A DNA stretch of 64,000 nucleotides, taken from positions 1,698,433-1,762,432 of the forward strand of contig KN832880.1 in NCBI GenBank assembly GCA_000827325.1. The letters run 5' to 3'. This DNA comes from Oidiodendron maius Zn. Taxonomy: Eukaryota > Ascomycota > Leotiomycetes > Myxotrichaceae. Under the pieces are notes generated by a model, which was not told the origin of the DNA, searched no databases, and worked only from the letters and a program-made list of their open reading frames with translations. Shown one piece after another: positions 1 through 64,000 of the stretch. The position numbers and the translations under genes were made by a program. How positions within the stretch are numbered: the first letter of the stretch is position 1; each line of letters starts with the position of its first letter.

Positions 1-1101
1 TCCTTTTTACGACTAGTAAATTACCTACTTGTGAAGTTGTGGTATCCATACTTTGATTAACGAGTATATTAGCGGCATGGGAAGTATAAGTACAGAAATT
101 AAGTTAAGCTCATTATATTGACTGTTGGCACGGGCGGTAGGAACACGGCCATTTTTCTATCACAACCTACCTCTTTGAGAGCCATACAAGAGAAAGATTC
201 CCTTTCCCAGCCCTTATATGGCGCCTGTCCGTTTGGACATTTGCAGGCCATATTGATTAATTCACCAACATTCTCTATGCATCTACAAAGCTGAATGTTT
301 CTAGCGGGTGATGCTACTCTTATCGGCCTTCTTCCGGCGGCGGAAATGAGTGCCGGTGGGGTGTCATAGCACACCAAGCCGCAGCAGCAGCAGCACGTGT
401 CGTGCAGATAACATGGGCTCAAGATGGATATTAGAATCCCGAGAGACAAGTTTGCGATCATTTAAGATAATCTTTGACAAGGTGATAACTGCTCCCAGGG
501 TTATCCGCAATGTTAGTTAGTGGATGGGACCGAACTTCGGCTGCAATACTAGTGCTATAGCGACTTCGGCCCGCCTTTTAATTTAGCTGTGCCGTACTAC
601 GTACAGTACATTGAATAAAGAAGTTTCTTTTTGCGCAGCATTCACGACACTACCGCCCGCTCCATAGCTTGATGACATTCTATTGGCGAGTCACGGCAAG
701 GTCGGGTGCCATCGAGCTTCGAGCTACCCAGACGGGAGGTCTTGTAAGAGCTCCAACTGGTTAACTGCTGGTCGCGCATGAAAGCGGGCCATCTAGTGCT
801 TTATCTACATAAATATGAAGTCAAAATTAGAAGGCGCCTGCATGCATGAGGATGCTGTGTTGTCGACACATCGGTGGAAGTAGCGGTCACGTTCATCGAC
901 TAGGTAGCACAAATTACTGTGCCACGGTATATCTATCCGACTTCTGTCGGGGATTTTAGTGGTTTAATTCCCCGCTTTCTTCAACCCCTCCCATTCTAGA
1001 GCCTTCGGGATGAACCGCTTTTAACCTGAGCGTGTCTCTCAGTTATCTTCACCCAGAGGCGCCATTGTGATAGCCAAATCCCGGCAAATAACGAGGGCGA
1101 A
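1..1101. other. intergenic region, no supported gene
   Basis: I see no convincing gene here. A 120-codon frame on the minus strand (99-461) has a hydrophobic N-terminus and a CCCCC run, but the run comes from a CAG/CTG microrepeat near 380-397 and the frame matches no family I know. The rest is mixed-composition DNA. Confidence 0.5.
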
Positions 1102-2240
1102 ATGGTCGTATTGAAAGCTGCAAAGAAGGCCAGCAAATCTTTGACGTGGGAACAGATAGGTGTGTCTGCTTACCGAAATCCACTCTCTCTTATAATATGG
1201 CTATACCAACCTCACCTAGCATTATGGCAACAGTGAGAGAACCGCTCTAGATGCCGGTCCCTAGGCTGATCAACTCTCAAGAGATAATCAGTTTATTATT
1301 TCAGGTTACAGGTACGCATCAGCTAGGCAGTAGAGGGGAAAGGACACAGGATCTCAACAACCCAAGATAGGCCCCAATCAAATTCATTCTTTGTGTCTTT
1401 CACATCTCTATTATATCTCCATAACGAGTCTAGTGAGTATGATGTCTTCGCCTCTTGAGTCTGTGATCTAATGAACTTTTCTAGTCAATATCTATTCTCA
1501 CCTGATAGGCGCAATTGCCTTCTTTAAAACCGGAGTCTCCTTCTATGCTGAGCTGTGCGATCGCTACCCTTCTTGTAACAGCGCTGATATTTACGTATTT
1601 ACTATATTTCTCCTCTCAGCGGCTACCTGTTTTATCCTCTCTGCAGTTTGTCATCTTATCTTGAACCACTCGCATTCCAGTGTGCGACTAGGAACAACCC
1701 TTGATTACCTGGGTATCATCGTCTTCATTGTAGGAACGTGCGTATCGGGATTCTATTATGGTCTACGAGAACATGAATCCTTGTTACACCTATACTGGAC
1801 TATGGTGCGTGTTCCCTTACAGAGGAGGCTGTGTCCTGAAGTTAGGCTGATAGAAGCTGGTATAGATCGTCGCAGCTGGCATACTGTGTACCTTTGCTGT
1901 TGTGAATCCCGCATTTCACACCCCACCTTGGCGACCGATAAGGGCAGCTACTTTTATTGGTCTTGGACTCTTCTCTATAATTCCCATATTACACGGAATA
2001 TATATATACGGATTTGCAACTCTGGAGAAGATGATGGGGCTACAGTGGACCTTCGTCCAGGGAGCTTTGTATATCCTGGGATGTGTGATATTTGTTTTGC
2101 GAGTACCGGAGCGATGGTATCCTGGAACATTTGATCTTTTCGGAGCCAGCCACCAAGTCTTTCATTTTTGCGCCCTTGCTGCGGCCGCATCGCAGTTAAA
2201 AGCCCTATTACTGGCGTTCGACTTCCGTCATGGCCAATAA
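1102..2240 (+). CDS. PAQR / Izh-type (hemolysin III-related) seven-TM membrane protein
   Basis: Predicted exons are 1102-1161, 1265-1311, 1371-1432, 1485-1804 and 1866-2240, giving 287 aa with all phases consistent. The joined protein carries family landmarks in order: LTWEQI, DNQFIISGYR, RPQSNSFF, LHNESINIYSHLIGA, AELCDRYPSC, HLYWTM, NPAFHTPPWRPIRA, and the C-terminal ERWYPGTFDLFGASHQVFHF. This is the adiponectin-receptor/hemolysin III fold. Yeast Izh homologues affect zinc and sterol homeostasis, and the conserved His residues are thought to bind zinc. The first intron (1162-1264) and the start are the least certain parts, because they rest on the typical N-terminal WEQ/WEE motif. No frameshift or internal stop remains once the four introns are removed, so I treat the gene as intact. 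Confidence 0.85.
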
Positions 2241-3019
2241 TATAAAACTATGGGACCTCACTTTTGTCTCTACGGGATGGAAAGGAATTTGATTCGAGAT
2301 GGGACCTTTCAACAACTTGGATAACGGTAGATTTTCGTTCAAAATAAATAAATTTTGGCGCTAGTAAACATCGGCCTTTACGAGACCCCTTCTATCTTAC
2401 CCTACCCTTCCTCTGGTGTGTTGTCACCCGGAAACACACTCTGCCAGAGGTTACAAGATTGATGGGTTCGTCGTGGTGAAGCCCGGTGCAGGTGGTTGGT
2501 GTGGAATCATTGTATTATCTAAGACTCAGGTTGCATATAGTCATACTATGTATACTTGTGCGCCTTCGCTCTCCCCACTAAGGCTCAGTTACGGATATTC
2601 CTACTATATGCGCGGACCTGAATATCCGAATATCCTTCACACTATCATAACTCGATCGGAAGCGTTGCAAGCGACCAATTTCTCTTGCGTAAGATTCTCA
2701 ACAAACATGGGGAGGATCACTCGACTGTGCAACGGATCAGCTTCTAGATCTAGTCACAATGCTACGGCTGAAACCACCAACGCGAGAGACTTTGTCAACA
2801 CGCTTGCCAAGGTGGGAAGGCTGGAGGTGTAAGAGAGGCTTAAAGAGCACTCAGGTTATCATATGACCAGCCTCAGGGACCGGCCGGAAGTACATGGGTG
2901 GGATATTGCTGGGTTTAAATTATATGCCGGCATGCTCAAATCTACTCTCTGGTGTCTCTCCGAAAGCAAGCACCGATATTCATAAGAGAGCGAATTTATC
3001 GAAACCTTCCCGTTGATGC
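2241..3019. other. intergenic region
   Basis: A 138-codon plus-strand frame (2416-2832) has no recognisable motif and no homologue I can name. I do not call it a gene. The region otherwise holds the 3' flanks of the PAQR gene and of the convergent serine hydrolase gene. Confidence 0.4.
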
Positions 3020-4391
3020 CTACAACTTCTGCCTCTCCTTTCCCCTCTTCTTCCTATCCACAGCCTCATAAATAGCCCGTTCAAACGCTTCCATCAACTC
3101 AACACACCTCGGATCACCCCACGGCCACACCTGCGTCGCAAACATCCCCGAAACACCTGTTTCCCTGTCAATCCACCAAAATAAATTCGGTATTCCACCC
3201 CAAAACATCGTTCCTTTCCTCCTCCTCCCTTCTATACCCTTCATCACCATCTGCCCACCCAGCCCCCAATCCATATCTCCATCCCCCGCCCCAGGCAACC
3301 CACCCATGGAGTTATTTACCTCCCTAAAGCTCAAAATGGTTGCGAGACTCTTTTTCGAAGGAATGCCTAGTTGCGGCTCGAACATGGCCGCGATAGAAGC
3401 TGGATTGAGGATTTGCGGGGCTGATGGTGAGACAAGACTACGCAACAACTTTGCAAAATCTGGAGCGGAGCAGAAACAGCCTCCGCCGCCAGAGTCGTCA
3501 GTAACTAAAATGTCTCGAAATTGCTGGTTTGGGCTTTTTATAACGGGCGCATTGGGCGCTGTTGTGCTACCGAATATAGGATGGGTGGGGCCATCGCGTA
3601 GGGCCATGTCCACGACTTTGTTATAGATAGAGGGATTCTCATGGGGGCGGAAGGTGGCAGAGGTCATGCCAAGGGGCTGGAAGACGTTCGTGGACAGGTA
3701 AGAGGAGAGCGTGAGGGAAGTAGCACGAGAGATTAGGATGCCGGCCCAGTCAATGGATGCGCCGTATTCCCAAGAGGTACCAGGTACAAAAAGCAGGGGT
3801 AAGCTGTAGATTTCGGTGATCTTTCCGCCGAGAAAATTTGGGATGGGGCGATTGTGGTACTTCTGCCATTTCTGGATGGCGGGCGAGAAATAATTATAAG
3901 AGATGCCGGAAGTATGAGTTAGGAGGTGGCTAGAGCGGAGGTTAGTGAGGTGATTGTGTATATTACAGAGTGCGGGAAGGACAACCGCATAGTTATGACC
4001 GTTGTATTCTTTTGCAATACAGGTGCTTTAGTCGCGGGATCAAATGCAGTGAGGATCTCAAAGTCCTTTAGTTCTGGCAAAAAGCGACCGACATCTTCGT
4101 CGAGAGAGAAGAGGCCGCGTTCTACGCACTGCATTGCTGCAACGGTGGTCATGAGCTTTGTACATGATGCCACCCAGAAGACTGCATCGGTCCGTAATGG
4201 TGCGGCGCCATCATCTAGAGATGCTGTTCCAAAGGCTTTCTCGTAGTGAAAGCCATCTTTGCAAAACCATCAGCGATTCTGTCATCCACGCAGTGGGGAC
4301 ACACTAGCATACCAATTCCATCAGCGACCAAGACAGCGCCTTGAATCTCCCGATTCTTACACGCTTGATCGAATATTTCTTCCATGTCCAT
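3020..4391 (-). CDS. beta-lactamase-family serine hydrolase / transesterase (EstB, LovD type)
   Basis: Exons on the minus strand are 4391-4313, 4256-3986 and 3929-3020, giving 419 aa, close to the usual 400-420 aa. The active-site SxxK motif is visible as SCTK in FWVASCTKLMTT. The LLTHTSG block follows, then the tyrosine motif in WEYGASIDWAG, and a C-terminal WGGIPNLFWWID block with GVSGMFATQ. These match the class C beta-lactamase-like esterase/acyltransferase family that includes LovD. Members hydrolyse esters or transfer acyl groups through a Ser-Lys-Tyr triad. There is no signal peptide, so it is probably cytosolic. Both introns are 56 bp. No polyketide synthase is nearby, so a role as a natural-product acyltransferase is possible but unsupported. 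Confidence 0.88.
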
Positions 4392-6041
4392 TTTGATTGT
4401 GGACGAGCAAATATTCGTGAATGATGAGAGATTTATTCCTTGACGAGTACCGAGGTATCTTGCACCGAGAAGCTTACTCTACATTTGCCCCGCTTCAGCC
4501 GCACCCGCCTCAGCCGCTCGTCATTAGCAAATCAGCACCTCCCGGAAACAAAGACCGCAAATCATGCCGAAAATGACGTTGTAGCGATGCCGTGGCTGGC
4601 TTCCCCGTGAATGCCGTAGGTAATGCTGGTGAAGCCGTAAGTGGGGTAATGCATGGGCCTTCAAGTTCCCAGCACCCCAGATAGGGACAACTTGAAACAC
4701 TTATATTGAATGAAAAACAAACAACAGGAGATTATCATACGCAAATCCAGGCATGAAGAAAATCTGTTTCTGTTCGGAAAGGTGAGCAGAGCTGCTCTAT
4801 TGGCAGCTTTGGGGGAGTCTAGATGAGCAAGGGTGAGTCGAAGGAGAGCGATAACTTAGTGGATGGACCTGTGTTAAAGATTAAAGATAACCTCTTCTGT
4901 TTCGGTTCCTCGGCTACAACCGTGATCCGTAGTCAATGCGGCCCTTAATAACAGAAGGATATCAGTGAGGTGAGGCTAGCACGTGCACCACGAATTCTGA
5001 CACCCTCTGTTGTTACCTCCCTCCATCCATCCTGACGGAGTAATGAGTAAACCATACAATTTAGTAGAATAAGTCACTCATAAGAATGCGGTCATTAGCA
5101 CCAAAAATCATGTAAAATCCCTCTAGCTACTGCATAAAACACAGAGTGCCTGACATCCAACCGGACCGATCAGATACTAGTAGCTGCTCAAAGCGGTGGG
5201 AGATTGAGTCAATTCGGTCTAATTGCATGCACATGGCAAATTAAAGCAACAGTTCATGATTTCTTCACGAAATTGCAGATGCCCAGTCTTTACCTCGCCT
5301 CCTTTCCTAGAGGGCCAATTGCCTTGCTGATCTCGTCCGCCTCTTGGCTCACTTGACCGCTGTTTTCACACGGTCATCCGTGCCTTTTAAGTCGTAAAGG
5401 GATGCGCTAGTTATATACACATACCAGCAGTCCGAAAAAGGTAACCCCACTAACATATAGCTGAAAAGGGTAATTGATCAACCCGGTATGTGGATTTTAC
5501 ATAAGTGTTAGTATGGTGGATGTATCACGACCCAGTGCAGAGTGAGTGTGCCCTATAAATTTAGTGAGCATAGCCTAAAGCTAACGGGATGTCTAATGGA
5601 CACACCACGGTTGGCCGAAAGTGGTAAATGATATACATGGTGTGTCGGTTATGTCAACATCTGTGGTGTGTTAGTAAGAAAGACAAGACGAGCCGTGATA
5701 ACTATCACGACCCGGCTAGATGGTAAGCTAAGCATCCCGCATGACGTGACATGTTAGTTAAGTTCGACACTAGGCGCCTTGGCCCAAATGATTTCAATGA
5801 TCTCACTCAAGCCAGCAATGGAAAGACACGGGACGGCAGGAAAGTTGCCCGGTCATCCACGAAGGCGTTGTCCTCAATTCTTCAAACCAAGATGCCTACG
5901 GTGACTTCAGCACATACCGCACTAATACCAAGCTCTTCCGCTGGGATTTTCCTCTTCTCCCTAGAATCCATTTTTAATATACCTCAGTTCCGGAGAATCA
6001 AAGCGCTTCGACGCAAGAGCATAACGTAGTTAATCGGCCCA
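4392..6041. other. long intergenic region with transposon-end relics
   Basis: No gene is supported. A 92-codon frame at 5751-6029 has no motif. Two stretches (about 5460-5532 and 5613-5694) resemble the terminal repeat of the Mutator-like element at 54.9-59.1 kb and are listed separately. The remainder would include the promoter of the sugar permease gene. Confidence 0.5.
5460..5694. repeat. two decayed MULE terminal-repeat relics
   Basis: 5613-5694 follows the right TIR of the 54.9-59.1 kb element almost base for base: ggccgaaa, then gtaaatgatat, tggtgtgtcggttatgtca and catctgtggtgtgtt, ending in acgagcc. A second, weaker match (5460-5532) runs in the same orientation and ends tatcacgaccc. 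The 11-mer tatcacgaccc recurs just after the better copy at about 5704-5714. No partner terminus in opposite orientation was found, so these are solo ends rather than a complete element. Confidence 0.6.
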
Positions 6042-7866
6042 ATGGCCAAGCAAGCCTCGCACAATGAAAGTGGCTCTCCTTCGGATCATTTCGATTCGAT
6101 CACAAGCGCACCTCAACCGAGCCATGCTTCGGACGATGCTTGGATGAATACACTGAACGATAATCATAGTCTCAGCACCACGTTGACGAGGCAGACTCCA
6201 CTCGATACTTTCAGCACGCTCTCGACCATAATCCCCGACTTGCGCCCGCTTGACTCGGGAGCTCGAGCAGCAATAAGAGCGGAACAAAAGATTACCTTTT
6301 TGAGCGGCTGCCGATTGTATCCCAAGGCCATGGCGTGGTCGATGGCTATATCCTCCGTGATCATTATGGAAGGGTTTGACACCCTTCTAATCTTCAGTTT
6401 CTTCTCCTTTCCCCCTTTCAGACGTGCTTATGGTGTGCCCACCGGCAATGACAACTTTCAGATTCCTACTCGCTGGCAATTTGCCCTGCCTACCGCGACG
6501 GAGGCAGGGGAGATCGTGGGGTTGCTTTTCAGTGGCCTCGTGGCCGATCGCATCGGGTATCGATTCACTCTGGCGGCAGCCTTGATTTTCCTCTTTTTCA
6601 GCATCTTCTTATCATTCTTCGCCGTGAGTCTAGAGATGTTGTTGGCGGGGCAGATCTTATGCGGTATCCCGTGGGGTGTCTTTCAAACACTGTCCATCAA
6701 CTACGCTGGTATGTGAAGTAATTTCGAAGGTCGGATCGCACCTGCTAATGGCTGTGGTAGCTGAAGTGATGCCAGTGACGCTCCGTGGATACCTTCTTGC
6801 TAGCATTAACTTATGCTGGGTATGGGGCCAACTCCTCGCAACTGGCATAATTAAGGCGTTAGTCAATAATAACTCCCAATGGTCCTATCGCCTTCCATTT
6901 GCCTTGCAGTGGGTGATCGGCGTACCCGTTTTCGTCGCTGTGCTTCTGGCACCCGAATCACCATGGTGGTTGATCCGGCACGATCGTCTGGATGCAGCCA
7001 AAAAGACTTTGCAGCGGCTGATAACAAAGTCGACCGTCAACGTCAATGAAACGGTCGCTATGATGGCTTATACCAACGAAATTGAAAAGTACTTAAAGGA
7101 TAAACCAAGTATCACATATCTGAATTGCTTCAAAAGCTCCGATCTCCGACGAACTGAGATTACTTGCGTGGTGTGGGTTACACAGCAAGTTTGCGGTACT
7201 AGCCTGCTGGGCTGGGCGACATACTTTTACGAGCAGGCCGGACTTCAGACCAACAACGCTTTCAGTCTGTCAGTTGGAACTTATAGTCTGGCCGTTGTGG
7301 GTAATGTGGTTTCTTGGTTCCTGCTGCGATGCGTCGGCCGCCGCAGACTTTATCTTGGCGGGCTCTTGGCCATGCTCATCACTTTACTGGTTATAGGAGG
7401 TGTAGGGGTGGCTCCTACGTCCCGAGGCCAATCGTGGACCCTTGGTTCTCTTCTTCTAGTCTTAACCTTTGTATATAATTTGACTATCGGGCCAGTATGC
7501 TTTGTTCTGGTTGCAGAGATTCCTTCCACTCGCCTTCGGGTTAAGACTGCTGTCCTGGCTCGTGCGGCGTACAATATGGCAGGGATTCTCATTAATTGGA
7601 TGACTCCCAAGATGTTGAGCCCAACTGCCTGGAACTGGAAGGGAAAGTCCGGTTTCTTCTTTGCCGGGACTACATTTTTGTGCTTGGCGTACTGTTACTG
7701 GAGACTTCCGGAGACATCGGGCTTAAGTTATCTCGAGATTGATATCCTGTTTGAGAAGAAAGCGAAAGCCAACAAGTTCCGGGAGCTTCAGACCAATTTG
7801 GAAAACTTGGGCTATTTTAGCATAGAGGGAGCCGAGCGAGAACAGCTGCCCTTCGCAGGATATTGA
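6042..7866 (+). CDS. MFS sugar transporter (maltose/alpha-glucoside permease type)
   Basis: Two exons, 6042-6708 and 6761-7866 (52-bp intron), give 590 aa. A hydrophilic N-terminus of about 85 residues precedes the first TM. Sugar porter landmarks include the D-R-I-G-Y-R loop after TM2 (VADRIGYRF), NYAAEVMPVTLRGYL after the intron, APESPWWLI at the end of TM6, RRRLYLGG in the mid-loop, and the closing PETSGLSYLEIDILFEKK. Twelve TM segments are expected. The closest family I recognise is the fungal alpha-glucoside:H+ symporters (MAL/MPH type), based on the long N-terminus and the LAPESPWWLIR wording. The substrate cannot be fixed from sequence. Neighbours give no pathway context. Confidence 0.9.
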
Positions 7867-8693
7867 GATAAGTTTCTCTTTTGTAATGGTACATTATATG
7901 TTGTTGTTCAAATTTACAATTTTATACATAGCAAAGGTAGAGAGGCATCGCTCATAGAGCTATCTGGTACATGAATGGCACGAGAGCTGCGATATTATCT
8001 GCTGTGTATCAAAACATATGGCGTTAGGCGTGCCCAGCTGAGGCTGTGCACTGTGATCTTTGGTCCAGTTAGTGCAGTGGAGCGAGCCTAACCTCGTTGA
8101 TTGCACCTATAATACTTAGATACTTTATATAATAATATTTTAAAGAGTAAGCTTGCTCTTGCTACTATATCTAGACTAAAGTTTTTTTATATATCTTCCT
8201 TAAAAATTAGTTTAGCTATAAGAGTGTCTTTATTAGTACTACTTACTAACGCTATTTATACTAGAGGGCCTCTATTCTATAAGTATTAGAGCTTTAAGAT
8301 TTGCGCTTATAGCTTAGATATTAACGGTAAAGAAGTTTTCTATAGCTTTTTTAGAGCCTGTTGCAATGCGACTTCAAAGTGTAGCGAGAATGAAGCGTGC
8401 ATATCCAATACTTGCTCAATCGGGCTGGCATACTATGCTTAAGTTATAGAAGAATGCCAACACAACCCACTAGCAACTAAGATAGACTTTAATTGACGTT
8501 TTCGTTAGAGAAGCCGGGCAGGGGATTAAGATAAATAGTGTCAGTTTGGACACCGAATTTGTTGGTGGTGGCTGTGCAGCATCCTTGGTGGTGTCATGTC
8601 GATTATGTACATAATAGCCTTGCCTGCACAGGTGAACATCTAGTGTCACCCTTTGCAATTGAACCCTCTCCGCTAAAAACCCTGAAATGCAAA
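7867..8693. other. AT-rich intergenic region, RIP-like at 8084-8370
   Basis: About 8084-8370 is strongly AT-rich, full of TA dinucleotides and stop codons in all frames, which is the look of a repeat remnant after C-to-T mutation. No gene is visible. The downstream part is the leader of the ankyrin gene. Confidence 0.45.
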
Positions 8694-9979
8694 ATGTCAA
8701 TACCGTATTATCCATCAAGTACGAAGGAGTGTTTTGAGTACAGTGCCATAGCACACTATCATGGAATCCTCAGTAGTGAAGAATATCTGGATCGCATGCT
8801 CGCCCATCTTAGTGGCATGCGTCATTCTGAAGACAATTCAGTGATGAATCTACAGGATCCATTAAGCATGGTGCTCCATACTTGCGCCAAACAATTGGCT
8901 GAAGTTATCATTGAAGGTGAGACTGACATATCCATTGAGGTTATTTTTGCGAGCAGCAGAGTCGAGAAGAAGATCTGATGCTAAAAAATGCAGACACAAG
9001 CAGTATTAAGAAACTTTTGCTTGATGCTTGGATTGGGCGAGTTGAAGACATGACAACTCAAGCTCCATATGTTCTAGGCTCACTCGAAGCATACGGAATA
9101 TCGACGAACATATATGAAGGTCTGCTGTGCATCGCATGCTTGACGGGCAAGATTCAATTATTGAGCTATTTCCTTACGATCAACGAGTACCTTGTGCGAC
9201 TGGCTGGTTCTACTCTCCAGCCTCTTCAAGCTGCCATACGAAAAACCAAGCCTGATGTGGCAATCTGGACTGTTCTTCTTGACAAGGGACTCTACTTGAG
9301 TAGAGGTACCTACGACCCCACGTGGTCTCTATCTGCCCCAGAGGATAGCAAACTTCTGGTCACTTTTTGGGCGAATAAATCTTTGTCAAACTCCCTTCCG
9401 GCGGTTGAACTCATTAGCTTCCTGTTTACTCGCGGTTTCGTTGTCACAGCAGATTTCCTCCGTTCCGCGGTTTCAAAGATGAATTCAGATTTCGTTCGCT
9501 GGGTTCTCACGAAGTGCGACCCCAATCTTATCACAGGTACACTCTTGATCTCCGCTGCCCGCAACAGTCCTCAGGTAGTCGACATACTTCTCGATACTGG
9601 CATAGACGTGAACTTCAGCACCGGCCCATCGAAGGACAATGATCCATTCCATCCCATACCTGGCACCATCACAGCATTGCATGTCGCGGCAGATACGAGG
9701 AACGCTGACGTGGTGAGATTGCTGCTAGAGAGAGGGGCGAATAAGTTTGCACGGAATACTTGGGGCCAGAACGCGGAGGATATAGCAACGCAACAGCTCC
9801 CAGGGCCGTACACCGAGATTGTAGATCTGATAAAGAACTTTGTGCCAGGCTCAGAGAGATATGTTGTGCCACCTGAAGATATTTCTAGAGGGCAAGCAGT
9901 AAATGGCCAGGCTGAAGGATGGAAATTTATTGAGCGAAAATTGGGACCAGGGCCACTGATTGATATTTCGGAACTTTGA
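8694..9979 (+). CDS. ankyrin-repeat protein
   Basis: Modelled as exons 8694-8916 and 8967-9979 with a 50-bp intron, 411 aa. The start is the Met of MSIPYYPSS. Ankyrin character is clear in the C-terminal half: PQVVDILLDTGIDVNFS, then TALHVAADTRNADVVRLLLERGANKFARN and WGQNAEDIA. Earlier, looser repeats cover roughly residues 110-260. There is no TM segment or signal peptide and no fused enzymatic domain. Such proteins mediate protein binding, and no partner can be named. The splice acceptor (gag at 8966) is chosen to keep phase and is uncertain. If it is wrong, the N-terminal 75 residues may belong elsewhere. Confidence 0.7.
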
Positions 9980-10279
9980 TCCAGAATCAATCTAGCAGAC
10001 ATAAATAGAAACTGCATTGGTTCTATACTTGGGATATCGGGACAACGCACAGAAAATGAGGACGCTACAGCAGCAGAAAATGAGCATGCGAGATAATCAA
10101 TCAAAAATGTCTACCTTGGCCAGATTGACGCAACAAAACTTCTGGAAATGTACACTGTGAATCAATGGTGGCAAAATGCAACGTTTTTCATGAAGCAGCT
10201 TGTACCCATCATAAACTTTGGTTATTGCACCGTCGGCTTGGTGAGTCCGGATATGGCAGATTTGGAACAAGTACGAAGC

Positions 10280-11141
10280 ATTCCACATCAATATATTGGA
10301 TTGTTCGAAATGTGAAAGTCTGGCTCTACGCCAGAGCTTTGCCAAAAGCTCCGGCTGGGTCCTGCTTATAACTTTCTCTCTTCTTCGCCTTCTCGGTGCT
10401 ACTTTCGAGCTGGTTGCAATGGACCATCCGACCAAACAAGTCATCACTAGCGAAATAGTCTGCATTTCTATCTGCCTCTCACCTTTGACTCTGATGTCTC
10501 TTAGAGTGTACTATTTCATTTCATATCTAGTTACACATTGCTCATCCCTCATATAGTAACCAAGCTGTTGACGAACCAATTCCCAACATAGTATATAAAG
10601 GACTCAATTGGGCGGGCCTCATCGCTCTTTGTCTCGGTGTCTATGGAGGAACGAAGCAAGCAAGCTCGAATGCGGTAGACTATACCACGTCAATAGCGAC
10701 AGCAAAGCCGCAGTCATCCTTTTCACTACTATCTTCGTCGTGGGATTTTTAATGTTTGTAGTCCTGATAACACGACTCATGGACGTCCCGCACGGAGAAA
10801 AGTGATTGTAGCTGGCGATTGGACTATCATGGCCTTTCATCACTGTCCGATAAATCTATTCCCTCGTTGTGTACTTCGCTCAAAACAAGCACTTCAACTC
10901 CTTCTACGGAAACACAACGATCTATCTCATCATGGCTGTTCTTACGGAACATATTTTTGTTGCCATTTTAGAAACAACAGGATTCACTCTACGAATACTT
11001 GCCAAAGAGGAGCACGCGCCCGTAAGCTCCGGGAATCCACAGTCCTATGTAAAAGCTATACCTCTAAGCAATGGCCTAGAAAACTACACGCGGTCGTCGA
11101 AAAGATATACTAAGGGGCCAATTTCTTGGCTGTATCTCTAA
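10280..11141 (+). pseudogene. decayed multi-TM membrane protein gene (DUF7702-like)
   Basis: Pieces of one membrane protein appear in order but in different frames: KSSGWVLLITFSLLRLLGA (near 10345), GLNWAGLIALCLGVYGG (near 10600), AAVILFTTIFVVGFL with LITRLMDVPHGEK (to 10805), WPFITVR, then IYSLVVYFAQNKHF and TIYLIMAVLTEHIFVAILE (to 11141). This wording fits the fungal integral membrane family I know as DUF7702. A frameshift lies between TSIATAK and AAVILF (about 10700), the frame stops after PHGEK, and a TAA interrupts VR*IYSL near 10854. One change might be an intron, but the set together indicates a dead gene. Confidence 0.7.
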
Positions 11142-11672
11142 GGTAAGGGTACTCCCCCGTTACGTGAGCAGAAATTGAACAAGAGCAGAGGGCGTAAATA
11201 GGCCTCTGTAGGATAGGTCATTGCATAGCATAATAAATTAAATCTTGCTTTCTCTAAAATACTAGCACTTCTGCAGTTGCATATTCTCGACTTATCTTAC
11301 AGGTAGCCATCGCCTTCCAACAACGCGGGTACACTGACTTCGCCCGCATCCAAACGTGCGAATTGGTTCCTTCACTCTCCTCTCTACCTAATATCACAAT
11401 CGTAACCCTTGATGTCACGTCCGCATTCTCCATTACAGCCTCCGTCGGGATTGGACGTCAGCACACCGGCGAAAACACAGATATCCTTATCAACAACCGA
11501 CAATATTAGGTACAGGACGTAATCTAAGGATGGTAAACTCTCGCTAATAGAATTTGTTGTATAATACACTACTACTGGCTAAAAAGCCAAACCCAAGACT
11601 TTTGCCTGTTATATATATACACGCCTGATATTCGTTCCGTACGCCTTCTAGCAGATTGCTCCTTGCTGAGAT
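11142..11672. other. intergenic region
   Basis: It separates the decayed membrane gene from the 3' end of the potassium transporter. Small frames here match nothing, and I see no RNA gene or repeat. Confidence 0.4.
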
Positions 11673-14468
11673 CTATATATCCTTTACAAACCCAACCTCT
11701 ATAACCCGTTCAGTAGGAACCCGCAAGCTAGCAATTTTAGTACGAGTGTTTTCTCGAATCCACAAGAAGATGCTAAGCAGCACCTTGCGCCAGATGCTCG
11801 TCCCCGATCTGACTCTCATTTGCTCCTTGCCGATAATATATAAAACCTTACGATCGTGTGCTTCGAGAAGCTTGTTTAGATCTGCTGCTATGGATTTATC
11901 TTTCTGGGAATTGTTCGTTGATTCTGAATGTTGGGATTCCTCCCTAACCTTGGGGACTTTCTCATTTTGGGAAGGTGGTGTGGATGAGCCATTGTTGTTC
12001 TGAATCTGGTCCAGTTCATCTTGGGTTTCGACGATGGTAATAGATGAGTCATGTTCGTCCTGAGTCAAGTCCTGATCATCTTGGGCTTGGACTATGGTAG
12101 TAGGTGAGTTAGGGTGTTTGAGTATCGCGCCAGATGTAACAATGTACTTCTGAACTTGTTCGCAGAGAAGGGCTGCCAGGTTAGGTGCAATGACTTCGTC
12201 TGTATAGCCATGCCGGACGACGATGCGATAGCAATTTGGTATTCCGAGCCGGGAGACACTATAGCGATTCTCTGGGGATACTGATGGTGCCTCTATGGGT
12301 CGGAGATGGAAGAAAATCATCACCTCAGGGATCGCAGCAAGCTTGGATAGGAACTGACTGAAAACTGCCGGTGTCGTCTCCCCGGATTTGTCGAAGAAGA
12401 TCCCTAACCCCTTAACGATACTAAGTGATTCTCCCCCATATTTAGGTTTCAGTCGAAGTTGGCCGTCTTTAGATGCTGTAACAAGATGACTTGTTGGGAA
12501 GCGGTCTTCAGCCTCGGCTTGCCATTGTTTCTCTTTACCAAACCGCCACAGAATAAAGATAGCGCCCAGGACACTCGATAGAGTGAGCGTAAACCACGCA
12601 CCATCGGGAACTTTTATCAGGGCTGAAGATAGATATAGACCGTCAAGACAGGCAATTGTAAGCCACGGAAAGAAGACAAATATAGGGTTCACCTTCCACA
12701 CTATTAGTGCTGCAAGCGATACCATACACGTGTCGAAGAACGTGACGAACATAACACAGACACTAGTATATATTAGTAAAATATATGGAGAGAAGAAGGC
12801 AAGTTAATACCCATAGGCATTTCCAAGGGAGGTAGTCTAGGAGATTATAAGTAATTGTACTAAATGAGCTGGGGGTAAGGGGCTTACATTATTATAAATG
12901 GCCGCAGCTAAGACCGTCCCAATCATAAGGAGCCAGTTAACCAAAGGGACGTAAAGCTGGCCATGAAAGACTTTTGAAGTATGAACGACCTTAATTTGAG
13001 GGAAGTATGAGAGCTTCATAATTTGAGACATAAGCTGCAAGACGACCTCATTGTTAGCTCGGGGCGCAAAATACGACGAATCTAGTCTTACTTGAAAAGT
13101 TGCGGTAATGATTGCCTGTGACGCAACAATAGCAGCCAAGAGAGCAACTATAAGAGATGGGTAGAGCATTCCAGGGGGTACCGAATTAAAGAATGCATTT
13201 GTATAGGCCCCAGGATGATGGCTGATATAGGCTGCCTGTCCGGTATAGGCCAAGAGTAGGCACGGGAATGTGTAGCAAAGCCAACTTAGCTGGATGGCAT
13301 GCCTACTGAAGGCCCCCAAGTCGGCAAATAGAGCCTCCACTCCAGTAAATGATAGTAGAACACCTCCGAGCATTTTCCAGCCGTCAGTTTTCCTACGGAT
13401 GAGAAACTTAAACGCAAAGCTGGGCGAGAAAGCTTTCAGCACCGAATGGTCAAACTTGACAAGGTTATAGATACCAAAGCCACCATTAAAGCCAAGCCAG
13501 ATTATAACAATCGGGGCAAAAGCAGTAGCTAGTTTTGTTGTTCCAAGGGGTTGTATAAGGAATAGGAGGATGAGAATTCCACATGTTACTCCCACAACAG
13601 TGGACTTTGAAATATCAGGCTTAACTACGTTAAGGCCCTGTACGGCTCCAAGAACCGACTGTGCAGGTGTCAAAACACCGTCAGACATTACCATTGACAC
13701 TGCAAGGACTCCCATAGTCTTGAGCAATCCTCTCAAGAACCGGCTGCTCTCGAGAACAGAGCGGACTTGTCGATTAGCTGTGTCGAGGTCAGTCGTCAAG
13801 TGTCTTTCAATCCGCACCATAGAAGCATCTTGTGGGCCACGTTTCGTTATATTAGCCTGGAGTATGCCCGATCAGCATCAAGTGCATGTCTTAAACTCTG
13901 ATAACTCACGTATCTGGAGAGCAACGAGTAAGTGCTAAATGTCCCTCCTTCCCCCTCATTGTCGGCGTGGAGAATGACGAGGACATATTTCACGGTAACC
14001 ATTATTATGAGAGTCCATATGATAATCGAGAGGACTCCAATAAGATCCTCGTTGGAAGGTTCAGAGGAAAAAGTCGAAGAATAGACGTAGAGTGGACTGG
14101 TTCCAATATCACCATAGATCGCGCCGATACTCTGGTAGGTAAGCCATAATAGAGCTGTGCCTTTGAAAACCTGACTACTTGAGTATTCGCGCCATGCACA
14201 GATTCATGAAGGCAACGCATACCTGTTTCTCTTTAAAGTCGCCAGCTTGGCGAAGCCCGGGGTCTTCATCTTCGCCTTCTTCGCCGTCTCCAGATCTAGT
14301 GTCAACCGAGAATCGTCCCAGCCTCGATTTGGACCGTCGTCTATCAATGGATATTCCACGAGTATTGTAGATCCCACCGACAGATTCTCGGCCTCTACGC
14401 TCGTCAATTGGCCTCTCTGGCTTGACTGGATCAGCGATTCGGATGGTCGCCATGCCTGCCAGCTCCAC
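11673..14468 (-). CDS. HAK/KUP-family high-affinity K+ transporter
   Basis: Six exons on the minus strand (14468-14223, 14170-13910, 13856-13092, 13034-12888, 12836-12811, 12762-11673) give 844 aa with every phase consistent. Family signatures include GAIYGDIGTSPLYVYSSTF, HADNEGEGGTF, VMSDGVLTPAQSVLGA, GVEALFADLGAF, and SQIMKLSYFPQIKVVHTS. The N-terminal ~80 residues are hydrophilic. About 12 TMs follow, then a long cytosolic tail with the VVRHGYTDE block. It should act at the plasma membrane as a high-affinity K+ uptake system. Exon 5 is a 26-bp microexon coding TTSLGNAYG, which is easily missed by gene finders. One intron (13035-13091) is a multiple of three with no stop, so retention would add 19 residues in frame. 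Confidence 0.93.
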
Positions 14469-15815
14469 CTCTGTGAAAGTCGCGCTCGCTAAACGGTACT
14501 GGCGAGAGGAACGAGGGGGAAAAAAAGACAGAAACGGACGACAAAACGGGCATGAAGCGTTGGATGAAAAGGCCTACCTCGGCGTATTAGGAACTGTTGC
14601 GCGTGTGGAGAAGCACTTGTAAGTTCACACTGGGCATCATTTTGTATTTAATGCCTATGATAATACTGATCGCAACAACCCAAGGGGAGGCTGAGCTGAC
14701 CATAACACTGGCCAACGGGGGTGGCTGATATGTAAGCCGCAGCTGCTTAAATTAGACTGCTGCTCTGCCCCAAACACTGCGATGCATACTACGCCGCGCG
14801 CTTACCTGTGCACGTCGTGATCTACCGAGTAATTTACATTCTTTGCAATGCGGCTTCGCTAAAAGAACTCTCTCGTGGAAAGCTCCGCCACTCTGTGCGC
14901 CGCTCTATTCTAGGAGCGCTGTAGAAGACCGATTTCTTTGGTTCTTCGGATTTGGTGGCAGGCACTGTGTTTCAATGCCTGAGGGGCCAATTTCGCAGAA
15001 TCCTTCCCACTCTCCTACAGACACGCTCTTCACTGCCAAATGGCCGACACAGTCTGTCAGCTAAAGCGAAGGTACTGCGATGGAGCATATCGCGCTACCC
15101 GACCTCGACCCTACCGTAGGCATCCAAAATGGGAAATCGCACAACATGGGAATCCCTACACGTAGGGCCCCACGCTCTCACCCACATTCAGTTATCCAGA
15201 CTTAAGATTGCCTTTCATTGGTGTGTACGTACCCCTGAAACAACCATGCCTGAATGCTGCAGTGTTTACCGTGGCTCCTAACTTTTTCTGGGTTTATGAG
15301 AGTTCCAGCCGTAGGAGGCTTAAATAGATAACGGCTTCTCTATTGACATCTCAATTTTGCGTAGGGACGCATACCCCAAATAAAATACCATACATATGCC
15401 GTTCGGAACGCTTTTGGCTCTAGCACGTGATAGAGACGCCTCAGTTAGTGCCTGTGTCATTCAACTAGCTTGCCATCTTTAATGCGAATTATCACCTGTC
15501 ATGTCACGTGACCAGGCATAGAAGTCTGTCGCTCATTGCTAAGACTAGGAATCTCCTTGGACAAAATAGAACTCCTTCCCCCCTCTCTCTAACGAGACAG
15601 TTTGAAAGTGTTCGGGCATCGTCGGTATCGTCTAAAGCAAGTTTGGTGATTGTGGGTGCGGCTCGGGCGGACTTCGGATTCCGGTCCGTGTGTCCAGATG
15701 ACGCCGGCGCCGGCTTTCCTGGGTATCGGCACCGGATGGCCGACGCGAAGAACGTCCAGATCCGAGTGAATATTTCCGCTTCTATCAAAATCCCTGGTTA
15801 TCGCACAACTGGAAA
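14469..15815. other. intergenic region / divergent promoter
   Basis: About 1.35 kb lies between the divergently transcribed K+ transporter and the Zn2Cys6 regulator. Overlapping frames at 15504-15867 are mutual shadows with no motif. CACGTG-type boxes are visible near 15424 and 15503. I see no gene. Confidence 0.4.
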
Positions 15816-18265
15816 ATGATGGAGTTGGGGCACATGAATGACTCCGGACAGGTTGGTCGGAGAGCATGCCAGGAATGCAGCAGAAAGAAATCTAAAGTGA
15901 GATTCCTAACCCAGATATGTCAGAGCAGCTTTGGTGACAGCCGCTGTGTGCTTGAAGTGTGACAGGTTGCTCCCCCTTTGCTCGTCGTGCCGACAGTACA
16001 AGAAGGTCTGTAAATATGAGAGACCTGGTAAGACACCATTAACGAGGAGGTATGATTGCACCATTGTTTTGCCCGCAATCGTCAGTAATAGAATCGCAGC
16101 CATTTGACACAAGTTGAGAAAGAACTTGCCTCGACAAAGGCCTTGCTGGAGAGACTCAGGCAACAGCAAGGAGATGGAGGAAGCCATGAGCCATCCTTTC
16201 CCTCCCTTGGAGTTGGTAGAGAAACTGCAACTCCATCTGCATATCCACCTCGCTCTTTGGACTACGGTCGATCCCCAGGGTATAGCAAAACTGCTTCAAT
16301 CGTCCCCCAGCAGGCTTTATTCACACCAGAAAACATCGTATCTCCGAGTTCTGAGAATATGCGGCCATCAAATGTAGAGCATAGGATTGGCATGACTCAG
16401 ATGATAAGTTCTAGGTTGGATACACCGAGCACTGATAAGATATCGCGCTCTCATCGGAGTATTATGATTTCATTGGAGAGTCTCCCAACTGCAGAAAATT
16501 TCGAATGGGACGAACGTAATGGAAAGTTTGGTGGGCGGAAATTCGTGGATGGGATGGGAAGTCTGACTAGTAACACAAATGGCAGTGGTTATCTCGGTGG
16601 GACATCTCTTTAGTATTACGTCGCCAAGCGCTAAGATGTTGTAGGCGTTGCATCAGGGGCCGCACTTTTGCGTATTACCGGCGGCGACAATGACCATGAT
16701 TCTGGGACTACAAGCCCAGGGCCGTCCACAGTACCATTCGATATTACTTCACCATCAGCTTTGGATGGCTTCATTGATGACTACTTTTCTCTATATCATC
16801 GCTCCTACCCCATAGTACATGAGGCAACATTTCGAGCCCAATTCATGGAAGTCATTCCGCGTCCAAGCGGGAATGCCTGGCAAGTCCTAATGTATGTTGT
16901 AGCTGCACTAGGCGCATGGTCAGCAGCTACGCAGCATACAGACGTTGATACAGCACTATTCGAGGCGGCAAAGTTTAGATTTTCAACTGATCTATTGGAA
17001 ACAGGAAATGTAGTCCTGGTTCAGGCCTTGACTTTGATGTCGAATTACGTGCAGATGAGAAACAAGCCAAATTCAAGTTATAACTACTACGGTTTGGCAC
17101 GGCGTATAGCCATGGGGATTGGGCTTCACAAGGAATTTCCAACCCGGCAGTGGGATCCACTGGTAGTAGAGATGAGGCGGAGGGTTTGGTGGTGTTTGTA
17201 TGTGTTTGACATGGGAAGCATCATTACATTCTCTAGGCCGCCTGATTTTCCACAAAGCGGGGTCGACGTTGAATTGCCAATAAATATACACGACTCTGTC
17301 AGTATTGCTTGATTTGCTAGAGGCATGGATACTTTGCTGACCAGACAGGACCTCACGGCATCCACATCTCAAAGACCACTGCCAGCGGATGAAACCACAC
17401 TTTACACTCACTTAAGAGCCCAGTGTACTTTCCACAAGGCTACTTGTCATATCTATGCACGAATGATCTCAACTCCGTTCCCTACGGCAAAGGAAATGGT
17501 TGAACTAGACGATTCGTCAATCCATCCCTGGCTTAGCTCACTGCCTCATTACTTTCAACTGCACAAGATGCAACTTCCCAAATACATACTCTGCCATGCT
17601 ACCCTTCAATGGCGATATCGCAACTTCAGGATACTGGCGTACCGTCCATTTCTTGTTCGGCGGGCCATGTCGGGCCCAGAGTGGGGAACGGATCAGGAAA
17701 ATACGGAGGATCTAGAGCATACCGATATTGCGTTCCACCGCTGTCTTGATGCTGCAAGGGAGTCAGTTGAGCTCATTTCGAGTTTCTGGTTTGGCAATGC
17801 CCAGACAATGATGGCGTCCTGGTACGGGCTATATTTCCTGTTTCAGGCTGTCCTTATCCCAATAGTCTGTCTCCGCAACAACCCAAACTCGGACATGGCC
17901 AGAGGATGGCGTGCCCAGATTCAGGAATCAACCAGAGTTTTGGAATCAATGATAAGGCTTAATCCTACAGCAAATCGTTGCCTTCGCGTCGTGATATACC
18001 TAACTCAGCCATATATCTCATCTGATGACGGGACGGACGGGCCTACCCAGGAATCACTGCAGGATCAGCTAACCGGTCTATACCCGATGATGTGGCCCGT
18101 TTTTGGATCGGAGCTTGAACCTTTCGATCGGGTTAATATACTGTAAGTTTGTCGATTTAATGCCTGTTTTGTACATCAATTGGGGAGCATTCGCTAATAT
18201 GTTCGGTCTTTAGACAAGAATCAGCCATTGTTGATTTCGTGAATCGGATGGCGGCATTTGATTGA
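15816..18265 (+). CDS. Zn2Cys6 transcription activator with fungal_trans domain
   Basis: Six exons (15816-15896, 15958-16027, 16114-16587, 16645-17297, 17349-18142, 18214-18265) give 707 aa. The binuclear zinc cluster spans residues 18-45 with cysteines at 18, 21, 28, 35, 38 and 45, and is split by intron 1. A coiled-coil stretch (VEKELASTKALLERLRQQQ) follows, as in Gal4-type dimerisers. The middle-homology domain includes RSYPIVHEATF, GLARRIAMGIGLHKE and MRRRVWWCLYVFDMGSIITFSRPP. It lies tail-to-tail with SDR 1 and next to three other redox genes, so it is a plausible pathway-specific regulator for them. Candidate CGG-N10-CCG boxes in two nearby promoters fit a Zn2Cys6 dimer. The three middle introns were placed by family alignment. 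Confidence 0.88.
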
Positions 18266-18531
18266 ATTGTGAGGACGATATTTCACAGTAGAGAAGATCC
18301 AAATAAGCTATCTGTTTTGGGACTCTCACTCTGATACGTTTAGGCACAGAGGTGCAGTTGTTCACTCAAGGTCTCCTGCACTACGTCACTTATTGATATA
18401 AATTCAGAATTGACCTATCTGACTGAATGCAGACGCAAGGGAGAGATATGGCAATGTAACGAGCCTCTAAATAAAATCCCACTATGTTGCGCGAAGTTAA
18501 GAGAGCCCTTTTGAACTACCCATGTGAAGAT

Positions 18532-19660
<1,129 letters not shown>

Positions 19661-20124
19661 TGCTCGACTGTGAGCAACTATACCCGGATATTTCTATACG
19701 GTAATTTTACTGCTTACAGCTTACTGCTAGATTTTGGTGGGGCAAGTCGTCGGACAACTGTTCTCCGGTCAAGCCATCCATGACAGAAGTCCGTCTCGAT
19801 GTCTTTAATAAGGATGTAATGGTGATCTATTGGCGGACTTCGAATTCCGCGTCTATCCGGTCCTGTGTATATCCTGTTATCCATAAAGAATAGGCTCCAC
19901 ATCTGATAGCGACTGGGTCGCTTCGGACATGTGTTGACCGATTTTCCAGTCATGGGAATAATAGACCAGAAGCGAATTACCAAGTGACTCCTAACTGTCG
20001 TATAGTGCTAATGCCCATCAGGGTATATATAACCGTTCTTCAATTTTAATTTTTGAGACAATGTTTTGAGTTCCACATTGCTCCTTTCTGCTTCTACCAT
20101 CGACGCATCTTTACGAACTGCAAG
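19661..20124. promoter_or_regulatory. divergent promoter with CGG-N10-CCG palindrome
   Basis: This segment separates the start codons of SDR 1 (minus) and the zinc dehydrogenase (plus). At 19834-19849 is CGG-N10-CCG inside a near-perfect 18-bp palindrome with a ttcgaa centre. A CGG-N11-CCG lies at 19924-19940. A TATA-like tatatata occurs at 20024-20031, about 95 bp before the dehydrogenase ATG. CGG inverted half-sites are the usual targets of Zn2Cys6 dimers (Put3 uses N10, Gal4 N11). That the regulator at 15.8-18.3 kb binds here is inference. Confidence 0.55.
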
Positions 20125-21458
20125 ATGACAGTCATCACGGTACCAACCCCAACGTTCTCAAACATTAATAGTGTTTCAATGCAATTAATAGATTGCAATA
20201 GGGTCAGAATCCGGCATTTGTGTTGAGGGCTATTGCGCAGGCCGACTTTGAAGATAGGCCGATTCCCAAATTGAGAGATCCTTGGGATGTCCGAGTTCAA
20301 ATTGCTCAGACTGGAATATGTGGCTCAGATCTGCATTACTATGATCATGGAAGGATTGGAGGTTGGTGATCCGCATAAGTGAAGTGGAACGCTTTGATGA
20401 CTTAGGTGGGCAGATTTTGTTCTCACAACACCCATAATTCTGGGACACGAAAGCTCGGGAACTGTCGTGGAAATAGGTTCTGCTGTCAAAAACCTCAAGG
20501 TTGGAGATCGTGTCGCAATTGAACCCGGAGTGCCGTGCCGACAGTCAGTCAATCTCAGTAACTGCTACGTTATTTATTAATGGTGCGCACAGCTGTGACT
20601 ACTGCCGATCTGGATCTTACAACTTGTGTCCCGGTACTGTTTTTGCTGCTACTCCTCCTTGGGATGGCACTCTCGCAAAATACTTCATAGCCGCGGCAGA
20701 CTATTGTGTCCCGCTTCCTGATCATATGGATATGGAGCAAGGTGCTTTGGTAGAGCCAGTCGCCTGTGCTGTGCAGATGACTAAGGTAGGGAACGTGCGG
20801 GCGAACCAAACTGTGGTTGTGTTTGGTTGTGGCCCCATCGGTGTCCTTTGCCAGAAGGTCTCAAAGATTTACGGGGCAAAGAAGGTGATTGGCGTAGATA
20901 TCAGTCAAGGGAGATTGGATTTCGCCAGAAGTTATGGCGCCGATGATACCTTTCTGCCTCCTAAGAAACCTTCGAGCGAGAAGACAGATATGGAGTGGAG
21001 TGAGCAGCTGGCGAACATGATCAAGGAGAGTTTTAACCTCGGTGAAGGTCCAGATGTTGTGATTGAAGCTACTGGGGCTGCGAGCTGTATCGCAACCGGA
21101 ATTTATTTGACAAAGAAAGGCGGAACTTTTGTTCAAGCAGGCATGGGCAAGGAGGTAAATTTACTCTCGAGCGTTTTAGCATTACTTATCCAAACGGGGA
21201 ATATCTACTGACTCGGACTAGATCGTGGACTTTCCCATTACCATCGCATGCATTCGGGACCTTACAATACGTGGTTCCATCCGCTACACTACCGGCTGTT
21301 ATCCTACCGCTGTCGATCTAGTTGCTAGCGGAAAAATTGATGTGAGGCCTTTGGTCACTAACAGATTCAAGTTTGAAAATGCGAAGGAAGCTTTCCAGTT
21401 GGTGCGAGAGAAGCACGAAAATGTCATTAAGGTTTTGATCCAGGGAGCTCAAAATTAA
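20125..21458 (+). CDS. zinc-dependent polyol dehydrogenase (xylitol/sorbitol dehydrogenase type)
   Basis: Five exons (20125-20139, 20208-20365, 20406-20543, 20593-21154, 21222-21458) give 369 aa, the usual size. The catalytic zinc region shows [13 protein letters not shown] and [10 protein letters not shown]. The structural zinc site is complete in [15 protein letters not shown] (four Cys), unlike animal SDH. The Rossmann motif is [10 protein letters not shown] with VDIS at the end of beta 2, so NAD+ rather than NADP+ is expected. The C-terminal [10 protein letters not shown] is typical. The reaction is oxidation of xylitol or a hexitol to the ketose. The 15-bp first exon and the 40-bp intron 2 (20366-20405) are the weakest calls. 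Confidence 0.87.
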
Positions 21459-21947
21459 TTGCCAGTCATCTAGTATCAAATGCTTATTTCTGCGTATGCT
21501 TGTTTCAAGTGGCCAAATATTTCAGTGTTTGTGGTATTAACTTCTTAGTTTAGATAGGATCAAAGATACTAAAGCTTGCAGGAAATCATTTGTTCTAGGA
21601 TTGATCACCTTTTCTGCACCCGCTGCCTCTCCTTTGCCTACCCTCCCGGGTTGGAGCAGATGTATGACGCTGTTGCAATTCTTCTTCTTTGAGAATGAAA
21701 GTTGTACTTTAGTAGACTTCGTATATTTCTTTCCAAAGCTTTGAAATGGAAGTATTTTTCCAGCCATTTTAAACCTGTTCATAATCTGTCAATGCAGCGC
21801 AATACTAAATAGTAGAAGATTAATCTCACCACCTAGCACAACCTACGGAGCCTTCAATTATGAGTCATGGAATCAAATTCAAAGCTCTCAAAATACAATT
21901 TAACTTGTAGTAGCTAATGATTCTAGAACATGCCGATGACAGCAGAC

Positions 21948-22952
<1,005 letters not shown>

Positions 22953-23189
22953 GTTGAAAACTCAGTTTAGACCAAAACTCACTTTGGTATGCAGCTCGAC
23001 AATTGGGTTGCTCTTTATATCTTCTATGCTCCGTGAGCGACAATCTTTTTTTCGGATTCAATCACCGGAATTGGACAACCGAGGCTCTACAGATCCTATA
23101 CGCCCGGTAAAAATCGAGGCCGGAATTAAACCTCTTGGATCGGACATCTGATCCCGACTGAGCAAGCCCGGTGGGAACCGGATCTAGGT

Positions 23190-23205
23190 CGGTCAGTAAT
23201 GTCCG
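23190..23205. promoter_or_regulatory. CGG-N10-CCG box upstream of SDR 2
   Basis: The sequence reads cgg, ten bases, ccg, about 240 bp upstream of the SDR 2 start codon. It has the same spacing as the palindrome in the SDR 1 / zinc dehydrogenase promoter. A CGG-N9-CCG variant lies near 23053-23067. Binding by the neighbouring Zn2Cys6 protein is inferred from spacing only. Confidence 0.45.
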
Positions 23206-23560
23206 GTGTTGAGTCCTCCGGTCGCTTAGGCTCATGCGGTCTTGATAATGTAGGGAACAGTGCAATGACTGAACACTGATAATGCCACTGGCGATATTCC
23301 CAGGGCATCACACTATCCGGCTCCTTAGACTTCATCTATTCATGTAATCTAAAGCTCAAGACTATCCATCTGATCAGGTAACATCCATCCAGAAGAATTA
23401 TTTTTACGGCATCAGTATATATCTATTCGGCCCCGAAGCGCCTGTTCATATATAGAATTGAGCTTCCGCGAAGTTAAGATATAAATTAGAGATAGCAAAT
23501 TCAGAATGCAGACGGCATCGCCTCCTGAATATACGCCGAGCGTACCCCAATCTCACGTCC

Positions 23561-24252
23561 CTACACGATCTCCAACTTGACATGATACATAGTAATGTCC
23601 TTAGCAGAGTCCTCAATTAACGGGACATTCTCTGTAAAAGCCTTTGTCTCCATCGCCCTCTGATGCGCCCCTAAATCTGTCCATCCAATAACAGCAATAT
23701 ATAGATCCTCAGTCCCATTATGCTCATTCTCTCCGTCTTTCACTCCGTTTGTCGCAAAAGCTTTGGCGATACCAGTGCATCCATCTGCATGCTCAATAGT
23801 AGACGAGAAAGCGGCAAACCTGTCGACAAAACTGGAGGTGAAGGAAGAGAAAATTACGATTTCTGTCAATTCGGCTTGGAAAACTCGTGGATGCTTATAC
23901 GGAGCAAGCGATGTATATAAAGACTGAGAAACACCGTGGATAACGCAATCAAGATGAGATTGAAATGATGTAAAACTGGTTGAATGCATGAAATTCAGAC
24001 AGTGCCTGATTGATATCCAATCTTCGCCCATCACCTGTTGGCATGATGAAAAACTTGATAACATTTTAATGGGGACTTACCAATTAGTAAGTATACTTTA
24101 TCTGGAGATTCAATTGTCTGGCCCCAGAAGATATTCCGTACTCCATCTTGCTGTGCCAGTGTGGAGAGGGCTTTATTCCAATCAAGATTTGTGAGAGATA
24201 ATTTGCCCTCGGAAATTATTTTTGGATGTAAGGTAAAATAAATAATTTCCAT
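23561..24252 (-). CDS. ABM-like dimeric alpha/beta-barrel protein
   Basis: Two exons (24252-24081, 24021-23561; 59-bp intron) give 210 aa. The N-terminal half starts MEIIYFTLHP and holds RNIFWGQTIESPDKVYLLIDW. The second half has HPRVFQAELTEIVIFSSF and ends EDLYIAVIGWTDLGAHQRAMETKAF. These two betaalphabeta modules fit the fungal antibiotic-biosynthesis-monooxygenase-like fold, in which members act as small oxygenases or as proteins without known activity. No catalytic residue can be named. Position at the end of the redox block suggests it may belong to it, but orientation and spacing do not prove that. Confidence 0.7.
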
Positions 24253-25222
24253 GATTTGGGATTTGAATATTCAGAAATCTCGTTCCGTGCGAATAAGGCG
24301 AGTAACTGCCAGCCCGCTCGGAAATAATGGGGGACGAAGCTTTATCTGAGATTAGGGATACCGTAGAGAGCACTATCACTGTCTAAATGTTTTCGATGCG
24401 CAACTGGCTGACCGGACAAAAGCCCCTGGCGGAGATTATGCCAAAATCCCGCGCGGAGTTTTCCTGGCCGCCCGATACAGCTATGTGCGAAATCGGTGTC
24501 CTGTTCATTAAGCAAGATAAATGCACGAACCAGCTAAAGGGGTGTGTGTATTAACTTGTATCCGCACATAATACTTCACGAATTAGACAGCGAAGCAGAA
24601 ATAGAAGGCAGCCACCTATTCATGATGTTTTACTGTCCAGCGGCTTGACCACAATGGTGCCAAATCTCACCCTCTCAGAGCCTCATCTGATTCATAACTT
24701 GACTAGCAGTAAGTTACAGTCACAAGCGAAATCGGCCCCCGCCTTGAAAACACTTCCAGCTTTTATTTTCAGCCACAATACCCATTCTAGTGAGCAAACT
24801 GGAGGTATTGAGGCAATATTACTCCATCATAACGTGCCCAAAAGATCTTGTACAGCACTACTCTCGCCCTTTTGCTAACAAATGGTTGCTGTGGAAAATG
24901 TCTCTCTATTACGTTATACAAGGGACAGTACATAACTATTCTAGAGTAGAAATCGAATGGCTTTATAGATAATTATAAATGGATATATTCCCTTAGACAC
25001 CCTGCAAAAGAGAATAAAGAAAATATAATTATATACATAATGCGGTCTATACCCTATGATAGTCCTACATATGCGCTTGGATACCTCATTGAATCCAAGA
25101 ATAGAAATTCTCCCTAATGAGTGTCCTATAACAACAATTTTTTGCCCGATAGCGTCATAATTTACTCGATAAGCAGGAGAAAGCCAGAGAATATTTGGCC
25201 CTCCTTTCCGTTACCTGATTAT
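24253..25222. other. intergenic region
   Basis: About 1 kb with no supported gene. Small frames at 24645-24972 overlap each other and carry no motif. Confidence 0.4.
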
Positions 25223-25619
25223 TTAATATAAATAGAGCACGTGTAATATTTCCATCGGGTGAGAATGCGACCGAGTGACGTAGTCCGAGTAGCCCTCAAG
25301 TGTCTGTAGGACCGCTCCCGTTACGGCATCCCAGAGCCACACTCTCTTGTATGACCTGGACACGACCTGCGTACCATCTGGCAAGAAGGCTACTACCTCG
25401 ACCGAGTCTAAGTGTCGCCGAGTGTCTATAGAGCAGCGCCTCAATCTTCTTGGACTTTGATTTAGTTTCGATCCAAGTTAGGATACAATTCTGGAATCGT
25501 TTTCGAACAATGCTCTTCTCTAGGGAGAAGACAAGGACTGAACGGAATATTTGTTGTGGTACTTGTTTAATTACCGACTGGTTATATAGAACAAATTGCT
25601 TTGCATTGTAGATGAACAT
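25223..25619 (-). pseudogene. NACHT-WD40 (NLR-like) gene relic
   Basis: The 5' piece (25619 downward) reads YNAKQFVLYNQSVI, then FRSVLVFSLEKSIVRKRF and a short WIETKSK linker. This is the hinge that precedes the WD40 domain in fungal NWD-type STAND proteins. A frameshift follows. The next frame reads VEVVAFLPDGTQVVSRSY, then WLWDAVTGAVLQTLEG, one complete WD40 blade in the highly conserved wording of these proteins. No NACHT domain and no further blades are present, so this is a short decayed fragment left by loss or transfer of a larger allorecognition gene. Confidence 0.75.
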
Positions 25620-26089
25620 CTACAGATTAGGAATTTCAGAATCTGGGTGTTAAGTGGGCCAGCACTGTGCTTGGGTGTATCGCCGTGGGTTTAATTCCTA
25701 TTCCGGTGGTGTTTTACATATGGGGCTCGAGAATAAAGGCATTTTTTATGACAACTAATGGGTTAAATCCACTAGAATATTAATATTTAAAACTAAGAGA
25801 TTCTAGGGAAAAAAGTTAACTTTAATTTATTCTATACACCCCAACAACTACCTCCTGAAAATATTTTAGCTTCATTCCAATGCTGCTAACCAAAAAAGAG
25901 GATGGTATAATTATCTACATAATATCTAGTTATTCTTGAACCTGTTATTACATCAGTTCCACGTATTCTGTGTTAAGTTACATCGAACTCCGAATAGTGC
26001 ACCACTGTCCTCGGATCTCACAACCACATCCCGGCTCCCATATTTTCAGTTGGTGATACTTAAATCGTCACACCTGCAGAGAGGAACAT
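25620..26089. other. intergenic region
   Basis: AT-rich spacer between the WD40 relic and the 3' end of the MFS pump gene. No gene or repeat is recognised. Confidence 0.4.
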
Positions 26090-27651
26090 TTACAAGGTCC
26101 CTTCTTCTTCTGTGCCTTCCCTTTCATCCCAGCCTTCCCTGTTATCCTTACTAATTCTGACAAAGAGAAGACTTAGAACTAAGGATGTGGCAGCAAATCC
26201 AATTCCCAGATACAATGCACTTCGATAGCCTTTGACAAGATCTGTTCCTCCACGATTCGTATAATACTCCACCGTGCCACCAAATCCGAGACCCGTGCTC
26301 ATCCCGTAAGTCATCAAAGTTCCAATCAAAGATCCTGCAATCCCTTGTTTATCTTTGGAAACTGAGTTGCTCCCAACAATTTGTGCTGCCGTAAAAATAA
26401 AATCAGGAGAAAAGGCCACAATGGCCACTGCCCAGAATTCTGTCCGCCAGTAACTCTGCTGGGCTGGCATTGTCGCCAGTAAGAGATTGGAAACTAGTAC
26501 CGAAGTAGCACCAATAGCTAGTATGTACTGGGCAGAAAGCCGCGGGATGAGCCAAGCTGCCGCGACAGCCGCGAAAGCACCACCTACTGTGAGTGGCTGA
26601 GCTTCAGCTGCCGCAGTTAACAAGCTTTCGTCGCGTATTTTCAGATTCCACCGGAATGTATACCAGGAAAATACTCCGAAGCTCATAAATGCAAAGAAGA
26701 CGGTAATGACTAATGCAAGAATAGAAGGTGCAGTCCAGATATTGAAGGGGAGAATAGGGGATTTGGCGACCCGAGCCTCCCAAAATGTGAATGCCGAGAA
26801 ATGAAGGATTGAGACTATGAGTAATATGTATTCGTAGAGATTTTGCCAGCCAGCAATTGGCGCTTGACTAGGCCGTATTAGCCGTTTACTTGGGACAACT
26901 TTTAGAAGAAAGAAGATAACTCACTTCCACACGAAGTTAAACAAAATCAAACCACCCACACCCAGGTATGCACCGACCCAGTCTATCTTTCCACCTTTGT
27001 CTGATGGTGGTGCATCTGGCACCAGCCACACCAATGGCAAAAATACAGCGACTCCAAGGATGACAAAAAAGAAAAATAACCATTTCCAGGGCGCCAGCTG
27101 AACAAGCAGCGCGGCGATCACACAGCCACCGGCTGCTCCAATTGGGGCCATTGCCCCAAAAAGGCCCATTGCAATATTCCTTAGTCTGCCTGGCGGAAAA
27201 GTATGTGCTAAGAGAGCAACAGCGTTTGGAATAATGAGCGCCGCACCGATTCCCGTCAGGCCACGAAACAGTGATATCTCAATCACCCCTTTTGCGAACC
27301 CCGTCGCGAGTGACCAAATCAGCCACCATGCTGCACCTAAAAGTAGGACATTCTTATGACCGTATACGTCGCCGAATCTGCCGCCAATGAGGACAAAGGC
27401 GCCTTGAGTCATGGGATATGATGCGGCAATCCAAGCGCCTTCGATATCTAAGGCGCCAACTTGCTCTGCGATACTGGAGGCTGTTGCAAGCCCAGAACCG
27501 AAAGGCAGCATCTGGAGAATTAGCAGGTTAGTATACTTAAATGTAGTCCATCTGCAGGACTACCAACCTGTACGAGCTGAGTCGATACGAGTGCCGCCAT
27601 GATCGCAACCTTCCTTGGTAACCCGAGGTCTTCGTAAGAAGGCACCGCCAT
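26090..27651 (-). CDS. MFS transporter, DHA2-like (Atr1-type) drug:H+ antiporter
   Basis: Exons 27651-27568, 27511-26925 and 26867-26090 give 482 aa. The first exon encodes the short N-terminus ending TQLVQ, and exon 2 begins MLPFGSGLATASSIA. DHA2 landmarks include AWIAASYPMTQGAFVLIGGRFGDVYGHK (motif A), ALIIPNAVALL (motif C-like region), and IVLGVAVFLPLVWLVP. The C-terminus is hydrophilic and acidic. It is somewhat shorter than 14-TM DHA2 pumps, and I estimate 12-14 TMs. Likely a plasma-membrane exporter of small molecules; substrate unknown. No biosynthetic gene directly adjoins it. Confidence 0.88.
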
Positions 27652-29127
27652 TAGATAGTTCGATTGTCGATGAGAACAATGGATTCGCGAAATGATGGAA
27701 AGAAAATTTCCGGATTAGGCGCACCAATAATGGACCATGGTCTCAGAGTATACTGGCGTGGGCAATCCTGCATTTAAGGACGTAGCCCTCGACCGGAATG
27801 CTATGAAATTGAAGGACGTTGATTAACCGATATTCCAAAGAGTCGAGTGACGGCGGTTTGACTTGAGTAACGGTATTGTATTATCATGTCTACCATCCAG
27901 TGACTTTTAAGCCCTTATTCAAAAGCGCTATAAATTTGGCTGGATCCACCGCATCAGTAATCATCTCTGTCAAGCCGTATGTCACGGCGTCGTTCAATCC
28001 ACCGTATCAATAATCAAGTCCAATGTTCGAACTAGGTTAGATATATTTCAGTGTGCTCGCAGTTTGACTCAGTTATTGTATCAGTGATCATGTCTAACTT
28101 CAGTTAAGATCAGCAACATAGTGCCTCAGATGAATAAGACCCGACTGTCCAGCCGAATCCAAGAAATTAGAGAGTATTAATACAAGCTCCTAAGGCGCCG
28201 CATGCCAAAGTACTGCGTCTCGCTTAAAATCATTCCAGCACAGGAATTAGGTACTGCTGATTCTAGCTCGTCCCACCCTGCTGGTAGGCTGGTTGCGGGA
28301 CTCAAGTTAGTAGCCAAGGCATGGAGACAAGGGGGGCCGTACTGGTTACCCGACCGGGTCGCCGGGCTCTGCGGTTTCTCCATCAACCGCATCACCCGCA
28401 TAGCCACGAAGGATTATTCGCGGAGGCCCGCAGAAGCCCGCAGAAGCCCGCGTCATCCACATCGTGCACATGAGTCTCCGCATCGGCGCGGCTTTCGACA
28501 ACCTACAGTCCAAATTCCAAATCCCGCATTAAGTTCGGATCAACAGATACGTCTAGACTTGGTCGACATATGTTTGGCTGCTCCGTAATCAACCTTGGAT
28601 GGTACTGTCCTGTGGGTGAACAGTACGAACAGTACCCTCGGTTTGTTGAAGCTCTTTAGGGTCTTAACTATTGAGAGGCAGACTGGACAGCCAAGCCTTT
28701 GGGAACAAATGGGCCGACATACGCGCCTCCGCTGACCGTCGGGTTTTTTTTGCGGCATATGCGCCCCCCATGTGCGAGATCAGTAGTGTAGCCACGCGCG
28801 GCGTACTTGGCAGCGATTTTCTATTTCGGCGGATGTAGTTAAGAATTCGTACTATTTACTTGTATTTTTGAATTAGTGAAACCCACTCACTAGGGCTGCA
28901 AGCTTACTGATCAGCATGAGTCGATTATCAATTACGCTCCTAATTACTGTATATAGTGGTATTCGTCTCCTGCTTGTTGGAGAGGGCAGATATCACAAAG
29001 TGCTGTTGAGAAGATTATTTCTTTTTCCTTTCTTAGCCTTTACATCGGCAGCTGGGCATTTAAGGATCCGCAATAGGGGAATACTTCGTCCTATTTTTAT
29101 ACTTACACCGTCACGACATCAAAAATC
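27652..29127. other. long intergenic region
   Basis: A 128-codon frame (28202-28588) and minus-strand frames over it have no motif. A small tandem repeat of gcccgcagaa lies at about 28432-28454. No gene is supported, and the segment just before 29128 would hold the reductase promoter. Confidence 0.4.
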
Positions 29128-30344
29128 ATGGCGGGTGACCTAGTACTTGTCAGTGTCTAAGAATCTTAGCATTTCTATGTTACGGAACAAACTCCTGAAC
29201 ATAGGGTAATATACCCTGCTAACACATACATTTAATAGCTCAGTGGCGGGACGGGCATGATCGGCTTCCGTGTGCTGGTCCAGCTTCTGGAAACAGGCTA
29301 CCAGGTGTGCGCTGCTGTTCGGACTACCGCTGGTTTCGAGAAAATCAAAGCGTTGAAGCCTGCTGCTCCTTACTCGGCGCAGTTGACTCATGTTGTTGTC
29401 CCAGATATTACTGTTCCTGGTGCCTACGATGATGCCGTCAAAGGCGTTAAATACGTCGTCCATGTCGCATCGCCACTGGATGTAAACTTGCCGGATGATA
29501 TTGATTACGAGACTCAGTTGATCCAGCCGGCTGTCATGGGCACTGTGGGAATGCTGGAATCGGCCAACAAGGCCTCGGGCATCGACAGGATTGTCATAAC
29601 AGGGTCTGTTCTGTCTATCATTGGGTTTTCTGACATTGGCTCCAAAGAATCCCTCGATGGTGCGTTCCCTCTCCACCTCCAGATGCATTCCGCTGACATC
29701 GCCACTGCCCGCGAGTAGAGACGCGTCGGTCTGCAGTTTCAGAAGGGCCATTCCCTATGAAAATGGCAGCCTATGCAGCATCAAAGGCCAGGGCCCTCAA
29801 ACATACCTATGACTGGATCGCGAAGAACAAGCCGTCCTTTGATGTCATTAACATCCTGCCAGTCTTTGTCCTCGGCCGGGACGACACTGTCACAGACCCA
29901 AGCCGAATCACGAAGGGGACAAATGGCCTGATTATGGCCCCTCTGCTGGGGCACTCATTAGAGCCCGCTCCGGGCATTGCCGTCCACGTCGCAGACGTGG
30001 CTTTGATGCACGTCAAGGCACTAGACCGCTCTGTCCCTGGTAACCAAGACTTCCTTGCCAGTTCTCATCATCCAACTGGTATTGAATGGGCCCAGGTGAA
30101 AGAGATTGTCAAGAAACGCTACCCCAAGGAGTGTACCGAGGGCATCTTCACTGTTAACTACACAGAGAACCCTCAAACCCTCCCAATTACAATCAGCGCT
30201 GCCAAGGCGGAGAATGTATTCGGTTTCACTTTCAAGAGCTTCGAGGACCAGGTAGTCAGCATCGTAGACCACTACTTGGAGCTGGTCGGACGAACTCGCT
30301 CGGGCATGGCGGAGCTATCTGGCGAAAGGAACTCTGACCACTGA
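29128..30344 (+). CDS. extended SDR: NAD(P)H-dependent aldehyde/ketone reductase (Gre2 / DFR-like)
   Basis: Three exons (29128-29148, 29239-29659, 29719-30344) give 355 aa. The N-terminus MAGDLVLLSGGTGMIGFRV forms the extended SDR cofactor motif (TGxxGxxG-like, here SGGTGMIG). VVHVASPLDVNLP and TGSVLSI follow. The catalytic YxxxK is YAASK, after the second intron. Family members (Gre2, dihydroflavonol 4-reductase-like) reduce aldehydes such as methylglyoxal and bulky ketones with NADPH. The tiny 21-bp first exon was chosen to complete the beta 1 strand. No cluster context. Confidence 0.87.
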
Positions 30345-30578
30345 GTTTGTAGAAGGCGGAGCTTTAATATGTCTAATTCGTTCTTATAGCTTTGCCTATT
30401 GAGTAATTTTGCTGGTCATAAGAATTTTTATAAAGAGTTCAACTGATACCTTATGCCTCTGAAATCGGCAATGCTTGCACAACAGAAAATTGCGAAAGTA
30501 TATATATGGTACAGAGGAACTAGTGTTATCAGAACACTTAATCGCAATTACGTTTATCTCGCAGTGGTTCGTGCTGTT

Positions 30579-32546
30579 TTATAAAGTTTTTGAAGTCAGT
30601 ACAGCCTCGTGAACATTCAGAATGGTTAAATAGACGCCTTTAAATGCTGTTAGTTAGAGATTGGCCATGGAGTGATTCATTATCAGACTTACCGGCCACT
30701 CGCCATCGAGCCCGCATATGTTGTAGCAACCATTTGAATGTATCGATCTTCTCTTTGCTCGCTTCATCGGGATTACCTTGGCCGATCGTAATGGTGATGG
30801 ACGCAGCTTGATATACGATTTGCATTAGGAATATAGTAAACTTGTTATCCGGAATCACCCCTTGTGCTATCTCATTGCGTAGACCTGATGCCATGAGCCA
30901 TAAGACATCTAGGGCAGGCCGAGTTTCCGGAAACATGTTGTCATACGCGTCCTGAGTTGACCTGATGTCAAGTAGTTGCCAGTAATGATCCTGAAGTAAC
31001 AGTATACCACTAGCCAGAGTTAAAACACGCAACCATCCATTAGAGGCAACTCTGCTTACCAGTAGCATATAGCCGCTTGACAGCAAAATGCTAGTTCGCG
31101 AATCGAAACTTCCTCTTCGGTCGCTTGAACTAACGCTCCGAGAGTGCGACGCAACTGGGTCGTGTTCTTTTCGAGCCTAGCTATAGATTCTGCTTTGTAC
31201 TGAAACTGTGTAGAACCTAAAGTCTGAAGTACTTGACTTATCAAATACGTAGCTTGAGCTATGCGGGCGAATATACCTATTTTGAGACTAAACCCGGCAG
31301 ATATGCTAACGGCGTCTTCGGGTTTTGTCATCTGGGGGGAAGTAAGATGTCAGCAGAAGCTTAGTGCTTAGATAGCATAAGGGCAGGAAAGCTTCCTACG
31401 GCACTGAAGAAAGGTTGATCGTCCACTGGGAGGTAATTATCAAATTCTGGATCTCTTGTCGCCAGACATCTTGAAGGACATCCAAGGTTCAGAAGGCTTG
31501 GCTAAAAGTTAGCAATCCAAGTAGCTTCCACATAACTCTCGGTCTTCAACGGCTGTGGGTGGCACACTGTAGCTCACTCACCGATCAAGGATTAAGACCC
31601 CCCACCAGGCCCTTCTCATCTCTTCGATTTCTATCCACGATTGTCCTAGTTTGCCATCTCCAATATGGTCCGTCATCAACTTATCTGAACCTATGGCAGT
31701 ACCGTATCTGGCACAGGCGCCAACGGTGAAATACGCGGCTGGGTAAATCGCATGTCCAGTCTCGTAGCTTGCGATGAGCAATGCCGCTTGCAGGACTCGT
31801 ATGGACATGACTCCTGTGGCCTCAACCTCAGAGCAAAATCTTTTCGTCGTTGCGTACAGTGTCGTCTGCCCATCTCCAACATCTGAAGGCAGCGGAGTGC
31901 AGAAGAGTTTCATGCACAGGAATAACAGAACAAGCTCAAGGCGTGGAGGGGATAATGGGTTAAGAACCGTGCCGAAGAACTGTTTCCGGCAGATTATGGG
32001 CATCCACGAAGCAGAGGACGAAAAAAATGTGATGGCCATGTCTCGGATCTGGCGAGAATCGCCCACATAGGCTGCAACGTCGCTGGGGATGGCCGTGTTA
32101 AGGCGCGAAGTTTCCAGCTGGGCCTCGCGGAACACATCGGGGGCCATGAACCGAATTGCGGCGACGATGGAGGAAGGGGAGTTAGAGCCTGACGATGCTT
32201 GCTCCGTCTGAGGCGGCGGGCTACTGTTGGTTTCAGAGTCATCTGGCGTCGGCACGATGTTCCATGAGGTCTCATGGCCATACAGGGACGATGGCTGCCT
32301 CTGGCCGCGGTGCGTGGGATAGCTGCAGCTAGTTCCCTTGCGGATGCATAGTTGGCAGGTTGGCTGGGACCTGTCGCAGCGTCTTTTGCTGCGACGGCAA
32401 GGGAAACAAGTACTCTTCGCAAGGCTGGAAGCCGTCTGTACCAACGACATTGCTGAGCAGCGATCGAGAATATTATGCGCAAGTTGCGGCAATTGTGCGG
32501 CACTGGCGGTGGTTTTATCTTGCCACCGCCCATAGGCCGGGAACAC
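30579..32546 (-). CDS. Zn2Cys6 transcription factor
   Basis: Exons 32546-31582, 31496-31400, 31331-31060, 31009-30693 and 30637-30579 give 569 aa. A later Met (position 33, at 32450) is an equally good start because it lies just before the zinc cluster. The cluster has cysteines at residues 47, 50, 57, 64, 67 and 74 (CFPCRRSKRRC, then CQLCIRKGTSC). The middle domain shows EEMRRAWWGVLILDR, then NLGCPSRCLATRDPEFDNYLPVDDQ. It probably regulates unknown targets. It is divergent from the GPI-type protein but more than 1 kb away. Confidence 0.85.
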
Positions 32547-33703
32547 GGAAGCCGTTATTGTTCTATTAGTCAGGCAGGAACCGGCCCCATTTAACTAGGT
32601 GATATACTTATCTATTCAACTGACTATAATCCCCGTACGTATCTTAAAGAAGGTTCCTAACCTTGTGCTCACTCGTTTATGTAGTGAATAAGATCGGCAT
32701 CTGGGGGCGAAAATTAGGCAAACTAAAAGAGCGAATATTACCTGGGCGGTCAACTTAAACTGCAACTTGGACTTGAAATTCATACTATTTCTCTTTCACT
32801 GTATTCATGAGTTATTAAATTATTCTTCGCCTTTACTAATCTACTTTAATCTACTTTGATCTATAATTTGGCTAGGATGTCTGTGCGCACATGCTATATT
32901 AGACCGTCTAGCTGCTGGCCCCTTTCTCTTCCCTTCTGTGTCTTGATCTCCTTTCTCAATAGAAGGTGATTGGCCCCTGACTTGCTGCGCATTTATAGAA
33001 CCGTGACAAGAAATGACATTGCAGGGATGTGTATGCTAGGTGGCCAACTCAGCTGGCGAATGGCCTGATCTAGCCTCAGTTACCAAACCGTGACAATCTT
33101 ACCAGCATCCACGCTACTATAGTTGTTGGCTACTAGAGCAGGGGCTAATTATAGTTGTTATATTACGAGCCGTTGACAACCGTTCCGTGTCGCGAACCTG
33201 GACTCCCTGACTCGCTTCTCCTCATCCATGCTACCATTCGACTTTATACTGCACACTCTTGTATATTAGACTTCTCTTCTTTAGCCTCATGTTCTAGTCA
33301 TATGCGCCCATTACTGCTGACGGACCGTTTAACCTGTGCACTATCCCTTCCATAAGTATTCGTACCCTCACGCTTCGGGAGATTAAATGTTTCGGTAGGA
33401 TCTGCGTGCCGTTAGGTTAGTGGCCAAATGCGCGAGGAGGCGTTTGCAAGCCAATAACAACGTCAGCCTTCTAAGGAGTTATGACACGGCAAGTCGAGCT
33501 GAAGCCCCAGGGCTGAGAAAGCGGCAGGGCATAGCCGCAGTGGAACTATCCGTGCTATAAAACAAGCTTTTCTCTCTAACGTTATTGACCACAGTCTTTT
33601 CCTCCTCATTGCAGCACAAGGCAGTATTTTCATCATCCTGTGAATCAGCGTGTTCTTCCATCTACAACCGTGGATTTTGAACGTGTCTCATTCCTCTGAC
33701 ACC
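32547..33703. other. intergenic region
   Basis: About 1.15 kb between the regulator and the Cys-rich secreted protein gene. Short frames only; nothing recognised. Confidence 0.4.
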
Positions 33704-34608
33704 ATGAAGCTCCTTTACATCGCTTTCCTTTTGGTGTCGGTCAGTATCTCCGCGTGGGAACTGATTCCCGCGAAAGTGATGCCGCAAAGGCTTGATGCAC
33801 GCGCCTCGTTCTACGGAGGATGGCCGATAGCAGCAAATTCCTGCCCCAGCAATACCACCTCTTGCAATGACGGATCTTGCTGCCCATCAAGCACGAATTG
33901 TTACACAGAAGGGTTAGCAGGAGTAGCAGTATGCTGTCCGGACAGTAAGTAACAAGCTCTTTTGCATAGGTTGTCTAAATGGGTTGGTCGAGGGTCTTTA
34001 AAAAGTATAGCTAACAGTTTATTGTGTCTGCATCTAGCTAATAATTGTGTGGATACCGTAAACACCCTTCCAGTGTGTGCAGATTCTAGTTGGACTCTCT
34101 ATATTGGGAACTATTACTACTTCTGTTGCGCTCCTGGCCAAATTGGAATTCTCCCAGATAAAGGAAGCTCTGTGAGAGCAGGATTGTGTGTGGATAGTAG
34201 CGCTTCTCCTGCTGCATCAGTGCGAGCGACTACGGTAGGAGCTCTGCAAGTATATCTATGTTGTCTTACTTACCCTTCTGCCTTTAGTATGAAGCTGCTG
34301 GCACCACAACTTCCAGTTCGTCTTCTAGCATTTCATCAGCAACAAATACAATACCTTCATCTACTACAAGCCCAACTTCACCATCTACCGGGGGCTCAAC
34401 TTCACCATCTACTATGAGCTCAACCTCGCCATCTAGTGCGGGCTCAACCTCGCCATCTACTACAGGCCCAACCTTATCATCTACTACAAGCCCAACCTCG
34501 ACCCAGAGCTCAACGGCCAAGTCATCAGCAAATAGCTCACCAAACTCTGGGTCTTTATCACTGTCTAGTATGTTCATGGGGCTATCTATTATCATGTTTG
34601 GATTGTGA
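33704..34608 (+). CDS. secreted Cys-rich Ser/Thr-rich protein, probably GPI-anchored
   Basis: Three exons (33704-33944, 34038-34234, 34288-34608) give 252 aa. The N-terminus MKLLYIAFLLVSVSISAW is a signal peptide. The Cys-rich region has CPSNTTSCNDGSCCPSSTNC and AVCCPDS, then a second set (NNCVDTVNTLPVC, YYYFCCAPGQIG). A ~100-residue Ser/Thr/Pro tract follows, with short repeats of the type STSPSTxGS, suited to heavy O-glycosylation. The C-terminus SLSSMFMGLSIIMFGL is a GPI-attachment-like hydrophobic tail after a small-residue stretch. It is likely a cell-wall or surface protein of unknown function. Confidence 0.83.
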
Positions 34609-36131
34609 ATGTTATTCTATTATTCTTTGCCGCTTAATTTGCAGTATATTTCTTCGAGGAGAAGTTGTGAAGGCGAATATTCTACGAATATTGGTTCAAG
34701 TGGTCTTGTAATGACATTTGTGGTCTTGTAGTACCAAATATATATTATTCTGACCTTGAAGTGCAAGATACTTTGATTTACTATAGCTCAGGATACTGTT
34801 ACAGTTATAGCGACATTATCGTCAACATCTTAACGACACCTTTAATAAATTATCGTTCAATTTCAACTTGTCGTTCGACTTCCAGCACTAAGGCCATTTC
34901 TGGCGAGGTCGTGAGCAGTGGTTGGTCTAACTCCCAGTGTCCTAACAATTTGGTTGTGTACGTTTAGGAGGCGGAAGAATAAGGCTATCACACCTGTTCT
35001 AGCGTAGCTGAAGTTACCTCCCTTTACTAGTAATACCTCAGAAGCTGCCATCTTATAATATCCGAAATTACCCGATATTGGCCTAAGATTCTCAACCAGG
35101 TCTTGATCTCATATCGTTGCTTCTTTTCAATATTTCCAATGGCCATGTATGTCTTTAGGTCACCTACGTATTTAACATGACTTTATTTTCAATATTTCTT
35201 TACTTGTAGGTCAGCCACTATAATAGCACGAGGAAAGAGGTCATAAAGTGATCGGTAAATTGATTGAAGCCTAAGGCTGATTTAAAACATAGAATACGAA
35301 GCTAAAGAGAGAAGATCCAAGCTATAGCAGATGACTCGACGTGCTCTCGGTTCTAGTGACTTGTTTCCTTTAGTGAGTATACTGTCAGGCTGCAGCATAA
35401 ATTAAGTATTTTAATTATTTAAAGCTAGCTTAACTATATATTTGTATAGCGCAGCCATGATAATGGAATAGTGAGTATATATTATCCTTCTCAGATCAAT
35501 CGGCTGTTCCATTTATGCAGCGACACGGTTCGCAGTCAATTACACTTGGTAGTGAGCGTAGGCGAATTTCGCGATAGTTTTAGACTTTATATATCAAGGA
35601 ATACTGGCACAGATGGCCAAATCATGTTCGTCCATAATTAACTGAGAATGGAAGACCTGGTGTCCGGTTGCTTCGTGGGATTTAACGCGTGCAGACGGAG
35701 AGCTCGTTGGTGATAAGCTCGATGATTAGCTCATGTAAGAGCATTTGGACGCACAAGGATACCGATTTCATAAAGATGTAAGGCAGAGGCTGTAAAAAAA
35801 ATATGGTGGTACCCGGAGAGAAATTATGAACAGCAGCCACGCTAATAGTGGCATAGGCTTAACATTAGGCAAGAGCCGCAGCCCAGCTCTGGAGATTGTT
35901 GACGGTGCCTCACAAGACGGGCAATGAACGACTATCATCTTGATAATACGATCTCTCATTGAGCTAAGTCTAGCTAGAATATCGTCGGGGCTACAAGCTA
36001 GGGCGTTGTACTGTAGTCTGTAACATTGGCCGCTAATTGGCCACGCAAAACACAAGGCCCACATAACGAGCAGTCCATCGGAACTGGATCCATAAATTTT
36101 TATCGTTTGGCTCACCTCTTGCAAAGTCCGA
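34609..36131. other. intergenic region
   Basis: 1.5 kb without a supported gene. A minus-strand frame at 35768-36124 (118 codons) abuts the end of the UstYa-like gene but matches nothing I recognise. Confidence 0.4.
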
Positions 36132-37333
36132 TCAGGGTATTTCGAAGTAGACTAAATCGATATCTGGGGCCTCCAAGAAATCTCCAGGCACGTTATCTTC
36201 TAAGAGATAAGGAAGCTGATGATCCTCAGCCCATTGTCTAATCGCTTCGAAATTCTTGCATTTGTGTTCGTTATCGAAGTCGATAAAGGCCTTGGGAGCT
36301 TTCTTGTCCCACCAGACCTTGAGAGGTTAGAAATTAATATAAACTTTCTTATCATTTTATCTCTATCACAAGAAAGATTTTCTCTTCGATCTATTTTCAA
36401 ATTCGGAGTTGGGATAACAGATTCCGAAATTAGACTTACCTGGCCAAGAAATGCAGTGTCCGGTTGACACATAAGCTGCTGTCTGAGTGTATCAAGACAG
36501 TGTGCTTCAATGATTAGTACGTGGTCAAACAGTCAGCTAAGTTAAGCATACTGAAGTGGTATTTCAAGATATTCTCCTCGTTCATAAATGGGCCTTCTTT
36601 CTTCGCGGCATAATATTCATAGTTGAACCACGAAGCTTTGCGAAGAAGATTCTAGGAGCCAGTATTAGCCTGGAGAATTACGAGAATTCAGTTCATTTGG
36701 GACACACTTACTAGGCAGTGAAGTTGATGAAGGACCTCAACGTTCGCCGGATAACCTCCGCCGTATTTCTTTGCGACTCGTACCTGGCTTGGCTTTGTTA
36801 GGCCTGCCTTTTTTGCTTCTGAAGGCGGAACAATAATGACTTTGTCTGAAAGATCAATCAGTTTTAGAAGCTAATGGGAGATGAGTATGAAGGATTTACA
36901 GTCAGAGCCAATGGATTTCCATGCAGCGTCAACTTCCGGCCCAGCATCTAAACGGAATGGATTCTCCTTTTTGAAAGAGCCATTGAAACGAACAGTATGC
37001 ATACTTGTATCGACTTCATTTAAGATGGGGGCTATACATCAATTTGAGCTCTTCTGTTAGCATGGACATTTCGGATTGAAACTCACAGTAACTTTGAACG
37101 TGCACAGGGCAGATGTCATTGGCTTTGATGGATTTACGACCAATCCAAATACCTAGCCCAAGGAAGAGAAGAGAAGCAGTGGGAATTAAGACTGAAGAGA
37201 GTAATACCAGCTTTCGATGCATATACTCTTTTCTCGGCGTATGAGGGCTGGACAGCAAGGAGTCTTGCGGCCCATCGTCTTCGGATAATTGAGAGCCCTG
37301 ATCACCCTTGTCTTCCAGCGGACTGTACTTCAT
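36132..37333 (-). CDS. UstYa-family (DUF3328) oxidase-like protein
   Basis: Six exons (37333-37087, 37031-36900, 36845-36712, 36651-36552, 36504-36440, 36317-36132) give 287 aa, a normal family length. One TM segment lies at about residues 42-64 (LVLLSSVLIPTASLLFLGLG), so the catalytic part should face the secretory lumen. Both family-defining HxxHC motifs are present: HQLHC at 166-170 and HFTHC at 203-207, the second split by an intron. The C-terminus contains GQVWWD and WAEDHQLPYLL. UstYa proteins (UstYa/Yb, AprY) install oxidative macrocyclic links on fungal RiPP cores. The gene is divergent from a Kex2-repeat precursor 665 bp away, which strongly suggests that precursor is its substrate. 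Confidence 0.92.
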
Positions 37334-37998
37334 GTTATTGATCCAGTATCGTTAGACGTTTCGGTTACTGTTGCTGAATGAGTTGGAACACCTAAGTCAC
37401 TGGTACTCTGAGTACTCAGAGGTAGATAATAAAAGAATGAATCCGAGAAAGTCTGAATTTGTGGGGAAGAAGCATAGTAAGACGGAAAAATGGGCCAGAG
37501 AAAAGAACCTATTCACGATCCCCTCCCTGCAAAATTGCATTGACGATAGGAGGTATTTCTACGGCACAGTCAAGGCATACCTTCCTACCCTAGTCTAGTC
37601 CGGTGCGTGTGATGCCATCGTGTAGGCTCTTCCATTGGTACCACGTACATGTATGGCACATGACATTCCGAGATTCCGTTCTGAGTCTAGTAAAATGCTT
37701 GTTTTACAAGCCTAAAGCTTGTCAGATGTAAGAATCACATTAGGGATGTAGCACTGTGACATAGATCGGCCCACTTACAACCCACTCCTACCATACCTGC
37801 GTAGATAGAGGTCGGAACCTGCGTAGATTTAGCTGTGGCCATCCGGTAATACTCCTCGTCTTTACGTATCTCATCCCATCTTCTAAACTTGTATAAGCAC
37901 GACTGTTTCTCGTCTCCTCTCCTTTCGAACCGAATATTCTTCCCACCGTGCGTCTCTCAATTCAAGCAACCATATTAGCCATTCAAACGATACCCACT
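37334..37998. promoter_or_regulatory. shared divergent promoter of UstYa-like and RiPP precursor genes
   Basis: 665 bp separates the two start codons. A 75-codon frame here (37371-37598) has no motif. A pyrimidine-rich tract (ctcgtctcctctcctttc) lies about 75-95 bp before the precursor ATG, typical of strongly expressed fungal genes. No clear operator is recognised. Confidence 0.45.
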
Positions 37999-38460
37999 AT
38001 GCTCTTCTCACGAGAGTTCATTGCCCTGCTAGCGCTTGCTTCTACTGCGGTGGTTACTGCAGCCCCAACCCCACAACCTCTGGCTTCCGACGAAGTGAAT
38101 CCAACCCCAGCATTGGGAGAGATCTGTAAGTAGTCACAACTGGCCGCATTGTAGTGTTGCTGACAGACCAAACAGTTGAATATGGAAATGAATATAAACG
38201 AGATGTGGATCCCACTCCAGAGCTGGGTGAAATTTGTATATGGTATCGATGAGAAGGATTGAGCACTAGCTGACATCCAAACAGTCGAATATGGGAACGA
38301 ATATAAGCACAAACGTGCAGCAGAGGAGACTACTGTTGACCCTACCCCAGCATTAGGTGAAATTTGTAAGTGGTGCTATCAACACTAATATGGACTAACT
38401 GACAGATTAACTTTTATAGTCGAATATGGGAACGAATACAAGCGTGAAGTATCAAAGTAG
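37999..38460 (+). CDS. Kex2-processed repeat RiPP precursor (dikaritin type)
   Basis: Four exons (37999-38125, 38176-38235, 38285-38365, 38420-38460) give 102 aa. Residues 1-21 form a signal peptide ending VVTA. Three near-identical modules follow, each (N/D)PTPxLGEI then FEYGNEY, at core residues 43-49, 63-69 and 90-96. Each core is followed by a kexin site: KR, KHKR, KR. The tail is EVSK. All three introns split the Phe codon of the core after its first base, so each exon-intron unit is one repeat. This is the layout of UstA, AprA and related precursors: secretion leader, repeated cores, dibasic sites. Cores with Phe and two Tyr suit UstYa-type ether crosslinking. No splice or phase conflict exists. 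Confidence 0.9.
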
Positions 38461-39550
38461 GAGATCCTATGAATGTACTGCGAAAGATCCTACCAGAGAC
38501 TAGTATAGCACTCGTTATGTCTTCCTAAATCAAAGCCGATATTTAAATGGCCCACAAGCAATGCTTCTTAGAAAGCAGATTGCCTCTATGTTTAAAGTGA
38601 CACACCCTTAACTAGACTCAGCCTCGCTATCGATAAGCCCTTGCAGTATTACCAATATTCTGAGCTATGCATTGCCAATACTTAAGAAGCAAGCCTGAGA
38701 TTGAGGCACTACCTATATAGCTACCCTTAGTTAGCATCTCTCCTGTTTTTTTCTTCATTTTCTTCTGATCGCCATCACCACCCGTCTGTTTCCGCAAGTT
38801 CTGCGCCAGCATTCTAAAGCCTCCCCCATCTCGCTGCCTTGATCAGTCCTGGGGCTCACAGCTTGAGGGGTGTCATAAAAAGTTCGGACTGTGTGTCGGC
38901 CTTATTACTGTTGCGGGTACAGATGGTGGCTTGCGTAATGCTCTTGCAGCACGCGCTGGCTTGTTGGGCGTGCTTTGTATGTAAGTTGTTGCTTTTATTG
39001 GGTGACGCGGAATGGGAGATATCCCACTCTGACTAAGCTAAGCTAAGCTAAGCTAAGTACTCAATCTATTAATAGTTACTGTTTAAAATCCTATATAATA
39101 GTATCAACCCTCCTCCCCCTCCCTCCATTTTTAAAGCAGATAGTTGAAATCAAACATACATACTATAGTATAGGGCTTACTGTAATATTAAAGGTAGTAC
39201 AACTCTTTGTATTCTTTATAGGGGTTAGGAGTGTAGTACTATACAGCAACTATAGAACACTAAGCAAGCATAACTCTACCTAGGTTGTATATACAGTAAT
39301 AGGGACATGATCAAGCTAGTAGATGAGTTTGCACGGGAATTTGGCATCAGTACTGGGAGATCCCGGGGACCGCGGTGTACTGTAGTGAGGAGCAATAAGA
39401 ACATCTAAATAATGCCAAGCGATAGCTGTGTATATCTAGCGGGCGAATTCGGGGCTAATATGGTCTGTTCCGCAAAAGAAAACACTTAAACGATTGGATT
39501 TAATGATAATAGAAGTTATTTGAATACAAAAACAACGTTTTCCAATCCCC
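38461..39550. other. intergenic region with (CTAAG)5 microsatellite
   Basis: No gene is supported. A perfect five-copy ctaag tandem lies at 39033-39057, followed by an AT-rich stretch to about 39500. Confidence 0.45.
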
Positions 39551-40302
39551 TCACTTCATAGGCATATAAACACTCATCTCAAGGCCGTTACTATAAGGCA
39601 GTGTCAGGTTCGTGAAACCACTCTCGGGATCTCGAAGGTAAGCCAACAGGTCCTTATACGCTAATGCAGATCCGATTGTATTATCAACGATGACAACAGC
39701 TCCTTTTTTCATCCTAGGCTGTACAAGCTTCAGTGTAGGCAGCGCCATTGGGGCCCAGACTGGTCTATGTCAGTTTCTGGAATGTCCAGGGCGAGTTTGG
39801 CCTTACTATCAAGCAGCAGCAAATCAATTTCTGGCAAGTCTGCCTTCAGTGTCTCCCTCAAATCCCCCTCCCTAAGTTCTACATACTTGGTGACAATCTC
39901 TCCCGCCTCCTTCCAATGTTCTCTTGCCTTCTCCGCCTTACTAGCCTCGTTCTCCGTCGCAATAATAACCCCTTTTCCCCCTGTCGCTTCTAAGTTCCTG
40001 CCAATTGCTAATGCGAGGTACATTGTACTAACGCCAAAACTGGTACCTGCTTCGACAATATTCTTAGCATTAATAGCGAGGCATAACTGGTAGACAAAAT
40101 GGCATTTATCTTGCTCTAAGGCGATGAACTTATCGCGCATGATATCCCTGAAGTTTTGCGTGCGAGAGATCTTAGGATCGAGGCGGAACATGTCACGATC
40201 GAGCATATTCTCCTGTGTGATAGAGAGGGCATGAAGGCGCAAGAGTAGCGAGAGAACATGTGGTGGTGCCAAGATGGGAGATGGGACGGTAGGGGCGGAC
40301 AT
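39551..40302 (-). CDS. SAM-dependent O-methyltransferase (class I, catechol-OMT-like)
   Basis: Two exons (40302-39807, 39759-39551; 47-bp intron) give 234 aa. The SAM-binding motif I is NIVEAGTSFGVSTMYLALAI. Motif II-like IIATENEASKAEKAREHW follows. The acidic metal/SAM loop LLLLDIWAP spans the intron, and VVIVDNTIG corresponds to a post-motif strand. This is the O-methyltransferase family 3 fold, cytosolic. It lies 1.1 kb beyond the precursor on the opposite strand, so it is a candidate tailoring enzyme for the peptide, although many such enzymes act on unrelated phenols. Confidence 0.87.
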
Positions 40303-41250
40303 GTTGAAGGTCGATGTATTGGGTGGGCTCTAAGTGAGACAGAGAGTAGTCCGACGTTGGCTAAGGACAAAATGATATCTATCGAGAGGTTGTTTAGCCT
40401 GTCCAATACTTGAAGGGTGGTGGTCAGATTAAATAAAGAGTAAATACATGACTCATCCAGAACGGAGGAGAGCAACACAGAATCAACTCTGTTAATTACC
40501 TTAATTACCTATAAAGTTAACGTATCTGTGCTAGGATACCGGCTCCACAAGGCCGTATCCCTCAGGGATGGTGGACTCAAAAGTGGAATTTCTGCGTTGT
40601 ACCTCGCTTAGATATTGCCTTCTAGCTTCACCCAATTCTTGCTCACTTCCCTTAGATCGTAGAATACTTAATTTAATGTTGCCTGTTAGAATGGTTGGGG
40701 GTCGATGTAGCGGATGGGTCTAGTGCTTGCAAGACGATATCTGAAAGCCCGATTGGGTCGTAGGATAATGTAACTAACTCTATTTTACTCGGCATTTACG
40801 GCGAGGTCTAACATTTGTGGTAGTAAGCTCAGCAAGTCCGCACCAAACCCCAACTTTAGTGCTTGTTTCCCTCAGCCCCAACTTTGGCAGGCTAGTGCTT
40901 ATTTTCCCCAAACTCCACACAACTCCCCAAGAGCGTTGGGAAGGTCCAAGCGAACCCCAACTTTAGTGCCTAAATCCCCTAACTCCAAATTTTCAAAGCG
41001 CGATAAATTCGTCCAGGGGCTATCTGGCTTGAGATGGGGTCCACGTTAACAAACGCCTGACAGTTGATGCCTTGGCGTAAGTCCGCACTCACATAGCTCT
41101 TCGGAGTAATAATTAAAACGCATTTGACCGCCATCTGAAAAACGGTAATTACTATGTACAGTCTTGGAGATTAATTCGTCCACGAAGCTCACCAAATATA
41201 CCTAAGTCGTATATCCAGGTACAATAAGCCTGCTCTTGGAACACGAGGAT
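40303..41250. repeat. left flank: 20-bp inverted repeat and CCCCAACTTT motif cluster
   Basis: A 20-bp sequence at 40730-40749 (caagacgatatctgaaagcc) recurs in exact inverse at 46505-46524. Just inside it, about 40845-40990, the motif cccaactttagtgc or a close variant appears at least three times. The same motif in the opposite orientation clusters at about 46230-46420. No gene is seen here. The 20-mer lies about 430 bp upstream of the methyltransferase start. Confidence 0.55.
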
Positions 41251-41940
41251 TTAGAACGCCGGGTTAACTCCCTCGTGATTTGGGTTCTCCAAGTGCGCAC
41301 GGAGTAAGAGGCCTGGCCAGCTTCCTTTAGGATGCTTCTCTGAGCTTGGCCATGTGAGGCAATCAGGTCTCTCATGTGGACCTGTTGCTTGGGACACAAC
41401 CGAATCTCCAAGTACCTTCTCAATATCAAGTCGTGGTAGATAAATCTCAATCTCGGTAGTATAGCCCACAGCTCCCATTGCCTCCCGGGTAGCCTGCGAA
41501 AAGTCCATCATAACGCCAAATCGTACCAGCCGGGTGAGCGGATCGATACGTTCGGCAATACCCGGGCTCGTATGTAACGCGATGGCGACCCAGACTTTGC
41601 GACTCTCTGATTCTGAAAGTCCGTGCGAAAGCAGATGTCTTTCGGCAGCGTCTGCTCCTTCGACCTCGAACCGCTGGCTGCCGTTGTAGATATTGCTAGT
41701 ACCGAGGTCATGGCATATACAGGCGACAAAGAGCAAAGGGAGTCTGCCTTCTTCGCTCCATTCGCTAGCCTCTTTTCTCGCGAGCCATCGAGCGATCAGG
41801 AAGACTCGTATGCAGTGGTTAAAGATGGATTCGGACAGCGCATGCCAGGCTAGGTCCAGAGCGGTCCTGCAGAAATCAACCTGAGGAATGCACTCAAGCG
41901 CGTGTTTTGGCAGGAGAGGGGCGTCTTTCTTGCTTTCCAT
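41251..41940 (-). CDS. HD-domain hydrolase (cyanamide hydratase-like)
   Basis: A single-exon gene of 229 aa. The HD-domain metal ligands are visible as His in SIFNHCIRVFLIARW, the HD pair in FVACICHDLGTS, and a later His in IALHTSPGIAERIDP. Family members include fungal cyanamide hydratases and uncharacterised HD phosphohydrolases. Which activity applies cannot be told. There is no signal peptide. It lies between the 20-bp inverted repeats with the C2H2 regulator. Confidence 0.85.
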   Translation of the reverse strand: MESKKDAPLLPKHALECIPQVDFCRTALDLAWHALSESIFNHCIRVFLIARWLARKEASEWSEEGRLPLLFVACICHDLGTSNIYNGSQRFEVEGADAAERHLLSHGLSESESRKVWVAIALHTSPGIAERIDPLTRLVRFGVMMDFSQATREAMGAVGYTTEIEIYLPRLDIEKVLGDSVVSQATGPHERPDCLTWPSSEKHPKGSWPGLLLRAHLENPNHEGVNPAF

Positions 41941-42589
41941 GGGTGGTAATGGCGCACGACCTGTTGGTGATGGATCACGGTCCGTTGAGAAGTCTGATCA
42001 ACCTCTTTTATGATTTGATTCTAAGATGACGAATCCTGTTAGAAATACGTGTCCAGGCTCCCCATACATTCATACCCCTTAGCGTCCTTTTAGTGGCTTT
42101 TATGCGCGCCACGCCAATCTCTTCCTATTTCTGGATATTAGGGTGTGAATATAACTGACGCATCCCTCTACGGCTAGCCCCTCTTACCTGATAGCATCAA
42201 AGAGCCTCTTTTGAAGAGTAGCTAGCTGGAGGGGCAAGGCTAACAGGTTAGACGCGTCAGTTGGTACGGGTGATGGTGGGGGATAGTGAAGAAAAGGGGT
42301 CTAAACGGTTGAATTCATTGAACTGATCCATTTTCAAGACCATATTTGGTTCAATCTATTCAAGGGTACATTGAGAGTCTAGATTCAATCAAATCAGACC
42401 TCTAAAGGGGAAGGATACTGATGATAAAGGGCGTATGATTAGTAAGACCCACGCCCTTTGAGGGGAGTCGATGTAATGGGAGCCATTCTTTAGCGCCCTT
42501 AACTTAGCCTAAACAAAACGAACCCGCATGTATGTAAAAGTTCTGCTCCAACTTCCTAATTCCAAATTTAAATTTCATACGCCGCGAAC
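41941..42589. other. divergent intergenic region
   Basis: 650 bp between the HD-domain gene and the C2H2 regulator, transcribed away from each other. Short imperfect repeats around 42240-42400 are seen but no gene. Confidence 0.4.
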
Positions 42590-45311
42590 ATGCCTTACAA
42601 GCTGCCTTCCACTCCAGGCGCATCCCATAGTCGTGACAAGGCTTTTCAATGTGTATTTTGCCAGCGCTCATTTGCTCGACGAGAACACCGGAAGCGTCAC
42701 GAGCGTATACGTACATAGCCCACTGATTTACTGATGTCATGTTGATAGCACACCGATAAGCTAACTTGGTGAATTAGACACAAAGGATAAACCTTACCGC
42801 TGTCGGGAATGTCCTCGGTCATTTACGAGAAGGTGAGCATGGCTAGTGTGCTCGAGAGTCATATTCCCTCATTCCGCCACCCAGAAATCGTCGCTAATGT
42901 CTACTACGACGTAACCATGTAGTGACTTACTCGTTCGTCATCAAAAACTTTCTCATGCCGATGCCGATGGCGACAATCAGAATATAGTGTATCCAACTGG
43001 ATCGAGTGGCGCCAAACGAAGAGAGAACACCCGGCGGAGAAGACATGAGCCTCATCAAGAATCGCAGGCGGAAGACTGTGCAGAACAGAATGCGGTCCTT
43101 AGTGGAGCAGAATATGAACTTCCATTTCCAGCATCGCAGCAAAGTTTGTCTCATCTCCCCATGCCACCTCTTTTAACTGGAAATCCTACCGGAGGTCTTT
43201 TATCCACAGTACCCACCATAGTTCCAGATCCTCTGCAAGGCACTCCGCTGGTTTACGATCTCTCCATGGGCAGTGTTCCAACTGGGGTCATAGATATGGA
43301 TATGGATTTCGGCAATTTCCTTCACGATTACCCCTCTGTATTTGGTAGCTTTGGCATGCCGCCATTCTGGTATGCACCAAACTTACACATCGAGCCAGTA
43401 ATTCCACGCTTCTGGCCAGATCAAATCTTAAATGACCCTGGACTATTTCATACTGAGTACAATCAAAGAGATCCTATCGAGTACCTCGACGGACTTAACG
43501 GACATACGGAGAGTTTGAATGCTCTATCTCGGTTTGGATCTCGATTACCATCTCTTCAGCTGGAATCGGAGCTGACCACGGCTAGCCGTAAGTCTACCAA
43601 GTCACATCCGTTATGGAATATAACTGCGGAGGATCGACAACAACTTTTATTGAACATAGCCGGTTTCAATAGCGTTATGCCATCGGGGTTTGTTCTTCCA
43701 TCGCGTCACACATTATCCCGCTATCTGGCTGGCTACGTGAGCGGCTTCCATGGCCATCTTCCATTTCTACATATCTCTACCATTGAGATTAAGAAAGCCT
43801 CACCTGAGATTATCCTTGCTATTGTAGCAGTAGGCAGCCAATATTGTTTTGAGCATACCAAGGGTGTTGAGTTGTTCATGGCTTCGCGGGTCATAGCATC
43901 AGAGCGAATCCGCCGCAATGGAGATCTAAAAAGTGGGGGATTATATCGCAAAGAGGCGGACCAGGTAACTTCTGGACCACGGCCAACGCGCATGGCTACA
44001 CCACCTGCGACTAACGGTAATTCGACGAATACTAATCAAATTGATGCTTCAGCAACCCCATGTGATTCAAATGATAGCTTCAATTCTTTAGAGACCAGGC
44101 AGACGCTGTTGCTACTGATGGCCATGGCAACCTGGAGCGGCAACAAGGAGATGTATGCGGAAGCCTTAGCTATTCAGAGCATTTTGGCATCGATGATTCG
44201 AGAGCATGGGCTCTTGAACTCAGAAAACACAGCGACAAGCGCAACTTGGGAAGACTGGATCAGACTTGAGAGCATAAAGAGAACAAACTTTATGATATAT
44301 TGTGTTTCCAACTTCCACAGTATCATTTGCAACACGGCACCCGCAATCCTCAACGCGGAGCTCAGTATGGATCTTCCTTGTTCAGAAGCGGAATGGAAAT
44401 TGCCCACAGCGGACACGTGGGAAGATTTCCATCGCCTCTCAGGACCCAATCCAGGATTTCAAAAATCGCTCTTGTATCTATTCACGAATAAAGGGAATAT
44501 GTCCTCTTTTAAATGCTCTTCTCTAGGTGGCTATATCCTTATTCACGCCTTGATCCAGCAGATCTTCCTCGTTCGACAGACCAGCATATACCGCCCTGGC
44601 TCAGATGGAAACCTATCCCCCCAAGAAGTATCAGTTCTGGAGCAGGCTCTCACAAACTGGACGCGCATGTGGGAAGGAAACCCCGAATCATCACTAGACC
44701 CTAAAAGTCCGCACGGGCCTGTGGCTTTCACCTCTTCAGCCCTACTAAGGATCGCCTATATCCGGCTCCATGTGGATATCGGACCATGGCGCGCTCTGGA
44801 GACGCAGGATCCTTTAAGAATCGCAAAAGCAATGCTTTACAGTCCAGCCGTTCAACGAAGCAGTAAACTCACCCAGGCTGCACTGCATTCAGCACATGCG
44901 TTAAGCATCCCTATTAGACTCGGGATAAATCTCATCTCACGTAACCAAATTCTCACATGGTCCCTTCAGCACTCTGTGTGTTCCCTTGAGTATGCCTTTT
45001 TGCTCAGCAAGTGGCTCGACGCTGTGACCACGCAATTGTCCAACGATCAGGCGCTTAATAAGGATGAGCAATTATTGCTAGATTTCGTGACCAGCATATT
45101 GATTGAATCGGATTCTGACCGCCCGTCAATTATTAATGTCGCTGATGGCACCGAAGAAGGTAGGCGTAGCTCCTCCTGTACGACCTTGAGTGCTAGGGTG
45201 GTAAAGGTTTGGGCAAGAATGTTTTCCGGAGACGGGATTTGGGGTGTGGTTAATATGATTGGAAGAGTGATGTGTGCTTACGGGGATATGCTCGAGGGGG
45301 GTACGTCCTAA
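42590..45311 (+). CDS. C2H2 zinc-finger transcription factor with fungal_trans domain
   Basis: Three exons (42590-42710, 42778-42832, 42923-45311) give 854 aa. Two adjacent C2H2 fingers lie near the N-terminus: CVFCQRSFARREHRKRHERIH (first) and CRECPRSFTRRSDLLVRHQKLSH (second, spanning intron 2). A basic stretch follows (KRRENTRRRRHE). From about residue 250 the protein shows the fungal-specific regulatory domain (FLHISTIEIKKASPEIILAI, then LLLMAMATWSGNKEMYAEAL). This double-C2H2 plus PF04082 class often regulates metabolic clusters. It could control the RiPP block 4 kb away, but the inverted repeats between them suggest it may be a separate unit. Confidence 0.88.
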
Positions 45312-45601
45312 TTGACTAGCTACCTTCTCATGTGATGTTGGCTGAGCCATTAGAATGACGAACGCTAGGATATCCTACTCATAACTGAGGACTATTTCCC
45401 TGATATAAGAGCTGCTGAGGTTTGTAGGCTACGATTCCAAGGCAGTGGATTCTGATTTGTGGATTTTGCTAATTCAAGACAGGGATACAAATAAGAATAC
45501 AAAGTATATGACCGATTCTAGGAGAAAGAGATCGTGAATAGAAAAGCGGCCAATTACCCCCATAGCAGAGTATTTCATCGATATTACTGGTAGAGTAGAG
45601 T

Positions 45602-45920
45602 GAGACTAGTAATTTTAAAGGGGCAGGTGTTGCCGCGCATGAAGCAGTCGACACAGGTCCAACCTGGGTAGGTGGAGCTATGTGTTATGTTGCAGACGTA
45701 TTTGGAGCTGAGGTACAAGTTTCAAAAGCCGGGTTACTAAACACTGTCAATGGACTAGAAACTCTCGCTAGATATGCTCTATAATTAGAAACGAAGCCGA
45801 TCTACATTGGGCTGTAGGCGTTGCAAGTGCTGGGTTCTTTATATTTGTTAGAGCGTTGACTATTGCGACTGTGTTCAGCTGGCTGAACAGGCATGATCAA
45901 AATGACGAGGGGGAGTATTA
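45602..45920 (+). pseudogene. possible gene fragment in two frames, unidentified
   Basis: One frame reads GAGVAAHEAVDTGPTWVGG to about 45782, and a second frame continues NEADLHWAVGVASAGFFIFV to a stop near 45919. Both read like real protein, the second with a TM segment, but no intron of workable size can join them. No upstream start is visible. I cannot identify the family, and coincidence is possible. Confidence 0.3.
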
Positions 45921-46219
45921 AATAGACTTAAAGGTAATTTGTGCGATGATACCAGAATATCCTGTTTCTATTCTGGTAGCCTGCAGCACAATGACCCGAT
46001 ACCGCTTAACCTCGGCTGTGCAGAACGCAAGGGGATGATGGTACTAGGAGTTCTTCCGAGACAATCTGCCTGCAACCCCGCAACCTCGTCGCGACTTCGG
46101 TGGTAATGACTTACATCACGCACTTCTGAAAGTGGGCATTATTACTCTGCGCTATCGGAGCGATCACTTCCCCTTTTATACCAGCTCCCTTTTGGCGTCT
46201 CTAAGGCTGCTGGGAATAT

Positions 46220-46524
46220 TGCAGTTTGGAAAGTTTGGCACTTAATTTGGGGTTTGGCCGAGGCTTCTATGCAACTGGGGAGAAACATGGAGCCGCAACG
46301 AGTATGCACTAAAGTTGGGGCTCGTTTGCAGTGGCTGGGGGAAGTTGGAGCTCTGGTAATCCAGTGCTAAAAAGTCGGGGTTCGGTTGCGGGGTTGTTGC
46401 TGCTTACCATGAAAGTTGGCCTTGCCAGCTAATTTATCAGTTAAAGGTATAACGGGGACACTCCTCATGCCACCATGCGAGTAAGGACTTTCCAACATCT
46501 ATCCGGCTTTCAGATATCGTCTTG
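46220..46524. repeat. right flank: motif cluster and 20-bp inverted repeat
   Basis: Mirror image of 40730-40990: several gcactaaagttgggg-type motifs at 46230-46420 and the exact inverse 20-mer at 46505-46524. Outside it, the hypothetical gene starts 42 bp later. I found no clear target-site duplication next to the 20-mers. Confidence 0.55.
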
Positions 46525-46565
46525 AACTATTGACCTATATCAATTTCCAACCTTTCAAAACCACC

Positions 46566-46949
46566 ATGGGATTGTTCAGGAAGCGAGCTTCAAGGCCCAG
46601 TAATTCTACACCTTTCGAACCTTTCATTCCCAGACAACAGTTCTCACTTCAGAAGATACAGCCAACTCAATGTCTGAACATATCCTTGCCCAAACTTTCC
46701 ACGTCTTCTACTATTTTAAAGGTCCAGTGCAAGCCACGGCAGGTGACCCCCTTTGACCAGGAAAACTACGATGAGTCTCTCTTCCGCGCGCTGCCTGAAT
46801 CAGAACATAATGACGTACAAAAGAGGCAACAGCGAGCTTGGATAGAGGCCGCGAGACGACGCGCGGAATCATCAAGATTCCCGCACGGCACGTGGACGGG
46901 GGGTTTCGGGCTGCCCTCAATTGTTGTCGAAGACCGTGAGAGAAGATAA
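46566..46949 (+). CDS. hypothetical protein, 127 aa
   Basis: The start lies in a good context (accaccATGG). The protein is basic and hydrophilic, with PFEPFIPRQQFSLQ near the start, a Gln/Arg-rich stretch (KRQQRAWIEAARRRAESSRF) and an end of GGFGLPSIVVEDRERR. There is no TM segment or known motif. I do not recognise the family. An upstream in-frame Met at 46530 would add 12 residues. Confidence 0.5.
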   Translation: MGLFRKRASRPSNSTPFEPFIPRQQFSLQKIQPTQCLNISLPKLSTSSTILKVQCKPRQVTPFDQENYDESLFRALPESEHNDVQKRQQRAWIEAARRRAESSRFPHGTWTGGFGLPSIVVEDRERR

Positions 46950-47430
46950 GAATATGTCTAGAGGGCTTCCAAGGCACAATGAGGTGGTTAAAGAGATATA
47001 GCCCAACTATGAAGTACTTTGCTGTACAGAGAGGGTGGGTTGATCGTGTATTATTTCAGCCATTCGTCTGAGGGTCCTGCAATGCCACGCAGACTGTAAG
47101 CGGCTAAAATAATAATTGTGCAAAACATGCCGAGAACTTAATGTTTCGGCCTTAGAACTATCCAATCTACCATCCCACTCGGATAACACACCCTTCCCCC
47201 CAAATTGGACCCAGGCCGTTGCGGATGTTTGCCAGCAGCAGGTCCGCTCGATTCAACCCTAAAGAACATCTTGACAAAACTAGCACTATGTCATACTCTA
47301 ATGCCTGTTTCGAAAACTGCTTATTAGAGTCCGTTCTGACCAAAACATGTCATAACCCCATTATAATTTCCGATCCAATTATCTGTTCGCTATTGTTAAT
47401 AGCTATACTAGTACTGCTAATTGATAGATA
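46950..47430. other. intergenic region
   Basis: Spacer with no recognised feature. Confidence 0.4.
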
Positions 47431-47916
47431 CTAACTTGTATCAATTGAAGTACTGTCGTAGCCTCCTGCACCATTTCCACAAGTGGCAGAGAGGATAGTA
47501 CCACTTAACCCTATATTGCTACAGCTACCATCAAAACCACCACTATAAATATATGTTAGCAAGAGATATCAAGTTAAGAGATATAATAAAAGAAGAAGCA
47601 GGTAAAGAGGTATAGAGGTGCAATTCTAGACAGCGAAGGAGAAATCTTACTTGAGCCGGCCAACGAGGCCGCCACCACTGTTGGCAAAGCAAGAACCGAT
47701 ATTGATCGCGTTCCCTACATTATAGATTCCAGACTCCTCTCTGCAATTGGCAAAAATAACCCAATGCCGAACATTGTCAGAATCATAAATTTGAATACTG
47801 TTGCAAGATGCGGCATAGCCAGAGTCTGCAACAACATCAAGAGTAAAGTAGCTTAAAGCTAAAAAAGCAAGGTTTAGCAAATTGATATATTGCATAGTGT
47901 GGGTTGAAGCAGCCAA
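47431..47916 (-). CDS. secreted CVNH (cyanovirin-N homology) lectin
   Basis: Two exons (47916-47651 and 47542-47431; 108-bp intron) give 125 aa. The better start may be the second Met (47895), giving MQYINLLNLAFLALSYFTLD as signal peptide. The mature part shows the duplicated CVNH pattern: SGYAASCNSIQI, FANCREESG, INIGSCFANSGGGLVGRLN, then GGFDGSCSNIGLSGTILSATC. CVNH proteins bind high-mannose glycans. A secreted single-domain form is less common in fungi than cytosolic or LysM-fused ones. It may act in competition or defence at the cell surface, which is inference. Confidence 0.85.
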
Positions 47917-49037
47917 AAAATTCTGGTTATTGGTTGGCTAATGCAGATAAAGCAGTTAAATATTATTTTTAAGGTGGAGCGTAGTATCCTTTATAGAATC
48001 AAAAAACCAACTTGTTTGTATATGTAGTGATTGGCTCGCATCTGGTAGCTTTATTGCTTCGTACTATATTTTTGCACTGCATTAATAACGTACAGCGGGA
48101 AAGCCCCAAAAAAGGAAGGCACAGTCTAAAGGTAAAGTTCGAAAATCAAATTCCTGCATCCTTCCTTCACTAGCAAGGGATCTTAATAATCAGCAACATT
48201 AACCTTGTCCTATAACTACACAGTCCCATGTCAAGAAATAAGAATTTTCCGTGGCCAGACTGTATTTGGGTATTTGAAATTGCCTATGGAATTGGTGGAA
48301 ATTTTTCTATAGGAAATATAGACCATCCTCTTCTAAGAGACCTCAGCGCTTAGAAATGACAGCTAGAGAATGATTGGCCGAACTCATGAGAAATTGGGAA
48401 TGCGGAGTAACTGTGACTCTGAATATATAACGAATGCGAAGTGGAAGCGACTTGGGGGCTCGGGTGAATTGGCACCCGAGATTTCCCACGCTTCGGTTAT
48501 CGGTCCTTGTCTATACAAAATAACCGCACCGAATAATTGACGACTCGGAGAGGTGCTTCATGTCTGATTTTGAATCCATTCAACTACCGCAACCCTGAAA
48601 TATTTCGCGTATCGTTCCTATAAAGTTTGCCACTAGTGACCGAAACTAGAAAATCGTCTGCGCTATTTATTGTGACACTTTTCAGACTAGTGTAAACGAG
48701 GCCTTTTAGCCGGAAGCAAGTGCGAGATCGAAGATGATTACGGTTTACTGCCTTAAAGCTTACCTTTACATCCTTAGTGTCCACGCGAAGTCCGAGTTTG
48801 ATTCGGCAGTCTTCAACGTTCATTTATTAGCTTACTGGTACACCGCATCCCGATTGGGGCCTAGTTCTCTCTTTCTTAGTTCTCCTTGCTGTGCCACCCA
48901 AGCTAGTTAGTTGTGCATCGCTCCAGGGTGAATTGCAGGTGGAATGTCGGCTCGATTACGGGGGCCTTGTGCGTCGCATCGTCCAGCTTACTTTGGTCAC
49001 ATTCCCCTCCTAGTCCGCGGAATCAAGTTTGGGCTTG
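47917..49037. other. intergenic region
   Basis: 1.1 kb with no supported gene. A 79-codon minus frame (48584-48823) has no motif. Confidence 0.4.
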
Positions 49038-49400
49038 TCAGAGAAAATGGAAGGCTGTGGCAGCTGTTTGTTGGAAGTACTGGAAGTAGCGGTTCTCGAT
49101 CTCGGATTCCCCGAGGAAGATGGAAGATGGAGCCATGGGGCTAAGGCAGCTGGCTGTGGCTTGTAGCAGTGAGGTCTTGGGTTTCAGCAAGTGGTGATGA
49201 ACTCTGTTTTCTTGCAGCCAGCGACCTTTTTGAAGGATGTAGCCGCCGCATATTCGTTGAGTCTTAGTGCAGCAGATGCAGTCCGGCCTTCCTTCATCGC
49301 ATTTGACCCTGCGATCCCTACAGGTACTGTTAGACAACGATCTGTCAACCACAAACGCCCGAGGGCAAGAGTGCTTGCTACCTGCATGTGATGTAACCCC
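49038..49400 (-). pseudogene. broken Zn2Cys6 regulator, 5' fragment
   Basis: One frame reads CRDRRVKCDEGRPDCICCTKTQRICGGY, the zinc cluster except its first cysteine. That residue (CLT) lies in another frame immediately upstream. Five extra bases (gtacc, near 49323) between the two explain the shift and destroy the CxxC. Downstream the text ENRYFQYFQQTAA is where the regulatory domain begins, but the frame stops shortly after. No remainder of the gene is found below 49038, so it is truncated as well as frameshifted. Confidence 0.72.
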
Positions 49401-50653
49401 CCTTTAATCTGGTCGCGGCTCTTCAGGAGAACTTGGTCTGGGTGATGGAGTCAGGAACATCGTGATATACTACTATACTGCCATATAAATTATTGAGCCT
49501 AAATTTGGACGCTCGTTTGTCTGCCACTCTATGTGCCGTCTTGTAGTTGAGGAATTTTGGGAGCATATGTTTTCGTTTAGGGTGTGTCGTATAAATTTGC
49601 CTAAATTGCACTGGCAAATACGTCAGGTCATTTGGAATTTCGTGGTCATGGGGAGTTCAGAAGCTTCACTTCAAGAACAACCTCCAGTACTGTCCCTGAC
49701 CCTTATCTCGGCTACGTATTCTGCACGAATCAGAGCCGGAGAGTACAAGCACTAGTGGAACTAATAACGTTACTCTAATGGCGGCAACGATTGCAGGCCG
49801 GATTTGCTATATGCAAGGGTTGTTTAGCATTATAGCCTGTGGATGAGATCTCTCGCCTACGTATTCTGCACGAATCAGAGCATGACCTCTTATAGTAACC
49901 CTAATATAACCAAGTCGACTTTAGCTGGAAGATTTAGCCTTCTTAATCTGTAATGCACTAGACAGTCTCTTATACTTACTATATTAATTCTAGTGAGGTT
50001 ACTACTAATAGGGACTAGCTAAATCGTAGCCTCCTTTCCTCTTCAGGATTTATGACTTAGTATACTCTCTATTAAGATAAAGCTTATATAATCTTATACT
50101 ATACTAGATTCCTAATTACTTGATTTTATTTATGCTTTCTTACCTTCCTAAATACTAAGTATACTTATTGGAAACCTCAATTGTAAGGCTATAAAGATCC
50201 TTTAAATATATATATAATAGCCCTATTTTACCTCTGTTTTAGAGGGATCAAGTTTACTTAAGGTTACTTTAATATACTTAATTCAATCCTAACTAATTAT
50301 ATCAATTGCACCTAACACTTATATAAACTTCCTTTGGGTATTTATAATAGGCAAAGAGCTTCTATTATAGTTAAATAAACTGATATAGCAAAATATACTA
50401 CATTCAACTTACTATACAACAAATACAGTGCTATTAATGCACTAGACTATCCAAATCAGCTCTGCTAGGGTATTATCACATCTACCCAAGACCACCAGAT
50501 TTCCTACAACTTAGTTAACTTTCCACGCTCTAACATAATCCAGGATATTAATATTTTAGACCCATCCTGTACCTCTCCCTCCCACCCCCCCTTCCGTACC
50601 GTATATACTCCAGTTACTAGATACCCAAAGACACATAACTAATATCACACAAT
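49401..50653. other. intergenic region, RIP-like AT-rich island and 25-bp direct repeat
   Basis: From about 49885 to 50560 the DNA is AT-rich with stops in every frame, consistent with a RIP-degraded repeat. A perfect 25-bp direct repeat (49712-49736 and 49857-49881, starting ctacgtattctg) lies at its left border. No gene is supported. Confidence 0.5.
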
Positions 50654-53600
50654 TTAGCACTTAGGCGGGAGGCCTGGGTCGGAGGTCGCGGTTTTCGATA
50701 GGGCAATCTCGGCATCCCGCCGTTTCACAAGACCAGGAATGACTTGTCCATTATTGCCATCCACCCACTTCACGAGCTCTGCAGGGAGGACCACCGTGGG
50801 ATTCTCGCCGTTATTAAGTCGTTTGACGAGGGTAGATGACTGGACACCGCCGCAGCCCACATTAAAGGCCCAACTAACTAGCGCGCCGTACTCGTTCATG
50901 TTAAGCGTCACCTTATCATTCATCATTTCGGTTATACACTTCTCAGCAACCTAGAGCGAATGAGATTTGGCATTAGCGTACTGCGGGAAAGTCTCTAAGA
51001 GTATAAAAGGGCCACTACTCACAGCCATGTCCGAGGCGAGGAGTTTCTTCCCATCAGCCTCAGATAGAGGGATAGAGTATCCGAGCCCGGGGCATTTGGC
51101 GTTCTGGCAGAGATGGCCGTAGCCGATTTCAGAGTTGCTGGTAGCATCGGTATCTATTTAAGTGAGCTTCCTGGGACGTGACAAGTCTATGCCTAGGGTT
51201 ATTTACAGATGTTGGCCCTGAAGCTCTCGAACCCAGAGATCAGATTAACTGTGGCCTGATTGCACTGAGGCGGACCGCAATTGTCTTTCGAAGGGGTAGT
51301 GGCGTGGGCTGTGCAACACTGCGCCGGAGGTAAGCTTTATTGTGCAAGGGTGTCAGGAAGGGAATGGTACTCACTTGGACATTTTCGGGGTCGGTTGGAC
51401 AGTACCCCGGAGTCGCTACCTTTCCGGCACTGGCGCATGCACTCTTGTCAAGACAGGTGCCAGCCTGGCCATTGACTGAGCACGCATTTCCATACCCGCC
51501 AATATTGTAGATGATCGGGGCCATTCTGGTCGAGCCGGTGCAACACTGTAAAATATCCATCAGCATGCCTTGGATAATGAGTAACAAGAAGTAGTAATAT
51601 ATACTTGAACATTCTCAGGGTCCTTGGGACAGAATCCTGGGGTTGCGGTATCTCCATTGTTCTTACACTCGGTCACATCGACACATATTCCGGACTTCCC
51701 CTGGACGGTACATTTATTCGGCTGTGGGCCTGCGGGGGGACTTGATGACGCCGGCTCCGGCTGTGATTTAGACGGAGTTGGTGACGATGACGTGGGCTTC
51801 GGCTGTGACTTAGAAAGGGTCGTTGATGCTGACTTCGGCGTGCAGCACTATAATATACCGTTCATCAGGCACTGCTTAGACAAAAGAACGGGGCTGCGAT
51901 ACGCACCTCGACATTATTAGGATCATTAGGGCAGTAACCTGGGGTCGCGACCTTTCCACCACTCTCACACGTATTCACATCAATACATGTTCCGGGCGTC
52001 CCTTTAACAGTGCATGTATTTGGATTCGTTAATGCGGATTTCGGTGTGCAGCACTATAATATTTTTTTATTTGGTACGGCTTGGGATTATTGCAGAAGGT
52101 GGGAATACGTACCTCGACATTATTAGGGTCATTAGGGCAGTAGCCTGGCGTTGCAACCTTCCCACTACCCTCGCACGTACTCACATCGATACATGTTCCG
52201 GCCACCCCATTAATAGTGCATGTATGTGGCTGTGAACTAGGTGGAGGGTTTGACGAAGATTTTGGTGTGCAGCACTATAATATATCTATTAGGTATGGCT
52301 TGGGCTGTTGCAAAACGCATACATACCTCAACATTGTTAGGATCGTTAGGGCAGTAGCCTGGGGTCGCAACCTTTCCATCACTCTCGCACGTATTCACAT
52401 CAATACACGTTCCTGCCACCCCATTAATAGTGCATGTATTCGGCGTGCTAGGAGGGCTTCCTGGCGGCAGTGTCGGACCTGGCAGCGTGGGATGCGTAGA
52501 AGATGCTGGCCCGGAACCGCCTCCTGTCCCCGGAAGATCGAAAGGCTTACAAACCGTAGCCATGGGGTAGTTGACCGAAGCTATCGTAAACTTGGCTTGC
52601 TTCCCCCCCCCGACAAAGCCTGCGTCGAGGTCCACCTCGACGCCATAGGACGGAATGACTTTGACTGCCGCATCCTTGCCGTCTCCAGGTTTACAAGCGC
52701 CGTTGGTACTCGCCATGAGGAGGTCCCCCTCTATTTGGAAATAGGGTGCCTTCAGCAAGATCCCAACTTCAACGCCCTTGCCAAGGACTGTCGCCTGGAG
52801 CTGAGCCGTTATACCTACAAATATTTGGAACTTGACAGCCTCTTTTGCTTGGACCTGGAGCGGGCCCCATTCGACATGAGGGACCCAGCCGGAGAAGTGA
52901 TTGTTGGAAAAATCACCCAAGTCAGCCTGAAGGATCGCACTGTCCGAGATGGTAGCGGTTGCGGTGATCGAAGCACTCAGACTGTCTTTTGCTGATAGAG
53001 ACCAGCCCAACTCACCGATGAGTTGTGGCCCGACCGAAAATATGTCGCCCAGAATGGAAAGACCTCCAGGAAGTGGTATGTCGATAAGTGGGAGTGTTTC
53101 GTCGGACTTGTTAGTCCCCCCGCTCGGCCCTTCTGACAGGCTTAGAGAAAAGCCGGCTTTAAATTCAACGTCGTGAGGTGTTACTGAAAAGTCCGCTCCA
53201 TCGGGAATCCCCAACCAATTTTGCCTGAGGGTGAACACAAAGTCCAAGGTCCCAGCAGAACTGCATGGACTGCACCCGAGCGAAACGGGTCCGACGCTGG
53301 TTGAGAATGTGTAATCGGCACCAATGCCGATCGATGCGGATTTCGAGAGGTCACGTCGCGTAGCGGCTTTCGATGGAGTGTCCAAGTCGTTGACACTACC
53401 TACACGCAGCTCATACGAATGTGCCAGTTCCTGCCACGTCCCAAGAGTAGCATCGAGGGTCACAATCCTCGCCGGGTCATTTGAGCGAAGGGAGGTGATG
53501 TTGTAGGGCACACGGAATTCGTTACCGTCGCAATCCCCTTTACTGGGAATGGCGAGAAACGTGCGGTTGTGGGCGCCGTTAACCCAACCCCAGGCTGCCT

Positions 53601-54001
53601 TCGCATACTGAAAAGTCTGCTCGTCTTTGAAGGTAAACGTCAAGGCTGTAGGTTCGCAATTGATAGACTCCAACGTGGAGCTAAACCGTTCCAGCGATAA
53701 GAGATTCTCGTTGTCTGCGGGCTTCAGCACAGTCAGGTTGGCCAAAACCTCATTGCTTCCACCTGGTCCAATTATGAGTAAAACCATTTGGCATATTAAC
53801 AACAAGGCGCGAATACTCACCTCCCGGCCCCCATAGCCACGTTTCGCTAGAGACTAGATTATAGATAGTCGAGTCTCGTTTGTGTCGCACGGACGGGCGT
53901 ACATCCCAAGGCTTGAGTTCATCGAGCACGAGAGTGGCATAGCTACACACAACAAAAAGAGAGACAGAAAGGAACGAGAATAATCGGAACTTGGTATCCA
54001 T
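50654..54001 (-). CDS. secreted modular GH24 lysozyme with five Cys-rich repeats
   Basis: Nine exons (54001-53821, 53762-52327, 52274-52113, 52053-51907, 51847-51605, 51545-51375, 51318-51207, 51153-51023, 50950-50654) give 959 aa, all phases consistent. A signal peptide (MDTKFRLFSFLSVSLFVVCS) leads into a ~430-residue beta-rich region I cannot name. From about residue 500 come five modules of the pattern C(T/S)(I/V)xG...GTCIDVxxC...GKVATPGYCPNDPNNVECC, joined by Ser/Pro-rich linkers. The C-terminal ~175 residues are a T4-type GH24 muramidase: SGFESFR (likely catalytic Glu 811), YTDATSNSEIGYGHLC, ALVSWAFNVGCGG. It would cleave peptidoglycan outside the cell. In every module the intron falls just before the CC pair. 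Confidence 0.9.
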
Positions 54002-54154
54002 AGGGAAGGAGATGCAAGAGTACAATATTTCACAAAAGGGCGAAAGCCTGAGAGCCAAACACGGGAGGGGGGGTTGAGGCTCCATGTCATAATAAGGGGA
54101 AGCTACTGTATGCCGGAAGCGATTCTCTTTTTTTAGCCTTAGCCTTACCAACAT

Positions 54155-54949
54155 AGTACGGTACAGTGTCGGACTACACGGTAGTATGTTACAATCTATT
54201 AATAACCGAGTGAGTGCAGATAGATACCATAAGGCTTAAGGTGGGAGGCTGCCGCGTTTGGGACTTGTAGAAGTGACAGTTTCTTGTACTCTCTGCTCGT
54301 TGGTTATAAGTTGGATAACTTTTAGAGCACTCTAGAGTCTATAATGCTGGGCGCTACACAAAAGGAGTGAAGCTATTCACCATAGCCCTACATACGGAGC
54401 ATAGCACAGCCTACAATCTCGGGTCTACTTCCTTGTATAAAAGGTTACAGTAGCCGGAGCGAGCAACGCTAGGCCCGAACATCGTACCATTATCCTATCA
54501 CTTTCCGCCGCGACATGAACCGTTTTCTCGTTTCAAGTATGGCGATCTGCAGCCTTGTGCCCCGTCTCCATATTCTCACTGACAGGACATCTGTAACCCT
54601 ACAAGAGTGGAACAACACATGCGGTGCGTGCTACATCAGGCATAGGAACAATGGGGCTGGAACCCTCCGAACAGGGGCTCTTTGCAAACCAGAAGGCCGT
54701 AGAGACCACCCCGCCCTGTCGCGAACATGCGCTACTGCGGTATTGGCAGCTAATCCGAAGTCGTCACGTCCCGTTTCCCGATTACTTGCAGCTAAGGCTG
54801 GCGGAGCCGACGCTCAGCCCCTTTACCCCAGGCGTACAATGCTGCGGCTAGTGAGTCCGGATCAGGCTACTTAATTCGGTCTTTCGATGTCACGTTTTAG
54901 TCCCTCCTTGAGTAGAAAGTCCTTCGCTGACTAATAGACAAAGTGTTGA
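54155..54949. other. intergenic region
   Basis: No supported gene. Overlapping frames at 54515-54874 share no motif. Flank of the Mutator-like element. Confidence 0.4.
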
Positions 54950-54958
54950 AGGGCAACG

Positions 54959-55106
54959 GGCTCGTGTTACAAACACACCACAGATGCTGACATAACCGAC
55001 ACACCACGCATATCATTTACCCTTTTCGGCTGAAGGGAGTGTATTATTACTAAGATTACCCCTTTAGGACGCTGTAGTGTGTATGCAACTAGTGTAGCCC
55101 TTTATA
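54959..55106 (+). repeat. MULE left terminal inverted repeat
   Basis: Starts ggctcgtgttacaaacac and ends near ctttatag. It pairs with 58974-59121 in inverse with only scattered mismatches. Preceded by TSD copy agggcaacg. Confidence 0.85.
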
Positions 55107-56879
55107 GTTAGTATAACTTAATACCCTGAATCTAATCATTATAACGCCTACCTACCTACCTACCTACTAACTAAGTATACCGGTATCTCTTATATTGAGC
55201 CTTAATATCCCTCCTAATCTGCCTCTTAAGCCCCTGAATACTATACTCTATACTAAGCCCTCTATATATATCGAACTCAGCCTGCACCTGCCTTTCAACC
55301 TTAATAGTCTCCTCTATATCCTAGTCTAGCTAGGCTTTAACCTCTTTGTTAGTCCATTTAGGAGGGTGATCTATATAGTCTAAAAGAGTCTCTGTCTCTA
55401 GGTCTAGTCTCTGATACTCTAGATACTTGCGATTCTTATTTAACCACCTCTTTAGATAGTGTTCTAGCCCTTATGCTTTATAATACTAAGCTAGCCGAAT
55501 GTCTGGATAAGCTACAAGCCAGGCTACTTTCTCAGCTATATATCGTTTGTAAATAAGCTTAGGCCGGCCTGGCCAAATTAGACAAGTATCAGCTGATTTA
55601 GAGACTGGTTAAATAGTAGGCTCTAGGTCAGAACTTAGGCTAGGCAGTAGCAGTGGTAGTAATCTAGGGCCAGGACTTATACTAAGCTATATTAGTGGTC
55701 TAGGATCAGGCTGAGTAGCTGGCTCCAGGACAGGTTAAGTAGCTAGCTTAGGTTCAAGCTATATAGCTGATTCAGGGTTAAGTTAACTAGCTAGCTCAGG
55801 GTTGATTCAACTGGCTGGCTCAGGGTTATATTAAGTAGCTAGCTTAGGGTTAGGTTAAGTAATCGACTTAAGGATTGACTGGATAGTCAACTTAGAGATC
55901 AATTGATCACCTGAATTAAAGACTGATTGAAGTGCTGATTTAAGGCTAGACTAGCTAGCTAAGTTAAGGATATCCTAAACGGTTACTCTAGGAATAAATT
56001 AACTAGTTGAATCAGGTATTTGAGTAGCTGATTTGGCTCTAAGCACTTCCCTTATATAGTATATATTAACTAGGCACTTAGAGCTAGTCCTAGTATAGCC
56101 AATCTTATAGTATAAACTATACCTATATAGCTAAGGCTATAATACCTCCTATCCTAAGGGAATCCTTCTAGTACTATAAGTCCCTCTAGAAGCAGATAAT
56201 ATATAGATAATAATATATAGAGGCTTAAGAAGGGGCTTAGATAAGCCTAAATATCGATCCTAGTACTAGTATAGATGAAAATCATTAAGGAGTAAGGATA
56301 ACCTCTCCTCTTGAATATAGTCAACCTAGTATATATATAGTAGGCTAGTAGTAGCTATAAATACACTAGTATAGGGCTATAAGAGCCTCTTAGTACTAGT
56401 ATAATTTTCATAAACCTAGTATAATATAGGAGTTATAATATAATTAAAGTATATACTATATTAAGCCTGATTAAGGTTTAAAGGTGTCTGAATTCAATCC
56501 TTTACTATATTAGCCTTAATATTCTGGATTTAACTAGCTATAGACTGTTTAATCAAGAGACAGGTTATTAAGAGATTAGTCTAGAAGCTTAGGATATTAT
56601 ATTTAATAACTTAATATACTGATTTAGCCCTAAATATTATTAATATAGTCAAATTAAGCTAGTATCCTTACTTACCTTAATATAACTCTTATTCTAAAGT
56701 AAGTATATTTATTAGTCTAGGTCTGGACTAATAATTCAGCTTAGCCTAGCTTTAGCTATATATCCTGGATGTATTTTATACACTTTTACTATTCTTAAGT
56801 CTCTAAATACTTAATTATAAATTGTAATAATCGAGACTTATATTCAGGGATAGTAGGTGACTAAACAAGGCTTAGTTAT

Positions 56880-57588
56880 TATTATTATTATCCTCCGCAA
56901 TGGCTAAGCCGCGGTACTTCTATACAATAATATCCTATATACAAAGGCTAACGCAACCTCTCGGAAGAATCCTCACTGATATGCATACCCCCTTGTAATA
57001 CAGGCAAATAATCGGGAGGCCTAGGTAAACTCGTCCAGTGGCAACTCTGAACCAAACTTCCTCCTTCTCCCTGGGATCAGACCACTGTCCCTGCCTCTGG
57101 TGTCCAGCCCTGTCTCTCACTCAGTTCTGTTCCTAGACGGCCTCTGGGGGCTGGTCGCTTCGCTACTTGATTGGTCGCGGTTGTAGGGCCCTATCACCCT
57201 AGTCTCAAGCTCTTTGGTCGCGTATCAATGATTTGGTCTTCGTCGTTTCTAGAGGCTCACCCCTCTAGAAAGGTAGGGTTTTGCCCAGGTTCTCGGTTAG
57301 GCGACCGCTGCTGTGGTATCCGGGAGCAGAAGCCGGGGCCAAGGTTCTCGGTTAGGCAAAAACCGCTGCTGTGATAACCGGGAGCAGAATCCGGGTTCAA
57401 GCTAGGCCTAGGGGGAGCAGTCCTAGGTGAACCAGCTAGTCATCTTCTGGGAGGCAACAGAAGAGGTGCCTAGAGCTGGATTCGAACCAACATCCCTCAC
57501 ATCACAGGTTTAAATAGGGTGGGCGAGACCTATTAGGTTCGATGATGACTTTTGGGACCCAGGCGCACGACCACTGCGCCATCCGGGC
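56880..57588 (-). mobile_element. tRNA-derived SINE, nested in the MULE
   Basis: A GC-rich ~0.7-kb block sits inside the AT-rich transposon. Its right end (5' end on the minus strand) is tRNA-like: acceptor-type gcccgga, A box tggcgcagtgg (57581-57571), and B box ggttcgaatcc (57488-57478). The body has a ~55-bp direct duplication beginning aggttctcggttaggc (57287 and 57342). The other end is a (TAA)n-type tail, seen as ttattattattatt. A 13-14 bp duplication, caaggcttagttat, flanks it (56866-56879 and 57588-57601). These are all the marks of an L1-type-mobilised SINE. The A-to-B spacing is about twice normal, so the head may descend from an intron-containing tRNA. Confidence 0.82.
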
Positions 57589-58973
57589 AAGGCTTAGTTA
57601 TACTTTAAAGAAATTATTATAGCCCTCTATACTAGTAAATTTAGCTTTATAGTACTACTAGATATTCTTATTAGTATACTAGAGGTATAATACTATATTA
57701 GACTCCAGGAATACTTCAGAAATAGTATTTCTTAAAGCTTGATTATAATCAGTACTAATTATACCTGGAATAATACTGATTATAGAGTGAATAAGGTTAT
57801 AAAGGGCCTTGATTTTAGTTAAGGCCTAGCTGTAGGAGCTCTCTGATTTGTTAGGGAGGAAGGTAAAGGCAATAAAGAAGCTCTTATTATTATAATCAAC
57901 CCCTATAATACTAGTTAGCTAGAGAGTTATTAAAAGAGGGTTTAATATTAACTAATAATATCTATTAAAGGTAGATTAAATCGATTTATATAGTATATAT
58001 TATCAATTATAAGGATATTATAGTAGGACTAAAGGTATTAAATCGATTTAGGGTAGGCCTAATAAAGGGCTCTTAATTGCTTAATCCTCTTCTCCTTTAG
58101 GATATTATATTTAATCCCCTTAGCCTTAAAGTACTAAGTTAAAGCCTTAATTAATAAATAACCCTAGCGGATAATTTGATACAATTAGATATTCTAGTTA
58201 TATATATCCTATAGTATAAGTAGTGTTTTAGGGACTAGACTATAGAGAAAAGTCAGGGTTTATTATAGCTAGACACCTATTAACCCTTAGTTTATTACCC
58301 TAATTATAACCCTAATTATACCTCTAGATATACTAGCTAAGAAGAGGTTCTAGACTATATTTTAAGCTTTAACTAGAAGCCTATAATACAAAGAGTAGAT
58401 AGTAGGGCTTTGGCTAGGAGGGTAGTTATATATATTAAACTTAGCACTAGGGTGATATTTAAGCTCCTACTTAGAGCTAAGGGTCTCTACTATAATCACC
58501 TGAAATAGACATCCTATACTATATAATTAAGTATTATAAACACACTCTATACAAGCTTCAGGCCTAGGGGAAGGGTAGCGATTATATATATAATATACCT
58601 TCTAGTGTCTATCCTTAATCTGCTTGCTTCTAATTACAGTAAAGGTATACCTTTATAGCTTAGCCTAGCTCTGAATAGCCTTAAAAAGGGCTTCTTTAGA
58701 GGGGTAGATAGCTAGAGGTAGCAGGGATAATGCATCAGATATGCTAGTCAGGGGCTATACTAGTAGTAGTGTTAGTAGTAGTTGAAAAAAGGGGTTAGAA
58801 ACGTTGAATTGGCTAAACTGATTTATTTTCAGGGCTGTATTTAAGCTTCAAGAGGGCTGTATTCAGGCTTTAAGAGGGCTGTATTTAAGCTTCAGGAGGG
58901 TTGTATTTGATTCAGGACTACTAGGAGCTTAGAGCAGTAAATATACATCCAGGTAAAGGGAGTTAATACTAGC

Positions 58974-59121
58974 CGTAAAGGGCTACACTAGTTGTATATA
59001 CACTACAGCGTCCTAAAGGGGTAATCTTAGTAATAATACACTCCCTTCGGCCGAAAAGGGTAAATGATATGCGTGGTGTGTCGGTTATGTCAGCATCTGT
59101 GGTGTGTTTGTAACACGAGCC
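58974..59121 (-). repeat. MULE right terminal inverted repeat
   Basis: Inverse of the left repeat; ends gtaacacgagcc and is followed by TSD copy agggcaacg at 59122-59130. It stops about 165 bp from the end of the HET gene. Confidence 0.85.
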
Positions 59122-59284
59122 AGGGCAACGGAGATGTCCGGACTGGCCCACCAACCCGCCAACAGAGGAGCTGTTCTCAACGGTTAGAGACTATGATCTT
59201 TACACCATATCCGAAAACGTTGATGATAATATTGAGTAAGTGATCTAAAATGCCTCACCAGCTCCTCTAACCAATAAAATCAGA

Positions 59285-61729
59285 TTAACACAGCTCAACA
59301 TAGTGAGCCGTCGCTGTAGCAAATTTCTTCTCAATCTCCTTTCCAAAGAGCCTTCCAACACCCAGCCGCTCAACCTTTTGCCCGTCTAGATTCCTTACAA
59401 AGAGTACATTGAATACAGGATGCCAAGGAGTGAGATAGCCAAGGCCATATCCGCCGTCGACTGAGGCTGTTGCGATATGGAAGACACACATACTACATCC
59501 ATCTTCGAATAACAAGTGAGCCTGGTAATCGGGGTGCTCAAAAGCCGCCCAGCCGATGATTTCCGTTGGTAGTAGACTCGATCAAACAACTCTCCAGGCC
59601 ATCTTACTTGATTTTCCACTATGACCAGATGCTGCAGATGCAATCTCGATGTTGCGTTCGTTATTAAATAGCTCTCGTACTGTAACATGTAACGTCTTTC
59701 CTGCCATGTACAAGGACGCAAAGTGGTTATCGATATCGAATACCCTTGGAGGCGATAAACTGCAGCCGTCTATCGATCGCAAAGAGTCGACTGGGAAAAC
59801 ATCATCCAGCGAGGTAGCCACTGCGACCAATTTAGCCTCGGGCTTACCGCAAGAACCTTTCCCATCGTCCCAAGTCACAGGACATAGAATAGACGTCCAA
59901 GACCAGGTAGGAAATTTTGGAATCCGCCGAGGTTCACACTCGGATGATTTACTCTTCCAGAGCAGCCCATGGTGAAGATCAGGTAGCCAAAGTCCCGAGA
60001 CATATTCCAGGCCAGACGGTACAGTTGCAGCCACCGGGCGCTTGTCAGGAGTTGTTCTCATCAAGGCCTGTCTAAATTCCTTACCCACACCAGCGAGGGC
60101 TATAATACGGTCCATATCAGGCTTGGTCAGGGATAGAGCTGAGTATGACTCGACAATTCGATACCACAAAGGGTTAATGGTGGCAGCCTCTAAAGTAAAG
60201 AAATTCTTAGCGGAGGGCTGGACAGCCGCTACATGGCCATCATCTTGCTGTGTTTGAGGAACTTCACCGAGCTCGTTGTATGGCGCTTCTTCGCACTCGA
60301 AAAAAGTACCAGCTGGTGTGAAGTACACAATTCGTCGACTAAGGAGCCATTCCTGAAAGACCCATCCACGAGATAGGAGTTCGCTACCTTGCACGAATGA
60401 TAGATACTGCCGGTCTACTTCCCAGTTCTGGGAGTAGACATAGAAATAACCGTGGCGGGACCCCTTGCTATCTCGATAAGGTAGACGAGCGATCTTTGGC
60501 GGCAACATTGTCTTTGGTGGAATAAGCCCAAGTTCCTTTGATCAAGACGTAGCAGCAATTATTAATAGGGAATTCTGGTAGTAGTCTGCCATTTTAATAG
60601 ACTCTCGCTGCCAGTCAACGCCATCATCTCCAGCCTGGATGATACATAGCGAGTCAATCCATACGTACTTGACGGTAAGACGACAGGCAAGGTCGATTAC
60701 ATCAAGAAAAGTTTTAGGGAGATCTCGCGTCCAGTTGCCAGATACCATCCTCCTGCTATCAATATTTTCGGCCGTCGTGCAACAAAGTGTAGTATCTGGA
60801 AGCCAACGGTGCGAGAGAGTGATGTATGACCCCATTTCAGAACTTGTTTCCTTGAGCCGAAACCGTCTCTCCAATACTTCCACGCACCTCGTTGGCAAAG
60901 TCACCTGTCTAGCATTGATACTCCGTTCTCCTGACATAGTCTGGCAGCATTTGGGATGTGTCAGACACGTCTGCAGCCGGTTATAGATTATCCGTATATT
61001 GTCTTCAGAGTAAACATCCACCTCCTTATATCTTCCCCGGACATCATTATTTCTAGCAGCTTGACTATCTGAGAGCAATTTCATATCCAAATTAGTGTTG
61101 CTAGTCATCCAGACGTCGAATAGTCGAGTGCACTTACTGGCATCTGCAACGATATGAAAGGCTCGTGATGGAAAGGTTCCTCTAGGCTGCATCCATGCCT
61201 GTAGCCCAGTACCTGGAAGGCTGTAGTTATCAAAAGCTAGAGTTGCTAACATGGCATAAATCCTGAGCCCAGTGCCACTAGACTCGATATCTTGCTGCTC
61301 CGATAAACTAAATACCCTTAGATGAACCCACCAGCTCTTCTCCCACCCGGTGGGAAGTGATCGCCGGGTACTGCGCAGGTTGTCTTTGAAGGAACTGACC
61401 AAGATAGAGCAAAATGAGCAGGCTCTACCAGCAACTTCCTCTAGATCACTATACTTGTATCCTCGAAAGCCGAAAGGGTCTCTGCCGAAACTGTAAAGGT
61501 CGAAGTTGTTGCATCTGTCGCAAAGATGCTCAAATCTTTTGGCCCTCATGAAATTCATGGGATATCCCGGCTTCCCTGAGTCATCTTCTGTGGACGGAGA
61601 CATCAGTATTAACGGCGATAACAATTTCAAGGTCCTCCGGAACAGAAAAGGGGTTTCGGTTTGAGAAACAGTTGTGGTCTCTTCATCTGTCAGCCTCGGT
61701 CGCGTATTGTTGCACACCCTGCCAGTCAT
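59285..61729 (-). pseudogene. HET-domain (heterokaryon incompatibility) gene with two in-frame TGA codons
   Basis: One reading frame runs from Met at 61729 to 59285 (815 codons) and is broken only by TGA at 60544-60542 and 59584-59582. The HET domain is clear: RACSFCSIL, YITLSHRWLPDTTLCCTT, LPKTFLDVIDLACRLTVKYVWIDSLCIIQAGDD and the IIAATS end, which the first TGA follows directly. Downstream are PPKIARLPYRD, SRGWVFQEWLLSRRIVYFT and TWSWTS, all standard for the family. Both stops sit in tgatc and would be CGA (Arg) before a CpG transition. HET proteins trigger cell death on non-self fusion. The intact frame around the stops suggests recent inactivation. A 54-bp intron could remove the second stop but not the first. 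Confidence 0.8.
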
Positions 61730-61850
61730 TATCTTCCCACCTGCCTATTTGGCGTAGTGGCTATAAGGACGGCTGAAGACAGCTGAGAGCCATATGTTCA
61801 CACTGCTTCGACGATAACTGCGTGCTGCTCTTCGTAGAGAAGCTTCACCC

Positions 61851-63131
61851 ATGGACAACAGCATTCTTGCTACTCGCCTCACCAAACAAGGCTGGCTGGG
61901 GAAGCCAAACCTTAAGCTATTCTTCGGAGCTGGAAAACTGACCTTGGTAATATCTATTTTCCGCCTCATCGTGGTCGGCTTTTATCTTGCAGGTAGCGGT
62001 GACATCAATTTTCCTACGGAAGTGGCGCGACATCGGCAGAGGGCATTTGCGATTGTGAGCTTTCTATTCGCCCTCAGTGACTGGATCCCATACTTGTTCT
62101 GTACATGGCAGCGACAGCCGTCGATTCTAACAAAATGGATCACGCCCGCAATGGCGGCTGTCTCGATCTTGTTCCATGTTGCGTGGACATGTATAGAGAT
62201 AGTAGTTGATCGACCTAATCTCCCTTCGAGGCCGGGTTCTGCGCTGCTCATCCTGGTGGTCACCAGCGTCGGGACATTGTTCATGACTTTGGCGTGGCTG
62301 TACTTCACATTCGACCCCGCCCTTAGATTGCCAACGGCCTATGAGCCTGTGTTGGATGTTATCGAGCAAGGCCAAGCTCCAATCGATAGTGAAGATCCGG
62401 ATTCAACAGACTCTTCGGGAGGTCCGCTAGCGAGTCTCTATCAAGTGCAGCAATCTTTCGATTATGATATCGAAGAAAGAAGCGACGAGGCACAGGAACA
62501 GGGAGATAACCTTATATCGGTAAGGAGCTGTCTTGAGAGCATAGGTAAATATTGTGTTGCTGATAGAATCTTGGGAAGACAACTCAAATGAGTACGGCAA
62601 ATTTTAGCCCTGCTCTTGTCTTCTGGCACACAAAGCTGAGTCCAGGACATGCGATGGTTAGTTTGGTTTTCCTGGGGCTGGTGTCTATATTCCACGTTGC
62701 CGTTCAACTAGCTCAATATTTTGGAGCCAGAGGTATGGGCGAATTTTGTGACGTGTGAGTGAGATAATCCAATTCTCAAATTATAAAAGAGAAGCATCAT
62801 TAACAGGAATATTCCTTATATCAGATTTTGCGCCATTCACCTAGCCGTTCCACTTCTGTGGATAGTTTTTTATTCTATAATATACATTCTCTTGATGAGG
62901 CGGGTCTCTTTTCAAAAGCAATTCCTGGGTCCAATAACACCTCTAATGGCATTATGCGCCTTGTTTACCGCGATCCTTGCGATGGGGATAGCGGACTTGA
63001 CCAAGAGTTTGAATAGTTTGAATCATAGATTCCACGATTATCGCGATTATGGTGCATGGAATGGACTAGTAGTGTTATTTCTGTTAATTTGGGGGGGAAG
63101 GCTGCAAATATTATGTTTATATAGAATGTAA
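61851..63131 (+). CDS. multi-TM membrane protein of unknown function
   Basis: Three exons (61851-62519, 62567-62754, 62807-63131) give 393 aa. About seven hydrophobic segments are visible, for example LTLVISIFRLIVVGFYLAG, LLILVVTSVGTLFMTLAWLY, SLVFLGLVSIFHVAVQL and LAVPLLWIVFYSIIYILL. An acidic loop (SEDPDSTDSSGG through EERSDEAQEQGD) lies between the first and second halves. I do not recognise the family. It is head-to-head with the HET gene with only 121 bp between start codons, so the two probably share a promoter. Confidence 0.72.
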
Positions 63132-63783
63132 TTCATACTTATCTATATCCGAGATATCTCAAACCCAGTTTTGAGAAGCATCACATCACTACTAAGTCCG
63201 CTTGACGCGACAGGCGTGGCTAGAGGGACTGGTGCCTTTATCTCGGCTGTTTTTAGTAGCCCATCGCGCTGAACTTTTCTCAAAAAGAAAAAAAAAACAT
63301 CGGTATGGAGTAGATGACAGTATACAAAGCCAATCGATCGCAAGCATGCGTTATCTACAGTAGATGATCAGTAAATTAAGACTCTCTAGGCACCTCGATC
63401 ATTCTCTTAATACGAGTTGATTCTGCCTCGAGATGGCCGTTCCAGTTTATTATAGACAAAGAGGTTATTAAAGGTATAAAGCTAGTTATTTAATAATCTT
63501 AAAAGTAATATATTTATAATATAATGTATATATTTAGTAGTTAATATAACTTTAAGTTAAGATACTAATCAATTTTTCGCGATTTTAATTTATACCCTAC
63601 ATTCAACCTTAAACCTCAATATAAAATTAAATAACTACGAAATCTGGAACTAGCGACCCTGGTTCTACTACCCTTCGAGTCACCTGCGTCCCTCCGGCGT
63701 TATGGCGGCTCCAATGGTGGTCGACGACGGATACGCTGGTCTTGAGCAAAGCGTGCACCACCCACTGGCAGGCGCAAGTATGC
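63132..63783. other. AT-rich island
   Basis: About 63440-63620 is very AT-rich and RIP-like. No gene is seen in it. Composition changes sharply to GC-rich at about 63650. Confidence 0.45.
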
Positions 63784-64000
63784 ATGCGCAGACCCAGCGA
63801 AGCAGCGGCGATGAGGGAGAAGGGGGGGCTGGAGGGTAATCACGAGGATCTCTTGCGACCATTCAAAGACTATGTGATACCAGGTAAAGAGGAGGGCTTT
63901 ATTGTAATGCTGAGGGAGGTCCTCGCGACGCGTCAAAACACGCTAGGAGCCAGCACCGCGACAGAGTTGAACAACCTGCGAACCACCATCGAGACACTGG
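63784..64000 (+). CDS. partial ORF running off the window
   Basis: An open frame without stops continues to the window end (72 codons from a Met at 63784, open upstream to about 63632). It is hydrophilic (EDLLRPFKDYVIPGKEEGF, then ATELNNLRTTIETL) with a coiled-coil-like end. The abrupt GC-rich start next to an AT-rich island would fit a retroelement gag, but nothing diagnostic is present. Confidence 0.35.
   Translation, partial: MRRPSEAAAMREKGGLEGNHEDLLRPFKDYVIPGKEEGFIVMLREVLATRQNTLGASTATELNNLRTTIETL

Follow-up and report, generated by a model that had tools for sequence, protein, structure and literature searches.

Oidiodendron maius Zn is an ericoid mycorrhizal fungus (Leotiomycetes), and OmSSP4 has been published as one of its mycorrhiza-specific small secreted proteins (SSPs), with an expression value of 0 in free mycelium and 105 in bilberry mycorrhiza, confirmed by RT-qPCR (PMC5938622). 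That study treats OmSSP4 as a whole small secreted protein and does not read it as a RiPP precursor. The 64,000-nt stretch of DNA that we analyzed (the window) raises the question of whether it is one.

OmSSP4 lies head to head with a UstYa oxidase gene

An earlier note on this DNA had described a UstYa oxidase gene head to head with a gene for a 102-aa secreted precursor, followed by a methyltransferase gene, at 36132-40302. The span proved exact, running from the UstYa stop at 36132 to the methyltransferase start at 40302, and the spliced models of the first two genes, the precursor having four exons, are identical to the deposited NCBI entries OIDMADRAFT_128513 and OIDMADRAFT_20160.

37999..38460, + strand: precursor gene OIDMADRAFT_20160 (OmSSP4), 102 aa; exons 37999-38125, 38176-38235, 38285-38365, 38420-38460
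37999..38064, + strand: signal peptide, ~20-22 residues (hydrophobic N terminus by eye; published predictions for OmSSP4)
37334..37998, no strand: divergent intergenic stretch from UstYa start codon to precursor start codon, 665 bp (gene-model coordinates)
36132..37333, - strand: UstYa/DUF3328 oxidase gene OIDMADRAFT_128513, six exons, 287 aa; exons 37333-37087, 37031-36900, 36845-36712, 36651-36552, 36504-36440, 36317-36132
36715..36729, - strand: first HxxHC motif, HQLHC, residue 166 (placed on exon coordinates)
36497..36558, - strand: second HxxHC motif, HFTHC, residue 203, split by intron 4

OIDMADRAFT_20160 was recognized as OmSSP4 by its number (20160), length (102 aa), mass (11.36 kDa), GRAVY (-0.48), and lack of Cys, all of which match the published values. 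Three predictors agree on its signal peptide (PMC5938622), and a Pfam scan found no domain. A transcript, without which the precursor would have been in doubt, is documented by the published expression; the exon junctions come from the gene model, and the published reads were mapped to transcript models.

The 287-aa oxidase, the only UstYa protein encoded in the window, scores 197.9 bits against the Pfam UstYa family (cut-off 25), has one N-terminal transmembrane stretch (by eye), and carries both HxxHC motifs, as had been claimed. Both motifs are present in 119 of the 120 UstYa family members listed, the window protein included. Within its clade, the window protein has the longest branch of its own, which could also mean relaxed constraint and counts against the reading that we favor. 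A single-sequence search of the PDB at E values up to 1 returned no solved UstYa structure, and NCBIfam yielded no family for either the UstYa protein or the methyltransferase. A literature text search gave no hit for the full locus tag of the Sclerotinia UstYa orthologue and one paper for a shorter stem of the tag; in the accessible portion of the S. sclerotiorum cluster paper, that orthologue goes unmentioned. The 665 bp between the two start codons are likely a shared promoter region, a role that we infer.

The OmSSP4 repeats end in dibasic sites

The precursor contains three near-identical repeats that end, in order, in KR, KHKR, and KR.

38125..38201, + strand: core 1, FEYGNEY, with KR (38196-38201); first codon split by intron 38126-38175
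38235..38316, + strand: core 2, FEYGNEY, with KHKR (38305-38316); first codon split by intron 38236-38284
38365..38445, + strand: core 3, FEYGNEY, with KR (38440-38445); first codon split by intron 38366-38419

These cores had been described as bounded by KR or KHKR, which holds on the C-terminal side, whereas the N-terminal side has no dibasic boundary. What is invariant is a 12-aa block, LGEIFEYGNEYK, which together with a dibasic site ends every fragment; because the block is delimited by KR on its C-terminal side only, FEYGNEY is a choice rather than a boundary defined by the sequence. Cutting at KR gives fragments of 31, 22, and 25 aa including the dibasic end, the first length varying with the signal-peptide end chosen. 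OmSSP4 therefore has what defines a Kex2-processed repeat protein (KEP; PMC7329392), namely a signal peptide (here by eye and by the published predictors) and at least three tandem repeats of at least 8 aa between KR, KK, RK, or RR sites.

This arrangement bears on two other readings of the protein. OmSSP4 might work uncut, its KR pairs serving another purpose such as host-cell entry; it was published among candidate effectors, and six mycorrhiza-induced SSPs, OmSSP4 possibly among them, have a KR-rich motif that may aid nuclear entry (PMC5938622). Dibasic sites that exactly end each of three near-identical repeats, a protein with neither Cys nor a Pfam domain, and an adjoining UstYa gene make an intact effector quite improbable. 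Secretion, repetition, and Kex2 sites would also suit a mating pheromone precursor, a candidate that we rejected because OmSSP4 has no Cys, whereas Leotiomycete alpha pheromones have two conserved Cys per repeat, according to the accessible portion of PMC6339444. With three exceptions, the KEPs that carry a mating-factor or pheromone annotation have no DUF3328 gene beside them, and OmSSP4 expression is symbiosis-specific (PMC5938622), which leaves the pheromone reading a negligible chance.

All three precursor introns are phase 1 and lie within the first Phe codon of a core, and the core DNA pattern, allowing up to one mismatch, occurs in the 45.9-Mb genome in these three copies only; together, these observations argue that the precursor is not a chance open frame. 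A core match with two mismatches on C7 was discarded, as it sits in a long, unrelated-looking open frame. Further OmSSP4 relatives in the O. maius genome were not found below E 0.4, the next place having an E value of 0.466. The similarity between introns 1 and 2 was equalled or exceeded by 3 of 500 shuffles, against 92 of 500 for introns 1 and 3 and 35 of 500 for introns 2 and 3. Since only the first pair is clearly alike by this measure, the idea that the repeats arose by duplication of whole exon-intron units is partly supported. In the relative P0002, read in the window's frame, 43 of 44 exon codons are kept as amino acids but only 19 of 24 codons in introns or at junctions, with exon 2 read out of its coding frame; this contrast counts for the reading that we favor. 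The two internal core exons (60 and 81 nt) have phase 1 boundaries at either end and are thus symmetric, and if intron 1 is retained the frame closes ahead of any core, so the core number could be controlled through splicing.

UstYa-linked repeat precursors are common in O. maius

We examined 25 of the 35 other UstYa groups in the genome. Of these 25, 11 hold Kex2-repeat precursors, which makes such pairs common in O. maius, and the probability that a UstYa gene would adjoin by chance is estimated at ~0.6% (2 x 48 groups/16,703 genes). UstYa-linked Kex2-repeat precursors are already a known kind, and the OmSSP4 locus joins them. The core closest to FEYGNEY by eye, VFEYGTYKK, belongs to the precursor of the C5 locus (L038) and the relatives P0123-P0129, which are likewise UstYa-linked repeats. 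Unlike OmSSP4, the C5 precursor mixes IFGYVYKK with FEYGTYK repeats within a single intronless frame, and its UstYa protein is less similar to that of the window than are those of two other loci. Of the 11 precursors found, five were modeled, and none of the five fits OmSSP5, the second mycorrhiza-specific SSP with repeats (108 aa, no Cys, GRAVY -0.24).

A linear product must also be considered, in which OmSSP4 yields unmodified secreted signals like alpha-factor and the UstYa protein is a neighbor with another substrate. Linear KEPs are common, a DUF3328 gene being near only 22% of fungal KEPs, and the OmSSP4 product is so far hypothetical. The UstYa gene, however, stands head to head at 665 bp, and three of the core residues are aromatic (two Tyr, one Phe); according to Umemura, 65.6% of the repeats accompanied by DUF3328 contain Tyr, versus 38.2% of those without. 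We consider a linear peptide unlikely.

Neighboring genes

39551..40302, - strand: small SAM methyltransferase gene, 234 aa, 47-nt intron; exons 40302-39807, 39759-39551
42590..45311, + strand: transcription factor gene, Fungal_trans, zinc-finger-like start by eye (unspliced span)

The methyltransferase expected beyond the precursor is there as an intact gene with Methyltransf_24/Methyltransf_3 (Pfam) domains. It may methylate the cross-linked peptide, which would add to our preferred explanation rather than replace it: it is the next gene to the precursor, 1.1 kb away, and methyltransferases are known from ustiloxin, phomopsin, and lichen clusters. On the other hand, small SAM methyltransferases are common, this one is convergent with the precursor gene, and the genome holds three paralogues of it (best exons 65, 60, and 53%), none located at a UstYa hit. 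Its pathway membership is thus uncertain, the link weak, and we are inclined to doubt its involvement. The transcription factor is a possible, unproven cluster regulator. Farther out, ~6-10 kb from the UstYa gene, are an epimerase-fold gene and an MFS gene (the latter at ~9 kb), and a PF00144 (beta-lactamase family) gene lies ~32 kb off. Among the 30 window ORFs scanned with Pfam, short ORFs left out, there was no tyrosinase, kexin, or P450, which counts against the reading that we favor.

Comparison with known systems

Whether the cluster is of dikaritin type, as had been proposed, depends on the definition. Under the enzyme-based one, in which UstY is class-defining, the two-motif UstYa gene adjoining a repeat precursor places the locus within the class, whereas Ding et al. 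list a tyrosinase, several DUF3328 proteins, a precursor, a methyltransferase, and a transporter or peptidase; both are taken from the accessible portion of PMC12048977, which also notes working clusters without some of the five genes. With one UstYa gene in the window and no tyrosinase among the 30 ORFs scanned, the five-gene definition does not describe this locus, so "asperipin/epichloecyclin-like" is a better term than "ustiloxin-like". Ustiloxins and phomopsins share the Kex2-repeat precursor and UstYa-type oxidase but involve two and five DUF3328 proteins, respectively, plus a tyrosinase, and we rejected a ustiloxin-type cluster on these grounds.

Asperipin-2a (apr cluster, Aspergillus flavus) resembles the OmSSP4 locus in having one UstYa homologue in the pathway and a core rich in aromatics that starts with Phe and ends with Tyr. 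The core itself is different, and the OmSSP4 locus has no directly adjacent transporter or reductase. Epichloecyclins (gigA cluster, Epichloe grass endophytes) likewise derive from a secreted repeat precursor with Kex2 sites in a mutualist association, and the four-gene gigA cluster also has one DUF3328 gene. Transcripts of gigA occur in the plant but not in culture; the published OmSSP4 data (PMC5938622) show the same in-planta-specific expression of the precursor. The gigA cluster includes the kexin gene kexB, unlike the OmSSP4 surroundings scanned, and OmSSP4 comes from another fungal class with another host and has, for its part, one intron per core; the comparison covers cluster content, expression, and type of association.

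Discussion

OmSSP4 is well supported as a UstYa-linked Kex2-repeat precursor. Repeats with Kex2 sites, an adjacent two-motif UstYa gene, and the common pairing of the two in this genome support a small UstYa-type RiPP cluster with OmSSP4 as precursor and a cross-linked product in mycorrhizal roots only, comparable to the epichloecyclins of grasses, to which we assign a probability of roughly 0.7. In the proposed pathway, OmSSP4 would enter the secretory pathway, and a Kex2-type protease would cut after KR, KHKR, and KR to give three fragments sharing LGEIFEYGNEY(K); peptidases may trim the [N/D]P-TP stretch ahead of it. The membrane-anchored UstYa protein would then oxidatively cross-link aromatics of the LGEIFEYGNEYK block (Phe1, Tyr3, and Tyr7 of FEYGNEY), most likely through one or two Tyr-based cross-links, minus 2H each, the role suggested for AprY in the asperipin-2a pathway. 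Secreted in mycorrhizal roots only, the resulting compound may act as a root-apoplast signal or defense compound. The gene structures, motifs, and repeats are shown here and a symbiosis-specific transcript by the published work, whereas cleavage, cross-links, secretion and role of the product, UstYa co-expression in symbiosis, and methyltransferase involvement are proposed.

The earlier note called the cluster undescribed. The gene itself is published as OmSSP4, but we found no description of it as a RiPP in the papers searched, nor any known product with the FEYGNEY core, which the note had found unfamiliar. What looks to be new here is that OmSSP4, known only as a symbiosis SSP, reads as a RiPP precursor. 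The locus stands out for expression in symbiosis alone, an orphan core, and a single intron for each core. Tentatively, and with slightly more doubt than confidence, we suggest that OmSSP4 is the precursor, the first to our knowledge from the papers searched, of a RiPP made specifically in mycorrhiza, cross-linked by UstYa and switched on only in ericaceous roots. Deletion mutants exist for another O. maius SSP, OmSSP1, so a deletion test of OmSSP4 is direct.

Mycorrhizal effectors are sought mostly as folded small proteins. If a Pfam-less, mycorrhiza-specific SSP is a RiPP precursor, at least one mycorrhizal "small secreted protein" would really be a cyclic natural product, and some entries in the mycorrhizal effector lists may be natural products of peptide type, for which mass, not a protein assay, would be the test. 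The ericoid mycorrhiza would then gain a counterpart of the epichloecyclins, and the OmSSP4 product, if real, would be a candidate chemical signal or defense in mycorrhiza.

Gene content of the locus

The window is the final 64 kb of contig 11 (1,762,432 bases) in the 45.9-Mb genome of Oidiodendron maius, a Leotiomycete. Gene modelling confirmed that the UstYa, precursor, and methyltransferase genes of the earlier note are all real, ending where it had placed them. The UstYa gene (36132..37333, minus strand; OIDMADRAFT_128513) comprises six exons and encodes 287 aa, with HQLHC at 166 and HFTHC at 203 and a Pfam score of 197.9 bits against PF11807. The methyltransferase (39551..40302, minus strand; two exons, 234 aa) matches Methyltransf_24 and Methyltransf_3 in the Pfam scan; its role in the pathway is uncertain, and its three paralogues in the genome lie at none of the UstYa matches. 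No tyrosinase, kexin, or P450 was found among the 30 window ORFs scanned with Pfam.

Other features of the window
3.0-4.0 kb: PF00144 gene (beta-lactamase family), from the Pfam scan
6.6-7.9, 11.7-13.9, and 26.1-27.6 kb: transporters, from the Pfam scan
33704-34608: secreted protein rich in Cys, with a 24-nt repeat tract coding mostly for Thr/Ser and a tail that is hydrophobic; resembles a GPI-mucin by eye, and the two pieces scanned matched nothing in Pfam
52240-53853 (within 51899-53853): gene with DUF7029 and DUF7223
51899-52440: 214-nt tandem repeat, 2.6 copies, overlapping the 3' end of the DUF7029/DUF7223 gene

Precursor architecture

The precursor (37999..38460, plus strand) matches 'hypothetical protein OIDMADRAFT_20160 [Oidiodendron maius Zn]' at 100% identity along all 102 aa. 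A signal peptide is followed by three repeats with PTP(A/E)LGEIFEYGNEYK in common; these terminate in KR, KHKR, and KR, so that cutting at KR leaves fragments of 31, 22, and 25 aa and a short EVSK tail. Given the general behaviour of X-Pro peptidases, the [N/D]P-TP stretch ahead of the invariant block could be a signal for dipeptidyl-peptidase trimming.

The gene has four exons and three GT-AG introns of 50, 49, and 54 nt, each with one CTGAC or CTAAC branch-like motif. Because each of the three introns interrupts, in phase 1, the Phe codon that opens a core, and the internal exons measure 60 and 81 nt, every core begins at an exon start and both internal exons are symmetric. With intron 1 retained, the reading frame stops after LGEICK, ahead of all cores. 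When no more than one mismatch was allowed, the core pattern turned up in the whole 45.9-Mb genome as these three copies only; at up to three mismatches there were 9 forward and 3 reverse matches against 7 and 4 for the reversed control, which places the weaker matches at noise level.

Identity with OmSSP4

The precursor is OmSSP4, a link drawn here and not in the paper that described that protein (Casarrubia et al. 2018, PMC5938622). Table 1 of that paper gives OmSSP4 as protein ID 20160, the number in the NCBI locus tag, with 102 aa, 11.3 kDa, a GRAVY of -0.48, no Cys, two internal repeats, and no Pfam domain; we compute 102 aa, 11,356 Da, -0.478, and no Cys for our model, and the identification rests on this agreement. 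OmSSP4 is reported there as 'mycorrhiza specific' (mean of 105 in Vaccinium myrtillus mycorrhiza versus 0 in free-living mycelium, p 7.56E-10), with up-regulation confirmed by RT-qPCR and one orthologue, itself, across 60 genomes.

Our literature search found the name OmSSP4 only in PMC5938622, a paper that makes no reference to DUF3328 in its main text. The strings 'EYGNEY' and 'FEYGN' were absent from the literature searched, and no title among the matches listed for mycorrhiza or ericoid with RiPP makes this link. Umemura 2020 (PMC7329392) surveyed Kex2-processed repeat proteins (KEPs) across 1,461 strains and names Oidiodendron once in its main text, under the di-histidine repeat type; the precursor gene may already stand as a KEP in its Table S2.

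A second mycorrhiza-specific protein in Table 1 of PMC5938622, OmSSP5 (protein 23797; 108 aa, no Cys, two internal repeats), may likewise be a precursor of the Kex2-repeat type; it matched none of the five precursors that we modelled from other UstYa loci. Section 16 of the same paper interprets a KR-rich motif in six mycorrhiza-induced secreted proteins as aiding entry to the plant nucleus; such KR pairs could be Kex2 sites.

Relatives of the precursor and UstYa

Among 16 candidates, the precursor homologue search retained two proteins, the precursor itself and P0002 (68 aa, 12 contigs), which reads like unspliced exons 2-3 from a close relative. Compared in the same frame, with exon 2 read out of its coding frame, P0002 has a different amino acid from the window at one exon codon out of 44 and at 5 of the 24 codons that lie in introns or at junctions.

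The UstYa search returned 457 proteins, and two HxxHC motifs occur in 119 of the 120 listed (window UstYa included). Many carry the UniRef name 'Tat pathway signal sequence', an automatically assigned label that misleads for fungal oxidases of this family. We built a 62-row tree from 59 of these 120 and three O. maius paralogues, two of them assembled from tblastn matches; some rows labelled 'env' bear species names in the homologue listing. Window UstYa falls in a clade of 28 rows (support 100/99), where its own branch is the longest (0.9), and the paralogue of highest identity, on contig C24, sits in a different clade. The three genera looked up in the window clade, besides O. maius, are all Leotiomycetes, as we take its remaining named members to be. 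At this locus, therefore, an old enzyme lineage of Leotiomycetes seems coupled to an orphan precursor.

Other UstYa-linked precursors in the genome

The genome has 70 exon-level UstYa matches, which fall into 36 groups when gaps of 15 kb are allowed and into 48 with a 1-kb gap. Apart from the window's own group there are 35; we inspected the neighbourhoods of 25 of these (one of them in part) and found Kex2-delimited repeats at 11 (L018, L024, L027, L030, L031, L034, L036, L037, L038, L040, and L044), with an ambiguous case at L041. The window cluster is thus no isolated curiosity, since the genome holds about a dozen such clusters or more. Ten of these 11 precursors hold their repeats in a single frame (L024, with two, is the exception), so the intron-split build of the window precursor is unusual in this genome.

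Repeats differ greatly between loci, as in VYNVATYGI x5 (L031), YGLNF x11 (L030), and EWDGGGDFAPD x4 (L027). The core closest to FEYGNEY by eye is VFEYGTYKK at L038, whose precursor has seven relatives (P0123-P0129) among 8,000 candidates scored, all with IFGY repeats and five with exact FEYGTY.

Repeat features at two other UstYa loci
G000:C5:1650200-1655199, near 500-1130, minus strand: L038 UstYa-linked precursor, two VFEYGTYK and five IFGYVYKK repeats
G000:C18:781300-786299, about positions 1-850: L041 array of ~100-nt repeats near a UstYa gene, by eye; the minus strand gives ITYxLFHHP-like reads, the plus strand has GTAAGT at regular intervals

Discussion

The earlier note proposed a dikaritin-type RiPP cluster; what it observed is borne out, and the locus lies outside the five-gene definition of a dikaritin cluster. 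In the asperipin-2a pathway, a single DUF3328 protein is the proposed macrocyclisation enzyme (PMC7329392), and the epichloecyclin cluster combines a repeat precursor, a DUF3328 gene, and a kexin, its transcript being reported absent in culture (PMC9233826, PMC7317419). OmSSP4 resembles the epichloecyclin pattern both in expression and in its DUF3328 partner. Our data partly support a UstYa-type RiPP cluster, predicted to work as the asperipin or epichloecyclin clusters do. By analogy with published descriptions of related pathways, the precursor would enter secretion through its signal peptide and be cut by Kex2, UstYa would oxidatively cross-link aromatic side chains, and the cross-linked peptide would be trimmed and then exported. 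What is new beyond the earlier note is that the precursor is a secreted protein already published as mycorrhiza-specific. The RiPP hypothesis can therefore be tested directly, using RNA-seq data that already exist and established genetics.
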